From: Elusimicrobiota bacterium
Lineage (GTDB): Bacteria; Elusimicrobiota; Elusimicrobia; UBA1565
DNA: 46,205 bases
Direction of reading: 5' to 3'
NCBI GenBank assembly: GCA_016218495.1
Contig: JACRDU010000057.1
Location: 1-46,205 of the forward strand
Made by a program: the position numbers and the translations under genes
The notes under the pieces: generated by a model
What the model was told of the DNA's origin: nothing
What the model saw: the letters and a program-made list of their open reading frames with translations, nothing else
Databases searched by the model: none
Shown here: piece after piece, positions 1 to 46,205 of the stretch
How the letters are laid out: every line of letters begins with the position of its first letter
Numbering within the stretch: position 1 is the first letter of the stretch

Positions 1-100
1 GCGCCGCGAGTTGTGGACAAAATGCCTAACCCAGCCGAGCGCTCCGTCGGTGGGGCGAACGGCGGACCTAAGGCCCTGGGTGTTGGAGGCCCCCCCGCGC

Positions 101-106
101 TATCCT
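101..106 (+). promoter_or_regulatory. -10 hexamer TATCCT, leaderless geometry
   Basis: TATCCT ends 6 bases before the ATG at 113, preceded by GC. This is the same arrangement seen before many solid genes in the window. The downstream ORF is weak, so the promoter may drive a relic or a very short peptide. Confidence 0.35.
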
Positions 107-112
107 TGCCGG

Positions 113-199
113 ATGCTCCTCCCCTGGCTGCTGGCGGCCGCCCCATCCCCCGGGGGGATGGCCGTCCCTCGGCGTCCGTTACCCCGACCAGCACGGTAA
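113..199 (+). CDS. very short ORF with hydrophobic N-terminus
   Basis: A 28-codon ORF starts MLLPWLLAAA, which resembles the beginning of a signal peptide, then becomes Pro/Arg-rich and stops. The start is supported only by the TATCCT element 6 bases upstream. It could be the 5' end of a gene truncated by frameshift or a chance ORF. No function can be assigned. Confidence 0.2.
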   Translation: MLLPWLLAAAPSPGGMAVPRRPLPRPAR

Positions 200-223
200 A
201 CGACGCGATTGAATCAGCCGAGA

Positions 224-239
224 CTCCCCCTGGGGGGAG
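224..239. repeat. GC-rich hairpin
   Basis: CTCCCCC and GGGGGAG flank a 2-base loop. No T-run follows on either strand, so it is only a weak terminator candidate between the short ORF at 113 and the convergent gene ending at 340. The rest of bases 1-339 shows nothing I can name apart from the palindrome at 299-316. Confidence 0.4.
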
Positions 240-298
240 CCTCGAGGCGTTAAATCGCGCCATTTGTTCCTGCGAATGCGGTGCTGGCATTAAGTGCA

Positions 299-316
299 AC
301 TGCCCACGTGGGCAGT
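299..316. repeat. 18-bp perfect palindrome
   Basis: ACTGCCCAC is followed directly by its reverse complement. It lies 24 bases past the stop codon of the leftward PD40 gene. It could be a terminator stem without a U-tract or a protein-binding site. Confidence 0.5.
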
Positions 317-339
317 CCGTCCGAAACGGGCGGCCAGCC

Positions 340-1215
340 CTAATCGCGTTCCATCACGAACAGGCGGTGCCGGTCGCCGACCTTCTTGTGGAAGTAGAGC
401 CAGCGGCCGTCGCGCGTCAGCGTGGGGCCCTCGACCGGCTCCCGGCCGGACAGGAGGGCCGTCGGCTCGCCGAAGGGCGCGCGCGGGTCGCTCCGGGTCG
501 CCCGCATGATCTGGAAGCGGACCTTGCCGAAGACCAGCAGGAAGGGGACGCGGGTGCGCGTGAAGAAGACCTCGAGGCCGTCGACGGACATGACGCCGCC
601 GTACTCGAGCTCATGCGTGTTCAGGCGGGCCAGGATGCGCGCGGAGTCGGGGTCGCGCACGAAGCCCTTCCCCTCGCGGCGCGCCAGCGCCAGGTCGGAC
701 CAGGCGGGGATGCCGAAGAGCCCCAGCAATCCGAAGCGCGTGTCGGCGAAGAGCAGAGTGTCCCCGCCGGCGTCGACCTGGGCGCCCATGTTGATCCAGC
801 CGCGCCGGTCCAGGGAGAGGCCGGGCACCGGTTCGACCTCGCCGAGGGCCCCGTCGCGGAACCGCCCGCGATAGATGCTGACGCGGTCCTTGTCGTAGCT
901 CCGCCCCGAAGTCAGGTAGAACCAGCCCGCCTCGTCCATCGAGGGGATGCCGTCGAGCTTGGGCGAGTTCGCCCCCGGCAGCCGTCCTTTGTAGACCAAG
1001 CGTTCGGGGGCGACGCGCTCGGCGAAGAAGATATCGGTGTCATGGCCGGGGGCGTTGGAGTCGTTGAAGAAGAGCCAGCGCCCGTCCTTCGACACGAACG
1101 GCTCCATCACGTCGGCGTCATAGCCGGGCAGTTCCACCGCCCGCGGAGGGCCGAACGCGGGCTCGGCGGCTTGGACGGGCGGCGACAGCAGGAGCGTCAG
1201 GACGAGCCGGCGCAT
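340..1215 (-). CDS. secreted PD40/TolB-like beta-propeller protein
   Basis: A 291-residue protein with a short Sec signal peptide (MRRLVLTLLLSPPVQAA) followed by repeated blades of the form SKDGRWLFFND, SMDEAGWFYLT, DAGGDTLLFAD, SVDGLEVFFTR and TRDGRWLYFHK. These match the PD40/TolB type of beta-propeller blade, which usually serves as a periplasmic binding scaffold; no catalytic motif is visible. The start is fixed by a TATCAT hexamer 5 bases upstream and by the signal peptide. It is divergent from the glycine-zipper gene at 1305. The partner or ligand is unknown. Confidence 0.75.
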   Translation of the reverse strand: MRRLVLTLLLSPPVQAAEPAFGPPRAVELPGYDADVMEPFVSKDGRWLFFNDSNAPGHDTDIFFAERVAPERLVYKGRLPGANSPKLDGIPSMDEAGWFYLTSGRSYDKDRVSIYRGRFRDGALGEVEPVPGLSLDRRGWINMGAQVDAGGDTLLFADTRFGLLGLFGIPAWSDLALARREGKGFVRDPDSARILARLNTHELEYGGVMSVDGLEVFFTRTRVPFLLVFGKVRFQIMRATRSDPRAPFGEPTALLSGREPVEGPTLTRDGRWLYFHKKVGDRHRLFVMERD

Positions 1216-1220
1216 GCCGC

Positions 1221-1226
1221 ATGATA
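1221..1226 (-). promoter_or_regulatory. -10 hexamer TATCAT, leaderless geometry
   Basis: On the minus strand GGGC-TATCAT is followed by 5 bases and then the ATG at 1215. A transcript from this element would begin at or next to the start codon. Confidence 0.55.
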
Positions 1227-1292
1227 GCCCCTTTCCCGCGGCCCGGCCATGCCCATGTCTGATTCGTGCAAGACCTCCGGGAGGTGGGCGGC

Positions 1293-1298
1293 TACACT
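1293..1298 (+). promoter_or_regulatory. -10 hexamer TACACT, leaderless geometry
   Basis: GGC-TACACT lies 6 bases before the ATG at 1305. A purine-rich stretch at 1281-1288 is upstream of the hexamer and too far from the start to act as a ribosome site. Confidence 0.55.
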
Positions 1299-1304
1299 GA
1301 GGGC

Positions 1305-1808
1305 ATGAAAGGGGTGGCCCTCGCCGTCGTCGCCGCGCTGCTCCCTCTGCGCGCCTTCGCCGGGGGCCGGGCCGCCCTGCCGGCTCCGGAAGCCGTCCTC
1401 GGCCAGGCGCGGGCCTCGGAGGCCGCCGTGCTCGGCGGGGGCGATTCCCTGGAGGGCTCGGCCGAAGGCGCGCGCAACGGCTTCGCCGAGCGTTCCGGCG
1501 CGGCCCCGGTCAGCCTCGGCGGTCGTTTCTATGCCGCGGCCCCCGCCCAGACCGCCGCTCCCCGGCGCTTCGCGGCCTCGGCCCAACCTCCGCCGCCCGT
1601 CTATGCCGCCGAGGGAGAGGAGAAGAAGGACGAGGGGAAGGGGGGCGGCTGGGACTACGACAAGACCATGAAGGCCGCCGCCTTCGGCCTGGCGGGGGCC
1701 GCCATCGGGTTCATGTTGGGCGGCCCCATCGGCGCCGCCGCGGGCTTCCTCGCAGGCTTCTTCATCGGGGCGCTCTTCGCGAAGGCGACCGAGAAGAAGG
1801 GCTGCTAG
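1305..1808 (+). CDS. secreted or membrane-inserting glycine-zipper protein
   Basis: A 167-residue protein. The N-terminus (MKGVALAVVAALLPLRAFAGG) is a signal peptide. The middle is Ala/Pro-rich low complexity. Residues about 119-155 form a glycine-zipper hydrophobic stretch (GLAGAAIGFMLGGPIGAAAGFLAG) of the kind found in small envelope proteins, and the tail is Lys-rich ending in Cys. I chose the ATG at 1305 over an upstream in-frame GTG-type start because it follows TACACT and begins the signal peptide. It converges on the dioxygenase gene and shares its stop: a CTAG at 1805-1808 encodes both stop codons. Function unknown. Confidence 0.65.
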   Translation: MKGVALAVVAALLPLRAFAGGRAALPAPEAVLGQARASEAAVLGGGDSLEGSAEGARNGFAERSGAAPVSLGGRFYAAAPAQTAAPRRFAASAQPPPPVYAAEGEEKKDEGKGGGWDYDKTMKAAAFGLAGAAIGFMLGGPIGAAAGFLAGFFIGALFAKATEKKGC

Positions 1809-2611
1809 GCCCCCTTCCAGAGGCGTCGTCTGGCGCTGGGGGCGAGCATGAAGAGGGGGCGGTGCCTGGCGGGGACCCTGCCCAGGTCCCGCTCGGAAAT
1901 CACCACGCTCGGGAATACCTCGTTCTGGTTGGGGTCGCGGTACCAGGAGCGCGTGAAGACGAACATCAGCACGGCGCGCGGCTCGGGCGCGTCGTTGGGC
2001 ATCCCGCCGTGGAAGACCCGGAAGTCGAAGAGGTACGCCTCCCCGAAGGGGACGCTCAAGGTCTCCAGCGGGTAGCGGCGGTAGACTTCGCGCTCGCCGG
2101 GCGGCCGGGGCCGCAGGGCGGCCCGGTGCGAGCCCTTCCAGACCGCCGTCGGCCCGTTCTCGTCGGTGACGGCGCACAGCGGCACGGCCAGCGTGACGGC
2201 GTAGGGGGGGAGGCCGGAGAGGTCTGCGCTGTAGGGTACCTTCCTGCCCCCGACGAGCCGGTCGAAGCGGACCGGCCCGTCGATGTGCTGGTGCTGGCGC
2301 CCCGCCCCGGGCTCGGCGATGACGGCCTCCAGGCTGCCGATGCAGTAGTCGGGCCCCAGCAGGGTCCCCAGCTTGGCGTGCAGCGCGGGGTTGGCGTAGA
2401 AGCGCGGGTCTAGGAAGGGGCCGGCGAAGGGCAGCACGGCGGCATAACGCCCGGCGATGTCGCGCACCAGACCGCGACGGCGCAGTTCGCCGCTATGATG
2501 GCGGCGCAGCACCTCGGCGCGTATCCGCTCGAGCAGGGGCAGCGGGAACAGCCGGCCCACGCGCGCGACCCCGTCGCGCTCCATGGCGGCCCGAATCGAC
2601 CCGATCGTCAT
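1805..2611 (-). CDS. phytanoyl-CoA dioxygenase (PhyH)-like Fe(II)/2-oxoglutarate oxygenase
   Basis: A 268-residue protein. The iron-binding HxD is visible as QHQHIDGPV (His109, Asp111). The distal His and the 2-oxoglutarate Arg fit FRVFHGGMPNDAPEPRAVLMF. These define the PhyH branch of non-haem iron oxygenases, whose members hydroxylate acyl-CoAs, small metabolites or natural products; the substrate cannot be read from the sequence. A much longer upstream reading in the same frame is only the shadow of the esterase gene. The ATG at 2611 overlaps the esterase stop (ATGA, 2608-2611), so the two genes form an operon. Confidence 0.78.
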   Translation of the reverse strand: MTIGSIRAAMERDGVARVGRLFPLPLLERIRAEVLRRHHSGELRRRGLVRDIAGRYAAVLPFAGPFLDPRFYANPALHAKLGTLLGPDYCIGSLEAVIAEPGAGRQHQHIDGPVRFDRLVGGRKVPYSADLSGLPPYAVTLAVPLCAVTDENGPTAVWKGSHRAALRPRPPGEREVYRRYPLETLSVPFGEAYLFDFRVFHGGMPNDAPEPRAVLMFVFTRSWYRDPNQNEVFPSVVISERDLGRVPARHRPLFMLAPSARRRLWKGA

Positions 2612-3420
2612 CGAGCGAGGAACAGGTCCAGCAGGCGTTCGGCGTTCTTGGGGTTGCGCTGCAGCGCCCCGTGGCCCTGGTCGGGGTCCTCGATGGCCTC
2701 GAGCACGACGGCCCCCTGCCCGCGCAGCCACTCGGCCGTGCGCCGCATCCCCGGGATGCCGTCGCGGTCCGGATTCCGGTCCTTGGCGCCGGCCGCGGTG
2801 ACCCAGCGCGTGCCTTTGAGCGGCTCCTTCCCGAATTCCCCGTCGACGATGGCGCGCGTGGGGGGATAGTCCGTGCTGACCCCTCCGGAACTGGCCGCGA
2901 TGAGCGAAAAGTAGCGCGCGCCGCGGCCGGCGTCGAGGGCGGCTACGGCGTAGGAGTTGGCCGACCCGCGGCTGAAGCCGTGGAGCATGACGGAGCCCGG
3001 CTTCGCGCCCAGCCGGCGCAGGGCCCTGTCGAGCTCGCGGTAGACCTCCTGCGGCCGATAGTAGGCGCGCGGCCCCTCGGAGCCCAGCCACCACTGCAGG
3101 CAGACCAGGCCTATGCCGCGCTCGGCCAGGCGCGGGTGCCAGAGGGCCAGGTCGTCGGTGGCGAAGCCTCCGGTCCCGTGCAGGGAGGCGATCCAGCGCT
3201 TGGGCCGGGCGGCGCCCTTCCAGACCACGAGGAAGCTCTTGCCGTCGGAGGTGGGCAGGACCTCGGGCTTCAGGCGGGCCGCCTCGGCGTAGAACTTCCC
3301 TTGCTGCGCCCGGCGATAGAGGGACTCCGCCTCGGCGTTCAGCGCCTGCTCGGCCGCCGGAGCGCCAGGGGCGAGCTCAGGCAGGGCCAGCGCCAGGCAG
3401 AGAAGGGCGGCCGTCCGCAT
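2608..3420 (-). CDS. secreted alpha/beta-hydrolase (esterase/PHB-depolymerase style)
   Basis: A 270-residue protein with a signal peptide (residues 1 to about 22). Alpha/beta-hydrolase landmarks are the oxyanion strand SLHGTGG (about 80-85), the nucleophile elbow GFSRGS with Ser150, a candidate acid Asp near 213-218 and the catalytic His in DQGHGAL (His250). The fold is clear; the substrate is not. A TATCCT element ends 10 bases upstream of the ATG, which would give a leader of only a few bases. It is the first gene of a two-gene leftward operon with the PhyH-like oxygenase. Confidence 0.75.
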   Translation of the reverse strand: MRTAALLCLALALPELAPGAPAAEQALNAEAESLYRRAQQGKFYAEAARLKPEVLPTSDGKSFLVVWKGAARPKRWIASLHGTGGFATDDLALWHPRLAERGIGLVCLQWWLGSEGPRAYYRPQEVYRELDRALRRLGAKPGSVMLHGFSRGSANSYAVAALDAGRGARYFSLIAASSGGVSTDYPPTRAIVDGEFGKEPLKGTRWVTAAGAKDRNPDRDGIPGMRRTAEWLRGQGAVVLEAIEDPDQGHGALQRNPKNAERLLDLFLAR

Positions 3421-3430
3421 ATCTGAGCGA

Positions 3431-3436
3431 AGGATA
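3431..3436 (-). promoter_or_regulatory. -10 hexamer TATCCT
   Basis: TATCCT on the minus strand ends 10 bases before the ATG at 3420. Predicted 5' UTR is 3-4 bases; no Shine-Dalgarno sequence is seen. Confidence 0.4.
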
Positions 3437-3466
3437 CACCGCGGGCGCGGATTCGGCTAGCCCCGG

Positions 3467-3925
3467 CTATCCCGGAGAACGGTCCATGAAGGCCTCCGGG
3501 GGCACTTCGGGGTGGTGCAGCGTCACGCACTCGGGGCAGATCCCGTGCGAGAGCTTGGTGACGGCGTGTTTGGAGAAATAGGACTCAATCGGCCGCCAGG
3601 AATCCTGCCGGGTCCCGTCCGGGTTGGAGAGCCGGATTTTCTTGCAGTAGGAGCAGATGGGCAGGAAGGACTCCAAGGCCGCCACCCTGTCCATGGAGCG
3701 CCGCAAGCGCCGGGCGTAGATTCCCTGGAGGCCGAAGAGGAGGGCGAAGGCCAGCCCGCTGATCCCGCCGACGACGAGGTGCTCCTGGTCCAGGTAGGGG
3801 ATCTCCGGATGCAGGAACACGTCCACGAGGGCGTTGAGGTTGGCGAAGAGGGCCGTGGTGAGGAGATAGCCGGCGAGGCGCAGGAGGTCGTCGGAGCGCC
3901 GGGGCCGGATTCCGCTTGCCCTCAT
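3467..3925 (-). CDS. small two-TM membrane protein with a PAS-type Cys-rich tail
   Basis: About 152 residues from the ATG at 3925. Two hydrophobic segments (LAGYLLTTALFANLNALVDV and GISGLAFALLFGLQGIYA) precede a short helix and then a tail ICSYCKKIRL...SYFSKHAVTKLSHGICPECV. That tail is the conserved C-terminal block often found after PAS or receiver domains in sensor proteins (CxYCKKIRD...SHGICPEC). The four cysteines suggest metal binding. Here it sits directly on a membrane anchor without a PAS or kinase domain. A longer upstream reading is possible but is Pro-rich and looks non-coding; a weak TACCCT lies 4 bases before the chosen ATG. Confidence 0.65.
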   Translation of the reverse strand: MRASGIRPRRSDDLLRLAGYLLTTALFANLNALVDVFLHPEIPYLDQEHLVVGGISGLAFALLFGLQGIYARRLRRSMDRVAALESFLPICSYCKKIRLSNPDGTRQDSWRPIESYFSKHAVTKLSHGICPECVTLHHPEVPPEAFMDRSPG

Positions 3926-4074
3926 GGGCAGGGTAGGCCGGCCCCGCGCGGTCGGCATCGGGCCAAAGCCCTGCCAGGGCATAGGACAAAGGGCCCAGGC
4001 CTGGAATCTTCCTGGGCCGTCCGGAGGGGGTGGCCGGGTGCCGTTCGCCGCTTCTTGTTTCGGGGGGGGCGGGC

Positions 4075-4080
4075 TATCCT
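4075..4080 (+). promoter_or_regulatory. -10 hexamer TATCCT, leaderless geometry
   Basis: GGGC-TATCCT ends 7 bases before the ATG at 4088. No ribosome site lies between. Confidence 0.5.
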
Positions 4081-4087
4081 GTGCCGC

Positions 4088-4261
4088 ATGGAGAAGGTCC
4101 ATCCCTTGAAGCGCTCCCTGTCCTGGTTCCTGGCCAGACTCGGGGCACGGAACACGAAGGCGTCCGACGCGCTGCGCAAGTCCATCTCCGAACGCGACCG
4201 GCCCCAGCTCCCCTCCGCCGTCATCGCGGACCGCGAGGAGCTGGACTGGACCTGCCGCTGA
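4088..4261 (+). CDS. small basic hypothetical protein (57 aa)
   Basis: The ORF begins MEKVHPLKRSLSWFLARL and ends with an acidic EELDWTCR. It is basic at the N-terminus, without a signal peptide or known motif. The start is chosen solely because an in-frame ATG sits 7 bases after a good TATCCT element, as at confirmed genes nearby. It sits in the gap between the divergent membrane protein and the alcohol dehydrogenase. Confidence 0.45.
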   Translation: MEKVHPLKRSLSWFLARLGARNTKASDALRKSISERDRPQLPSAVIADREELDWTCR

Positions 4262-4294
4262 AGCCCTCCTCTTCCGCTGCGATCCCTCGCGGGG

Positions 4295-4300
4295 TATGAT
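4295..4300 (+). promoter_or_regulatory. -10 hexamer TATGAT with downstream Shine-Dalgarno
   Basis: TATGAT is followed about 12 bases later by AGGGAG (4315-4320) and the ATG at 4330. This is one of the few ordinary leadered promoters in the window. Confidence 0.5.
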
Positions 4301-4329
4301 GTCCGGGACGGACCAGGGAGAACACCGAA

Positions 4330-5385
4330 ATGTCCACCGCGAAAGCCTATGCCGCAGCCGGAGCGAAGTCGCCGCTGGCTCCGAGCACGATTCAGCGCCG
4401 CGACCCCGGCCCTGACGACGTCCGTCTGGAAATCCTCTTCTGCGGCGTCTGTCACTCCGACCTGCATACCGCCCGCGACGAGTGGCGGGCCGTCATGCCC
4501 ACCGTCTACCCCGTCGTCCCCGGCCACGAAATCGTCGGCAGGGTGACCCAGGTCGGCTCCGCCGTGGCCAAGTTCAAGGCCGGGGACCTGGCCGCGGTGG
4601 GCTGCCTGGTCGACTCGGACGGCACCTGCGCCGCCTGCAAGGACGGCTGCGAGCAGTTCTGCCCGAACATGACGCTCACCTACAACTCCCCGGACAAGCG
4701 CCTCGGAGGGGTGACCTACGGCGGCTATTCCGACTCCATCGTGGTCGACCAGCGCTTCGTCCTGCGCGTGCCGCCCAAGCTGGACCTGGCCGGGACCGCG
4801 CCGCTGCTCTGCGCCGGCATCACCACCTATTCCCCGCTGCGCCATTGGGGCGTCAAGAAGGGCAAGAAGGTCGGCGTGGTCGGCCTGGGCGGGCTGGGTC
4901 ACATGGGCGTCAAGTTCGCGCACGCCTTCGGAGCGCATGTGGTCGTCTTCACGACCTCGCCCGGCAAGGCGGAGGACGCCCGCCGCCTGGGCGCCGACGA
5001 GGTGGTGCTCTCCAGGGACGCCGGGGCGATGGCCAAGCACGCCGGCAGCTTCGACTTCATCCTCGACACCGTCTCGGCGGAGCACGACGTCAACGCCTAC
5101 CTGAACCTGCTGGGCCGCGACGGCAACATGACCCTGGTCGGCGCGCCCGAGAAGCCCCTGGCCGTCTCCGCCTTCGGCCTCATCTTCGGACGCCGCAGCC
5201 TGTCGGGCTCGCCCATCGGCTCCGTCGCCGAGACCCAGGAGATGCTGGACTTCTGCGGCAAGCACGGGCTCACCGCCGACGTGGAGGTCATCCCGGTGCA
5301 GAAGGTCAACGAGGCCTACGACAGGCTGCTCAAGTCCGACGTGAAGTACCGCTTCTCCATCGACATGGCCTCGCTCAGGTCCTAG
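4330..5385 (+). CDS. zinc-dependent NAD(P) alcohol/aldehyde dehydrogenase, YahK/CAD type
   Basis: A 351-residue medium-chain dehydrogenase. Catalytic zinc ligands are seen in CGVCHSD (Cys41), GHE (His66/Glu67) and LLCAG (Cys161). The structural zinc lobe has four cysteines at 100, 103, 107 and 111. The Rossmann nucleotide loop GLGGLG is at 185-190. The TYNSPD-GGVTYGGYS pattern and overall length place it with the YahK/cinnamyl-alcohol-dehydrogenase branch, usually NADPH-dependent aldehyde reductases of broad specificity. Shine-Dalgarno AGGGAG lies 9 bases upstream. It converges on the M49-like gene and shares a CTAG stop (5382-5385). Confidence 0.92.
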   Translation: MSTAKAYAAAGAKSPLAPSTIQRRDPGPDDVRLEILFCGVCHSDLHTARDEWRAVMPTVYPVVPGHEIVGRVTQVGSAVAKFKAGDLAAVGCLVDSDGTCAACKDGCEQFCPNMTLTYNSPDKRLGGVTYGGYSDSIVVDQRFVLRVPPKLDLAGTAPLLCAGITTYSPLRHWGVKKGKKVGVVGLGGLGHMGVKFAHAFGAHVVVFTTSPGKAEDARRLGADEVVLSRDAGAMAKHAGSFDFILDTVSAEHDVNAYLNLLGRDGNMTLVGAPEKPLAVSAFGLIFGRRSLSGSPIGSVAETQEMLDFCGKHGLTADVEVIPVQKVNEAYDRLLKSDVKYRFSIDMASLRS

Positions 5386-7052
5386 AGACCGAGTTCCTCC
5401 ACGGTCGTGAAGCGCGGTTCTATGTCGACGGGCAGGCCTTCCGCGCGGTCGATGACCGCCTTGGCCTCGGGGCGGATGACCGCCATCGCGTCGAGCCACT
5501 TCTTCGCGGCCGCGTAGTCGCCCTTCGCCTGCGCCAGCATGATGTCCCGGGATAGCGCTTCGACCGCGCCCTTGACCTTGGCCGTATCGACCGAGAAGGT
5601 GCCGTCGCCGGCGACCTTGAAGGCGCCCTTGTCGAGGAGGTAGTTGAGCTGGAGCGCCATCCCCTTGCCGTGGGCCTCGGCGACGCCGAAGCGCAGGGTG
5701 CGGAAGGCCGAGGCCAGGAAGGTGACGTACATGGTGTCCTCGAGCTTCTTGTCGAGCACTCCCTTGTCCACGAGCTTCTGCAGCGCCCACAGCCCCGAGG
5801 CGTCGGCCTTGGCCTCCTCCAGCGCGCTGGAGGCCTCCTTGAGGGCCTGGCGGACGGTGACCGGCCTGCCTTGGGCGTCCTTCGACTGGTGGGGTCCCAG
5901 GCCGTGCATGAGCTCGTGCATGAGGATATGGGTGAAGAACGCCGAGAAGTCCACGCGCCCCTGGTCCGCGGGCGAGAGCGCCATCTTGGCCAGCGGCGTC
6001 AGGACGATGTCGAACTTCGCGCGCTGGACGTTCTTGAGCATCGTCCGCTTCGCGCCCTTCTCGGCGGTGACCTTCTCGTCGTTGGGGAGGTTGAAGGCGG
6101 CGGTGGTGACGCCGTGGGCGGCGTCGCCGGAGGCGTAGACCTCGTTGACCACGCGGATGGGGGACATGGCCCCGAGCTTGGGGTTGCGCAGGCTCTTGTC
6201 GATGGGGAGGTTGTCCTCCAGCCACTGCAGCTGCCCGCCGAAGCGCTGGAGCTTGGCCGTCTCGGCGTCGTCGCGCAGCCCGATGAACGCCTCGAAGGCG
6301 GCCTTGTAGCCGAACCACCCGTCCTCGTAGGTCTCGTAGGGCCCGATGGTGGGCTCGATGGGGCTGTCGAGCTCCATCCAGGCCACATCGGAGTCGTAAT
6401 AGTCGTCGGAGAGGAAGGCCGCCGCGCGCTTCTCGAGGAAGGACTTGAGGCCGGGATGCTCGGAGGAGGCCGCGGCGTCCTTGAGGAGCGCCGCCGCGCG
6501 CTGCAGCTCGTTCTGATATTCGAGGGAATTCGGGACGGCGCGGAGCTTCCCGTCGCCGAGGCGCCGGATGACCGTGAAGAAGCCCGCGGCCTCGGCCTTC
6601 TGCGCGTCGGGGAGCCCGTTCATCCAGGCCTCCACCTCGGCCTTGGTGGCGTCCAAGGGGTAGAAGTTCGCCTGCTCCGGCTTGGCCGGGGCCCCGGGGA
6701 TGAAGGGGCTGTCGTGGTCCTGGCGGTCCCAGGGGCCCTTTTCGGTGAGGAAGTACCTCAGCCGCGCCCGCCCCAGCGCCGAGTCGTCCTCGGCGAGGCG
6801 TAGCAGCCATTGCGGGGCGGCGTCCCAGGTCTGGCGGAGGAACAGGCCGTCCATGACGCGGGCGGCCTCGATCAGCCGCTTCAGCGCCGCGCGGTCCCCC
6901 GCGCCGAGCTTGGAGATGTCGGCGCCGATGTCCACCGGCGCGAAGCGGGCTTGGCGCCCCGCCAGCGCGGCCGCGTCGGGGAAGTCGGTCGGCAGGGCCC
7001 GGGCGGGGGCGAGGGCGGAGAGGACGACGAGGAGGCCTGGCGCTGGGTTCAT
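5382..7052 (-). CDS. secreted M49-like (dipeptidyl-peptidase III-type) metallopeptidase
   Basis: A 556-residue protein with an N-terminal signal peptide (to about residue 20). The zinc motif is HELMHGLGPHQ (His379, Glu380, His383) and is followed by ALEEAKADASGLWAL (Glu412/413, Asp417), the pattern seen in the M49-like domain of plant Nudix hydrolase 3 and bacterial relatives. The upstream block GPYETYEDGWFGYKAAFEAFIG is also typical of that family. The active-site spacing is HExxH, shorter than the HExxxH of classical DPP III. The expected role is a periplasmic or secreted exopeptidase; its activity is inferred. The start lies 6 bases after a TAGAAT element. Confidence 0.8.
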   Translation of the reverse strand: MNPAPGLLVVLSALAPARALPTDFPDAAALAGRQARFAPVDIGADISKLGAGDRAALKRLIEAARVMDGLFLRQTWDAAPQWLLRLAEDDSALGRARLRYFLTEKGPWDRQDHDSPFIPGAPAKPEQANFYPLDATKAEVEAWMNGLPDAQKAEAAGFFTVIRRLGDGKLRAVPNSLEYQNELQRAAALLKDAAASSEHPGLKSFLEKRAAAFLSDDYYDSDVAWMELDSPIEPTIGPYETYEDGWFGYKAAFEAFIGLRDDAETAKLQRFGGQLQWLEDNLPIDKSLRNPKLGAMSPIRVVNEVYASGDAAHGVTTAAFNLPNDEKVTAEKGAKRTMLKNVQRAKFDIVLTPLAKMALSPADQGRVDFSAFFTHILMHELMHGLGPHQSKDAQGRPVTVRQALKEASSALEEAKADASGLWALQKLVDKGVLDKKLEDTMYVTFLASAFRTLRFGVAEAHGKGMALQLNYLLDKGAFKVAGDGTFSVDTAKVKGAVEALSRDIMLAQAKGDYAAAKKWLDAMAVIRPEAKAVIDRAEGLPVDIEPRFTTVEELGL

Positions 7053-7058
7053 GGAGCG

Positions 7059-7064
7059 ATTCTA
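7059..7064 (-). promoter_or_regulatory. -10 hexamer TAGAAT, leaderless geometry
   Basis: On the minus strand TAGAAT is followed by CGCTCC and then ATG at 7052. The rightward promoter of the radical SAM pair lies only 49 bases away. Confidence 0.6.
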
Positions 7065-7112
7065 GTACAGATGGCCCTGAAATCCGTCAGGGAGTATCCG
7101 CGTGCCGCTTGC

Positions 7113-7118
7113 TAGAAT
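7113..7118 (+). promoter_or_regulatory. -10 hexamer TAGAAT for radical SAM pair
   Basis: TGC-TAGAAT ends 20 bases before the ATG at 7139. A 14-base leader is predicted, with no clear ribosome site. Confidence 0.45.
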
Positions 7119-7138
7119 GGCGCGACTCGAGCAAGCCC

Positions 7139-8416
7139 ATGCTGAAGCCCCTTTGGAAACCGGTCGTGCACAGGGCCGTCACCGGCCGCTGGGAACGCTT
7201 CGTCATGAAAGCCGGCCCGGTCCCCTATCCGGGAGCGATGAAGCAGCCCGGGCTCTACCTGCATGTGCCGTTCTGCAAGGAGCTCTGCCCGTATTGTCCG
7301 TACAACCGCGAGAAATTCGAGCCCGCCGCCTTCGGCCAATATCACCAGGCGGTGCTGCGCGAGATCGACATGACGGCCGCGAACGTGCCCGCGCAATCCT
7401 TCACCAGCCTCTATATCGGCGGCGGGACGCCTACGGTGGACCCAAAAGGCCTTGCCGTCCTCATCCGCCGGCTCAGGGATTCCTTCCGTATCGAGGGCGA
7501 CGTCTGCATCGAGCTGCACCCCTCCGAGATGGACGACGATTGCCTGAGGCTGTTGAAGGACGCCGGAGTCACGATGCTGTCGGTCGGCGTCGAGACGACC
7601 GACGACGGCTTGCTGAGCGCCATCGGCCGGAGGCACGACGGGGCGACGGCGCGCGACGCGGTCCGGCGTGCGGTGGCGGCGGGGTTCCGTTCGGTCAACG
7701 TGGACCTGATGTTCTCGCTGCCGGGGCAAAGCCTGGACCAGCTCGACGCGGACCTCGCCTTCGTATTGGGCGAGGGGGTCGACCAGATGTCGACATACCC
7801 GATCTTCGGCTTCCCGTATTCGGAATTGGGCGAGAGGCTGGGCTTGCGCGCCATCCAGCGGCCATCGAGCAGTTTGATCCGGAGGATGTTCGACCGGATC
7901 GGGGAACGCTCGCTCGCCGCCGGCCTGGAGAGATGCGCCGTCTGGTCGTTCCTGAAGCCGTCGAAGAGGAAATTCAGCTCCGTCACGCGGCACCACTACG
8001 TCGGCTTCGGCCCGAGCGCGGGGTCCATGACGGGGGATTCCTTCAGCGTAAACACGTTCTCCGTGAAGTCCTACATCGAAGCGGTCGGCCGGGGCCGGCG
8101 GCCCACGGCGCTCGCTATGCCGCTGACCCGCCGCTTGGAGATGGCCTACTGGCTCTATTGGCGGGCCTACGAGATGCACATCCCTCGAAGGGAGTTCCGA
8201 CTGCTCTTCGACGCCGACTTGGACTCCGTGTTCGGCCATCTGCTCAAGACTCCAAGGCTGCTCGGCATGGCGTCCAAGACCCCGGAAGGCTTCGAGATCA
8301 CCGAGTCCGGAGCCTACTGGATTCATCGCCTCCAGAACGAATACAGCTTGAACTACATCAACAAGCTGTGGGGGACATGCCGCAAGACCGCATGGCCTGA
8401 AGCGGTCGTATTGTGA
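7139..8416 (+). CDS. HemN/HemW-like radical SAM enzyme
   Basis: A 425-residue protein from the ATG at 7139; an in-frame TTG at 7109 lies upstream of the -10 element and is less likely. The radical SAM cluster motif is CKELCPYC (Cys46, Cys50, Cys53) inside GLYLHVPFC. Further HemN-family landmarks are SLYIGGGTPT, DVCIELHPSE, LSVGVETTDDGLL and VNVDLMFSLPGQ. True coproporphyrinogen dehydrogenases share these, but so do HemW and many enzymes that use a bound second SAM, so the reaction is not defined. The last codon overlaps the next gene (GTGA). The tail (residues about 340-425) holds a winged-helix-like HemN C-terminal domain. Confidence 0.85.
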   Translation: MLKPLWKPVVHRAVTGRWERFVMKAGPVPYPGAMKQPGLYLHVPFCKELCPYCPYNREKFEPAAFGQYHQAVLREIDMTAANVPAQSFTSLYIGGGTPTVDPKGLAVLIRRLRDSFRIEGDVCIELHPSEMDDDCLRLLKDAGVTMLSVGVETTDDGLLSAIGRRHDGATARDAVRRAVAAGFRSVNVDLMFSLPGQSLDQLDADLAFVLGEGVDQMSTYPIFGFPYSELGERLGLRAIQRPSSSLIRRMFDRIGERSLAAGLERCAVWSFLKPSKRKFSSVTRHHYVGFGPSAGSMTGDSFSVNTFSVKSYIEAVGRGRRPTALAMPLTRRLEMAYWLYWRAYEMHIPRREFRLLFDADLDSVFGHLLKTPRLLGMASKTPEGFEITESGAYWIHRLQNEYSLNYINKLWGTCRKTAWPEAVVL

Positions 8417-9309
8417 GAAGGGCGGATTGGCCGCGGGCCGTCGCCATCGGGCTTGAGCGGTTCCTGCTCAAGAGGACGGACCCGCTCGTCTTCGCGCTGC
8501 TCATCACCGACCGCTGCAACCTCGACTGTTTCTATTGCGGCAGCCACAATCAGGGGAAGGCCGGCTTCACCTTCGAGCAGGCACGAGGCGCGCTCGAGTC
8601 CGCCTATAGGCGCGGCCACCGCCTCCTCGTCATCACGGGCGGGGAGCCCATGCTCTGGCGGGAGGGAGAGAGGACGCTCAGGGACGTCGTCGACCGCGCC
8701 TACGGGCTGGGCTTCCTGGCCGTCTTCATCTTCACGAACGGGACCCTGCCCCTGGACATCGCGGGCTGTCATTTCTATTTGACGATCGACGGGCCGAAGG
8801 CCATCCACGAGAAAGTCCGTCCGAACACCTACGACCGGATCATGGAGAACGTCCGGAGGGCCGAGGGCTCCGAGGTGTATGCGTCGATCACCATCAGCCG
8901 GATGAACGCCGATTTCATCGAGGATTTCGCGCGCGAGGTGTCGGCGGCCGGCTGCTTCCGGGGCATCTCCTTCAATTTCCTGACCGCGGCCCCTGAAGTG
9001 GTCGAGCGCACCGGCATCCCGCTCGCTGAGCGGGGGCCGGTCCTGGAACGGCTGTGGGAGCTCAAGCGGCGCGGCCATCGCATCATGCTCTCCGGCGCGG
9101 CGAAGAAGGCCTTGGCCGAGAATGACTGGGCCCGCCCTCTGCCTCAGATAGAGTTCATGACGGGCGAGCGTTCCTTCCGCTGCTGCCGCGACGTCGACGA
9201 CCCCGCAATCTGCGCCCTCTGCGGATATTCGACCTGCGTCGAGCTCTCGCAGCTCATGGCCTTCAAGCCCTCCGCCATCATCGAGTCGCTCAGGTTCTCG
9301 CTGCGCTAG
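8413..9309 (+). CDS. radical SAM protein with Cys-rich SPASM-like C-terminus
   Basis: A 298-residue protein. The motif CNLDCFYC (Cys35, Cys39, Cys42) binds the SAM cluster and GGEPM (76-80) is the glycine-rich strand. The region LTIDGPKAIHEKVRP resembles the SPASM/HpnH-type radical SAM core. Near the C-terminus CCRDVDDPAICALCGYSTC supplies five cysteines that could hold an auxiliary Fe-S cluster. The GTG start at 8413 overlaps the preceding stop by four bases, so the pair is translationally coupled. No precursor peptide is visible next to it, so a peptide-maturation role is not supported. Confidence 0.82.
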   Translation: MRRADWPRAVAIGLERFLLKRTDPLVFALLITDRCNLDCFYCGSHNQGKAGFTFEQARGALESAYRRGHRLLVITGGEPMLWREGERTLRDVVDRAYGLGFLAVFIFTNGTLPLDIAGCHFYLTIDGPKAIHEKVRPNTYDRIMENVRRAEGSEVYASITISRMNADFIEDFAREVSAAGCFRGISFNFLTAAPEVVERTGIPLAERGPVLERLWELKRRGHRIMLSGAAKKALAENDWARPLPQIEFMTGERSFRCCRDVDDPAICALCGYSTCVELSQLMAFKPSAIIESLRFSLR

Positions 9310-9345
9310 GGCGGCATCCGTCATCGGCGTGCCTGACCGGCTGCA

Positions 9346-9375
9346 TTGGCAGTGCCGCGCCGCTTGGGATATTAT
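9346..9375 (+). promoter_or_regulatory. sigma70-type promoter, TTGGCA-N18-TATTAT
   Basis: -35 TTGGCA (9346-9351) and -10 TATTAT (9370-9375) are 18 bases apart. The predicted start of transcription near 9382 is the centre of the palindrome at 9372-9394. This is one of few promoters here with a good -35. Confidence 0.6.
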
Positions 9376-9394
9376 TGATACCGGGTATCAATAA
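9372..9394. promoter_or_regulatory. 23-bp perfect palindromic operator
   Basis: TTATTGATACC and its exact reverse complement flank a single central base. The site overlaps the -10 element and transcription start of the outer-membrane protein gene, the position of a repressor operator. The TTGAT...ATCAA core resembles an FNR half-site pair, but the spacing is 7 rather than 4. The cognate regulator is not in this window. Confidence 0.65.
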
Positions 9395-9405
9395 GGATCC
9401 AAAAC

Positions 9406-10152
9406 ATGAAGCCATCCCCCCTGTTCTTATCCGTTCTCCTGGGCGCCGCGGCCGCTCCCGCGGCGGCCTTCCACCCGCTCCTCACCGACGATACGGGCAC
9501 GCAGGGGCGCGGGCGGCGCCAGTTGGAGCTCAACGGGGAGTACGGCGCGGACGATGCGCGCCACGGCGGCGCGGCGGCGGCCGTATTGACAGTCGGTCTC
9601 AACGAAGCCTTGGACGCGGCGGTCGGGCTGCCGCTGCAGTACCTGCGGCCGCACGACCCTGAGGCGGGCCGCCCGCGCGGCGGCCTCTCCGACGCGGCGC
9701 TCGAGCTCAAATGGCGCGTGGCCGAGGGGCGCGGCTGGAGCCTGGGGCTCAAGCCGGGCCTCACGCTGGCGACCGGCGCGGAGGAACGCGGCTTCGGCTC
9801 TGGGCGCGCCACATACAGGGTGGCCGCGCTGGCCGCCGCCGGCGCCGGACGGGCCCAGCTCCTGACGAACCTGGGCTATTGCCGCAACGACAACGCCTTG
9901 GGCGAGCGGCGCGACCTCCTGCACGCTTCTCTGGCGGCCGTCGTGGCGGCGACTCGGCGTCTGCGCCTGGCCATGAACGCGGCCGTGGATTCCAGCCGCG
10001 ACCCGGCGGCCGGCCAGGCCCCGGCGACCTTCGTGGGGGGGGTCCTGGTGGGCGTCACGCCGGACCTTGACCTCGACCTGGGTTGGCGCACCGGCCTCAA
10101 TGCGGCCCAGACCGAGGACGCCCTGCTGGCCGGCTTCACGGCGCGGTTCTGA
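9406..10152 (+). CDS. outer-membrane beta-barrel protein, transporter/MetA-like
   Basis: A 248-residue protein with a signal peptide ending at AAAFHPL. The mature start HPLLTDDTGTQGRG-RQLELNGEY is typical of the outer-membrane family loosely annotated as transporter or MetA-pathway protein. Alternating hydrophobic strands run to a terminal GFTARF, with Phe as last residue as in many Omp85-inserted barrels. Unlike most genes here it has a canonical ribosome site (AAGGA, 9393-9397) 8 bases before the ATG, a full promoter and an overlapping palindromic operator, so its expression is probably tightly repressed until a signal arrives. The substrate is unknown. Confidence 0.75.
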   Translation: MKPSPLFLSVLLGAAAAPAAAFHPLLTDDTGTQGRGRRQLELNGEYGADDARHGGAAAAVLTVGLNEALDAAVGLPLQYLRPHDPEAGRPRGGLSDAALELKWRVAEGRGWSLGLKPGLTLATGAEERGFGSGRATYRVAALAAAGAGRAQLLTNLGYCRNDNALGERRDLLHASLAAVVAATRRLRLAMNAAVDSSRDPAAGQAPATFVGGVLVGVTPDLDLDLGWRTGLNAAQTEDALLAGFTARF

Positions 10153-10168
10153 AGCCGCGCTCAAGTGG

Positions 10169-10648
10169 TCATCTGACGTGCTTGAAGAAGCTCTGCCCAT
10201 CGAAGCCGAACCGGACGCCGTCCGGCTCGATCCGCTCGATCTCGGCGCCCCCGACCTTGTCCCCGACCTCGTGGGGCGCATCGTTGATGATGGCCGTGCG
10301 CTCTCCTGAAGGCCGAGTGACGATCTCCTGCACGGAAATCCGGGCCGCTACCGTCGGCAAGTCGTCCGCCCCGGGAGGGCGGCGATAATCCCCGCGTTTC
10401 ACGCGTTCGCGGCGGTTTCCGACGCGGACGAAGGGGCTGTAGATGTCGCCGCGCGCGTCGCGAAGCCGGCAGCGGCCGTCCGCGCAGGCGGCGGACGGGG
10501 ACGGGCCGCGGAACTCTTGCGTGCATTGCAGCTTCCCGTCGAGAGGCACCAAGCCGACGGCGTCGCTTCGGACCGGGATGTCGAAGCGGCAGTCCGGCTG
10601 GACCACGGCGCAGTCCGCATCCTTCGAGCACGTGCGGCGGCGGATCGG
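10169..10648 (-). pseudogene. 5'-truncated secreted Cys-containing protein
   Basis: The reading frame is open back to a stop at 10649-10651 and reads CSKDADCAVVQPDCRFDIP near its start, then PPGADDLPTVAARISVQEIV and ends VGDKVGGAEIERIEPDGVRFGFDGQ. The end resembles the small beta domain of pilus/secretion assembly proteins of the PilP/GspC kind (weak). Only a GTG at 10606 could serve as start, which would remove the Cys-rich segment, and there is no signal peptide in frame. A lost N-terminus by frameshift or deletion is the simplest reading. It converges on the outer-membrane protein gene. Confidence 0.5.
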
Positions 10649-10801
10649 TCTCTATGTGCAGCGCACGCCACAAGGCGACCCTGACTGCAGTGCTGTCCGG
10701 TGCGGCGTCCTCTTCCATGTCGATTGGGGGGGGGACTTGCGATTGATTCTATTGAAAGCGAAAGCCCTCCCCCTGGGCATTGCGGCGCGGTTTCCTGCGA
10801 C

Positions 10802-11227
10802 TCAGATGCTCGCTCTAATCAGGAATTCGTCGAGCCGGTCGAACGAGCCCCCCCAGCCGCCCTTCATGCCGTCCATCGCCTGCTCGAAAGCCTTCGCCTC
10901 GGCCTCGGTCGGGTCGAGCGGCTTCCAGTACAGCGAGATCAAGGTCTTCGCGCCGAAGTCCTGCAGGTGCACCGTCGTACGCAGGCGTTTGGGCCAGGTC
11001 GGCGACATCGGATGGACGGAGAGGCCGCGGTCCTTGTCGGAGAACTGCTGGACGAACACGAGCTCCGAGGGCTTCGTGATCGCCTAGTACGTCGCGAGCC
11101 CCCACATCTCGTTTCCGGCGTACTTGTTCATGTAGTGGTAGCTGCCGCCGACGCGGAAGTCGAGCCTGGCGTATCCGGTCTCGGCGCCCTGGCCCTCCAC
11201 TTCCTGCGGTCCGTCAGATGATGGGGG
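10802..11227 (-). pseudogene. SRPBCC/AHSA1-type protein, disrupted
   Basis: The frame encodes DFRVGGSYHYMNKYAGNEMWG, then an in-frame TAG (11084-11086), then KPSELVFVQQFSDKDRG...HPMSPTWP...WKPLDPTEAEAKAF...MKGGWGGSFDRLDEFL. This is a contiguous match to the SRPBCC (AHSA1) fold of small START-like proteins, which bind hydrophobic ligands. The N-terminal third is missing because a stop occurs at 11228-11230. With an internal nonsense codon and a truncated start, it is almost certainly dead. It lies at the edge of the accessory island. Confidence 0.75.
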
Positions 11228-11296
11228 TCATTAAGTTCTCCCCCTGAAAGGAGAAAGCCATTCCAGCATGTCGCTGAAACGGCTTCCTGTCCAAAT

Positions 11297-11325
11297 TGGC
11301 TGCCCTGCTTAGACGAGTTCCGAAC
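11297..11325. repeat. imperfect direct repeat, left copy
   Basis: This 29-base segment (begins TGGCTGCCCTGC, ends GAGTTCCGAAC) matches 24 of 29 positions with 12733-12761. The two copies bracket the ATPase gene. They may be remnants of target duplication or recombination sites. Confidence 0.4.
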
Positions 11326-11384
11326 CTGGGCTCTTGAATTCGTCCAGGGGCGCTTGGGATGAGGGGGGGACGGGGTCCCGCCTG

Positions 11385-12593
11385 TCAGCCCGCTTTCCCG
11401 TCTGCGAACCAGACCAGGGGATCGGTTCGGAGAAATTCGTCCAAGCCGACGCCGGCGGGACCGACCAGCACCGCCTTCGAGGCGCCGCACTTGCGGGCCA
11501 ACCTATCCAGAACCTCGCCTCTGCTCTTCCTGTCGGAAATGGAGACCTCGAACGCGATTGCCTTAGAACCCTTCTTGGCGATGAAATCCAACTCGAGGTC
11601 CCGGTCCCTCCAGTAATAGACCTCGAGCCCGGCGCGGAGCAGATGCGCGCCCACGGCGTTCTCGGCCCAGCGGCCGTAGACCTCGGGTTCCGCTAGAACC
11701 TCCGACGGAGTCTTATCCTGAAGCGCCGCGACCAGGGCCGGAGCCAGCACGATCAGTTTCGGGCTGGAAGCGCGGATGCGCAGGATCTCCGGGCTGTACT
11801 TCTGCAGCGGCGCGATGAGGAAGGCCTTGGACAGCAGGTCGAGATAGTGGGACAGCGTCGTCACGTTGCCCGTATCGGTCAGTCGCCCGAGCATCTTCTG
11901 CAGCGAGACGATCTCGGCGGGATGGCGGCAGGAGAATTCGAAGAGTCGGCGCAGCAGGACCGGCTTCTCGACGGGATGGAGAAGCAGGAGGTCCTTGTTC
12001 AGGACGCTTTCGACGATGGAGTCTCTGACGTAGGCTAGAAAGCGGCGGGCATCCGGGAGGAACTCATGCAGCCGCGGGTAGCCGCCGAGGGCGACATGGT
12101 CCTTCCAGGCGACGCCGAAGGCCGCAGATTCCTCCTCCAGGCACCAGTGGGGAAATCGAATCAATTCGAATCGGCCCGCGAGGCTCTCGGTCAGGCCCTT
12201 TTCGACCAGAAGCGCGGATGAGCCCGAGATGACGATGCGCGGCCGTTTCGCCGGCGCGAGTCGCTGGCTGGAATCGAATTCCCGCTTGACGACCTCGCTC
12301 CACCCGGGGATCTTCTGGAGCTCGTCGAAGGTCAACAGTGTCGGCTTCCCTGTCCGCGCAATGACGTCGGCCTTCCGCCAGTGGGCGGTGATCCATTCAT
12401 GGTTCGGCGATGCCGGCGCATCGGCCGTCGCGGAAACGGCCGCAAAGCCCTTTCGACGCAGCGCGGCCATCGCCTGGGCGATCGCGGTCGTCTTGCCGAC
12501 CTGACGCGGCCCCAGGAGGATCTGCGGCAGGCGCGGAGGCTCCTGCAGCCGTTTGATCAGTTCCCGAGTACCCTGCCGGAGGAAGAGCTTCAT
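11385..12593 (-). CDS. AAA ATPase with DUF4143-type C-terminal domain
   Basis: A 402-residue protein. Walker A is GPRQVGKTT (about 28-36), Walker B is LLTFDEL, and IVISGSSA is the sensor-like strand, followed by the arrangement of the archaeal-type ATPase family. The C-terminal domain (EVYGRWAENAVGAHLL...LELDFI...AFEVS) has the DUF4143/PD-(D/E)xK layout, but the final lysine is replaced (EVS), so nuclease activity is doubtful. Such ATPases are frequent, multicopy accessory genes of unclear function. The ATG at 12593 follows TACACT by 7 bases; upstream methionines are on the wrong side of the promoter. Base composition is lower in GC than the neighbours. Confidence 0.82.
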   Translation of the reverse strand: MKLFLRQGTRELIKRLQEPPRLPQILLGPRQVGKTTAIAQAMAALRRKGFAAVSATADAPASPNHEWITAHWRKADVIARTGKPTLLTFDELQKIPGWSEVVKREFDSSQRLAPAKRPRIVISGSSALLVEKGLTESLAGRFELIRFPHWCLEEESAAFGVAWKDHVALGGYPRLHEFLPDARRFLAYVRDSIVESVLNKDLLLLHPVEKPVLLRRLFEFSCRHPAEIVSLQKMLGRLTDTGNVTTLSHYLDLLSKAFLIAPLQKYSPEILRIRASSPKLIVLAPALVAALQDKTPSEVLAEPEVYGRWAENAVGAHLLRAGLEVYYWRDRDLELDFIAKKGSKAIAFEVSISDRKSRGEVLDRLARKCGASKAVLVGPAGVGLDEFLRTDPLVWFADGKAG

Positions 12594-12600
12594 CCTGGAG

Positions 12601-12629
12601 AGTGTAGCTGAGGAGATGGGACCAGTCAA
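12601..12629 (-). promoter_or_regulatory. sigma70-type promoter TTGACT-N17-TACACT
   Basis: On the minus strand TTGACT (12629-12624), a 17-base spacer and TACACT (12606-12601) precede the ATG by 7 bases. It is the best -35/-10 pair in the window and still has leaderless geometry. Confidence 0.7.
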
Positions 12630-12632
12630 CAG

Positions 12633-12654
12633 ATTAGTAGGAAAGCCTACTAAT
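12633..12654. promoter_or_regulatory. inverted repeat upstream of ATPase promoter
   Basis: ATTAGTAGG and CCTACTAAT, perfect 9-base arms, flank AAAG. The site lies 3 bases upstream of the -35 element of the ATPase promoter. It may be an operator or a site recognised by the ATPase itself. Confidence 0.55.
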
Positions 12655-12682
12655 ATGTATGCCGGCGCGTCGGGTAGCCTCA

Positions 12683-12716
12683 AGAACAGGGCCCTCCATT
12701 AAGAGGGCCCTGTTCT
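12683..12716. repeat. strong 14-bp stem hairpin
   Basis: AGAACAGGGCCCTC and its exact reverse complement flank the loop CATTAA. It lies between the end of the nucleotidyltransferase operon and the ATPase promoter. No U-run follows on either strand, so it is either an unusual terminator or part of the mobile cassette. Confidence 0.6.
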
Positions 12717-12732
12717 GGCATTCGCATGGAAG

Positions 12733-12761
12733 TGGCTGCGCTGCCTAAACGAGTTTAGAAC
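12733..12761. repeat. imperfect direct repeat, right copy
   Basis: Matches 24 of 29 bases of 11297-11325. It contains an internal TAAAC-GA-GTTTA palindrome that is degraded in the left copy. Confidence 0.4.
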
Positions 12762-12840
12762 TCATATTGAGCGCCTTGGAGATGACTTCATCCTACGGGC
12801 TGCCGGAGTTATCCAATGGAAAGAACCTTCGTCACCCGCT

Positions 12841-13533
12841 TCAAGTTCCCGGCGAAGCCAGCAAAGCGCTCAAGTCGTCCGCTTGCGCCGCCTTGAGTCC
12901 GGCCAGGACCGCCTTTCGCCAGCCGGCCGGTAGTCTCTCGAACTTGGACCGCGCCTTGCCTTCGTCACCGCGCGCAACGACTTCGCGTAGGACCTCGACC
13001 GCCTGAAGCCGGTCTTTGGCCGCCTTCTCTTCGTAGGCGCGGCGCCCGCTGATGATGAGCTTCTGGAAGGCAAAGTTGATTGGATGCGGGAGCACGAGGT
13101 CGAGACTGCCGCTTCTGACCTTGATCGTGTCTTCCGACAGCAGGCTGATGAAGCGCAGCGGCTGGGCTTTGACTCCCAACTGCCTCACGAGATACGGCTT
13201 GTCGGTGCCGCGCCCACGCTCGGCCACGAGGAAGTCGATGATGAGCTGGGGATGGCTGAGGCTGATGGAGCCGTCGCCGTGGAACTCCGTGATGAAGCCC
13301 ATATCCTCCAGGAGTTCGGCGACATCGACTTCCCCCTTGAGCCTCGGCGGCGTCGGGATCAGGAAGTCCATGTCGCGCGTGCGGACCGCAGACAGGGCGG
13401 CCCCGGCGAAATAGCCCTTGTAGAAATGAACGCACCAACTCCCGACCAGGACCATGCCCTGGAGGACGCCCGCCTTGTCCAGGCGGCGCAGGACTTCGAT
13501 GACGATTTCAGCGGGCGCGTCTTTTCCTTTCAT
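12841..13533 (-). CDS. nucleotidyltransferase-fold protein, toxin-antitoxin or abortive-infection style
   Basis: A 230-residue protein. GSWCVHFYKGYFAG followed by RTRDMDFLIP gives the GS...DxD pattern of the nucleotidyltransferase superfamily, and LSHPQLIIDFLVAERG supplies the third acidic strand. The layout resembles AbiEii/MNT-like proteins found in two-gene modules. The C-terminal half (residues about 135-230) is helical and charged. The start at 13533 lies inside the end of the upstream partner gene (26-base overlap), implying coupled translation. Target and activity are inferred by family only. Confidence 0.72.
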   Translation of the reverse strand: MKGKDAPAEIVIEVLRRLDKAGVLQGMVLVGSWCVHFYKGYFAGAALSAVRTRDMDFLIPTPPRLKGEVDVAELLEDMGFITEFHGDGSISLSHPQLIIDFLVAERGRGTDKPYLVRQLGVKAQPLRFISLLSEDTIKVRSGSLDLVLPHPINFAFQKLIISGRRAYEEKAAKDRLQAVEVLREVVARGDEGKARSKFERLPAGWRKAVLAGLKAAQADDLSALLASPGT

Positions 13534-13831
13534 GGAGCGCCCGTTTCAGGAACACGATCTGCTTCTTGAGCTCCGCGACGAGACTACGGTACTTCGCCTT
13601 TTGGCTCGCCGCCTGCTTGAAGTCCGCGACTTCTCTGGCGGAGAGCTTGCCTTTATAATCGAACCGGATTTTATCCGCCTTGCGGTAGGCCAAATAGTAG
13701 AACAGCCCGCCCTTGATCTTCTTCGGGACGAGACTCCCTTTCGGCAATGCCGCGATCGCCTGCCGGTATCTCTTCAGCAGGCGCTCGGAGTTCTCGAGCT
13801 CCTCGGAAAGCACGCCTTTCATTGGGTTCAT
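13508..13831 (-). CDS. small basic partner of nucleotidyltransferase (possible antitoxin)
   Basis: A 107-residue protein from the ATG at 13831. It is strongly basic and helical, with ALPKGSLVPKKIKGGLFYYLAYRKADKIRFDYKG in the middle, a pattern of small proteins that precede nucleotidyltransferases in other genomes (DUF6788-like, from memory). The C-terminus is a Lys/Arg-rich coiled segment. A longer reading from 13909 would run through the repeated binding sites and is rejected. It is the first gene of the pair, the usual antitoxin position, and the repeats overlap its promoter. Confidence 0.65.
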   Translation of the reverse strand: MNPMKGVLSEELENSERLLKRYRQAIAALPKGSLVPKKIKGGLFYYLAYRKADKIRFDYKGKLSAREVADFKQAASQKAKYRSLVAELKKQIVFLKRALHERKRRAR

Positions 13832-13840
13832 GGCCGCCAC

Positions 13841-13942
13841 GGTTACCAAACAATATTCACTATTAGCATATGCTGTTAGGTAACCGGCCGCAAGCCCCAT
13901 CATTACCAAACAGGAACGGTTTCAGCGACTATTGTTAGGTAA
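13841..13942. promoter_or_regulatory. four alternating TTACCWAACA sites at 30-bp spacing
   Basis: The 10-base element TTACCAAACA occurs at 13843 and 13903, and its one-mismatch reverse complement TGTTAGGTAA at 13874 and 13933. Start-to-start spacings are 31, 29 and 30 bases, about three helical turns. The outer bases of the first pair extend the arms to 12. A TATTGT -10 candidate (13855-13850, minus) lies within the first pair, so the array is a likely autoregulatory operator for the nucleotidyltransferase operon. Confidence 0.65.
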
Positions 13943-13970
13943 CCGGAGGGCGGGTCGCCGCCAAATGAGG

Positions 13971-13997
13971 AAGCCCCCGGGCTAAATCCGGGGGCCT
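13971..13997 (-). terminator. terminator hairpin of tRNA-Gln
   Basis: AAGCCCCCGG and CCGGGGGCCT pair around a 7-base loop. It lies just past the 3' end of tRNA-Gln and is followed on the minus strand by a modestly T-rich stretch. It separates the tRNA from the island operon. Confidence 0.6.
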
Positions 13998-14015
13998 CAT
14001 CATCGAACATAGGTA

Positions 14016-14086
14016 CTGCCGAACTAGGATTCGAACCTAGACAAAGCGCTCCAGAGGCGCTTGTGCTACCGTTACACCATTCGGCA
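14016..14086 (-). tRNA. tRNA-Gln (anticodon CTG)
   Basis: A full cloverleaf can be drawn on the minus strand: acceptor TGCCGAA/TTCGGCA, D arm around GTGTAACGGTAGCAC, anticodon stem GCGC/GCGC with loop CTCTGGA (CTG, glutamine), and T arm CTAGG-TTCGAAT-CCTAG. The discriminator is G, as expected for Gln. The CCA end is not encoded. Its 3' end faces the accessory island, the usual side for integration. Confidence 0.95.
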
Positions 14087-14094
14087 ATAGGCAT

Positions 14095-14123
14095 ATTTTA
14101 GCAAAATACTGCCGCCTTGCCAG
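14095..14123 (-). promoter_or_regulatory. promoter of tRNA-Gln, CTGGCA-N17-TAAAAT
   Basis: On the minus strand -35 CTGGCA (14123-14118) and -10 TAAAAT (14100-14095) are 17 bases apart. Transcription would begin next to the tRNA 5' end. Confidence 0.55.
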
Positions 14124-14256
14124 GGGTGCTGGGTGGCAGCCTCACGGCACAGGCGGCGCTCTGCCCGCCCCTGGCCCCCGGGACGCCCCTGCGCGACACC
14201 GGGGGGTGGGGGTATGTGGACCCAAAAGGCACGGTCTGGGCGTCCTATTAGCCTTC

Positions 14257-14300
14257 CGTAACAACCTCGTAACAACCTTGTAATGCCCTGTTAACGCCCG
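14257..14300 (+). promoter_or_regulatory. Pho-box-like array of 11-bp direct repeats
   Basis: Two identical 11-mers CGTAACAACCT are followed in phase by TGTAATGCCCT and GTTAACGCCCG. Read as hexamers this is GTAACA-N5-GTAACA-N5-GTAATG-N5-TTAACG, the 11-base period used by OmpR/PhoB-family winged-helix regulators and close to the TTAACA-type PhoP box. A weak -10 TACGGT (14306-14311) follows 6 bases after the array, as at activator-dependent promoters. Confidence 0.55.
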
Positions 14301-14348
14301 GGGGCTACGGTGAGGGCATGAAGCGCCGAGCACGGTCCCCCGAGGGAA

Positions 14349-14369
14349 CCCCCGCCGAGGGGGGCTTTT
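14349..14369 (+). terminator. intrinsic-terminator-like hairpin
   Basis: CCCCC-GCCGA-GGGGG is followed by GCTTTTGTT. It lies about 40 bases downstream of the TACGGT element and 100 bases before the next gene, so it could end a short RNA or attenuate transcription into the secreted protein gene. The remainder of 14087-14470 holds the tRNA promoter and the repeat array. Confidence 0.5.
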
Positions 14370-14433
14370 GTTGGGACTTAGGGCCTAGCCGGGCCCAGGC
14401 CGTCCGCCCCGGGCTTCCCGCCACAGTCGCGTC

Positions 14434-14439
14434 TATGCT
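14434..14439 (+). promoter_or_regulatory. -10 hexamer TATGCT
   Basis: TATGCT lies 31 bases before the ATG at 14471 and would give a leader containing the ribosome site AGGGAG (14459-14464). Confidence 0.4.
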
Positions 14440-14470
14440 TGGAAAGGCCCTCACGGGCAGGGAGAATCCG

Positions 14471-15088
14471 ATGAAGCGCGTCCTCATGGCCCTGGCCCTC
14501 GCCGTCCTTGCCTCCGGAGCCTCCGCCGCCGACCATTACCGGGTCAAGGACAGGGGGGGCTTCGGCTCCACCGGCCGCCTCGTCGAGCTCTCCAGCCGCT
14601 TCGGCTGGTCCTCCTACGAGACCGACTTCGATTTCGGGCTGGACATGGCCCGCCGCGGCATCACCCGGGACTCCACCCTCAAGCTCACCATCGCGCGCCA
14701 CGACGGCTCCAAGTGGTCCACCAAGTGCAAGGCCAAGAAGGAGCGCCAGATGTGGGCCAACGTGAACATGCTCTTCGGCAAGGGCGTCACCGTCCTCGTC
14801 GAGTGCCGCATCGACCCGTCGGATTTCGCCGACCTGGTGGACCTCGACGAGGGCCTGGTGGGCGAGCCGACCCTGGTGTTCCAGGCCTTCGTGAAGAACG
14901 GCGAGGCCGAGGCCGGGGTGCAGAAGGGGCTCTATTTCCTGTCGGCCGCACAGATCGAGGCCGGCGAGCTGGCGCCGTTCGCCACGCGCGAAGGCGACCC
15001 GTCGGCCCTCGGGGTCATCTTCCACTCCGCGATGGCGCCCTTCGCGAACCATCCGACCTTCGCGATGGCGCCGCGCGCCGCACAGTAG
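14471..15088 (+). CDS. secreted hypothetical protein
   Basis: A 205-residue protein. The signal peptide MKRVLMALALAVLASGASAA is followed by DHYRVKDRGGFG and a beta-rich domain without a motif I recognise. AGGGAG lies 6 bases before the ATG, which with the signal peptide fixes this start against an in-frame ATG at 14318. The Pho-box-like array upstream suggests phosphate or another two-component control. Confidence 0.65.
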   Translation: MKRVLMALALAVLASGASAADHYRVKDRGGFGSTGRLVELSSRFGWSSYETDFDFGLDMARRGITRDSTLKLTIARHDGSKWSTKCKAKKERQMWANVNMLFGKGVTVLVECRIDPSDFADLVDLDEGLVGEPTLVFQAFVKNGEAEAGVQKGLYFLSAAQIEAGELAPFATREGDPSALGVIFHSAMAPFANHPTFAMAPRAAQ

Positions 15089-15091
15089 GGT

Positions 15092-16240
15092 TCAGACCGG
15101 GTCGGGGCGGGGGCCTTCGCGCTTGAGCGGCGCGTCGCCCAGCAGGCGGCCTTCCTGGCCGCCGGAGATCAAAGGCAGGGAGATGACGAAGCGGGCCCCG
15201 CCCTCGGGCCGGGATTCCGCCTTGATGCTCCCGCCGTGCGACTCGACGACGCGCTGGGCGACGCTCAGCCCCAGGCCGCTCTTGCGCCCCCTGCCGTGGC
15301 TGACGAAGGGCAGGAACAGGGTCTCGCGGATCTCCGGGGGGACGCCCGGGCCGTCGTCGGCCAGCGAGAGCTCGATGCGGCCGTCGCGGGCGTGGGCCTC
15401 GACGCTGACGGTCCCCGCCTTGCCGGCCAGGGCCTGGATGGAGTTCATCAGCAGGTTCTCGAGCACGCGCAGGATGCGCCTGTCGTCCATGACGGCGATG
15501 AAGGGCTCCGCCGAGAGCTTGAGCTTTACGCCGGCGTGGCGCAGGCGCGACGAGGAGGCCTCCCGGAACTCGTCGAGCAGGGCGTCGACGCGCGTCGACT
15601 GCATCTCCAAGACGACCTCGCCGGCCCCGAAGTCCAGCAGGTCCTGCAGCATCCCGGCCATCCGGTCGATCTGGCGGCGGATGCTGCGCATGGCGTTGGC
15701 GGTAGGGGCGTCGGCGTGGGTCTCGGCGACCAGGCTGGCGGCCAGGTCGATGGTCCCCAGCGGGTTGCGGAAGTCGTGGATGATGGAGCGCGCCATCTCG
15801 CCGACCAGCTGCATCTTGCCCTTGCGCAGCAGCTCGTCGGCGTAACGGTCGTTGGCGTCGCGCAGGTAGCGGACCGTGCGGCTCAGGAAGGCCAGCGCCG
15901 TGGAGCCCGGCTCGCCCTCCAGCACGGTGCGGACCACGGCCACCGGCACGCGCAGGGCCGTCACGGCTCCGATGGCCTTGGCTCCCAGGGTCCGAGGCTG
16001 CCCCGAGAGCACCCCCAGCTCGCCGATGAACTTGCCGGCCTCCACCTTGCCCAGCGAGGCCTCTCCCCGCGTCAGCTCCACATCGCCCGAGTCGATGATG
16101 TAGACGGCGTCCGGAGGGGCGTCTTCCACGAAGATGGCCTCGCCCGGCGCGAAGCGGCGCGTTTCGGCCGCTGCGGCCAGGGCGGCGCGGCCGGAAGGCG
16201 AGAAGAGGTCGTAGAAGGAGTTCCCGGCGGGTTCGGCCAC
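15092..16240 (-). CDS. orphan sensor histidine kinase with cyclic-nucleotide-binding-type N-terminus
   Basis: A 382-residue cytoplasmic protein. Residues about 10-115 form a cNMP-binding (Crp-like) beta-roll (APGEAIFVEDAPPDAVYIIDSGDVELTRG, FIGELGVLSGQPRT). The dimerisation domain has the phosphoacceptor His155 in IIHDFRNPLG. The ATPase domain shows N (ENLLMNS, about 261-267), G1 (DDGPGV, 295-300) and G2 (SGLGLSV, 321-327) boxes. There is no transmembrane segment and no adjacent response regulator. The GTG start lies 6 bases after TATGCT. The ligand may be a cyclic nucleotide, but the binding residues cannot be judged here. Confidence 0.88.
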   Translation of the reverse strand: MAEPAGNSFYDLFSPSGRAALAAAAETRRFAPGEAIFVEDAPPDAVYIIDSGDVELTRGEASLGKVEAGKFIGELGVLSGQPRTLGAKAIGAVTALRVPVAVVRTVLEGEPGSTALAFLSRTVRYLRDANDRYADELLRKGKMQLVGEMARSIIHDFRNPLGTIDLAASLVAETHADAPTANAMRSIRRQIDRMAGMLQDLLDFGAGEVVLEMQSTRVDALLDEFREASSSRLRHAGVKLKLSAEPFIAVMDDRRILRVLENLLMNSIQALAGKAGTVSVEAHARDGRIELSLADDGPGVPPEIRETLFLPFVSHGRGRKSGLGLSVAQRVVESHGGSIKAESRPEGGARFVISLPLISGGQEGRLLGDAPLKREGPRPDPV

Positions 16241-16246
16241 GGAAGT

Positions 16247-16252
16247 AGCATA
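16247..16252 (-). promoter_or_regulatory. -10 hexamer TATGCT, leaderless GTG start
   Basis: On the minus strand TATGCT-ACTTCC-GTG. It is back to back with the TATACT of the guanine deaminase gene; the two start codons are 61 bases apart. Confidence 0.55.
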
Positions 16253-16289
16253 GGCGGGCAGGGGGCCCCGGTCAAGGGCGTTCTTTCGC

Positions 16290-16295
16290 TATACT
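16290..16295 (+). promoter_or_regulatory. -10 hexamer TATACT, leaderless GTG start
   Basis: CGC-TATACT is followed by 6 bases and the GTG at 16302. No ribosome site is present. Confidence 0.6.
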
Positions 16296-16301
16296 CCCTG
16301 C

Positions 16302-17606
16302 GTGGAAATCGTCCGGCTGCGCTGCTCTGTGCTCTCGCTCGACCGGCGGGACCGCTTGGTCTATTGGCCCGACGCCCTGCTCACGCTGGACGGCGGCCGC
16401 CTGGGCGAGGCCCGGCCGTTGGGCCGCGGGGCCAAGGCGCCCCGCGGCGTTCTCGACCGGCGCGGCCGGCTAGCCATACCGGGCCTGGTGGACGCGCACT
16501 GCCATCTGCCCCAGTATCCCGCCGTGGGCGCCGACGGGGGGGAGCTCCTGCCGTGGCTGCGGCGGAACATCTTCCCGCTGGAGCGGCGCTTCAAGGGCGC
16601 CTATGCCCGCCGGCTCTCCAGGCTCTTCTTCTCCGAGCTGGCCGCGCACGGCACCACGGCGGCCGCCGTCTATCTGAGCGTATACAAGGAGGGGGCGCAG
16701 GCGGCCTTCGAGGAGGGCGCCCGCTCCGGTCTGCGCCTGGTGATGGGCAAGGTGATGATGGACCGGGGCTCCTATGACACCGACTTCACCGCCACGCACC
16801 CGCGGGAGAGCCGCCCCCATGCTTCGCTCAGGGAGTCCGACGAGCTCTGCGAGCGCTGGCACGGCGCGGCCGAGGGCCGTCTGCGCTACGCCTACACCCC
16901 CCGCTTCGCGCTCTCCTGCTCCCAGGGCCTGATGCGGGCGGCCGCCGCCGAGGCGGCGCGGCGGGGAGCCTTCGTGCAGACCCATCTCTCCGAGAGCCGG
17001 GCCGAGGTGGCCGCGGTCAAGAAGGCCTTCCCGGGCGCGCGCAGCTACGCCGACGTCTACGACAAGGCGGGCCTGCTCGGGCCGCGGACCCTGCTCGCCC
17101 ACGGGATCTGGCTCTCCGACGCGGAGCGCCGGGCGGTGGCGGCGTCCGGCGCGGTCCTGGTCCACTGCCCGACCTCCAACGCCTTCCTGGCCAGCGGCAT
17201 CATGGACCTGCCGGCGGCCCGGCTGGCGGGCTGCCGGACCGCGCTGGGCTCGGACGTGGCCGCCGGCCCGTCTTTGGACCTCTTCGAAGTGATGCGCCAG
17301 ACCGTCTTCGCGCAGCGCCTCGCCGCGGCCCACGGCCTGTTCAAGGTCCCGTCCCGCGCCACGCCGCTGAAGGCCTTCGCGATGGCCACCGTGGGAGGGG
17401 CGCGGGCGCTGGAGCTCCCGGAAGGGGCGGGGACGTTGACGAAGGGCTCTCCCGCCGACCTCGTCTTGCTCGCCCCGGCCGCCTACGACCTGTTCGGGCC
17501 CGCCGCGGACGCCCAGACGGCGCTGGCCCGGCTGGTCTACCGCGGCTCGCGCGCGGCGGTCCGCACGGTGTTCGCGGCCGGGCGCCGGGTGTGGGGACGG
17601 CTGTGA
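16302..17606 (+). CDS. guaD: guanine deaminase-like amidohydrolase
   Basis: A 434-residue amidohydrolase. Metal ligands are DAHCH (His66, His68), the His of QTHLSES, LLAHGIWL, and the Asp of LGSDVAAGPS. The order HLSE-x-(n)-FPGARSYADVYDKAGLL-x-AHG-x-VHCPTSNAFLASGIMDL is the guanine deaminase signature, so the expected reaction is guanine to xanthine; related chlorohydrolases cannot be fully excluded. The leaderless GTG start is supported by TATACT. It ends in a GTGA overlap with the gamma-glutamyltranspeptidase gene, so both are one transcription unit. Confidence 0.85.
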   Translation: MEIVRLRCSVLSLDRRDRLVYWPDALLTLDGGRLGEARPLGRGAKAPRGVLDRRGRLAIPGLVDAHCHLPQYPAVGADGGELLPWLRRNIFPLERRFKGAYARRLSRLFFSELAAHGTTAAAVYLSVYKEGAQAAFEEGARSGLRLVMGKVMMDRGSYDTDFTATHPRESRPHASLRESDELCERWHGAAEGRLRYAYTPRFALSCSQGLMRAAAAEAARRGAFVQTHLSESRAEVAAVKKAFPGARSYADVYDKAGLLGPRTLLAHGIWLSDAERRAVAASGAVLVHCPTSNAFLASGIMDLPAARLAGCRTALGSDVAAGPSLDLFEVMRQTVFAQRLAAAHGLFKVPSRATPLKAFAMATVGGARALELPEGAGTLTKGSPADLVLLAPAAYDLFGPAADAQTALARLVYRGSRAAVRTVFAAGRRVWGRL

Positions 17607-19309
17607 AGCGCCTGCTGCCGCTCCTCGTCCTGGCCGCCGCCTGCGCTGGGCCCAAGCCTCGGGCCGAAGCGCCGCGGGCCTGGGGCCTCGATGCGGCGGA
17701 GTTCGTGGTGGCGGCCGACCATCCCGCCGCCTCGGCCGCGGGCGCGCGCATCCTGGCCGGGGGCGGCAGCGTGGTGGACGCCGCGGCGGCCACCTCGCTG
17801 GCCCTGGCCGTGGTCCGGCCCTACAGCGCCGGCCTGGGCGGGGGCGGCTTCATGCTGCTCAAGCTGGCCGGCTCGCCGCCCGCCTTCCTCGACTACCGGG
17901 AGAGCGCGCCGGCCGCGGCGGAGGCGGAGGCCTACCTCGGCGCCGACGGCCTGCCCATCCCCGGGCGCACGGAGACTGGCCCGTGGGCGGTGGGAGTCCC
18001 CGGCTATCTGCGCGGAGTCCCCGCGGTCTTGGCCCGGCACGGCACGATGCCCTTGGCCAAGGTGCTGGCCCCCGCCATCGCCTTGGCCGAGGACGGCGTG
18101 GCGGTGGACTCCCACATGCGCGAGGCGATGGAGGACCTGGCCGCGCGCCTGGCGGCGGCGAAGGACCCCGTCCGCTACGCCGATATCGCTCGCATCTTCC
18201 TCAAGGACGGGAAGCCCTACGCCGTCGGCGACATCCTGCGCCAGCCCGAGCTGGCCGCGTCGCTGCGCCGCATCGCCGAGAAGGGGGCGGAGGATTTCTT
18301 CAGCGGCCCGTTCACGGAGGGCGTGCTCGCCGCGGCCGGTCCCGAGGCCGGCGGGCCGATGGCCCGTGAGGATTTGGAGTCTTACGAGGCCGTCCCGCGC
18401 GAGCCGTTGGCCGCGCGCTTCCGGGGCGCCTCCGTCATCGGCGCTCCTCCGCCGAGCTCGGGCGGGGCCTGCCTGGCCGAGATGCTCGCCGTCCTCGACG
18501 GGTTCTCGCCTCGGGCCCTGCGCCGTCCCGCGGGCGCCCACCTGGTGGTCGAGGCGATGAAGCACGCCTTCGCCGACCGGGCGCGCCTCCTCGGAGACCC
18601 GGACGCCCATCCGGAGGTCGAGGAGAACGTGAAGGCCATGCTGGCCCCGCGCAGGGTCAAGGAGCTGCGGCGCGGGCTCGGGACGGCGCGGACCTTGCCG
18701 CAGGACTCCTACGGCGTGGCCTCCCTGCCCGACGACGCCGGGACCACGCACTACGTCGTCATGGATTCCTTGGGCAACGCGGTCTCGGCGACCGAGACCA
18801 TCAACCACTTCTTCGGGTCGCTGCTGGTGGCGAGGGGGACGGGAATCGTCCTCAACAACGAGCTCGACGACTTCGCGGTGAGCACCTCGGTGCCCAACGG
18901 CTTCGGCCTGAGGCAGTCCGCCCTCAACCTCATCGGCCCGGGGCGCCGCCCGCTCTCCTCGATGTCGCCGACCCTGGTCCTCGACAAGGGCGCTCCCGTC
19001 CTCGCCGCCGGGGGGTCGGGGGGGCCGCGCATCATCACCGGCGTCCTGCAGGCCGTCCTCGGCGTCATGGACGGCGGCCTGACGCCCGACCTGGCGGTGG
19101 CCGCGCCGCGCCTGCACCACCAGTGGAGCCCCGACGCGGTCTATGTGGACGCCGGGGTGGGGGCCGAGGTCCGCGCCGTCCTGGAGGACCGCGGCCACGC
19201 GCTCAGGCCCGCGGCGGGCGAGGCCGCCGTCCAGCTCGTCGTCAAGGACGGGCCGGTGCTGCGCGCGGCCAGCGACCCCCGCAAGGGCGGGCGCCCCGAC
19301 GGGCGCTGA
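17603..19309 (+). CDS. ggt: gamma-glutamyltranspeptidase
   Basis: A 568-residue Ntn hydrolase. The N-terminus MKRLLPLLVLAAACAG is a probable lipoprotein signal with Cys14. The autoprocessing/catalytic Thr is Thr381 in GTTHYVVMD. Further landmarks are YSAGLGGGGFM, PPPSSGG, PLSSMSPTLV and GGSGGPRIITGV. The enzyme cleaves gamma-glutamyl bonds such as in glutathione, in the periplasm. The GTG at 17603 overlaps the preceding stop by four bases; an earlier GTG at 17591 is in frame but adds only four residues. Confidence 0.92.
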   Translation: MKRLLPLLVLAAACAGPKPRAEAPRAWGLDAAEFVVAADHPAASAAGARILAGGGSVVDAAAATSLALAVVRPYSAGLGGGGFMLLKLAGSPPAFLDYRESAPAAAEAEAYLGADGLPIPGRTETGPWAVGVPGYLRGVPAVLARHGTMPLAKVLAPAIALAEDGVAVDSHMREAMEDLAARLAAAKDPVRYADIARIFLKDGKPYAVGDILRQPELAASLRRIAEKGAEDFFSGPFTEGVLAAAGPEAGGPMAREDLESYEAVPREPLAARFRGASVIGAPPPSSGGACLAEMLAVLDGFSPRALRRPAGAHLVVEAMKHAFADRARLLGDPDAHPEVEENVKAMLAPRRVKELRRGLGTARTLPQDSYGVASLPDDAGTTHYVVMDSLGNAVSATETINHFFGSLLVARGTGIVLNNELDDFAVSTSVPNGFGLRQSALNLIGPGRRPLSSMSPTLVLDKGAPVLAAGGSGGPRIITGVLQAVLGVMDGGLTPDLAVAAPRLHHQWSPDAVYVDAGVGAEVRAVLEDRGHALRPAAGEAAVQLVVKDGPVLRAASDPRKGGRPDGR

Positions 19310-19368
19310 CCCCCCCGGACGCAAGGCTGGCGTGGCCCCGGGAAACCTGTTAAGCTTACGAACCTGCG

Positions 19369-20079
19369 ATGGGCCCCAAGAAAACCCTCGACATCCTCTA
19401 CCGGTTCGGCCTCCCCGACGGCGGCAAGAAGGAGTTCCTGGTCTCCCTGGACCCGGATACACTGGCGCTCAAGCGCGAGGAGCGCGCCGACCTGCCGGAA
19501 TGGACGAAGCTGTCCTATCAGCAGTGCCCTAACTGCCCGCTCAAGGAGAAGGACACCCCGCGCTGCCCGGTGGCCGAGGCCCTGGTCGACCCGATCGACT
19601 ACTTCAAGGACTCGCTGTCGAGCACGCAGTCCGAGGTCGAGATCGTCACGGAGTCCCGGACCTACAAGAAGCAGGCCGCCCTGGCGGCGGGGGTGAGCGG
19701 GCTCATCGGGCTGGTCATGTCGACGAGCGGCTGCCCCATCCTCGATAAGCTCAAGCCCATGGTGCGCGAGCACCTGCCCTTCGCTTCGCTCAAGGAGAGC
19801 CTCTACCGCTTCCTGTCGATGTACACCCTGGCTCAGGCGCTGCGCCAGCTCAAGGGGCTCAAGCCGGATTGGGACCTCAATGGCCTCATCGAGCTCCTCG
19901 AGGACCTGCGCACGGTGAACCGGTCCTTCTGCCAGCGCCTCTACGCCGTATGCCGCAAGGACGCCAGCCTCAACGCCCTGGTCCACCTGGACTGCTTCGC
20001 CGACAACACGGCCTTCTTCCTCAAGCGCAAAGGCCTCGACGAAATCTCCCGCTACTTCCACGCCCACCTGAAGGATTAG
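19369..20079 (+). CDS. cytoplasmic DUF6901-type protein
   Basis: A 236-residue protein without signal or membrane segment. It begins with a small beta domain (DILYRFGLPDGGKKEFLVSLDPDTLAL) and then shows conserved Cys motifs QCPNCPL, RCPVAEA and TSGCPILDKLKPMVREHLPFAS, followed by an all-helical region. I recognise this as the DUF6901 arrangement; its biochemical role is unknown. The cysteines could bind metal. A TAAGCT element lies 12 bases upstream of the ATG. Confidence 0.7.
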   Translation: MGPKKTLDILYRFGLPDGGKKEFLVSLDPDTLALKREERADLPEWTKLSYQQCPNCPLKEKDTPRCPVAEALVDPIDYFKDSLSSTQSEVEIVTESRTYKKQAALAAGVSGLIGLVMSTSGCPILDKLKPMVREHLPFASLKESLYRFLSMYTLAQALRQLKGLKPDWDLNGLIELLEDLRTVNRSFCQRLYAVCRKDASLNALVHLDCFADNTAFFLKRKGLDEISRYFHAHLKD

Positions 20080-20093
20080 CGAGGGTCTGACCC

Positions 20094-21527
20094 TCACTTA
20101 TCGCCCAGGCGTTCCAGGGCGGTCTTGGCGCTGTGGGAGACGTCGGGGTGGGGGTCCTTCAACAGCTTGCGCAGGCGCTTGAGGACGGCTTTGTCCTGGA
20201 CGCCGATGTTGCCCAGGGCCAGCGCGGAGCTGGAGCGCACGCGCCAGCTCTTCTCCTTCAGGGCCTTGGCCAGGGCGGGGACGGCGGCGGCTCCGGCGGC
20301 GCCGAGCTGTCCCAGCGCGTCGGCGGCGCGCCAGCGCAGGGTCTCGTCGCCCTTCTCGAGGGCGACGAGCAGGTCGGGCACGGCGTCGTGGGTGAGCAAG
20401 GTGAGGTCGCCCCTGAGGAGGATGGCCAGGGCGCGGACCGGGATGTCCTCGCGGCCGGCCGGGGACTCGGGGCGGGGCAGCGCCTCCTTGCTCCCCGACA
20501 GGGCGCCCTTCGGGGCCTGTTCCGGGGCTGTGCGCCGGGGCGGCTCGGCCAGCGTGGGCGGGGCGTCCAGCGGCTTTTCTTCCGAAGGGTCCGGTCCCGC
20601 CGGAGGCTTGAGCTCCTCATGTTCTCCCAAGAGGCGCTCGGCGGGGTCGGCAACCCCTCGGGCCGGGGGGAGCCTTTCCGGGACGACAGCGGGTTCGGAG
20701 CCTGGCGCCGGCCTGGCCCGCGAGCTCTCCATCGGGTCCAGCCTCTCCGAGCTCGAAGACTGCCTGCGTCGGGGAAGGGGGATGTCGGGGTCGATGGCCA
20801 GGGGGCAGGGCCTCTCCCAGCGCACGGCGGGGTCGGCCTCCTGGTCCTGGCGGTAATGGGGGATTTCGAAGAGCGCGCCTTCCTGGCAGCCCTGCATGGA
20901 GGACTCGCGCAGCCCGGTGGAGCAGCGCAGGCTGGAGATGAGCAGGGGCAGGTCCGGCCCGGCCAGGTTGCGCCGGGGCTCCCAGGCGTGGGCATAGGCG
21001 CAGGCCTGGTCCCAGGTGCGGTGCAGGATGGGGATCTCCTCGGGCACGCCGCGGACGACCTGCTTCCCGCGGCCTTGGACTATGATGAGCTCGAGGCTGG
21101 CCTCCGGGGTGACGGTGACGTCCCAGAGGAGCGGGTCTTTGGCCGACAGCACGAGGACGGAGGGCTTCTTGGTCTTATAGACCACCACCTGGACCGACGC
21201 GTCCGGGGACGAGGGGTCTCCGGTGGCGACGGGGAAGGAGCCGCCGGCCACGGAGACCACATGCATCTCGTAGGGCTGGTCGGCGGGCGTGGGCAGGATG
21301 TAGTTCGAGGGTTCGCCCACCCCCGCCCCGCAGTTGAGCTGGTTGTCCTGCGAGACGGCGAAGCCCCAGCGCATCCGGTTCGCGTAGGGCTTCAGGTCTC
21401 GGCAGGCCGGGGCGCCGTCGGTGGGCAGGCCGGGGCGGATGGTCTGCGGCCGCGCGCGGCTGCGGCGGGCGGCCTGCGCGGGCAGCGACGGCAGAAGGGC
21501 GAGCAGGGCGGCCAGGAGGAGGCGCAT
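20094..21527 (-). CDS. secreted protein with C-terminal HEAT repeats
   Basis: A 477-residue protein with a signal peptide (MRLLLAALLALLPSLPAQAA). Residues about 30-230 form a beta-rich domain with scattered Cys; a Pro/Ser/Glu-rich linker follows (about 240-380); the last 90 residues are HEAT repeats (VPDLLVALEKGDETLRWRAADALGQLGAAG, then two more). HEAT arrays bind proteins. The N-terminal domain recalls VirB9-like secretin-associated beta domains, but only weakly. The start at 21527 follows TACCCT by 7 bases and begins the signal peptide. Confidence 0.7.
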   Translation of the reverse strand: MRLLLAALLALLPSLPAQAARRSRARPQTIRPGLPTDGAPACRDLKPYANRMRWGFAVSQDNQLNCGAGVGEPSNYILPTPADQPYEMHVVSVAGGSFPVATGDPSSPDASVQVVVYKTKKPSVLVLSAKDPLLWDVTVTPEASLELIIVQGRGKQVVRGVPEEIPILHRTWDQACAYAHAWEPRRNLAGPDLPLLISSLRCSTGLRESSMQGCQEGALFEIPHYRQDQEADPAVRWERPCPLAIDPDIPLPRRRQSSSSERLDPMESSRARPAPGSEPAVVPERLPPARGVADPAERLLGEHEELKPPAGPDPSEEKPLDAPPTLAEPPRRTAPEQAPKGALSGSKEALPRPESPAGREDIPVRALAILLRGDLTLLTHDAVPDLLVALEKGDETLRWRAADALGQLGAAGAAAVPALAKALKEKSWRVRSSSALALGNIGVQDKAVLKRLRKLLKDPHPDVSHSAKTALERLGDK

Positions 21528-21534
21528 CGCCTCT

Positions 21535-21540
21535 AGGGTA
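21535..21540 (-). promoter_or_regulatory. -10-like TACCCT, leaderless geometry
   Basis: TACCCT on the minus strand ends 7 bases before the ATG at 21527. It is a weaker match than the others. AGAGG lies between and could also act as a ribosome site in a longer transcript. Confidence 0.35.
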
Positions 21541-21610
21541 ACAGCCGGGCCGGGGGGCGTCAATCGGCGTCCCGAAGGACCCGCGGCGTCGCGGGCCTTC
21601 CGGCCCATGC

Positions 21611-21616
21611 TACAAT
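21611..21616 (+). promoter_or_regulatory. -10 hexamer TACAAT, leaderless geometry
   Basis: TGC-TACAAT is followed by 6 bases and the ATG at 21623. Confidence 0.6.
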
Positions 21617-21622
21617 CGCCCC

Positions 21623-22117
21623 ATGACCAGAACCCTCGCCCTCCTCGCCGTGCTCGCCGCGCCCGTCCAGGCCGTCCCGTCGCTCGAGTCCCTCAGCGCC
21701 GGCGCCGTGCTCGCCGCCCCGGCCCCGACCAAGGCCTTCAAGGCCCAGCGCCACGTCTCCCTCAACGGGGACGTCCGCCTCTCGGGCAACGGCTTCGTCC
21801 CGCACAACGGCGGCTTCGTCAGCATCCCGCTCAGCGGCACCGTGCGCGTGTACGGCGACGGCGGAAAGGTCACGGGCGACGGCCGCGTGAACGAATACGT
21901 CTCGGTCTGGGTCCGCGAGGGCTCCAACTACATCTCGCAGTTCGTGTCCGTCAACGCCTCCGTGAGCCTGTATTCCAACGGCCGCTACGTCGGCATGACC
22001 ACGGTGCACGGCTCGGTGCACGTCTCGGGCTGGGCGAGCGGCTCGTGGCTGCGCCTCGACGGCTCGGGCAGCGTTTCGGGCTCGGCCTTCATCAGCGACG
22101 AGAGCCCGAAGAACTGA
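21623..22117 (+). CDS. secreted beta-repeat hypothetical protein
   Basis: A 164-residue protein with a signal peptide (MTRTLALLAVLAAPVQA). The mature part is a run of short Gly/Ser/Val-rich beta strands (VSLNGDVRLSGNGFV, GTVRVYGDGGKVTGDGRV, GSVHVSGWASGSW) as in right-handed beta-solenoid or adhesin-like proteins. No catalytic motif is seen. It leads a rightward operon: its stop overlaps the apparent CTG start of the hydrolase. Confidence 0.65.
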   Translation: MTRTLALLAVLAAPVQAVPSLESLSAGAVLAAPAPTKAFKAQRHVSLNGDVRLSGNGFVPHNGGFVSIPLSGTVRVYGDGGKVTGDGRVNEYVSVWVREGSNYISQFVSVNASVSLYSNGRYVGMTTVHGSVHVSGWASGSWLRLDGSGSVSGSAFISDESPKN

Positions 22118-22863
22118 CGACCGAGCGCCTCCGCTTCCCGGGGCGCGCGGGCACGCTGGCCGGCAAGCTGGAGCGGCCCAAGGGCGAACCGCGCGCCGCC
22201 GTCCTCTTCCTGCACGCCTTCACCGGCGACAAGGACATGCTGGCCGTCGCGCGCGTCAGCCGCGCGCTGGCCGAGCTCGGCACGGCCGTCCTGCGCTTCG
22301 ACGCCGCCGGCCTGGGCGAGAGCCGCGGCGACTTCGCCGCCACGGGCTTCAACAGCTGGGTCGATGACGCGCTCCGCGCGGCGCAGGCCCTGGCCGAGGC
22401 CGCGCGGGCGCCCGACGCCGTGGCGGGACTGAGCCTGGGGGGCACGGCGGCGCTGGCCGCGGCCGCCAGGCTTCCCTCGGCGCGCGGCGCCGTCCTGCTC
22501 AACGCTCCGAGCCGGCCGTCGCACCTGCTGGGAGCGCTCCCCGGCCTCGAGGCCGTGCGGCGCTACGGCGTGGCGCCGGTGGAAGTGGCGGGACGGCGCG
22601 TCAGGCTGGGCCGGCCCCTGCTCGAGGAGCTGGAGCGGGAAGACCCGGCCGCCGAGTTCGCCGCGACCGGGAAGGCGCTGCTCATCCTGCACGCGCCGGA
22701 AGACGACCTCGTCCCGTTCGCGCAAGGGGAGGCCCTGCTGCGCGGGCATCCCGGTCCCAAGCGCCTGGTCTGCCTGGAGGGAGCCGACCACCTGCTCACC
22801 CGCCGCGCCGACGCCGCGGCGGCGGCCGCGTCCATCGCCGAATGGATAGCCGCCCTGGCCTGA
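22114..22863 (+). CDS. cytoplasmic alpha/beta-hydrolase (apparent CTG start)
   Basis: A 249-residue protein. Landmarks are LFLHAFTGDKD (oxyanion region), FDAAGLGESRG, GLSLGG with Ser107, the acid region LHAPEDDLVP and the His of GADHLL. The conserved region begins directly after the previous stop and no ATG, GTG or TTG lies in frame nearby. The only start-like codon is the CTG at 22114, which overlaps the previous TGA as CTGA, mirroring the GTGA/ATGA junctions elsewhere in the window. The substrate is unknown; the fold resembles OsmC-associated or dienelactone-type hydrolases. Confidence 0.78.
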   Translation: MTTERLRFPGRAGTLAGKLERPKGEPRAAVLFLHAFTGDKDMLAVARVSRALAELGTAVLRFDAAGLGESRGDFAATGFNSWVDDALRAAQALAEAARAPDAVAGLSLGGTAALAAAARLPSARGAVLLNAPSRPSHLLGALPGLEAVRRYGVAPVEVAGRRVRLGRPLLEELEREDPAAEFAATGKALLILHAPEDDLVPFAQGEALLRGHPGPKRLVCLEGADHLLTRRADAAAAAASIAEWIAALA

Positions 22864-23171
22864 GCCGCCTGCGGCGGCTCTGCCTGTTCCTGTTGGCGGC
22901 GAACCTGGCCTATTGCGCCCTCACGACTTTCTGGGGCCGCGCCCCTGCCTGGGGCATGTTCAGCCGGATGGAGGACCTGGAGTTCCGCCTCGAAGACGCC
23001 TCCGGCGCCCCCGTCGACCTGCGCGCCTGGGTCGCTTCGGTCTACTATTTCGCCGACCGCTCCGTGCTGCTCGACACCGCCGACTGCGCCTGCGCCAGGT
23101 CTTCCGCTCCGCGCCCCTGGCGCTTGGCCGTCCCCGCCCTGGGGATGGATAGGACCTTATGTCCGCGCTGA
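22842..23171 (+). CDS. small single-TM membrane protein
   Basis: A 109-residue protein with one hydrophobic segment (LCLFLLAANLAYCALTTFWG) followed by a soluble part with a CAC motif (DTADCACARSS). The ATG lies 22 bases inside the preceding gene. It overlaps the following membrane-protein gene by 13 bases, so the two products probably work together. Similar small proteins preceding HTTM-type proteins are the only context clue. Confidence 0.55.
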   Translation: MDSRPGLSRLRRLCLFLLAANLAYCALTTFWGRAPAWGMFSRMEDLEFRLEDASGAPVDLRAWVASVYYFADRSVLLDTADCACARSSAPRPWRLAVPALGMDRTLCPR

Positions 23172-23953
23172 GCTTCCCCTTCTATGCGCCGGGGGGGGAC
23201 CGCTACGGCGCGGCCGGAACCCGTCTGGCATACCGCTTCTTCGGAGCGGCCCTCGTCGCCCTGGCGGCCGCCGAGGTCCTGAACCGGCAATGGGACGTCC
23301 AAGCCGGCATGCTCTGCGCGCGCCGCCTGCTGCCCCTGCCCATGCTCCCCGCCTGGACGGCCGGGATGGAATGGCTCCTGATGGGCGTCTGCGGGGCGGC
23401 GTTCTTGACCGGGCGCCCGCGGCCGGCGTTCGTGCGTACGGCGGCCTGCGTCCTGGTCTGGAGCGCGGGGCAGCGCTACATGAACCAGAAGGCCTTCCTG
23501 GCCCTGGTGCTGACCTTCCTGGCCCTCGACCCGCCCGACCCGGACGGCCCCGCTTTCGAGCAGGAGTCCCGTCCCAACCTCACCTTGGCGGTCTGGCAGC
23601 TGGCCATCCTCTACGCGTTCAGCGCCGTGCAGAAGGTCCGGGGCGGCTTCCTCGACGGGCATGTCCTGGCGGACACCTTCGCCATGGCGGCGAAGACGGC
23701 ATGGAGGACCCCCGTGCCCGCCGCGTGGACGGCGTCCTTGTTGGGAGCCCATCCCGTCCTGTCGTCGGCGGCCTGTTGGACGGTCGTGGCGGCGGAGGCC
23801 GTGCTGCCGGTGCTGCTCTGGCTCAGGCCCCGCGTCGCATTGGCCGCCGCCTGCCTGCTCCACGCCGCCTTCGCCCTGATGCTGCCCGACGTGGCCGCGT
23901 TCTCCCTGGCCGCCGTCGGCTGCGCCGTGCTGGGCGCATCGCGCCGCCTTTAG
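23159..23953 (+). CDS. multi-pass membrane protein, HTTM-like
   Basis: A 264-residue protein with about six hydrophobic segments. GQRYMNQKAFLALVLTFLALDPP and FSAVQKVRGGFLDG recall the HTTM domain of vitamin-K-dependent carboxylase relatives, but the match is from memory and weak. AGGA (23151-23154) precedes the ATG. It ends the four-gene rightward operon. Confidence 0.5.
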   Translation: MSALSFPFYAPGGDRYGAAGTRLAYRFFGAALVALAAAEVLNRQWDVQAGMLCARRLLPLPMLPAWTAGMEWLLMGVCGAAFLTGRPRPAFVRTAACVLVWSAGQRYMNQKAFLALVLTFLALDPPDPDGPAFEQESRPNLTLAVWQLAILYAFSAVQKVRGGFLDGHVLADTFAMAAKTAWRTPVPAAWTASLLGAHPVLSSAACWTVVAAEAVLPVLLWLRPRVALAAACLLHAAFALMLPDVAAFSLAAVGCAVLGASRRL

Positions 23954-23979
23954 CCTAGCGCCGCGTTTCAAGGCGGCGC

Positions 23980-23985
23980 TATACT
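23980..23985 (+). promoter_or_regulatory. -10 hexamer TATACT, leaderless geometry
   Basis: GCGC-TATACT is followed by 5 bases and the ATG at 23991. Confidence 0.6.
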
Positions 23986-23990
23986 CTGCT

Positions 23991-25451
23991 ATGCTCGTCC
24001 TCCTGGTTTCGCCCGATGCGGCCTTCCTCGGCCCGCACGAGGCGTCCCTGCGCGGCGAAGGCTTCGAGGTCGAGCGCATGGCCGACGTGTACGGCCTGCC
24101 GGCCAGGCTGGCGGACGCGACGGCCGGGCGCCCGGCCCTCATCGTCCTCAGCGGGGCCCCGGGCGCCGTCTTGAAATTCGGGGTGGAGGAGGCGCGCACG
24201 GCCCTGCCGGCCGTGCGCATCATGGTCTGCGACTCCGGGCTGGGGCTCAACGACAAGACCCGGCTGCTCAACGCCGGGGCCGACGACTGCCAGGTCCGTC
24301 TGCTGCCGGAGGCGCTGTTCCTGGCCCGCGCGCGCAACCTGCTGCGCTCGGCCGCCCGCGGGACGGGGGCGGCCCCCCCGCCCGAGCTGCGCTCGACGGC
24401 CTCGTTGACGCTGGACACGACGGCGCGCCGGGCGTTCACGGGCGGCAAGGAGGTCGTCCTCTCCCGCCTGCAGTTCGACCTGCTCGCCGCGCTGACCTCG
24501 CGCCGGGGGGAGACGTGCGGGCGGGACACCCTGGTCTCCGAGCTCCTGGAGCGGGGACACGCGCCGGACCCGGACAGGCTGCGGGCCTGCCTTCGGTCCG
24601 TCAACGACCTGCTCCAGCCCTTCGGCTGCGCGCTGCTGGAGGACGCCGACGGCACGCTGGCCCTGCGCCCGGCCGATTCGAAGTCCCGGCGCCGGGCCGC
24701 CGCCGGGCGCCTGCTCGCCTCGTTCTCCGCGGCCCTCTCGAACGCGCGCGTTTACAGCGCCTCCCACGCCGGCGTCATGGCGGCGTTGTCCGAGGTGGTC
24801 GAGCTGGCGCGGGCCCTGTGCCGGGAGGGGAGCCGGGCGGAGGTGGTCCTGTCGCTGACGCCGGCGGGGATGACGGTCGACGGGGAGGTCCCCGAGCCGC
24901 CTCCCGGGCCGGGCGACCCCGGCACCGCCTTCCTGCGCCGGTTCGGGCTTTCCTCCGTGGGCATCTCGGCTCAAGCCGCCGCCGAGGACCTCGCGCAGCT
25001 CTGCCGGGCCTCGCTGGCGCCGCCGCAGATGCCGCCGCGGGACGCCTTGGACGCTATGCTCGCCAAGGCGTCGCCCGGCTCCGTGACCGTGGATTATTCG
25101 GCGAAGCGGGTCAAAGAGGAGGGCCGCGCCGCCATCGAACGCCTGGCCGAGGTACTCAGCCGCAATCCCGCGGGCGGGGCGGCCCTGTTCCATCCCGAGG
25201 CGCGGCTCACCTTCAAGGCGCGCCAAAAGGTCTACAAGGCGGAGGGGCGTGCCCAGGTCGAGGCCTTCTTCTCGGTCTTCCCGAGGGGCCTCGAGCTCAA
25301 CGTCACGTCCTGCGAGCAGTCGGAAGGAGGCTACAGCGCCGAGTGCGTGGTCATCTCCGAGCGCTACGGCGCGGCCAAGGACCTCTATTCCTTCCGTCTC
25401 CAGGACGGGCTCTTCGTCTCCTTCGAGGCGGCTTCGCGCCTGAGGTTCTAA
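23991..25451 (+). CDS. four-domain regulator: degenerate receiver, PhoB-type winged helix, helical domain, SnoaL-like domain
   Basis: A 486-residue protein. Residues 1-115 have the receiver fold order (VLLVSPDAAFL, LIVLSGAPG, RIMVCDSG, GADDCQVRLL), but the phosphoacceptor position is Ser54 instead of Asp. Residues about 133-222 match the OmpR/PhoB winged helix (VVLSRLQFDLLAALTSRRGE...RLRACLRSVNDLL). Residues about 233-345 are helical (NARVYSASHAGVMAALSEVVELARAL). Residues about 375-486 look like an NTF2/SnoaL-like cone (FHPEARLTFKARQKVY). It is probably DNA-binding and phosphorylation-independent, perhaps sensing a ligand at the C-terminus. Confidence 0.7.
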   Translation: MLVLLVSPDAAFLGPHEASLRGEGFEVERMADVYGLPARLADATAGRPALIVLSGAPGAVLKFGVEEARTALPAVRIMVCDSGLGLNDKTRLLNAGADDCQVRLLPEALFLARARNLLRSAARGTGAAPPPELRSTASLTLDTTARRAFTGGKEVVLSRLQFDLLAALTSRRGETCGRDTLVSELLERGHAPDPDRLRACLRSVNDLLQPFGCALLEDADGTLALRPADSKSRRRAAAGRLLASFSAALSNARVYSASHAGVMAALSEVVELARALCREGSRAEVVLSLTPAGMTVDGEVPEPPPGPGDPGTAFLRRFGLSSVGISAQAAAEDLAQLCRASLAPPQMPPRDALDAMLAKASPGSVTVDYSAKRVKEEGRAAIERLAEVLSRNPAGGAALFHPEARLTFKARQKVYKAEGRAQVEAFFSVFPRGLELNVTSCEQSEGGYSAECVVISERYGAAKDLYSFRLQDGLFVSFEAASRLRF

Positions 25452-25456
25452 ATTCG

Positions 25457-25462
25457 TAGACT
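25457..25462 (+). promoter_or_regulatory. -10 hexamer TAGACT, leaderless GTG start
   Basis: TAGACT is followed by 6 bases and the GTG at 25469. Confidence 0.5.
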
Positions 25463-25468
25463 CGGTGC

Positions 25469-26896
25469 GTGGACACTCTGGGGCCTTTTCCGCGCGAACT
25501 GACCTCCTACGCCGTCCCCGCCGAACCCGGCGTGACCGCCGTGCTCTGGTCCCGCGCCCAGGCCGAGCCGTTCAACGCCGCCGCGACTCTGATCTTCATC
25601 CTGGCCGTCCTGCACACCTTCCTGGCCGCCAGGATCCGGGGCTGGGCCCGCATCGTCGAAGAGCGCCACCTCGCGGCCCTGCAGCTCAAGGCCGCGCCCG
25701 GAGACCGCGACGAGGACGGCCGCCCCGACGAGGTCAGCTTCGGCGGCCAGGTCCTGCACTTCTTCGGCGAGGTGGAGGCCGTTTTCGGCATCTGGGCGGT
25801 GGCGCTCGGGGGGGCCATCGTCTGGTTCAAGGGGCTGCCCACCGCCGTCGACTATATCGGCAAGACGGTGAACTTCACCGAGCCCATGTTCGTGGTCGTC
25901 ATCATGGCCCTGGCATCGACGCGCCCGGTGCTCAAGCTGGCCGAGAACCTGCTGCGCGTGGCGGCCTCCCTAGGAGGCGGCCGGCCGGCGGCCTGGTGGC
26001 TGGCCATCCTGACCATCGGGCCGCTGATGGGGTCCTTCATCACCGAGCCGGGGGCTATGACCATCTCGGCGCTGCTGCTGGGCAGGCAGTTCTTCGAACT
26101 CCAGCCTTCGAGTCGGCTCAAATACGCCACCATCGGGCTGCTCTTCGTCAACATCTCGGTGGGCGGCACCCTGACCCACTTCGCCGCCCCGCCGGTGCTG
26201 ATGGTGGCCGGGGCCTGGGGCTGGGACATGGCCTTTATGTTCACGCATTTCGGCCGGCATGCCGTCACGGGCATCGTGGTCTCGAACCTGCTCTATCTCG
26301 CCGCGTTCCGCAAGGAGCTTTTGGCCCTGCGCGCCCCGCAGGCCTCGGACGAGAAGGGAGACGAGCCCGTCCCGCATTGGGTGACGGCGGCGCACCTGGC
26401 CTTCCTGGCCTTCACGGTCTGGATGGCGCACTATCCGGCCCTGTTCGTCGCGGGCTTCCTGTTCTTCCTCGCCTTCGCTCAGGCCACGGCCCACCATCAG
26501 AGCAAGGTGGAGCTCAAGGGCCCGCTCCTGGTGGGCTTCTTCCTGGGGGGCCTCGTCGTCCACGGCGGCCTGCAGGCCTGGTGGATCGAGCCCGTGCTGG
26601 GCAGCCTGGGCAAAGCCCCGCTCTTCGTCGGGGCCACCATCCTGACCGGTTTCAACGACAACGCCCTGATCACCTACCTCGCCACCCTCGTGCCGGGCTT
26701 CACCGACGAGCTCAAGTTCGCGGTGGTGGCCGGGGCCGTCACCGGCGGCGGCCTGACCGTCATCGCCAATGCTCCCAATCCCGCCGGACAGTCCATCCTT
26801 GGGCGCTTCTTCCCCGAGGGCGTGTCGCCGCTGGGCCTCTTCCTGGGGGCGTTGGTCCCGACTTTGGTCGTCTCGCTGTCCTTCATGCTGCTCTGA
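25469..26896 (+). CDS. putative Na+/H+ antiporter (Na_H_antiport_3 type)
   Basis: A 475-residue inner-membrane protein with about eleven hydrophobic segments. [65 protein letters not shown] and [21 protein letters not shown] are hallmark blocks of the family labelled putative Na+/H+ antiporter (formerly DUF1504); transport itself is inferred. A charged cytoplasmic loop (about 65-90, [11 protein letters not shown]) is acidic and could bind divalent cations. Leaderless GTG start. Confidence 0.8.
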
Positions 26897-26909
26897 GCCC
26901 GGCTGCGGG

Positions 26910-26915
26910 TATAAT
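26910..26915 (+). promoter_or_regulatory. consensus -10 TATAAT, leaderless geometry
   Basis: A perfect TATAAT is followed by 6 bases and the ATG at 26922. No -35 resembling TTGACA is found at 16-18 bases upstream. Confidence 0.65.
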
Positions 26916-26921
26916 CTCCCG

Positions 26922-28295
26922 ATGTCACAGACCTCACCCTCCGGGAACGGCTCCGCGCCGCGCGTGGCGAAGGCGCTGGGCCGGATGGACCTCATCCTGC
27001 TCAACATCGTCGCCGTCGTCAACATCAACAACGTCCCGGCGACGGCGGTGTTCGGCCAGGTCTCGGTCCTGCTCTGGGGGCTGGCCTTCCTGACCTTCTT
27101 CGTCCCCGAGGCGGTGGCGGTGCTGGCCCTGAGCAAGCGCCACCCGGGCGAGGGCGGCATCTACCTGTGGACGCGGCGCGAGTTCGGCGACGGGCACGGC
27201 TTCCTCGCCGGCTGGTGCTACTGGACGAACAACCTCTTCTACGTCCCGGTGCTGCTGCTCTACATGGCCGGCATCATCGCCTACGGCGGCGGCGCGGCGT
27301 CGGCGGGCCTGGTGGACTCCCGGCTCTTCGTCGGCGGCGTGGCCTTCGGCTGGCTGGCCTTCATGGCCGTGCTCAACATCCGGGGGCTGGCCTTCGGCAA
27401 GTGGATCCAGAACATCGGCGGGATGAGCGCGGCGCTGAGCGGGGGGCTCGTCCTCCTGGCGGCGGCCGCCGCCTGGTGGCGCGGTTCCATGCAGTCGGCC
27501 CCGATGGTCTCCGGGGTCAGCTGGGAGATGGCGACGAGCTTCAGCGTGATGTGCAACGCCTTCATCGGCATCGAGCTGGCCTCGACCATGGGCGACGAGA
27601 TTCGCGACCCGGAGCGCGACATCAAGCCCGCCATCCTGACCGCGGGCGTGGTGTCTTTGGTCTCCTACGCCTTCGTCACCTGGGCCATCCTGGCCCTGGT
27701 CCCCATCGGCAAGCTCGGCGTCATCCAGGGCATCATGCAGGCGCTCAGCGTCAGCGCCCAGGACGCGGGGGTGGGCTGGCTGGTCGCCCCCGTGGCCGTG
27801 GTCATGGGCGTGGCCATCGGCGGCTCGGCCAGCGCCTGGTTCTCCGGCTCCTCGCGCATCCCCTTCGCCGCCGGGCTCGACAGCGCCCTGCCCGCGGCGC
27901 TGGGCAAGGTCCACCCGCAGTGGCAGACGCCCTATGTGGCATTGGGCCTCTGCGCGGCGCTCTGCGCCCTCTTCACGGCGGTGTCGATGACGGGCTCCAG
28001 CGTGGCCGAGGCCTACCAGGTCCTGCTCAAGGCCTCCGTGGTGCTGCAGATGGTCCCTTTCCTTTATATGTTCCTGGCCTTGGCGCGGCTCTCCGGCGTG
28101 GGCCCGCTGTCCAGGGCCGCCGGGGCCCTGGGCCTGCTGGCCTCCACGGCCACCATCGTGCTGGCCTTCCTGCCCACCTCCGACGTCGGCAACGTCGCCG
28201 TCTTCGAGGCGAAGATGGCCGTGGGCGTGCTCGCGCCGACGGCGGCGGGGGCCTTCCTGTATTGGCGGGCCAAGCGCGCCGCCCGGGCGCCGTGA
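26922..28295 (+). CDS. APC-superfamily amino acid permease
   Basis: A 457-residue protein with 12 predicted membrane spans. The APC signature is seen in the first helix (DLILLNIVAVVNINN), the GEGGIYLWTRREFG block and FIGIELASTMGDEIRDPERDIKPAIL. It would import or exchange an amino acid. An earlier in-frame methionine lies in the antiporter gene and is upstream of the promoter. It is coupled by GTGA to a class III aminotransferase, suggesting that the imported amino acid or amine is the aminotransferase substrate. Confidence 0.88.
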   Translation: MSQTSPSGNGSAPRVAKALGRMDLILLNIVAVVNINNVPATAVFGQVSVLLWGLAFLTFFVPEAVAVLALSKRHPGEGGIYLWTRREFGDGHGFLAGWCYWTNNLFYVPVLLLYMAGIIAYGGGAASAGLVDSRLFVGGVAFGWLAFMAVLNIRGLAFGKWIQNIGGMSAALSGGLVLLAAAAAWWRGSMQSAPMVSGVSWEMATSFSVMCNAFIGIELASTMGDEIRDPERDIKPAILTAGVVSLVSYAFVTWAILALVPIGKLGVIQGIMQALSVSAQDAGVGWLVAPVAVVMGVAIGGSASAWFSGSSRIPFAAGLDSALPAALGKVHPQWQTPYVALGLCAALCALFTAVSMTGSSVAEAYQVLLKASVVLQMVPFLYMFLALARLSGVGPLSRAAGALGLLASTATIVLAFLPTSDVGNVAVFEAKMAVGVLAPTAAGAFLYWRAKRAARAP

Positions 28296-29653
28296 AAGCC
28301 ATCGACCGCGCCCGCCTGGCCGCGCTGAGCGCGCGCGAGGGACGCGACTTCGTGCGCGGCCATCCCCGCTCCGCGGCCCTGTTCGCCCGCGCCAAGAAGT
28401 CCCTGTTCGGCGGCGTGCCGATGAACTGGATGGCGAAATGGCCCGGGGGCTTCCCACTCTTCGTCACCGAGGCGAAGGGGGCGCGCTTCCGGGACGCCGA
28501 CGGCAAGGACTATGTCGACCTGTGCCTGGGCGACACGGGGGCCATGACCGGCCACGCCCCGGCCGCCGCGGTGAAGGCGGCGACGGCGCGCCTGCGCCGC
28601 GGCGTGACGGCCATGCTGCCCACCGAGGACGCGCTCTTCGTGGGCGCGGAGCTCAAGCGGCGCATCGGCCTGCCGGCCTGGCAGTTCGCGTTGACGGCCA
28701 CGGACGCCAACAGGTTCTCCATCCGGCTGGCGCGCCTGGTCACGGGCAGGAGGAAGGTCCTCGTCTTCAACTACTGCTACCACGGCACGGTGGACGAGGC
28801 CTTCGTGACGCTCAAGGATGGGAAGGCCAGGGCGCGGCGAGGCAACATCGGTCCCGGCATCGACCCCGCCCTCACCACGAAGGTGGTGGAGTTCAACGAC
28901 ATCCCGGCCTTGGAGGAGGCTCTTGCGCCGCGAGACGTAGCCTGCGTGCTGGCCGAGCCGGCGATGACGAACGTCGGCATCGTGCACCCCCGCCCGGGCT
29001 TCCACAAGGCCCTGCGCGAGCTGACCCGCCGCACCGGGACCCTGCTCATCATGGACGAGACGCACACCATCTGCGCCGGCCCCGGCGGCTGCACCAAGGC
29101 CTGGGGGCTGTCCCCGGACTTCTTCGTGCTGGGCAAGCCCATCGGCAGCGGCATCCCGGCGGCGGCCTACGGCTTCAGCGCCGAGGTGGCCGCCCGGGCG
29201 GCCGAGCGCATCAAGGTGGAGGACTGCGACGTGGGCGGCATCGGCGGCACCCTGGCGGCCAACGCCCTGTCCATGGCGGCGATGCGCGCCACCCTGTCCG
29301 AGGTCCTGACCCCGGCGGCCTTCAAGAAGATGATTCCGACGGCGGTGCGCTTCACCGACGGCGTGTCGGCCGCCATCGCCGAGGCCGGCGTGCCCTGGCA
29401 TGTGTCGCGGCTGGGCTGCCGGGCCGAGTACCTGTTCCACCGGAGCGTTCCGAAGAACGGGGGCGAGGCGGCGGCCGCCGCCGACTTCGAGCTGGAGCGC
29501 TTCATGCACCTCTACGCCCTCAACCGTGGCGTGCTCCTCACCCCTTTCCACAACATGGCCCTGATGAGCCCGGCCACGACGGCCGCCGACGTGGACCGGC
29601 ATACCAGGGTGTTCCGCGCCGCCCTCGCCGAGTTGACCGCCCGGCGCCCATGA
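28292..29653 (+). CDS. class III PLP aminotransferase (glutamate-1-semialdehyde aminomutase-like)
   Basis: A 453-residue protein. The PLP-binding Asp is in LIMDETHT and the Schiff-base Lys in FVLGKPIGSGIPAAAYG. Other class III marks are FRDADGKDYVDLCLGDTGAMTGHAP and FNYCYHGTVDEAF. It resembles the GSA-aminomutase branch, but the context with a permease and without haem genes points to catabolism or modification of an amino acid. The GTG start at 28292 overlaps the permease stop. Confidence 0.87.
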   Translation: MKAIDRARLAALSAREGRDFVRGHPRSAALFARAKKSLFGGVPMNWMAKWPGGFPLFVTEAKGARFRDADGKDYVDLCLGDTGAMTGHAPAAAVKAATARLRRGVTAMLPTEDALFVGAELKRRIGLPAWQFALTATDANRFSIRLARLVTGRRKVLVFNYCYHGTVDEAFVTLKDGKARARRGNIGPGIDPALTTKVVEFNDIPALEEALAPRDVACVLAEPAMTNVGIVHPRPGFHKALRELTRRTGTLLIMDETHTICAGPGGCTKAWGLSPDFFVLGKPIGSGIPAAAYGFSAEVAARAAERIKVEDCDVGGIGGTLAANALSMAAMRATLSEVLTPAAFKKMIPTAVRFTDGVSAAIAEAGVPWHVSRLGCRAEYLFHRSVPKNGGEAAAAADFELERFMHLYALNRGVLLTPFHNMALMSPATTAADVDRHTRVFRAALAELTARRP

Positions 29654-29783
29654 AATCCCTGGGCCTCAGGGCCCGGGGAGGCCTGGGACGGGGCGCCCAT
29701 GATGTTCGTTCCGTGCAATACAAATCCGGGCTCATCTTCCATACTCTGGGTACCGCAGGCCGCAAGCGGAACGGAGGCTGAAT

Positions 29784-29984
29784 ATGACGCTCGGACTGAG
29801 CGACGGGACGGAAGCGACGCTGGGACGGCCCAGGCTGGACGCGCCCTCGGCGGCGATGCGCAAGCGCTGGGCCAAGAAGATCGCCGAAGGGACGGCCAGG
29901 CCCGTCATGGTCTATGTCGGTGGGCAGTGGTCGATGAACGTCCAGCGCGGGACCAAGCGCGTGATGCGGGTCAACCTGGGATGA
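29784..29984 (+). CDS. small basic hypothetical protein (66 aa)
   Basis: A strong ribosome site GGAGG (29774-29778) lies 5-6 bases before the ATG, and a CATACT element lies further upstream (near 29741). The protein is basic and contains ARPVMVYVGGQWSMNVQRG. No family is recognised. It is one of the few leadered genes. It converges on the glycosyltransferase gene. Confidence 0.55.
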   Translation: MTLGLSDGTEATLGRPRLDAPSAAMRKRWAKKIAEGTARPVMVYVGGQWSMNVQRGTKRVMRVNLG

Positions 29985-30010
29985 CCATGCCCCGCTGCGA
30001 GAAGATCTAG

Positions 30011-31603
30011 CTAGTCGGACGGCGCGCCGAGCCGCCCGGCGCATAGGACGAATTCGGCGGCGTGCTCCTTGAGCACGAACATCTGCACGCGCAGGTCCTC
30101 TTCGGGGTCCGTCCCGCGCACGACGGGCACGTAGCGCCCCGCCACCCACTCTTCGACGGCCCCGCCGTACTTCTTCCAGGGGATCCCCCAGATGGTGGTG
30201 TCCTGGATGATGACGACCTTCGGTTTGGACTGCTCCAGGCCCCGCAATGTGGCCGTGCGCTGGGGCTCCCAGGCCTCCTGCCAGGGCAGATAGAAGACGT
30301 TCGGCGTGGCGGGCAGCCGCCCGGAATCCGTGTAGAAGCGCGGGTAGCAGGGGAAGACGGCCAGGCGGTCGTCCGGGGCCGTGCAGGCTCGGACCGCCCC
30401 GAGCAGCATCTCGTACTTCCGGTTATCGCCCCCGAACGGCTTGAGCGCCGCCGTCGCCATGGACGTCGTGAGCAGGGTCGGGGCGAAGAGCAGGGCCGCC
30501 AGGGTCATCGCGCCCAAGGCCGGCCGCAGGCCCCGGCCGCGCACCGCGTACCAGGCCCGGGCCGCGCCGGCCGACAGCAGCAGCACGGCCGTGAGGAAGA
30601 AGGGCGTGGCGTGGAAGGGGGGGGCATAGGCGAAGCGTTCGGCCCGCGCCCTGATGCAGACCGTGAAGAGGACCCACCAGAGGGCGGCGAAGAACCTGCG
30701 CTGGAGGGCGTTCCACAGGACCCAGCCCAGCACGGCCAGGCGCAGCAGGCCCTCGAAGTACTGCCCGAGGTCCGACCAGCTCAGCGCGGCGGCGAAGTAG
30801 GAGGCGTTGTCCTTCACGGCCTGGAGCAAAAAGCCGAAGTAGGGGTTGGCCACGTCGAAGGGGTAGAAGGCGGCGTAGACGTTGGCGTTGAACCAGAAGG
30901 CCTGGGTATACCATTGCGACCAGCCGACATAGCGCAGGCACCACAGCCCGAAGACCACGAGCCAGGCGAGGAAGCCGACCGCCACCCCCCGCCAGCGCGG
31001 GCGCCAGTCCGGGTCGTGGGCCAGCCAGGCGGCCAGGCAGGCGAAGGGCAGGGCGCAGGTCAGCGAGGCGCTCAGGACCAGGCCCAGCAGGGCGCCGACC
31101 AGCACGGGCTCGGCCCGATGCACGCTTTCCCGCCGGAAGCCGAGGGGGGTGCCGATGAGGGCGAGCAGCAGCACGACGGCATAGCCCCAATAGGATTCCA
31201 CCAGCATCAGGTGGCCCATCCAGTAGGTCAGCCACTGCGAGGACAGGACGACGTACACGAACGGGACGGCGCGGGCGGGACCGGGCTCTTGGCGCCGGGA
31301 GACGAGGTAGAGCGCCGAGCAGACCGCCGCCCAGAGGATGAGCATGAAGCCGCGGAACAAGACGAAGCCGGTGCCGAAGAAGGACGAGATGGCCCAGCTG
31401 GGGATGTAGTCGAGCGGCATGTGGTGGCTGAAGACGTCCCCGTAGAGCCGCCAGCCCTTGGAGAGGAGCCAGCCGATGGCGATGCAGGCGTCCTCGTCCC
31501 AATGGGATTCGATGAAGCTGACGCGCGCGAGGTCGGCGCCGAGCAAAGCGAGCAGGGCCAGGAAGACGGCGGGTCCGGCGAAGCGGCGCGGACTCTCGTC
31601 CAT
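30011..31603 (-). CDS. GT-C (GT39/ArnT-like) membrane glycosyltransferase
   Basis: A 530-residue protein with about eleven hydrophobic segments. The first periplasmic loop carries SHWDEDACIAIGWLLSKGWRLYGDVFSHHMPLDYIP, the acidic DE motif and the GDxFxHHxP pattern of GT39/PMT-like enzymes that use polyprenyl-phosphate sugars. The C-terminal part (about 400-530) is soluble. The ATG directly follows the stop of the upstream gene (TAG-ATG), so it is the last gene of the peptide-transporter operon. Confidence 0.75.
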   Translation of the reverse strand: MDESPRRFAGPAVFLALLALLGADLARVSFIESHWDEDACIAIGWLLSKGWRLYGDVFSHHMPLDYIPSWAISSFFGTGFVLFRGFMLILWAAVCSALYLVSRRQEPGPARAVPFVYVVLSSQWLTYWMGHLMLVESYWGYAVVLLLALIGTPLGFRRESVHRAEPVLVGALLGLVLSASLTCALPFACLAAWLAHDPDWRPRWRGVAVGFLAWLVVFGLWCLRYVGWSQWYTQAFWFNANVYAAFYPFDVANPYFGFLLQAVKDNASYFAAALSWSDLGQYFEGLLRLAVLGWVLWNALQRRFFAALWWVLFTVCIRARAERFAYAPPFHATPFFLTAVLLLSAGAARAWYAVRGRGLRPALGAMTLAALLFAPTLLTTSMATAALKPFGGDNRKYEMLLGAVRACTAPDDRLAVFPCYPRFYTDSGRLPATPNVFYLPWQEAWEPQRTATLRGLEQSKPKVVIIQDTTIWGIPWKKYGGAVEEWVAGRYVPVVRGTDPEEDLRVQMFVLKEHAAEFVLCAGRLGAPSD

Positions 31604-32293
31604 CTAGCGGGGAGGCCCGGGGGCCTTCGGGCCGCGCAGGCGGCGCAGCAGCGGCTCGCCGGTCTTGGCGTCGAAGAAGATGGTCTCCTCGGGGCCGGTG
31701 ACGATCCAGAGGGTCTTCTTGCGCAGCCCCTTGGGGATGGGCTTCTCGGAGAGGAACAGGCTGTAGGCGCCGAGGCCGTCGCAGTGGTCGTTGCGCGAGC
31801 GCAGCAGCGCGATGCGGTAGCGGCCCAGCTCGTCGGGCGCCATCGGGACGGCGCGGATGGCCTTGTCGAGCTCCGTGGTGTCGATGAAGGGCTCGGCCGG
31901 CGGCAGGCAGTCGGCGTAGTCGTTGGTGGTCCATTCCGTGGCCACCGCCCTCTTCTGCGCGAACTTGCCGTCGCTGAACTGCTCCACGGCGTGCACCCCG
32001 CCCTTCACCCCGTCTCGGCCGCCGAGCACGCCGTCGGCATAGACGACGTGGAAGAAGCCGTCCTTGGTCTTCGGGTCGCCGAAGAAGAACTCCCAGTCCT
32101 CGGCCTGCCAGCGCTCGGCGTTGCCCGGCGCCTTTCCCAGCGCGGAATAGAGCCGGGCGTCAGGCGACCACTGCAGCGCCATCTTGCCGGCGTTGGCCAG
32201 CAGCTTCTTGATGCCCGAGATGGAATTGGCCCGGGGCCTGTCGGCGGCCCGGACCGGGCCGGACGCGAGGAGGAGGAGCAGCAGCAGGGCCAT
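31604..32293 (-). CDS. secreted hypothetical protein
   Basis: A 229-residue protein with a signal peptide (MALLLLLLLASGPVRAA). The mature part contains WEFFFGDPKTKDGFFHVVYADG and SRNDHCDGLGAYSLFLSEK and ends in a Pro-rich tail. No family is recognised. It is joined to the peptide transporter by TGATG (one-base overlap at 32293) and to the glycosyltransferase without a gap. Confidence 0.65.
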   Translation of the reverse strand: MALLLLLLLASGPVRAADRPRANSISGIKKLLANAGKMALQWSPDARLYSALGKAPGNAERWQAEDWEFFFGDPKTKDGFFHVVYADGVLGGRDGVKGGVHAVEQFSDGKFAQKRAVATEWTTNDYADCLPPAEPFIDTTELDKAIRAVPMAPDELGRYRIALLRSRNDHCDGLGAYSLFLSEKPIPKGLRKKTLWIVTGPEETIFFDAKTGEPLLRRLRGPKAPGPPR

Positions 32294-33600
32294 CAGGCTT
32301 CGGCGGCCGCCGGAGCGGGAGCGAGCGCCGGGGCGGTCCCGGACTCCGCGTCCCCGATGGCCTTCTTGAGGGGCCGGAGCACGGCGAGGATGCCCAAGCC
32401 GGCCCCCATGGAGATGAAGGTCAGCAGCAGGAAGAAGTTCTCCTTCGACATCTTCTCCCAGAACGTGCCGATGTACCCCGAGAGGTAGTTGCCGAAGAAG
32501 CTCGACAGGAACCACAGGCCCATCAGCATCGAGACCATCCGCGGCGGGGCCAGCTTGGTCACCAGGGACAGGCCCACCGGCGACAGGTAGAGCTCGCCTA
32601 TGGTGATGACGAAGGTGCAGGCGGTCAGCCACCACAGGCTGGCCTTGGCGCCCCCCGACACGACGTGCGCCGCGGGCAGCAGCACCAGGAACGAGGCGCC
32701 CAGGAGCAGGCAGCCTATGGCCATCTTGGTGGCGCTCATCGGCTCCTCTCCGCGCTTGTCCTGCCAGGCCCAGAAGGCGGTGAGCACGGGCGTGAATATG
32801 AAGATCATCGCCGGGTTGAAGGACTGGAACCAGGAGGCCGGCATCTCCCAGCCGAAGATGTGCCGCTCGGTGTCCGTGTCCGCCCACAGCGCCAGGGTGT
32901 TGCCCTGCTGCTCGTAGGCGCTCCAGAAGACGATGTTGAAGGCGCACAGGACGACCAGGGCCCAGATGCGCTTCCATTCGTCGGGCGTGAGCGGCTCGGC
33001 CTTGGCGTCCCCGGCCGCCTCGCGCATCAGGTTGTCGGGAGCGAGGTGCTTCTGCCCCCAGATGTAGACGGCCAGCCCGAGCAGCATCCCGACGCCGGCG
33101 GCGGCGAAGCCGTAGTGCCAGCCGTAGACCTCGCCCAGAGTGCCGCAGACCAGCGGGGAGAGGAAGGCGCCGAGGTTGATGCCCACATAGAAGATGCTGA
33201 AGGCCGAGTCGCGGCGGTGGTCGCCGGGGGGGTAGAGCGCGCCGACCTGGGTGGAGATGTTGGGCTTGAAGGCGCCGTTGCCGATGATGAGGAAGATGAG
33301 CGCGGGGAAGAAGAGGCTTTCGAAGGCCATCAGGAAGTGGCCGATGGCCATCAGCACGCCGCCGAGGATGACGGTGCGCCTCTGGCCCAGCACGCGGTCG
33401 GCGAGCATGCCGCCGAAGAAGGGGGTGAAGTAGACGAAGCCGGTGTAGAGGCCGTAGACCTGGGAGGCCTTGTCCTGGGCGAAGAGCAGGTGCTTGGTCA
33501 TGTAGAAGACCAGGAGCGAGCGCATCCCGTAGTAGGAGAAGCGCTCCCACATCTCGGTGAAGAACAGGACGTACAGGCCGGTCGGGTGGCTCTTTCTCAT
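32293..33600 (-). CDS. POT/PTR-family proton-coupled peptide transporter
   Basis: A 435-residue protein, slightly short for the family. The first helix has the ExxER-type signature FFTEMWERFSYYGMRSLLVFY; GGMLADRVLGQRRTVILGG and FSIFYVGINLGAFLSPLVCGTLGE are further PTR2 blocks. It imports di- and tripeptides with protons. The ATG at 33609 overlaps the TATAAT itself, so the start at 33600 (MRKSHPTG), 7 bases after that hexamer, is preferred. It is divergent from tRNA-Pro. Confidence 0.9.
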   Translation of the reverse strand: MRKSHPTGLYVLFFTEMWERFSYYGMRSLLVFYMTKHLLFAQDKASQVYGLYTGFVYFTPFFGGMLADRVLGQRRTVILGGVLMAIGHFLMAFESLFFPALIFLIIGNGAFKPNISTQVGALYPPGDHRRDSAFSIFYVGINLGAFLSPLVCGTLGEVYGWHYGFAAAGVGMLLGLAVYIWGQKHLAPDNLMREAAGDAKAEPLTPDEWKRIWALVVLCAFNIVFWSAYEQQGNTLALWADTDTERHIFGWEMPASWFQSFNPAMIFIFTPVLTAFWAWQDKRGEEPMSATKMAIGCLLLGASFLVLLPAAHVVSGGAKASLWWLTACTFVITIGELYLSPVGLSLVTKLAPPRMVSMLMGLWFLSSFFGNYLSGYIGTFWEKMSKENFFLLLTFISMGAGLGILAVLRPLKKAIGDAESGTAPALAPAPAAAEA

Positions 33601-33607
33601 ACGGCTC

Positions 33608-33613
33608 ATTATA
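33608..33613 (-). promoter_or_regulatory. consensus -10 TATAAT, leaderless geometry
   Basis: On the minus strand CC-TATAAT is followed by GAGCCGT and the ATG at 33600. The tRNA-Pro promoter on the other strand lies within 26 bases. Confidence 0.65.
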
Positions 33614-33638
33614 GGCAAAGTGGCACGGGATATTGTTC

Positions 33639-33644
33639 TAGAAT
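33639..33644 (+). promoter_or_regulatory. -10 hexamer TAGAAT of tRNA-Pro operon
   Basis: TAGAAT ends 9 bases before the tRNA 5' end, a normal spacing. No convincing -35 is seen. Confidence 0.5.
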
Positions 33645-33653
33645 CAGGCGGTA

Positions 33654-33726
33654 CGGAGCGTAGCTCAATCGGTAGAGCGCCTGCTTTGGGAGCAGGAGGC
33701 TCCCGGTTCAAGTCCGGGCGCTCCGA
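33654..33726 (+). tRNA. tRNA-Pro (anticodon TGG)
   Basis: Acceptor CGGAGCG/CGCTCCG, D arm GCTC-AATCGGTA-GAGC, anticodon stem CCTGC/GCAGG with loop TTTGGGA (TGG, proline), T arm CCCGG-TTCAAGT-CCGGG and discriminator A. The bases after it read ACCA, so CCA is displaced by one base and is probably added after transcription. The next gene starts 6 bases downstream. Confidence 0.96.
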
Positions 33727-33732
33727 ACCACT

Positions 33733-33954
33733 ATGCTCATCAAGCTGCGCGTCCACCCAGACTCCAAGAAGGACGCCGTGCAGCGCCTCAAGCCCGACCA
33801 CTACGAGGTCTGGACCCGCGCCGCCGCCGAGCGCGGCCAGGCCAACGCCGCCGTGCTGGCCCTGATGGGGAAGACCCTGTCCATCCATCCGGGACGCATC
33901 CGTCTCATCAAAGGGGCGACCAGCCCCAGCAAGATAATAGAGGTGCCGGGATGA
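33733..33954 (+). CDS. yggU: YggU/DUF167 family protein
   Basis: A 73-residue protein, the typical length. The family motif RAAAERGQANAAVLALMGKTL and the closing IRLIKGATSPSKIIEV are clear. The family has a small alpha/beta fold of unknown role. It begins only 6 bases after tRNA-Pro, with no room for a ribosome site, so it is very likely translated from a processed tRNA-mRNA transcript. The stop overlaps the next start as ATGA. Confidence 0.9.
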   Translation: MLIKLRVHPDSKKDAVQRLKPDHYEVWTRAAAERGQANAAVLALMGKTLSIHPGRIRLIKGATSPSKIIEVPG

Positions 33955-35675
33955 AGAGACTAGTCTGCCTGCTCGCCGTCGCCGCCCTGGCCGCCTGCGG
34001 CGGCCCCAAGGGCCCCCGCGCCTTCACCTACGCCACCACCGGCGAGGTGACCAGCCTCGACCCCGTCTTCCCCTATGACGGCGACAGCCAGGGCCTCCTT
34101 TATAACGTCTATGAGACCTTGGTGGCCTTCGAAGGCGAGACCAACGACAAGGTCGTCCCGAAGCTCTCCACCGAGGTGCCCAGCCGCGAGAACGGCTTGG
34201 TGTCCAAGGACGGCCGCAGCTACCGCTTCCCCATCCGCAAGGGCGTCAAGTTCCACGACGGGCGGGAGCTGACCCCGGCCGACGTGCGCTATTCCCTGCT
34301 GCGCTTCATGCTGACCGACCGCGACGGCGGGCCCTCTTCCCTGCTGCTCGAGCCCATCCTCGGCGTGACGAGCACCCGCGACAAGGCCGGGAAGCTCTCG
34401 GTGTCCTACGCCCAGGCGGCGAAGGCGGTGACGGTGGACGGCGACGCCGTGGTGGTGCGCCTGAAGGACCCCTTCGGTCCCTTCCTCGCCATCATGGCGC
34501 GCTGGTCGTATGTGATGAGCCTGTCCTGGGCGGAGGAGAAGGGCGCCTGGGACGGGGAGGAGAAGGGCTGGGAGGCGTTCAACAACCCCAAGGCCGAGGA
34601 CTCGAAGTTCTTCGCCGAGGCGAACGGCACGGGGCCCTTCAAGGTCCAGCGCTGGGACCGGACCGGGCGCCGCGTCATCCTGGCCCGCCATGACGGCTAT
34701 TGGCGCGGGCCGGCCAGGCTCGAGCGGGTGATGCAGGTCGCCATCCCGGAGTTCTCCACGCGCAAGCTGCTGCTGCAGGGCGGGGACGCCGACATAATCG
34801 CCGTGCCGCGCCCGCTCATCTCCCAACTCAGCGGGCTCGACGGCGTGGTGGTGAAGGACGGCCTGCCGCGCCTCTTGACCGACCCGACGCTCTTCTTCAC
34901 CTTCAAGATCAACGCCTCGGCCAACCCCGACATCGGCTCGGGCAAGCTCGACGGGGACGGCATCCCGCCGGACTTCTTCGCCGACAAGGACGTGCGCAAG
35001 GGCTTCGCCTACGCCTTCGACTACGACGCGTTCGTGACCGACACGTTCAAGGGGAAGGCCCGCCGCGCCATCGGCAGCGTGCCTCCGGGCCTGCCGGGCT
35101 TCGACCCGACGGCCCCGCACTACGACCATGACCTCAAGAAGGCCGAGGAGCACCTGAGGAAGGCCTGGGGCGGGAAGGCCTGGGAGAAGGGCTTCCGCTT
35201 CACCATCACCTACAACACGGGAGGGGACACCCGCGAAGCGGCCTGCCAGATCCTCAAGAAGAACATCGAGTCGCTCAATGCGAAGTTCCGGGTCGACCTG
35301 CGCGGGGTGGAGTGGGCCTCCTTCCTCGACCGCGCCCAGCGCAAGCAGATGCCGCTCTTCGCCCGGGGCTGGACGGCGGACTATCCCGACGCGCACAACT
35401 TCGCTTTCCCGTTCTACCACCGCGACGGCCGCTACCCGACCGCGCAGGGCTTTTCCGACGCCGAGCTCGACTCCCTGGTCGACCGGGCCGTGCGCGAGGT
35501 GGACGCGGCAAAGCGCGCGGCGCTCTACGCGAAGGTGGCGCGGCGCGCCTACGAGCTGGCGCCCCAGCTCTACACCGTCCACCCGGCGGGCGTCTACGGG
35601 ATGCGCTCGGACGTGAAGGGGTTCTACGACAACGCGGTGCTGATGGGCGTGGACTTCTACCCGCTCCACAGGTGA
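33951..35675 (+). CDS. peptide/nickel-type ABC substrate-binding lipoprotein (SBP family 5)
   Basis: A 574-residue protein. The signal ends at the lipobox LAAC (Cys16). The SBP family 5 entry motif FTYATTGEVTSLDPVFPYDGDS and IRKGVKFHDGRELTPADVRYSLLRFM are typical of DppA/OppA-like proteins, as is LFARGWTADYPDAHNFAFPFYH. The permease and ATPase partners are not in the window. It overlaps YggU by ATGA and endonuclease III by GTGA. Confidence 0.88.
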   Translation: MKRLVCLLAVAALAACGGPKGPRAFTYATTGEVTSLDPVFPYDGDSQGLLYNVYETLVAFEGETNDKVVPKLSTEVPSRENGLVSKDGRSYRFPIRKGVKFHDGRELTPADVRYSLLRFMLTDRDGGPSSLLLEPILGVTSTRDKAGKLSVSYAQAAKAVTVDGDAVVVRLKDPFGPFLAIMARWSYVMSLSWAEEKGAWDGEEKGWEAFNNPKAEDSKFFAEANGTGPFKVQRWDRTGRRVILARHDGYWRGPARLERVMQVAIPEFSTRKLLLQGGDADIIAVPRPLISQLSGLDGVVVKDGLPRLLTDPTLFFTFKINASANPDIGSGKLDGDGIPPDFFADKDVRKGFAYAFDYDAFVTDTFKGKARRAIGSVPPGLPGFDPTAPHYDHDLKKAEEHLRKAWGGKAWEKGFRFTITYNTGGDTREAACQILKKNIESLNAKFRVDLRGVEWASFLDRAQRKQMPLFARGWTADYPDAHNFAFPFYHRDGRYPTAQGFSDAELDSLVDRAVREVDAAKRAALYAKVARRAYELAPQLYTVHPAGVYGMRSDVKGFYDNAVLMGVDFYPLHR

Positions 35676-36331
35676 CCGAGCATATCGCGCAAGGAAGGGT
35701 CGACCGCCCGGAGCAGGCCCGGCTGACCCTCAAGGCCCTGCGCGGCCTCTATCCGAAGGCCGAGTGCGAGCTGGACTTCTCGAATCCGCTCGAGCTCGCG
35801 GTTGCCGTCATCCTGTCGGCGCAGTGCACGGACAAGCGCGTCAACCTGGTGACGCCCGCCCTGTTCAAGCGCTACAAGACGGCGGCGGCGTTCGCCGCGG
35901 CCGACCCCGCCGAGCTCGAGGCCCTCATCCGCTCCACCGGCTTCTTCCGCTCCAAGGCCAGGTCCATCCGCGAGATGGCGGCCGTGGTGGCGCGCGCGCA
36001 CGGCGGCAAGGTCCCGGACTCGATGGAGAAGCTCCTGACCCTGCGCGGGGTGGCGCGCAAGACCGCCAACGTCATCCTCGGCACGGCCTACGGGAAGTCC
36101 GAGGGAATCGTCGTGGACACCCACATGAAGCGGGTGGCCTTCCGGCTCGGGCTGACACGGCAGACCGACCCGGTCAAGGTCGAGCGGGACCTCATGGCCT
36201 GCGTGCCTCGCGCGGACTGGATTTACTTCGGCCACGCCATGGTCTGGCACGGCCGGCGGCTGTGCGGGGCGCTCAAGCCGCGCTGCGCCGAATGCCCGAT
36301 GGCGTCCTTCTGCCCGAAGCGAGGCGTCTAG
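35672..36331 (+). CDS. nth: endonuclease III (DNA glycosylase/AP lyase)
   Basis: A 219-residue protein of family length. The helix-hairpin-helix LLTLRGVARKTANVIL carries the catalytic Lys130 and VDTHMKRV carries Asp149. The [4Fe-4S] loop has Cys198, Cys205, Cys208 and Cys214 (C-x6-C-x2-C-x5-C). It removes oxidised pyrimidines. The GTG start at 35672 overlaps the preceding stop. Confidence 0.96.
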   Translation: MTEHIAQGRVDRPEQARLTLKALRGLYPKAECELDFSNPLELAVAVILSAQCTDKRVNLVTPALFKRYKTAAAFAAADPAELEALIRSTGFFRSKARSIREMAAVVARAHGGKVPDSMEKLLTLRGVARKTANVILGTAYGKSEGIVVDTHMKRVAFRLGLTRQTDPVKVERDLMACVPRADWIYFGHAMVWHGRRLCGALKPRCAECPMASFCPKRGV

Positions 36332-36402
36332 CAGCAATGCTGGTCACTTAAGGCCTCCTTCCTAGGCCCAGAAGCCTGCATGTTCCGGATAATTTCCTCA
36401 GC

Positions 36403-36418
36403 AAAAATTGGAATTTTT
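36403..36418. repeat. AT-rich perfect inverted repeat
   Basis: AAAAATT and AATTTTT flank GG. It lies about 70 bases after the endonuclease III stop and could be a weak bidirectional terminator for that operon. Confidence 0.45.
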
Positions 36419-36420
36419 CA

Positions 36421-36436
36421 CCGTCGCCAGCGACGG
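36421..36436. repeat. GC-rich perfect inverted repeat
   Basis: CCGTCGC and GCGACGG flank CA. It directly follows the AT-rich inverted repeat and precedes the micro-ORF promoter region. Confidence 0.5.
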
Positions 36437-36446
36437 AATTAACGCT

Positions 36447-36452
36447 TAAGAT
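36447..36452 (+). promoter_or_regulatory. -10 candidate TAAGAT for micro-ORF
   Basis: TAAGAT has a weak -35 TCGCCA 17 bases upstream (36424-36429). The implied start of transcription falls near the ribosome site, so the true promoter could be further upstream. Confidence 0.3.
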
Positions 36453-36465
36453 AAAAGGATATTTT

Positions 36466-36537
36466 ATGGAAATCTTGCAGGTCTCAGGGCCGAGATTTCC
36501 TCCGCGCCTTCCGCAATTGGGAGCTGTTCCTTTCTGA
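36466..36537 (+). CDS. 23-aa micro-ORF with ribosome site and terminator
   Basis: A 23-codon ORF (starts MEILQVSGPRF, ends LGAVPF, five prolines) has AAAGGA (36454-36459) 6 bases before its ATG, an ideal Shine-Dalgarno. Its TGA is the first three bases of the terminator stem. The coding region also forms a hairpin, GGAAATCT pairing with AGATTTCC. It could be a short peptide gene, an orphan leader peptide or a structured small RNA. The sequence is visibly less GC-rich than the neighbours. The rest of the 36332-36658 gap holds two inverted repeats and, at 36599-36612, a 14-bp palindrome. Confidence 0.45.
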   Translation: MEILQVSGPRFPPRLPQLGAVPF

Positions 36538-36564
36538 CGCAGCGGTCAGTCTGCGTCATTTTTT
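36535..36564 (+). terminator. strong Rho-independent terminator
   Basis: TGACGCAG and CTGCGTCA pair around an 8-base loop and are followed by six T residues. It is the best intrinsic terminator in the window and reads rightward. Confidence 0.85.
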
Positions 36565-36658
36565 AGAAAATTCTCCCGTGCAATACAGTCAAATGCGGCA
36601 TCGCGCGCGATGTTGAGCCGCGGTTCCTTAAGCAACCGGCATTGCGTCTAGCCCACGG

Positions 36659-37690
36659 TTAGAACTTAGGCAGGATGGCGGGCGGACGGGAGCAGCGGTT
36701 CCCCGCCTTCGCGATGGCGCGGTGCCAGGCGAAATACTTGAGGCCTTCCGAGGCGACGTGCACGCAGCCGGATTCCCCGTACATCTCGCCGTAGCGGCCC
36801 AGAAGGTGGCCGACCTCGTGGATCCACATCGTGGCGGCCGCGTCGAGGTTCTCGGCTTCGCTCGTGGGCTGGGCGGAAGGGTCGAGGAGCGTCTCTCCGC
36901 TCAAGAACGGCAGCAGGGTGACGGCTCCGGCGCCGCCGAAGGGGGCTTGGGGGTTGTTGTCCACGAAGCCCGTCGTCAGGCCGCCGCGGGCGAGGACATA
37001 GACGGGCATGTCGTCGTCCGGCACGAGAAAGGCGGCGTTGGTCAGCACGAAGTCCGCCTCGGTGATGCTCTTGATGTAGTGGGCCCAATGCATGAACGAG
37101 TACATCGCGGAGTCATCGGGGTCCCGCAGCAGGGGCCCTTCCTTCGTGCGGATGCCTGAGAGGGCCTTATGGAGCGAGAGGAAGCGCCGGAGGGCGTCGG
37201 CCTTGGCCGCCGCCGGGGACATCCCGAGGGTCTCCGGGAAGAGCCGCGCGAAGACCTGGGGTCCGCGCGCGTCGAATTCGCGCGAGACGAGGGCGGCGGC
37301 GACGGACCCTCCCCCATCGGTCGTCGGGTCGAATGTGACCGCGGCGATGCAGGCGGCTTCGGCGGGCCGGCGGAAGGCGATGTCGGGCCGAGCGAACTCG
37401 GCGCGCAGGTCCCTCGCCCCGACCTCGCGGAGCTTGATGCGGTAGCCCAGCCAGCGCTTGGCCAGGCGCTCAACCCGGGCGTAAAGCGCCGTCCGGCCCC
37501 GAGCGCCGAGTCCGGGGACGCGGCCGTCTTCGAGATAGAGGACCCTGAGCTCGAGGGTGGCATCCTTCGGGACGGGCCGGAGGATAGGCAGCGCATCGTA
37601 GCGGCGCATGGTGAACATGCAGGGATGCTCCCTGCGGCAGGCGGCCGTCGGCAGCAGCAGCAGGGCGAGGGCCAGGGCCCTCCTCACCAT
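36659..37690 (-). CDS. zinc metallopeptidase-like lipoprotein (HExxHxxG)
   Basis: A 343-residue protein. The signal ends in TAAC (Cys18), a lipobox. The zinc motif is WIHEVGHLLGRYGEMYG (His291, Glu292, His295, Gly298), the HExxHxxG of metzincins or archaemetzincins; the third ligand is not obvious. The N-terminal part (ATLELRVLYLEDGRVPG) recalls archaemetzincin-like beta sheets. It ends the long leftward operon, overlapping the metallophosphoesterase by 7 bases. Confidence 0.7.
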   Translation of the reverse strand: MVRRALALALLLLPTAACRREHPCMFTMRRYDALPILRPVPKDATLELRVLYLEDGRVPGLGARGRTALYARVERLAKRWLGYRIKLREVGARDLRAEFARPDIAFRRPAEAACIAAVTFDPTTDGGGSVAAALVSREFDARGPQVFARLFPETLGMSPAAAKADALRRFLSLHKALSGIRTKEGPLLRDPDDSAMYSFMHWAHYIKSITEADFVLTNAAFLVPDDDMPVYVLARGGLTTGFVDNNPQAPFGGAGAVTLLPFLSGETLLDPSAQPTSEAENLDAAATMWIHEVGHLLGRYGEMYGESGCVHVASEGLKYFAWHRAIAKAGNRCSRPPAILPKF

Positions 37691-38715
37691 CGGATGGGGA
37701 ACTCGGTGCCGTCGAGCTCGCGGACCATCTCATGGATGGAGCCGTCGGCTCCCGCCTCGACCCGGATGTAGTGCGCGCGGCGGCGGCGCGGGTAGCCCGG
37801 CGGGAGCGGGTAGAGCGGGGAGCCGCCTCCGGCGGTCAGCACGTACTTCGTCCCGTCCAGTTCGGCGACGCCGAAGGCGTGGATGTGGCCCATGTAGACG
37901 CGGCGCACCTTGCGTCGGGACAGGATCTCCCGGAACCGGCCGGAGCCTCCCTCGAACCAGCCCGAAAGGAACTTGTCGTCGTCGTCCGGAGGCGGCTCCA
38001 CCGACTTGATGAGGCCCTTCAGGTAGACCGGCGGGATGTGCATGAAGACCATCGTGGGCCGCTCGGTGTCCAGCGCTGAGTCGAGCCAGTCCAGCTGGGC
38101 GCCGGTGGCGGCGTAGTCGGAGCTGTCGAAGACGACCAGGCGCCAGGCGCCGCGGTCCACGAAGTAGTCCCCGGGGCCGAAGACGGCGCGGTAGAGGTTC
38201 TTGTCGGCCGGGCCGTTGGGCTGGGAGCGGTCGTGGTTGCCCTGGGCGTGGAAGATGGGCAGGCGAGCGTGCTTGGCCAGCAGGACCAGGTACTTCCTGT
38301 AGTTCTTGGGGATGCCCCGGCTGACGAAGTCCCCCAGCTGTATGACGAGTTCGGGGCTGCGGGTCTGCAGCTCGTCGAGCTGCCGGGCGAAGGCGTCGGC
38401 CCCGGGGTTGAACCAGCGTTCCCAGAAGAAGCGCCCGGGCTCGGCGTCCCCGATGACGGCGAAGGAGAGGTCGCCCCCGCGCGAAGGGGAGGCCGCGAGG
38501 CGGGCCTGCATCGCCTCGGTGCCCCAGACCGGGCGGGCGGCGGCGATGTCCTCGGGCACCTCGGTGTCGAGCGGGCCGACGGCGCCCAGGGCCGGCGCCT
38601 CGCCCGGCACGGCGAGGGCGCCCCGTCCGGGGGACTTGCCGTCGAAGACGGAGCCCGGGTTGAGGACGGCGGCCCAGGCGCCTGAAGCCAGCAGGAGCGC
38701 GAGGGCGGCCTTCAT
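37684..38715 (-). CDS. secreted calcineurin-like metallophosphoesterase
   Basis: A 343-residue protein with a signal peptide. The five blocks of the superfamily are visible: VIGDAEPG (Asp90), QLGDFVSRG (Asp129), QGNHDRS (160-162), MHIPP and GHIHAFG. It would hydrolyse a phosphomono- or diester in the periplasm; the substrate is unknown. Its ATG overlaps the glycosidase stop (ATGA, 38712-38715). Confidence 0.88.
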   Translation of the reverse strand: MKAALALLLASGAWAAVLNPGSVFDGKSPGRGALAVPGEAPALGAVGPLDTEVPEDIAAARPVWGTEAMQARLAASPSRGGDLSFAVIGDAEPGRFFWERWFNPGADAFARQLDELQTRSPELVIQLGDFVSRGIPKNYRKYLVLLAKHARLPIFHAQGNHDRSQPNGPADKNLYRAVFGPGDYFVDRGAWRLVVFDSSDYAATGAQLDWLDSALDTERPTMVFMHIPPVYLKGLIKSVEPPPDDDDKFLSGWFEGGSGRFREILSRRKVRRVYMGHIHAFGVAELDGTKYVLTAGGGSPLYPLPPGYPRRRRAHYIRVEAGADGSIHEMVRELDGTEFPIRW

Positions 38716-39932
38716 GCGGCCTCCGCGGCCGGGACGGCCGAGGGGCGGCGGGCGGCCAGCGGCGAGAGGGCTTCGAGCAGCATGGCGGAGCTCCAGGTGA
38801 ACGGCGTTTCCGACCGGTAGAACCGTCCCGTCATGGCCCGGCCGGTCCGGGGGTCGTAGACCTCGCCGGCCGACCCCTCTTCGATGAGCAGGCGGCAGAC
38901 GGATTCCGCCAGCCGTTCGAGCATCGGGCCCCGGTCGAGCGCGGCCAGCAGGCGCAGCGCCAGGGCGGTCTGCCAGAGCCACACCCCGTCGTCGTGGTAG
39001 CCGGGGACGCCGGCCGCGCGGGCCAGGACGCTGATTTCGGAGCGGGGGTAGCGCTCCGAGGCCCGCGGCCCCCAGGGCGTCATCAGGCCGGCCTTGTCGA
39101 GGGCGCGCAGCACCCGGGCCGACTTCTCCGGTCCGGCCAGACCCCAGACGCAGGCGGCCAGGTTCCCGTCGGAGGAAATCCGTTCGGAGCCGAGGGTGTC
39201 GCGCAAGCAGCCCGCCCCGTCCATCCAGAAGGCCCGCTCGATGCGCCGTGCCAGCGTGCGGGCGGTGCTGAGGGCGTTCTCGGCCGCCGAACGGCGGCCG
39301 AGGGCTGCGTAGAGCTCGGCCAACGCGGAGGCGGCCTTCCAGCGCGCCAGGTTCGTGTAGAGCACGGCGCCGCGGCGGGCCTTCACCTTGTCCTTCCAGT
39401 CGGAGCAGGGGGGCTGGCGGACCAGCCCGTCGGTCTCCCGCCCGGAATACCAGGCCATGGCGGCCTCGAGCCGGGGCAGGGCGAGGCCGGCCCAGGCCAG
39501 CGCGTCGCAGCGCAGGCCGTAGCGGCAGGCGGCCCAGACCAGCAGCGCGTTGGAATCGTAGGAGACGACGAGCTGGTCCGAGGTGAAGTTCGGGACGAGC
39601 GGGGGCTCCAGGCGCAGGCGGTCCTTGAGCAGCGCCCGCGCGAACCGGGCCCAGGGCCAACGCGTGTCGAGCAAGCGCGGGACCAGGCCGTCGTCGCGCT
39701 GCGCGGCGAGGATGGCGTCGAGGGTGTCCCGTACGGCCCGGTCCTCTCCCGCCAGCAGCAGCCCTTCGACGGACCAGGCGAAGTCCCGGGTCCAGACCGA
39801 GCCGAACTGGCCGGGGCCGGCGGTCACCAGGCGGCGCGGGCGCCCGTCCGGGGCGGGCAGCTCCCGGATGTTCGTCCTCAGGCCGTTCGAGGCAAGGACG
39901 CAGGCTTGGAGCAGGGTCTCCCTATCCAGCAC
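38712..39932 (-). CDS. six-hairpin (alpha/alpha)6 glycosidase-like protein
   Basis: A 406-residue protein without a signal peptide. FGSVWTRDFAWSVEGLLLAGEDRAVRDTLDAILAAQRDDGLVPR and SYDSNALLVWAACRYG are typical of the six-hairpin fold of debranching-type, GH63/GH15 or GH100-like glycosidases. An acidic pair near the WTRDF block and YHDDGVWLWQ may be catalytic. The GTG start at 39932 follows TACAAT by 6 bases; a longer reading runs into the neighbouring gene. It is the fourth gene of the operon but has its own leaderless promoter. Confidence 0.72.
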   Translation of the reverse strand: MLDRETLLQACVLASNGLRTNIRELPAPDGRPRRLVTAGPGQFGSVWTRDFAWSVEGLLLAGEDRAVRDTLDAILAAQRDDGLVPRLLDTRWPWARFARALLKDRLRLEPPLVPNFTSDQLVVSYDSNALLVWAACRYGLRCDALAWAGLALPRLEAAMAWYSGRETDGLVRQPPCSDWKDKVKARRGAVLYTNLARWKAASALAELYAALGRRSAAENALSTARTLARRIERAFWMDGAGCLRDTLGSERISSDGNLAACVWGLAGPEKSARVLRALDKAGLMTPWGPRASERYPRSEISVLARAAGVPGYHDDGVWLWQTALALRLLAALDRGPMLERLAESVCRLLIEEGSAGEVYDPRTGRAMTGRFYRSETPFTWSSAMLLEALSPLAARRPSAVPAAEAA

Positions 39933-39938
39933 CCCGCG

Positions 39939-39944
39939 ATTGTA
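39939..39944 (-). promoter_or_regulatory. internal operon promoter TACAAT, leaderless GTG start
   Basis: On the minus strand GG-TACAAT-CGCGGG-GTG, placed in the 19-base gap between the membrane protein gene and the glycosidase gene. Confidence 0.6.
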
Positions 39945-39951
39945 CCACGGC

Positions 39952-40842
39952 CTAGAGGAGGGAGGCCGCGTCGATGGCCCGGAAGGCCGCCAGGGACAGG
40001 AAGACGAGGATGGCGGCCCAACAGAGGCGGGCGCCGGGTTCGGCGTCGTCCCACCAGGATTCATGGGCGTTCCAGAGGCTGGCGCAGCCCAGGGCGAAGG
40101 GGGGGAACCCCAGGTAGCCCAAGAGCGGCATCTCGAAGAGCTTCGGGCCCGCCGGCCAGGGGATGGTGTAGCGCCATTTCGCTCCCGCCCAGAAATTGAG
40201 AGACTCCCAAGCCAGGCCGCAGAGCAGGCCCGACAGCAGCAGGGAATAGAACGGGCGCGTGTTTCCGCCGGCCAGGGCGGCCAGCCAGGAGTCCTTGGGT
40301 CGGGCTCGGGCGACGGCGGGCTCGAAGACCAGGAAGGCCGGGGCCCAGACCAGGGGGAAGAAGACGGCGGGCTTCCAGAGAGCGAGGGCGAGGCAGACGG
40401 CGCCCAGCAGGCGCGAGGCGGCGGCGGCCCGGTCGCCGAGCAGCCTTGGCCGCGCCGGCCGCCCGGGCCCGGGCGGCCAGCGCGACGCCAGCAGGGCGGC
40501 CGTTTCCAGCAGGGCGGGCAGGACGGTGGCGAAGGCCAGCGCGTAGCCGGCCCAGCGCACCGGCAGGAAGGCGGGCAGGCCCTGGTAGCCCCAGTTGCGC
40601 AGACGCACGTTGAGCAGCTCGTAGGCCAGCCAGGCCGGCACGGAGAGGACGCACATGCGCAGGAAGGCGCCGGGAGCGCCGACGGCCGCGCCGCGGCGGC
40701 GGTTGACGCCGGCGAGGAGGGCGAGCAGGGACCACCAGGCCGGCAGGAAGAAGTAGGGGCGGATCCACTCGGCGCCCGAGGCGAGCAGGAGGATGCTGGC
40801 CGCCAGCCCCGCCGCCCCGACGGCGGGCAGGGCCGGGCTCAC
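39952..40842 (-). CDS. multi-pass membrane protein with internal duplication
   Basis: A 296-residue protein with about eight hydrophobic segments. Two similar loops, WLAYELLNVRLRNWGYQGLP (near residue 90) and LAWESLNFWAGAKWRYTIPW (near residue 215), suggest a duplicated half. The conserved W-E-LN pattern would place acidic and aromatic residues at the membrane face. No family is recognised. The GTG start overlaps the GAF-PAS gene stop (GTGA). Confidence 0.65.
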   Translation of the reverse strand: MSPALPAVGAAGLAASILLLASGAEWIRPYFFLPAWWSLLALLAGVNRRRGAAVGAPGAFLRMCVLSVPAWLAYELLNVRLRNWGYQGLPAFLPVRWAGYALAFATVLPALLETAALLASRWPPGPGRPARPRLLGDRAAAASRLLGAVCLALALWKPAVFFPLVWAPAFLVFEPAVARARPKDSWLAALAGGNTRPFYSLLLSGLLCGLAWESLNFWAGAKWRYTIPWPAGPKLFEMPLLGYLGFPPFALGCASLWNAHESWWDDAEPGARLCWAAILVFLSLAAFRAIDAASLL

Positions 40843-41696
40843 CGGGCCTGGGGGGTGATGTCCTGGAACATCACCCCGGCCCCCGCGAAGGCGCCCTGCG
40901 CGTCCTTGATGAGAAGCGTGGAGTAGCCGATGACGCGCTGGGCGCCGCCGCGGGAGAATCGGACCTCCAGGCGCTTGGCGGTCTGGCGCGACTGCATCGT
41001 CTGGCGCAGGACCGTCGCCAGCTCTGGCACGGCGGCCAGGGCGGTCTCGACCGGCATGTCGAGGGTCTCCCCCGAGAGTTCCAGCAGCCGCTTGGCCGCC
41101 GGGTTGCAGATCATCACGCGGCCCTGGAGGTCGACGGCGAGGAACCCGCCCGACAGGTTGTCCAGGATGGAGGCGTTGTAGGCCGTGACCCGCCCCACCA
41201 TGTCCTCCAGGCGCAGGCGCCTGATGGCGTGCCCGGTCTGCTCCACGATGGCGCGGGCGAGGCGGAGGTCGGGCTCCGCGAAGGGCCGCCCCGGCGGGTC
41301 GAACAGCGCGAAGGCGCCGACGAAGTCGAGGTGGACCGACAGCGGCAGGAAGAGGGCGGAGCGGCCTCCTCCTCCGGGGCGGTCGTCGCTCGGCGTCCGG
41401 CCTGCGGCGCCCGTGAGGTCGGCGGCGAGGACGGGCTCGTGGTATTTCGCGGCCAGGCCGAGGAGCCCCTGGCCGAGCCCGACCGAGGGCAGTCCGTGGA
41501 CCGGGAGGCCGCCCAGGGAATGGAAGGGCACGAGCTGGCGCGCCATCGTGTCCCAGAAGTAATAGACCCCGGCATCAGCCCCGACCGCCGCCGCGGCCTT
41601 GTCGAGGATGCGCGTCCAGACCTTGATGTCGTTGGACTCGCGCAGCCCGGCGAGGAAGGTCAGGGCGTCGAAGACCGCGTCGGCCGGAGCGCTCAC
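40839..41696 (-). CDS. GAF-PAS sensory protein without output domain
   Basis: A 285-residue protein. Residues about 15-165 form a GAF domain (FWDTMARQLVPFHSLGGLP, GRSALFLPLSVHLDFVGAFALFDPP), and residues about 175-285 a PAS domain (YNASILDNLSGGFLAVDLQGRVMICNPAAKRLLELSGE...MFQDITPQAR). It ends right after the PAS core, so there is no kinase, cyclase or DNA-binding output. It may act as a protein-protein sensor within the operon. GTG start overlapping the peptidase stop (GTGA, 41693-41696). Confidence 0.82.
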   Translation of the reverse strand: MSAPADAVFDALTFLAGLRESNDIKVWTRILDKAAAAVGADAGVYYFWDTMARQLVPFHSLGGLPVHGLPSVGLGQGLLGLAAKYHEPVLAADLTGAAGRTPSDDRPGGGGRSALFLPLSVHLDFVGAFALFDPPGRPFAEPDLRLARAIVEQTGHAIRRLRLEDMVGRVTAYNASILDNLSGGFLAVDLQGRVMICNPAAKRLLELSGETLDMPVETALAAVPELATVLRQTMQSRQTAKRLEVRFSRGGAQRVIGYSTLLIKDAQGAFAGAGVMFQDITPQAR

Positions 41697-43657
41697 GGGG
41701 AGTCCAGCAGGGCCCCGAAATGGATGCGGCGCTTGATGGGCTTCTTCCGGCTGAGGTCGAGCACGGCCGCCCCGTCCTCGATGGACGAAAGCGGAGCGCC
41801 GAAGCGCTCGGCGAAGGTGGTGCGCAGGGCCTTGCCGGCCGATTCCCGGCTCTCCAGCAGCCCGTCCCCGCCGGTGTAGATCATCACATGGTTGACGCGC
41901 TTGGAGCGGGCCGACTCGGTCAGGAAGACCAGGTCGCCCGGCTTGAGCTCGGAGCGGCGCCGCGGCGCGGCCTTCAGGAACTGCGCGTCGGCGTCGCGCG
42001 GGACCGTCAGGCCGGCGGCGCGATAGGCGACATGGACCAGGCCCGAGCAGTCGACGCCCCAGCCGGGCTTGAGCTGGTAGCTGGAGCGGCCGCCCCAGAC
42101 ATAGGTGTCGCCGAGGAACACGGCCGCGGCCTCCAGGACCTCGCGGCGGTCGACGGCTCCCGCCGGGTTCTCGGGGCGTAGCGCCTCGGCCGGGGCTTCG
42201 GCGACGCGTCCGTCGGCCAGGACCACCTTCGCGGCGGCGCCGGAGGAGGAGCGCTCCGCCACGCGGGCCCCGAGGGGCAGCGTCAAGGTCTCCTCGAGCC
42301 CCGCGGCGTCCCGCCAGCGCACCTCGAGCCGCTTGGCGCGGACGACGAGCGGGCGGCCGAACGGGCCGGCGGCGGAGCGGAGCTGGTCGGCGCGCATCCA
42401 GCCTTCGTAGCCCCGCCAGGCGCCGCCGGGGCCCGGCTGGGGCTGCCCGACGACCTCGACGCGCACCCAGTCGCCCTTCGCCTCCAGCACCTGCACGCGT
42501 TCCCCGTAGAGGACCTGCGAAAGGCGCCCGGCGTCCAGCGCCACCGCGCGCTGGGGGGCGCGCGGGCGGGCGCGCAGGTCGGCGGCCGGGACGCCGACGA
42601 CGGCTTCGAAGGGGAGCCGGGGGCCGAGCATGTAGGAGAGCCCCATCTTGTTGCCGAGCCAGGCGCCGGCGAACTGCGCCCGCTTGTAGACGCGGCGCGT
42701 CCCGCGGCGGTCCGGGGCGGCGGGGTCCTGGACGATGACGTCGCCCTTGGGGTCGAACCCGGCCACGACGAGCAGGTGCCCCTTGGTGCGCTTCATGGGC
42801 GCGCCGTCGAGCTCGCCCTCCTTGAAGCCGATCGAGACGATGACGGGGCGGCCGGCCGCGATGATGTCCTGCAGGGCTTCGAGGTTGGGGAGCCGCACGA
42901 CCTGCCCCGGGACGCCCCAGGCGCCGGCGACGGCGATGTTCAGCGGCCAGTTCCCGTAGATGCCGGCGGCCTTGTCGAAGACGGCCTCGTAGACCTCGGG
43001 GGTCGTCTTGGTCACGCCCCAGAACTCGAGCACCATCGCCAGGGCGGTGGGGCTGCAGATGTCGCCCCGGACCTTGGGGTCCTCCTCGCGCTGGGAGCGG
43101 GGCGAGAGCACGAGCTCGCGGACCCAGGGGCCGGCCTGGAACGGCTCGGCGTTGGGAGAGCCCTCGTCGCGGTCGGCCAGCGTGACGGCGACCCGGCTCA
43201 GCCGGGCCTCGCGGGCGCCGGCCGAGACCAGCGCCAGGCGCCAGCGGAACGCGTCGGCCTTGGACTTGAGGCGGAGGTTGTCGGTCTCGACGAAGCCGTT
43301 GTCGTCCTCCTGGCGGTCGAAGCTCTCCGACTGCCCGGGGGAATAGCGGGAGAGGCGGTACCATTTCGACCAGCGCCCCGCCTGACGGACCTGGGCCGCC
43401 ATCTCCACCGAGGCGCCCTTGGGGACTTCGGCGTTCCAGGAGCCGACGAGGTCGTCGAAGGCCGCGGGGACCTCGACGACGGGCGACTCGACGGAGCCGG
43501 TGCCCTGGAACAGCCCCTTGTCGAAGGGCAGCCGGACGAGGCCCTGCGCCCGGGCCTCGAGGACGTCGAGCGGGGTCTGATGGACGAAGGTCATCGCTCC
43601 GCCCGCCGCAGGAGCCAGGGCGAGGAGGAGGGTGAGCGAAGCGCAGAGGGCGGGCAT
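41693..43657 (-). CDS. secreted double cysteine peptidase: C39-like plus SH3-like plus NlpC/P60
   Basis: A 654-residue protein with a signal peptide. After a beta domain (25-170), a C39-like papain-fold peptidase shows Cys201 (GDICSPTALAMVLEFWG), His294 (KGHLLVVAGFD) and Asp311 (VIVQDP). SH3-like segments follow (about 355-430). The C-terminal NlpC/P60 domain has Cys537 (GVDCSGLVHVAYRAAG) and His590 (NHVMIYTG). NlpC/P60 enzymes cut peptidoglycan stem peptides; C39-like domains cut peptide bonds near Gly-Gly or bind peptides. It is the first gene of the long leftward operon. Confidence 0.82.
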   Translation of the reverse strand: MPALCASLTLLLALAPAAGGAMTFVHQTPLDVLEARAQGLVRLPFDKGLFQGTGSVESPVVEVPAAFDDLVGSWNAEVPKGASVEMAAQVRQAGRWSKWYRLSRYSPGQSESFDRQEDDNGFVETDNLRLKSKADAFRWRLALVSAGAREARLSRVAVTLADRDEGSPNAEPFQAGPWVRELVLSPRSQREEDPKVRGDICSPTALAMVLEFWGVTKTTPEVYEAVFDKAAGIYGNWPLNIAVAGAWGVPGQVVRLPNLEALQDIIAAGRPVIVSIGFKEGELDGAPMKRTKGHLLVVAGFDPKGDVIVQDPAAPDRRGTRRVYKRAQFAGAWLGNKMGLSYMLGPRLPFEAVVGVPAADLRARPRAPQRAVALDAGRLSQVLYGERVQVLEAKGDWVRVEVVGQPQPGPGGAWRGYEGWMRADQLRSAAGPFGRPLVVRAKRLEVRWRDAAGLEETLTLPLGARVAERSSSGAAAKVVLADGRVAEAPAEALRPENPAGAVDRREVLEAAAVFLGDTYVWGGRSSYQLKPGWGVDCSGLVHVAYRAAGLTVPRDADAQFLKAAPRRRSELKPGDLVFLTESARSKRVNHVMIYTGGDGLLESRESAGKALRTTFAERFGAPLSSIEDGAAVLDLSRKKPIKRRIHFGALLDSP

Positions 43658-43665
43658 CCCATGCC

Positions 43666-43720
43666 GTAAAAGCGCCGAGGCCGAACGCGGCGCCGAAGCT
43701 GCGGCGCCGCGCTCGGCCTC
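43666..43720 (-). terminator. 18-bp stem terminator after ferredoxin gene
   Basis: GAGGCCGA-a-CGCGGCGCCG pairs with CGGCGCCGCG-c-TCGGCCTC (43677-43720) with one mismatch and a 6-base loop. Read leftward it is followed by GGCGC and TTTT. It separates the ferredoxin gene from the peptidase operon. Confidence 0.7.
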
Positions 43721-43745
43721 ATGCTGTGGGCTCGTGAAATCCCGC

Positions 43746-44060
43746 TTACTTAACGAGCTTGTTGCCCGGCTTCTTGGGCGGGTCGTTCGGGGGCCGCGGC
43801 GTGACCTTCGCGTGGTCCTTGAAGGCCGGAGCGAGGTCGGCGTTGATCTTCGCGTAGGCCGCGTCCTCGTCGACGGAGCCGACGATGGCGCCGATCGGGC
43901 ACTCGGGCAGGCAGACGCCGCAATCGATGCAGACCTCGGGGTCGATGATCATGAACCCCTGGCCGTTGTAGTCGCCCGGGTGGATGCAGTCCACGGGGCA
44001 GACATCGACGCAAGCGGCGTAGACTTCACCCAGACACTTCTCATTGATGACGTGAGCCAT
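43746..44060 (-). CDS. fdxA: 7Fe-type (3Fe-4S/4Fe-4S) ferredoxin
   Basis: A 104-residue protein. Cys9-x7-Cys17-x3-Cys21-Pro, without a cysteine at position 12 (Glu), fits the 3Fe-4S half of FdxA-type ferredoxins. CIDCGVCLPECP (Cys44, Cys47, Cys50, Cys54) supplies the second cluster. The C-terminal tail is Pro/Lys-rich. It serves as a soluble electron carrier; the redox partner is unknown. AGGGGGA lies about 10 bases before the ATG, so it is leadered, and a TATAGC element (44118-44113) overlaps the opposite-strand TATACT. Confidence 0.9.
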   Translation of the reverse strand: MAHVINEKCLGEVYAACVDVCPVDCIHPGDYNGQGFMIIDPEVCIDCGVCLPECPIGAIVGSVDEDAAYAKINADLAPAFKDHAKVTPRPPNDPPKKPGNKLVK

Positions 44061-44114
44061 TGCTGTAGAATCCCCCTGATTGGTCTCCGGCTGGCCGCCT
44101 GGAGCCGCACCTGC

Positions 44115-44120
44115 TATACT
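44115..44120 (+). promoter_or_regulatory. -10 hexamer TATACT, divergent with ferredoxin
   Basis: TGC-TATACT is followed by a ribosome site GGAGGG (44128-44133) and GTG at 44139; leadered. The TATA core is read in both directions. Confidence 0.5.
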
Positions 44121-44138
44121 GCGCGCCGGAGGGCCTCG

Positions 44139-45071
44139 GTGACCGGACCCAATCCTATCCTTTCATCCGCCTCCTGTCAACGCGCGGCCTCCGTCGTCGT
44201 CACGGCCGCCCTGTTGGCCTCGGGGACGCGGGCCGCGGACTTCCCGCTGACCAGGACCTTGGTGGCGGAGACCCTCCATGAGCGGGTCTACGAGGTCTCG
44301 TTCCCGTCGCCCCACAAGAGCCCTTGGCCGGCCAACGACACGGTCTGGGGGCGTCTGGTCGTCCCGAAGGGACGGGCCAGGCCTCCGGCCGTGCTCCTCC
44401 TGCCCATCATGGCGGCCCCGAACGCCTGGATAGAAGAGCGCTTCGCGCGGGAGCTCTCGCGGCGCGGCCTGGCGGCGATGTGGATAGAGATGCCGACCCA
44501 GTTCCGGCGCCGCCCGCATCCGTCGATGCCCAGCGGGCAGGGGTTCCTGGCGCGCAGCCCCAAGCGCCTGGCGGCGAACTTCCGCCAGGCCGTCGCCGAC
44601 GCGCGACGCTCGCTGGACGTCCTGGAGGCGGAGCCGGAGGTGGACGGGTCCCGGCTGGCGGTGCTGGGGGTGAGCCTGGGCGCCCTGGTCGGCTCGGTGG
44701 CCTTCGCCTCCGACCCCCGGCCGCTGGCCGCGGTCTTCTGCCTGGGCGGGGCGGATTTCACCGACCTGGTCTACCGGTCCGAGATGACGGGGCCCCTGCT
44801 AAAGCAACTCGGCCTGGACCCGGCCGAGCTCGTCAAAGAATGGCGGGGGCTGGACCCGCTGGAGCTCCCGCGGGGGCGCGAGCGGCCGGTCACGCTGGTC
44901 AACGCGCGCTCGGACAAGGTCATCCCGCCCGAGAACGGCCGCCGGCTGGCCGAGGCCTTCCCCGGCGCGACCCAGCTCTGGGTGCCGGGCGGGCACTATA
45001 CGGCGATCCTGCACATGGCCTGGATGCCGTCCTATGCGGCGTTGAAGCTGGGGCGGGTGCTCGACCCGTAG
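44139..45071 (+). CDS. secreted alpha/beta-hydrolase
   Basis: A 310-residue protein with an N-terminal signal region (ASVVVTAALLASGTRAA). The nucleophile elbow is GVSLGA (Ser179), the acid Asp lies in NARSDKVIPPENG, and the His in PGGHYTAIL. The region PAVLLLPIMAAPN holds the oxyanion strand. It resembles dienelactone hydrolase-type or acyl-peptide esterases; the substrate is unknown. The GTG start is fixed by GGAGGG 5 bases upstream; a longer upstream reading overlaps the ferredoxin gene. Confidence 0.78.
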   Translation: MTGPNPILSSASCQRAASVVVTAALLASGTRAADFPLTRTLVAETLHERVYEVSFPSPHKSPWPANDTVWGRLVVPKGRARPPAVLLLPIMAAPNAWIEERFARELSRRGLAAMWIEMPTQFRRRPHPSMPSGQGFLARSPKRLAANFRQAVADARRSLDVLEAEPEVDGSRLAVLGVSLGALVGSVAFASDPRPLAAVFCLGGADFTDLVYRSEMTGPLLKQLGLDPAELVKEWRGLDPLELPRGRERPVTLVNARSDKVIPPENGRRLAEAFPGATQLWVPGGHYTAILHMAWMPSYAALKLGRVLDP

Positions 45072-45081
45072 CCCGGACGGG

Positions 45082-46023
45082 CTACTTCTTCATGTACTTC
45101 TGATACTGCTGGAGCATGGCGGGGTCCACGCCCTCCGGGGCCCCGCCGGAAGAGGACTGCTCCTGCTTGGAGGAGAAGCCCCCGCTGAACCCGCGCTGCT
45201 GGAGCTGGAGCTTGGGGCGGTTCGTCGCCGCCTTCGCCTTGGCCGCCTTCTTGGCGGAGCCCACATACTCCATCAGCTCCGCGGGCAGGCCCGAGCCGGG
45301 CCCGAACTGGCGGATGCTGCCGATGACGTCGGGGTCCTTGGCGTGGGCGAAGAAGAGCTCTTCCAGCTTCGAGCCGGTGCCCTCGTCGCCCATCAGCTTC
45401 TTGGTGAGGGCGCGCATCTGCGGCGTGTTGTGCCGCTTCTTGAGCATGGAGGTGAAGGCGGGCGACTTCCCGAGCTGGCGCAGGAAGGAGGCGAAGTCCG
45501 AGGTCTTGTCGTAGGTGTCGGCGATGGCCTTGAGCTCGCGGTTGGCCAGGAACTCGTTGTACCAGCGCGGCTGGGCTTGATGCACGGTGTCGACGACCTT
45601 CTGCATGAGGGCGCGGACGGCCTTCTTCTCCAGGCCCTGCTGCCCGGTCTGCAGCCCTTCCATCATCCCCTTGGCGTCGCCGCGGGCGGCGGCGGCCGCC
45701 GCCTCGGCCGACGTGTTCCCGGGCCCGCCCGGGCTGCCGGGCTCCATCCCCTGGCCGCCGCGGATGAAGCTCAGCGAGCCGCCGGCCTCGCCCTTGCCCG
45801 TCTTCGGGCGGGGCTGCCATTCGTCGGGCGCGGCGAGCTTCTCCGCGGACTCGTCGGCGGAGGTGGGGCGGGCGCGCGCCGGGAAGGAGGCGACGGCGGA
45901 CGGGGCCGTGACCGCCTCGGTCTCGCGGGTGGCCGGAGGCTTGAACAAGGACAGCATGGCCCCCACGACGCCGGCGGCGCCGATGCCGAGCATGACGACC
46001 ATGACCAGGGTCCTGGTCTCCAT
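45082..46023 (-). CDS. membrane-anchored hypothetical protein
   Basis: A 313-residue protein with one N-terminal membrane segment (TLVMVVMLGIGAAGVVGAML), a Gly/Ala/Pro-rich linker (about 50-120), a helical middle (ALMQKVVDTVHQAQPRWYNEFLAN...LRQLGKSPAFTSMLKKRHNTPQM) and a Gln/Ser-rich tail. It would face the periplasm. No family is recognised. A CATACT element lies 8 bases upstream of the ATG. Confidence 0.65.
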   Translation of the reverse strand: METRTLVMVVMLGIGAAGVVGAMLSLFKPPATRETEAVTAPSAVASFPARARPTSADESAEKLAAPDEWQPRPKTGKGEAGGSLSFIRGGQGMEPGSPGGPGNTSAEAAAAAARGDAKGMMEGLQTGQQGLEKKAVRALMQKVVDTVHQAQPRWYNEFLANRELKAIADTYDKTSDFASFLRQLGKSPAFTSMLKKRHNTPQMRALTKKLMGDEGTGSKLEELFFAHAKDPDVIGSIRQFGPGSGLPAELMEYVGSAKKAAKAKAATNRPKLQLQQRGFSGGFSSKQEQSSSGGAPEGVDPAMLQQYQKYMKK

Positions 46024-46069
46024 CCACCCGAAGTATGGCGCGCGGACGCGCGCCCGTCAAGTGAACGCT

Positions 46070-46126
46070 TCAACTCACGTAAGATGTCCCCCAATTCTGG
46101 CTCGTCAACTCACCTAAGATGTCCCC
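46070..46126. mobile_element. insertion-sequence end with tandem terminal repeats
   Basis: The 22-base unit starting TCAACTCAC and ending TAAGATGTCCCC occurs at 46070-46091 and 46105-46126 with one difference, 35 bases apart. It lies just upstream of a transposase-like start. Such doubled end repeats are transposase-binding sites; the element continues beyond the window. Confidence 0.55.
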
Positions 46127-46168
46127 GAACAAGTCCCCCATGCGAGGGCTTTTCTGGGAGGTATACGG

Positions 46169-46205
46169 ATGAGTCCGTCGGCCAGGAGGGAGTACGTGGC
46201 GAGGA
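46169..46205 (+). CDS. transposase/integrase, N-terminal fragment (window edge)
   Basis: The ATG at 46169 follows GGGAGG by 7 bases. The 12 visible codons read MSPSARREYVAR, like the start of integrase-core transposases of IS481-like elements. The gene runs off the window. The call depends on the start residues and on the tandem repeats upstream. Confidence 0.5.
   Translation, partial: MSPSARREYVAR

Follow-up and report, generated by a model that had tools for sequence, protein, structure and literature searches.

Paired-arm promoter operator of a small basic protein and PF12281 nucleotidyltransferase module in Elusimicrobiota: a probable AbiE-like toxin-antitoxin family

In this study, we characterized a two-gene module of an Elusimicrobiota bacterium, in which the gene for a small basic protein precedes and overlaps that of a nucleotidyltransferase. 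It lies in a 46,205-nt stretch of DNA that was analysed as a whole (the window). Comparison across the phylum indicates that the conserved unit upstream of the small-protein gene is a single pair of inverted 10-bp arms, which we predict to be the operator of the module's promoter. Taken with the pattern of gene loss, this suggests that the module is probably an autoregulated, AbiE-like toxin-antitoxin of a family not yet described. The features of the locus, in window coordinates, are as follows.

12841-13533, minus strand: PF12281 nucleotidyltransferase gene, short form, 230 aa (PF12281 E 7e-23)
13508-13831, minus strand: small basic protein gene, 107 aa (from the ORF list)
13843-13852, minus strand: proximal pair, right arm TGTTTGGTAA (minus 5'->3'), early in the transcribed region, at a distance of 31 bp from the left arm
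13865-13870, minus strand: inferred -10, TATGCT, 17 bp from the -35, where the family alignment has TATAAT-like hexamers
13874-13883, minus strand: proximal pair, left arm TTACCTAACA, between -35 and -10, its position kept in 26 loci
13888-13893, minus strand: inferred -35, TTGCGG, where the family alignment has TTGACA-like hexamers
13903-13912, minus strand: distal (auxiliary) pair, right arm TGTTTGGTAA (minus 5'->3'), 30 bp from its left arm
13933-13942, minus strand: distal (auxiliary) pair, left arm TTACCTAACA, exact match
14015-14087: tRNA-Gln, ending 72 bases upstream of the array

The two genes share 26 bases, as the first-pass annotation had described for a small basic protein plus nucleotidyltransferase pair, and the coordinates, the PF12281 match and a pI of 10.5 for the first product all agree with that description. 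In most relatives the enzyme gene starts within the small-protein gene, 1 to 59 bases short of its end. Within the earlier span of 13508-13942, the array itself occupies 13843-13942 and precedes the start codon at 13831. The G+C content of the module (48-63%) relative to that of the window (70%) hints at acquisition. Insertion at the tRNA-Gln was considered and rejected, given that the congener G184 keeps the neighbouring genes, with no tRNA found in the 6 kb of it that were covered and no clean empty site. Adjoining the module is a gene for an AAA + DUF4143 ATPase (window 11385-12683) with a strong match to the PADLOC candidate PDC-S01; in G189 (L012), the solo small protein is likewise followed by a gene for a DUF4143-like ATPase.

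Four TTACCWAACA elements in alternating orientation had been reported upstream of the pair, and exact matches are present at all four positions, 13843 (+), 13874 (-), 13903 (+) and 13933 (-), in steps of 31, 29 and 30 bases. Exact matches averaged 0.01 in 200 dinucleotide shuffles of the window (maximum 1), and GTTACCWAACA with at most one mismatch occurs 6 times in the 4.15-Mb genome, 4 of them in the window array; no other paired sites were found in that genome. On the coding (minus) strand the array runs TTACCTAACA-20-TGTTTGGTAA, 19 bases, TTACCTAACA-21-TGTTTGGTAA, and its best description is a paired site present in two copies.

The search set comprised 341 Elusimicrobiota genomes, of which 25 carry the small protein, the window's own included and G190 represented by a fragment only. 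Of 27 loci with a full-length small protein, 26 have paired inverted 10-bp arms immediately upstream, at the promoter, so that the element is indeed found beside homologous pairs elsewhere, where the first-pass annotation had proposed to look for it. Arm starts are separated by 30 or 31 bp at 24 of the 26 loci and by 28 and 32 bp at the other two (within-pair spacing 30.3 ± 0.7 bp); shuffled upstream regions, all 28 together, yielded 0.36 exact inverted repeats of 10 bp, whatever the spacing. The arms fall into several classes (TTACCWAACA, TTACCATACA, TTACCCAACA, TTGCCTAACA, TTATCATAC, TTACACTACA and TTCCACTACA) and are nearly symmetric within a locus, where they agree at 9.4 of 10 bases vs. 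8.0 between loci. The one exception, L015 (G163 C81), has a tandem pair roughly 800 bases upstream, before an HNH-type gene that precedes the small protein. The gene order at L015 is HNH-type gene, solo small protein and DUF1016-like gene.

When the proximal sites were aligned on their left arms, TTGaca appeared at -10 to -5 and TATAaT at +13 to +18, with a 17-bp spacer. These hexamer positions put the left arm inside the spacer of the promoter and the right arm shortly beyond the expected start, a conserved arrangement that is, as far as alignment can tell, the layout of a repressor and its operator. In the window the corresponding hexamers, TTGCGG and TATGCT, match the consensus poorly and were missed by a generic promoter scan, which speaks against the toxin-antitoxin reading; they were placed by the family alignment. 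The earlier statement that the array overlaps the promoter applies to the proximal copy, which sits on the inferred promoter, and not to the distal copy, which lies outside it.

The same geometry bears on two other explanations of the arms. Since they are complementary, they might act as an RNA element, folding into transcript hairpins like those of type III toxin-antitoxin systems. However, the -10 box falls between the arms, so the proximal left arm would be untranscribed from the inferred promoter, and Rfam gave no match at the locus apart from the neighbouring tRNA. With one arm outside the transcript, we removed this possibility from consideration as exceedingly improbable. The arms could also be sites at which a mobile cassette recombines or transposes, such as those of the integron attC kind. 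Integron attC boxes follow the consensus RYYYAAC/GTTRRRY, which ACCTAAC/GTTAGGT resembles, and the lowered G+C content of the module, the four loci with a pair on both of its sides and the few orphan pairs would suit a mobile cassette. Yet many relatives carry ACCATAC or ACACTAC arms, which depart from RYYYAAC/GTTRRRY while the geometry is kept; a fixed 17-bp promoter register would be unexpected at a recombination site; and the congener G184 offers no clean empty site. Because the consensus is broken while the promoter register is kept, sites of this type were rejected, and we regard them as improbable.

Roughly a dozen loci carry a second pair upstream; about half of all loci lack one there. 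Where two upstream pairs are present, the distance from the right arm of one to the left arm of the next is 27.0 ± 3.9 bp (12 loci, range 18-33). In L011, L013, L030 and L035, the nucleotidyltransferase gene is directly followed by a pair that matches its locus in arm class and spacing, and no locus has both such a pair and an upstream second pair. The first-pass annotation had placed all four window sites in phase on one face of the helix. Since the between-pair gap varies as against the fixed spacing within pairs, this is not the conserved feature, and the four-site phased array was abandoned as a functional unit, many loci having a single pair. The simplest reading is that the second pair serves as an optional auxiliary operator, perhaps for cooperative binding or looping.

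Several observations assign the element to the small-protein gene. Among the 24 genomes that encode a full-length small protein, 20 contain the canonical operator pattern, vs. 8 of 317 others (Fisher p 3e-22), and the latter number is near the level of a reversed control pattern, which matched 6 genomes. G339, one of the 20, is counted by an orphan copy, the site at its small-protein gene having a variant arm. Arm distance covaries with small-protein distance (Mantel r 0.61, 0/5000 permutations), and this was also seen at r 0.30 (11/5000 permutations) when four divergent loci were left out. The operator is kept at loci that have lost the enzyme or have a broken one (G189, G163 C86, G161, G004 and G005), and an operator pair is absent upstream of 14 long-form PF12281 enzymes. 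Retention without the enzyme, absence at one-piece enzymes and covariation of the arms thus tie the element to the small protein, which is likely, on these comparisons, to be the reader of the operator.

The small protein has 29 K+R and 10 D+E residues. An AlphaFold2 model built from two sequences (pLDDT 86) has a helix at residues 3-27, three strands at 33-57 and a second helix at 65-106. A fold search of this model gave no match with E below 0.001 and no recognised DNA-binding fold, the latter being a point against a toxin-antitoxin. The VIA matches of this search were coiled-coil arrangements that did not rise above the noise. The protein could be assigned to no family of Pfam, NCBIfam, PHROGs or PADLOC and had no PDB relative, and PADLOC models did not match its enzyme partner either; when it and 26 relatives were run against Pfam, no AbiEi family appeared among the matches listed. 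Searches of plasmid, phage and viral-contig collections found no copy, which again counts against a toxin-antitoxin, such modules being common there. A match on a Natrinema plasmid had no enzyme pair beside it and was taken as chance.

Relatives of the beta domain of the small protein were found in other settings. By hhalign, it matched the N-terminal region of long PF12281 enzymes of the phylum at 89.9% (shuffled columns ≤0.8%, reversed 7.7%), and it matched the region N-terminal to DUF6922, in genes that precede AbiEii-like enzymes, at 93.0% (controls ≤1.8%). Two plasmid-borne enzymes of the GSU2403 family from Alphaproteobacteria (rhizobial) have a like N-terminal stretch, as judged by eye. 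Since the domain occurs with nucleotidyltransferases in three arrangements, it probably contacts the enzyme or its substrate.

The product of gene 2 had been annotated as a nucleotidyltransferase, and both its PF12281 (NTP_transf_8) match, at 82.2 bits vs. a gathering cut-off of 26.3, and its pol-beta catalytic motifs support this. The motif residues are GS 31-32, DxD 54/56, D100, K158, R165 and K173-D174. S32, D54 and D56 occur in 19/19 relatives and G31 in 18/19, and position 100 is D or E in the alignment. K158 and R165, invariant in an alignment of 15, are seven residues apart, as in AbiEii motif III. K173-D174 is conserved with no D three residues on, so the +DxxD of AbiEii motif IV is absent. 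PF12281 was the one family reported for gene 2, with no match to the PF08843 profile, and hhalign of its family against AbiEii relatives aligned the motif I-II region only, at 18%. As motif IV is missing and the family is PF12281, gene 2 was not classed as AbiEii. An AlphaFold2 model of gene 2 from two sequences gave no usable structure (pLDDT 51). In the literature searched, no study named PF12281, NTP_transf_8 or DUF6922, and GSU2403 was named once, in a study of integration host factor; the family may still have been studied elsewhere.

The small protein is patchily distributed, occurring in 25/341 genomes over many families, and within the phylum set it outlasts its partner. It persists without an intact enzyme in at least 5 loci, and G339 is broken in both genes. 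Conversely, every short-form enzyme seen with an intact frame was accompanied by an intact small protein; enzyme fragments without the small protein occur in G135 and G165, both incomplete and the latter at a contig end. Such an asymmetry is as expected of a toxin and its antitoxin, and it is what speaks for gene 2 as a putative toxin that gene 1 would neutralise. The main rival to a toxin-antitoxin is a regulatory subunit, in which the small protein would be the partner of a housekeeping or RNA-modifying nucleotidyltransferase, repressing its own operon and neutralising no toxin. Fusion of the beta domain to the N-terminus of long PF12281 enzymes indicates that it can work in one chain with an enzyme, and this fits a subunit as well as an antitoxin. 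Against a subunit stand the operators kept without an enzyme gene, the broken enzymes behind intact small proteins, with the reverse not seen, and the patchy distribution; we consider it possible and rather unlikely.

Of the earlier proposal of an autoregulated toxin-antitoxin that uses an array, the promoter operator is retained and the array as a unit is not; the loss pattern of the pair is toxin-antitoxin-like. In the mechanism that we propose, which resembles that of the AbiE/MenAT nucleotidyltransferase toxin-antitoxin systems, the small protein would bind two inverted 10-bp arms, three helical turns apart, that flank the -10 box, and so would block RNA polymerase at the promoter of its own operon, with repression strengthened by the second pair where there is one. 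It would also neutralise the overlapping nucleotidyltransferase, probably through its beta-sheet domain. If the small protein fell short, the operon would be derepressed and the enzyme would stop growth, for instance in phage infection, probably through nucleotide transfer to tRNA or some other target.

Previous studies have shown that the AbiE antitoxin represses its own promoter via inverted repeats that lie over it, AbiEi binding two 23-bp repeats 3 bp apart (PMC3985639, PMC7319586). AbiE (AbiEi-AbiEii, type IV) resembles the present module in being a two-gene operon with the antitoxin first and a pol-beta-type nucleotidyltransferase second, and AbiEii motifs I-III (PMC3985639) are matched in gene 2 by hGS, DxD and a K/R pair seven residues apart. 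In contrast, AbiEii belongs to PF08843 and has the +DxxD of motif IV, Pfam detects no relationship between AbiEi and the small protein, a single 107-aa unit, and the module's arms are 10 bp long and 30-31 bp apart, unlike the 23-bp repeats. The nearest studied operator is that of Rv2827c, which has two pairs of 23-bp inverted repeats with the proximal pair straddling the promoter (PMC7319586). The Rv2827c-Rv2826c system of M. tuberculosis (AbiEi/DUF1814) shares the two upstream pairs and the placement of the proximal one, whereas its antitoxin family is unrelated to the small protein (Pfam, PDB sequence search) and its repeats differ in length and spacing. Long PF12281 enzymes of the GSU2403 family have the same enzyme family and a related N-terminal domain, but they are one chain of ~350 aa with no operator pair upstream. 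Pairs of DUF6922 and AbiEii have the related beta domain in a gene before the nucleotidyltransferase, although with an extra DUF6922 domain and an AbiEii-like partner enzyme. The module would extend the nucleotidyltransferase systems by a probable new antitoxin family, whose operator is delimited clearly enough for direct testing, and would place PF12281 enzymes in a toxin-antitoxin setting; the arm classes would provide a natural series for decoding how the small protein reads DNA.

It is conceivable, although we hold it doubtful, that the small protein represents a new regulator-antitoxin family, its beta domain serving several nucleotidyltransferase families and its two-arm operator spanning three turns, with stray operators over MNT-HEPN, HNH and DUF1016-like genes forming a small defence regulon in some genomes. 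Sites away from the module were also noted. A canonical pair (L118:1501-1540, G339 C107) lies ~100 bases upstream of nucleotidyltransferase and HEPN genes that have their own promoter-like hexamers further down and no adjacent small protein. In G325 C7, a near copy of that genome's own module operator-promoter, with TATAAT inside (L113:1501-1540), precedes an AP-endonuclease-2-like gene and then a DUF1016-looking gene, and a tyrosine-recombinase-like gene lies upstream. Finally, G001, a genome without the small protein, contains a related inverted repeat, TTACCGAACT...AGTTCGGTAA, six times, on L092 and other contigs.

Follow-up and report, generated by a model that had tools for sequence, protein, structure and literature searches.

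MtrA, one of the described systems closest to the locus analyzed here, is phosphorylated in the canonical way and has a dedicated kinase, MtrB. At E. coli phoA and pstS, six bases lie between the last 11-mer and the -10, as in the array described below, and the CtrA box, TTAA-n7-TTAA, has the same period as this array. GlnR boxes are given as gTnAC-n6-GaAAC or GTnAC-n6-GTnAC in the accessible part of PMC10704036, and the MtrA box of Streptomyces as GtnAcC-n5-GTnAcn in that of PMC13189361, while the available portion of PMC4415409 describes a Pho box as two or more 11-nt direct repeats. A limited survey of the literature, which included parts of PMC10783764, yielded no publication describing a regulon like the one below in Elusimicrobia.

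Layout and conservation of the array

The window, the whole stretch of DNA that was analyzed (46,205 nucleotides), is the entire contig 18 of genome G000. Direct reading of the window placed four 11-mers in one phase at 14256-14299 on the + strand. Half-site 1 (14256-14266, CCGTAACAACC) and half-site 2 (14267-14277, TCGTAACAACC) carry an exact GTAACA, half-site 3 (14278-14288, TTGTAATGCCC) carries GTAATG, and the promoter-proximal half-site 4 (14289-14299, TGTTAACGCCC) carries TTAACG. On the same strand, a 6-nt spacer, GGGGGC (14300-14305), connects the array to a predicted -10 hexamer, TACGGT (14306-14311), and six further bases, GAGGGC, separate this hexamer from an ATG at 14318. The initial annotation had claimed this arrangement of four in-phase 11-mers, six bases, a weak -10, another six bases and the ATG, and both the repeats and the spacing proved to be as it described.

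The array is distinct within the window. Tandem Repeats Finder detected its first 2.5 copies, and a pattern of three in-register half-sites with up to three mismatches gave four overlapping matches in the 46,205 bases, all at the array, compared to 0.07 expected by shuffling. We also scored the window with a 56-column matrix that was trained on nine relatives, with the window sequence excluded; the array scored 57.7, its overlapping registers 23.2 and 12.6, and no non-overlapping place in the window more than 6.0. A plasmid origin gave no match.

Orthologues of the secreted protein encoded downstream were found in 30 of 57 genomes and fall into families f1, f2 and f3. In families f1 and f3, the four in-register half-sites, the 6-nt spacer and the -10 aligned gap-free in all 10 loci. 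Registers for the promoter alignment were picked by eye, and 5 of the 30 orthologue loci (L017, L018, L021, L023, and L024) were omitted from it. Across 11 promoters aligned without gaps over 56 columns, the spacer had the same length in 11/11, the A at position 2 of the -10 hexamer was invariant in 11/11, and AA was invariant at three of the four half-sites, with one A kept in 10/11 at the remaining one; at half-site 4, AAC was invariant in 11/11. The position of the -10 was thus kept among relatives despite its weak sequence (TATGGT, TAGCCT, TACCCT, and others). Promoters of family f2 (20 loci) appeared weaker by eye, with one or two half-sites at the equivalent place in most and no convincing half-site pair in five (the same five that were omitted from the alignment).

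Judged from these sequence comparisons, the array at 14256-14299 is a real, conserved operator of the activator type, and there is little doubt that it belongs to the OmpR type. Its 11-bp direct repeats appear to stand in place of a -35 element, in keeping with the activator-dependent promoter initially proposed. We infer activation rather than repression, as well as the start site and the identity of the regulator.

Related promoters and the candidate regulator

We scanned 29 genomes with R1, a sequence-only model built from the 11 promoters. Thirty hits were obtained at E<1e-3, of which 11 were the training sites. Among the 19 others, 12 precede an orphan histidine kinase, 3 a secreted MDRFMEVL protein (MDRFMEVLVKGDP), 2 a VQ(L/V)FI secreted protein and 1 a small secreted protein, and the target of 1 was not clear. 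Target gene families were assigned by eye from open reading frame (ORF) lists, for 35 R1 hit places and for 30 hits of the second model described below. The kinase has a HELRAP H-box and no transmembrane segment apparent by eye, and a search with it gave a match at E<1e-40 in 56/57 genomes, some of these matches being merely paralogues.

A second matrix, trained on ten secreted-gene promoters only and therefore without kinase promoters, was applied to the 283 bp upstream of the kinase. A site at ≤1/100 shuffles was found in 41/50 genomes; the other 9/50 kinase promoters exceeded 1/100, in several cases owing to a register shift of the matrix. The start codon lies exactly 6 nt past the -10 in 28 of 41 kinase promoters, compared to ∼1.3 expected from 2/64; this count used 41 of the 50 rows, and G007, G010, G021, G026, G027, G037, G047, G054, and G056 were omitted for a shifted register or a poor site. 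Such an offset places the predicted +1 at the start codon, and the messages are therefore probably leaderless.

Model R2, built from 24 kinase promoters, was used to scan 57 genomes with filters stricter than those of R1, and the targets of 30 hits, mostly from the top of the list, were read. A coiled-coil protein was among the targets in several genomes. G002 has a second sensor kinase, also met in G000, and G000 has a secreted protein resembling a protease; small MNIM(M) proteins were read in f2, as were further exported proteins among the targets. No obvious nitrogen genes were seen among the downstream ORFs read at R1 and R2 hits. Elusimicrobiales-like genomes gave kinase-domain matches in 26/26, the best per genome being 39 to 48% identical with 45 to 48% for those ranked highest, and none of the matches in these 26 genomes reads as the same protein; R2 found no array in 56 loci from such genomes (loci rather than whole genomes). 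Taken together, these data suggest that this Elusimicrobia order has a small regulon under the control of a shared operator, which consists of two to four half-sites. The resulting promoter rule, [GTAAC-n6]x2-4, 6 nt, TANNNT, 6 nt, start codon, predicts both targets and start sites.

We propose, with a probability of roughly 0.7, that the array is an OmpR/PhoB-family activator operator that replaces the -35 element and that the protein L041 is its most likely regulator. Winged-helix activator monomers of this family would bind head-to-tail, one per 11-bp turn, on the GTAAC-n6 half-sites, a tandem arrangement modelled on PhoB and GlnR. The bound monomers would take over the role of the -35 element and bring RNA polymerase to the weak -10 six bases downstream. 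Transcription would then start at or beside the A of the ATG at 14318 and cross an in-frame leader into the secreted beta-barrel gene, with translation either leaderless from ATG 14318 or from an internal, Shine-Dalgarno-led ATG at 14471. The same operator would drive the orphan cytoplasmic histidine kinase, the second sensor kinase, the coiled-coil protein and several exported proteins. The regulator would be the single-copy, Asp-less, OmpR-type L041, whose DNA-binding domain resembles those of the actinobacterial GlnR, MtrA, and RegX3.

L041 (G000:C155:33946-34740) was found as a single copy in 52/57 genomes, 58 to 89% identical to the G000 protein, with one partial match in G056. Four genomes with completeness of 62 to 85% (G004, G040, G053, and G054) have a kinase match and no L041 match. 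Named relatives, up to 88% identical, come mostly from Elusimicrobia metagenome-assembled genomes, which makes an Elusimicrobia bacterium the most likely host. Elusimicrobiales-like genomes contain relatives at 48 to 52% identity; their presence there, where R2 found no array in 56 loci, counts against the assignment, as do the four genomes with a kinase match alone. Across four genomes, the DNA-binding domain of L041 averages 84% identity, compared to 51, 49, and 58% in three other groups, and this near-invariant domain matches an operator that hardly changes. The recognition region, SPRTVDVHVRRLREKL, is invariant in 16 aligned sequences, and the corresponding region of chain 8hih, FGGTRTVDVHVRRLRAKL, is nearly the same; we take this chain to be GlnR, as the record names a transcriptional regulatory protein only. 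L041 matches Trans_reg_C at 2.4e-25, and its Response_reg match falls below the cut-off. In the alignment, both the phospho-Asp and the N-terminal acidic pair are missing from its receiver, which reads CDLLLVGQ where the phospho-Asp motif is usual. Among proteins of solved structure, RegX3, MtrA, and GlnR come nearest to L041, MtrA being second-best, and the match to GlnR spans residues 132 to 263, the receiver aligning in its last part alone. The recognition helix of E. coli PhoB is also nearly the same as that of L041, and the helix alone therefore cannot separate GTAAC from GTCA boxes. From its conservation and resemblance, L041 is probably the regulator of the array, one protein nominated for one operator among some 29 candidates.

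No array was found in the neighborhood of L041, save one weak hit just downstream of L041 in L232 (E 0.0044), and apart from this hit autoregulation was not seen. In G000:C155 (L219), L041 is preceded by a PAS-like and a membrane protein and followed by a receiver-containing frame and a membrane-bound sensor-like ORF, which by eye form a signaling cluster.

The strongest alternative is that a different OmpR-type regulator binds the operator. It could be a canonical, phosphorylatable one whose partner is the regulated kinase, in an autoregulated two-component loop. The OmpR-type DNA-binding domain has 29 matches in G000, all but one of them over the family cut-off, the kinase gene carries the operator in most genomes, which is typical of autoregulation, and the L043 group, like that of L041, gave reciprocal best matches throughout a four-genome comparison that took in G013, G027, and G021 (10 OmpR-type regulators). 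However, the DNA-binding domains of the L043 group average just 51% identity and their recognition helices differ, whereas the operator hardly changes. Moreover, no more than 4 OmpR-type regulators were found in G013 and 5 in G027, two genomes that keep the kinase operator. We regard a different OmpR-type regulator as less likely than L041.

The secreted-protein leader, the hairpin and the phosphate question

The gene that the array promoter appears to serve is the one initially proposed, which encodes a secreted protein of ∼205 amino acids (14471-15088, + strand) with a signal peptide identified by reading. The protein has no Pfam or NCBIfam family match. Its AlphaFold model is a small beta-barrel (mean pLDDT 84.9, pTM 0.79), for which Foldseek gave no match at E≤0.001, and VIA-align matched it to designed and avidin-like small beta-barrels with Z ≤6.7, a range expected without relatedness. 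The predicted +1, placed from the spacing, is the A of the ATG at 14318 (+), which would make a leaderless start. From this ATG, an open 51-codon extension (14318-14470, +) continues in frame into the secreted protein to give an ORF of 256 amino acids, and it could be either leaderless-translated or a 5′ leader. The same frame is open and in frame in five f1 loci (L004 to L008).

The extension has pN/pS values of 1.24 (L004/L005) and 0.74 (L006/L008), compared to 0.46 and 0.23 downstream, which indicates that its peptide is weakly constrained and favors ATG 14471 as the start of the functional protein. This ATG is preceded by a Shine-Dalgarno-like AGGGAG (14459-14464, +), and a similar GGGAG is present in L005 and L006. 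The upstream ORF in f3 has a pN/pS of 1.08 (L012/L013). WD(L/F) and GRENPMKR recur in the leader frame of some f1 loci, with GREN overlapping the Shine-Dalgarno site; a conserved leader peptide was considered, and pN/pS near 1 speaks against a selected peptide. In L012 and L013 (f3), the leader forms an ORF of its own, 44 codons long. The stop of this ORF and the secreted-protein start codon overlap (ATGA), which suggests translational coupling.

The array promoter could instead make a regulatory RNA of 50-60 nt, or a leader attenuated at a hairpin at 14349, as the initial annotation had it. A GC-rich hairpin followed by TTTTG, with a 5-bp stem and a broken T-run, does lie at a fitting place (14349-14364, +), but we judge it to be a chance feature. 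Two terminator-type patterns were found in the region, compared to 0.9 ± 0.9 in shuffles, and the fold z-score of the hairpin, -0.32, is no better than that of shuffled sequence. Four relatives of the same family (L005 to L008) have no TTTT in the matching 75 nt, and in L004 to L008 an open frame runs across the hairpin, in phase with the secreted protein. Among Rfam families, tRNA alone passes its gathering score. An attenuator or small RNA is thus very unlikely, and the early terminator and the short or attenuated transcript of the initial annotation are unsupported.

The surroundings of the array include a divergent tRNA-Gln gene (14015-14087), and a likewise divergent tRNA-Gln-like sequence was seen by eye near the array in L007 and L009 too. 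On the other side, the secreted-protein gene adjoins a convergent gene (15092-16240), whose kinase product combines cNMP-binding, HisKA, and HATPase domains. Between an ORF at 13508-13909 (-) and the tRNA-Gln, TTACCAAACA ... TGTTAGGTAACCGG occurs twice within positions 13840-13946, at a distance of ∼60 bp, in inverted-repeat pairs whose 13-nt arms are 92% and whose 22-nt arms are 86% complementary; this is possibly a small mobile or folded element.

The initial annotation had also read the array as Pho-box-like, and a true Pho box, bound by PhoB in a promoter for phosphate limitation, would have the identical 11-bp direct-repeat geometry. GTAACA differs little from GTCA, and on G000:C58 a PstS-like gene is found close to one for an OmpR-type regulator. 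PstS (TIGR02136, E≤0.001) was found in 30/57 genomes and not in the other 27/57. Upstream of the 30 pst loci, GTCA-n7-GTCA was present in 26, and within 200 bp in 19, compared to 0/24 control loci upstream of secreted-protein orthologues (24 of the 30 orthologue loci, namely those with enough upstream sequence, L033 also being omitted). GTAAC-type boxes were seen in 0/25 pst upstreams, and R1 found no array in any of the 30 pst loci. The proposed scan for further arrays near pst or pho genes found none among the hits whose downstream genes were read, an outcome that the initial annotation itself had named as refuting its phosphate reading. Two genomes without a PstS match (G010 and G022, 97 and 99% complete) nevertheless carry the array at the kinase. 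With a GTCA box and no array at pst loci, these genomes possess two 11-bp box systems side by side, of which the window shows the non-pst one. The phosphate reading is rejected by this comparison with pst loci and is highly improbable. In the pst loci of relatives, for example L253, L254, L262, and L265, a very regular CGTCACGCGTTCGTCACAT-like box was observed ∼100 bp before pstS, and it is apparently this box that represents the true Pho box in the order. The phosphate label, plausible but wrong, thereby gives way to a regulon that can be tested, in a lineage with almost no cultured members.

Finally, a chance repeat or satellite, for which the near-identity of repeats 1 and 2, like that of a young tandem duplication, could be cited, has a negligible probability and is refuted by the position and spacing kept across an order and by a matrix score far above the window background.

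Comparison with known systems

With two or more 11-nt direct repeats, the array would qualify as a Pho box under the description in the available part of PMC4415409. Its core is GTAAC rather than GTCA, however, and no phosphate genes were seen among the array targets read. HP1043 (HsrA) of Helicobacter and ChxR of Chlamydia are described as phosphorylation-independent OmpR-family regulators, as L041 may be. The MtrA box, as given in the accessible part of PMC13189361, is a GTnAC direct repeat with nearly the spacing of the array, although L041, unlike MtrA, has no phospho-Asp.

The GlnR box, with GTnAC/GaAAC half-sites, an n6 spacer, and 11-nt direct repeats in one or two pairs, is like the array (PMC10704036, in its accessible part), and both the array and its relatives show this pattern. 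GlnR, like L041, is an OmpR-family protein without a working phosphorylation pocket, and the recognition helices are near-identical. The systems differ in that the receiver of L041 could be aligned to GlnR in its last part only, that the targets read here are not obviously nitrogen genes, and that the phylum is another one. From sequence comparison, we view this regulon as new but of a known kind, and L041 as a concrete candidate for its regulator. A more tentative extension is that a phosphorylation-independent, GlnR-like regulator, single-copy and present in nearly all members of the order, acts as a housekeeping activator of the envelope and secretome through a GlnR/MtrA-type box and leaderless messages, and sets the level of the orphan kinase. 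If this is true, distant phyla would have retained, or arrived again at, the same box and recognition helix, with the regulon shifted from nitrogen to the cell envelope.
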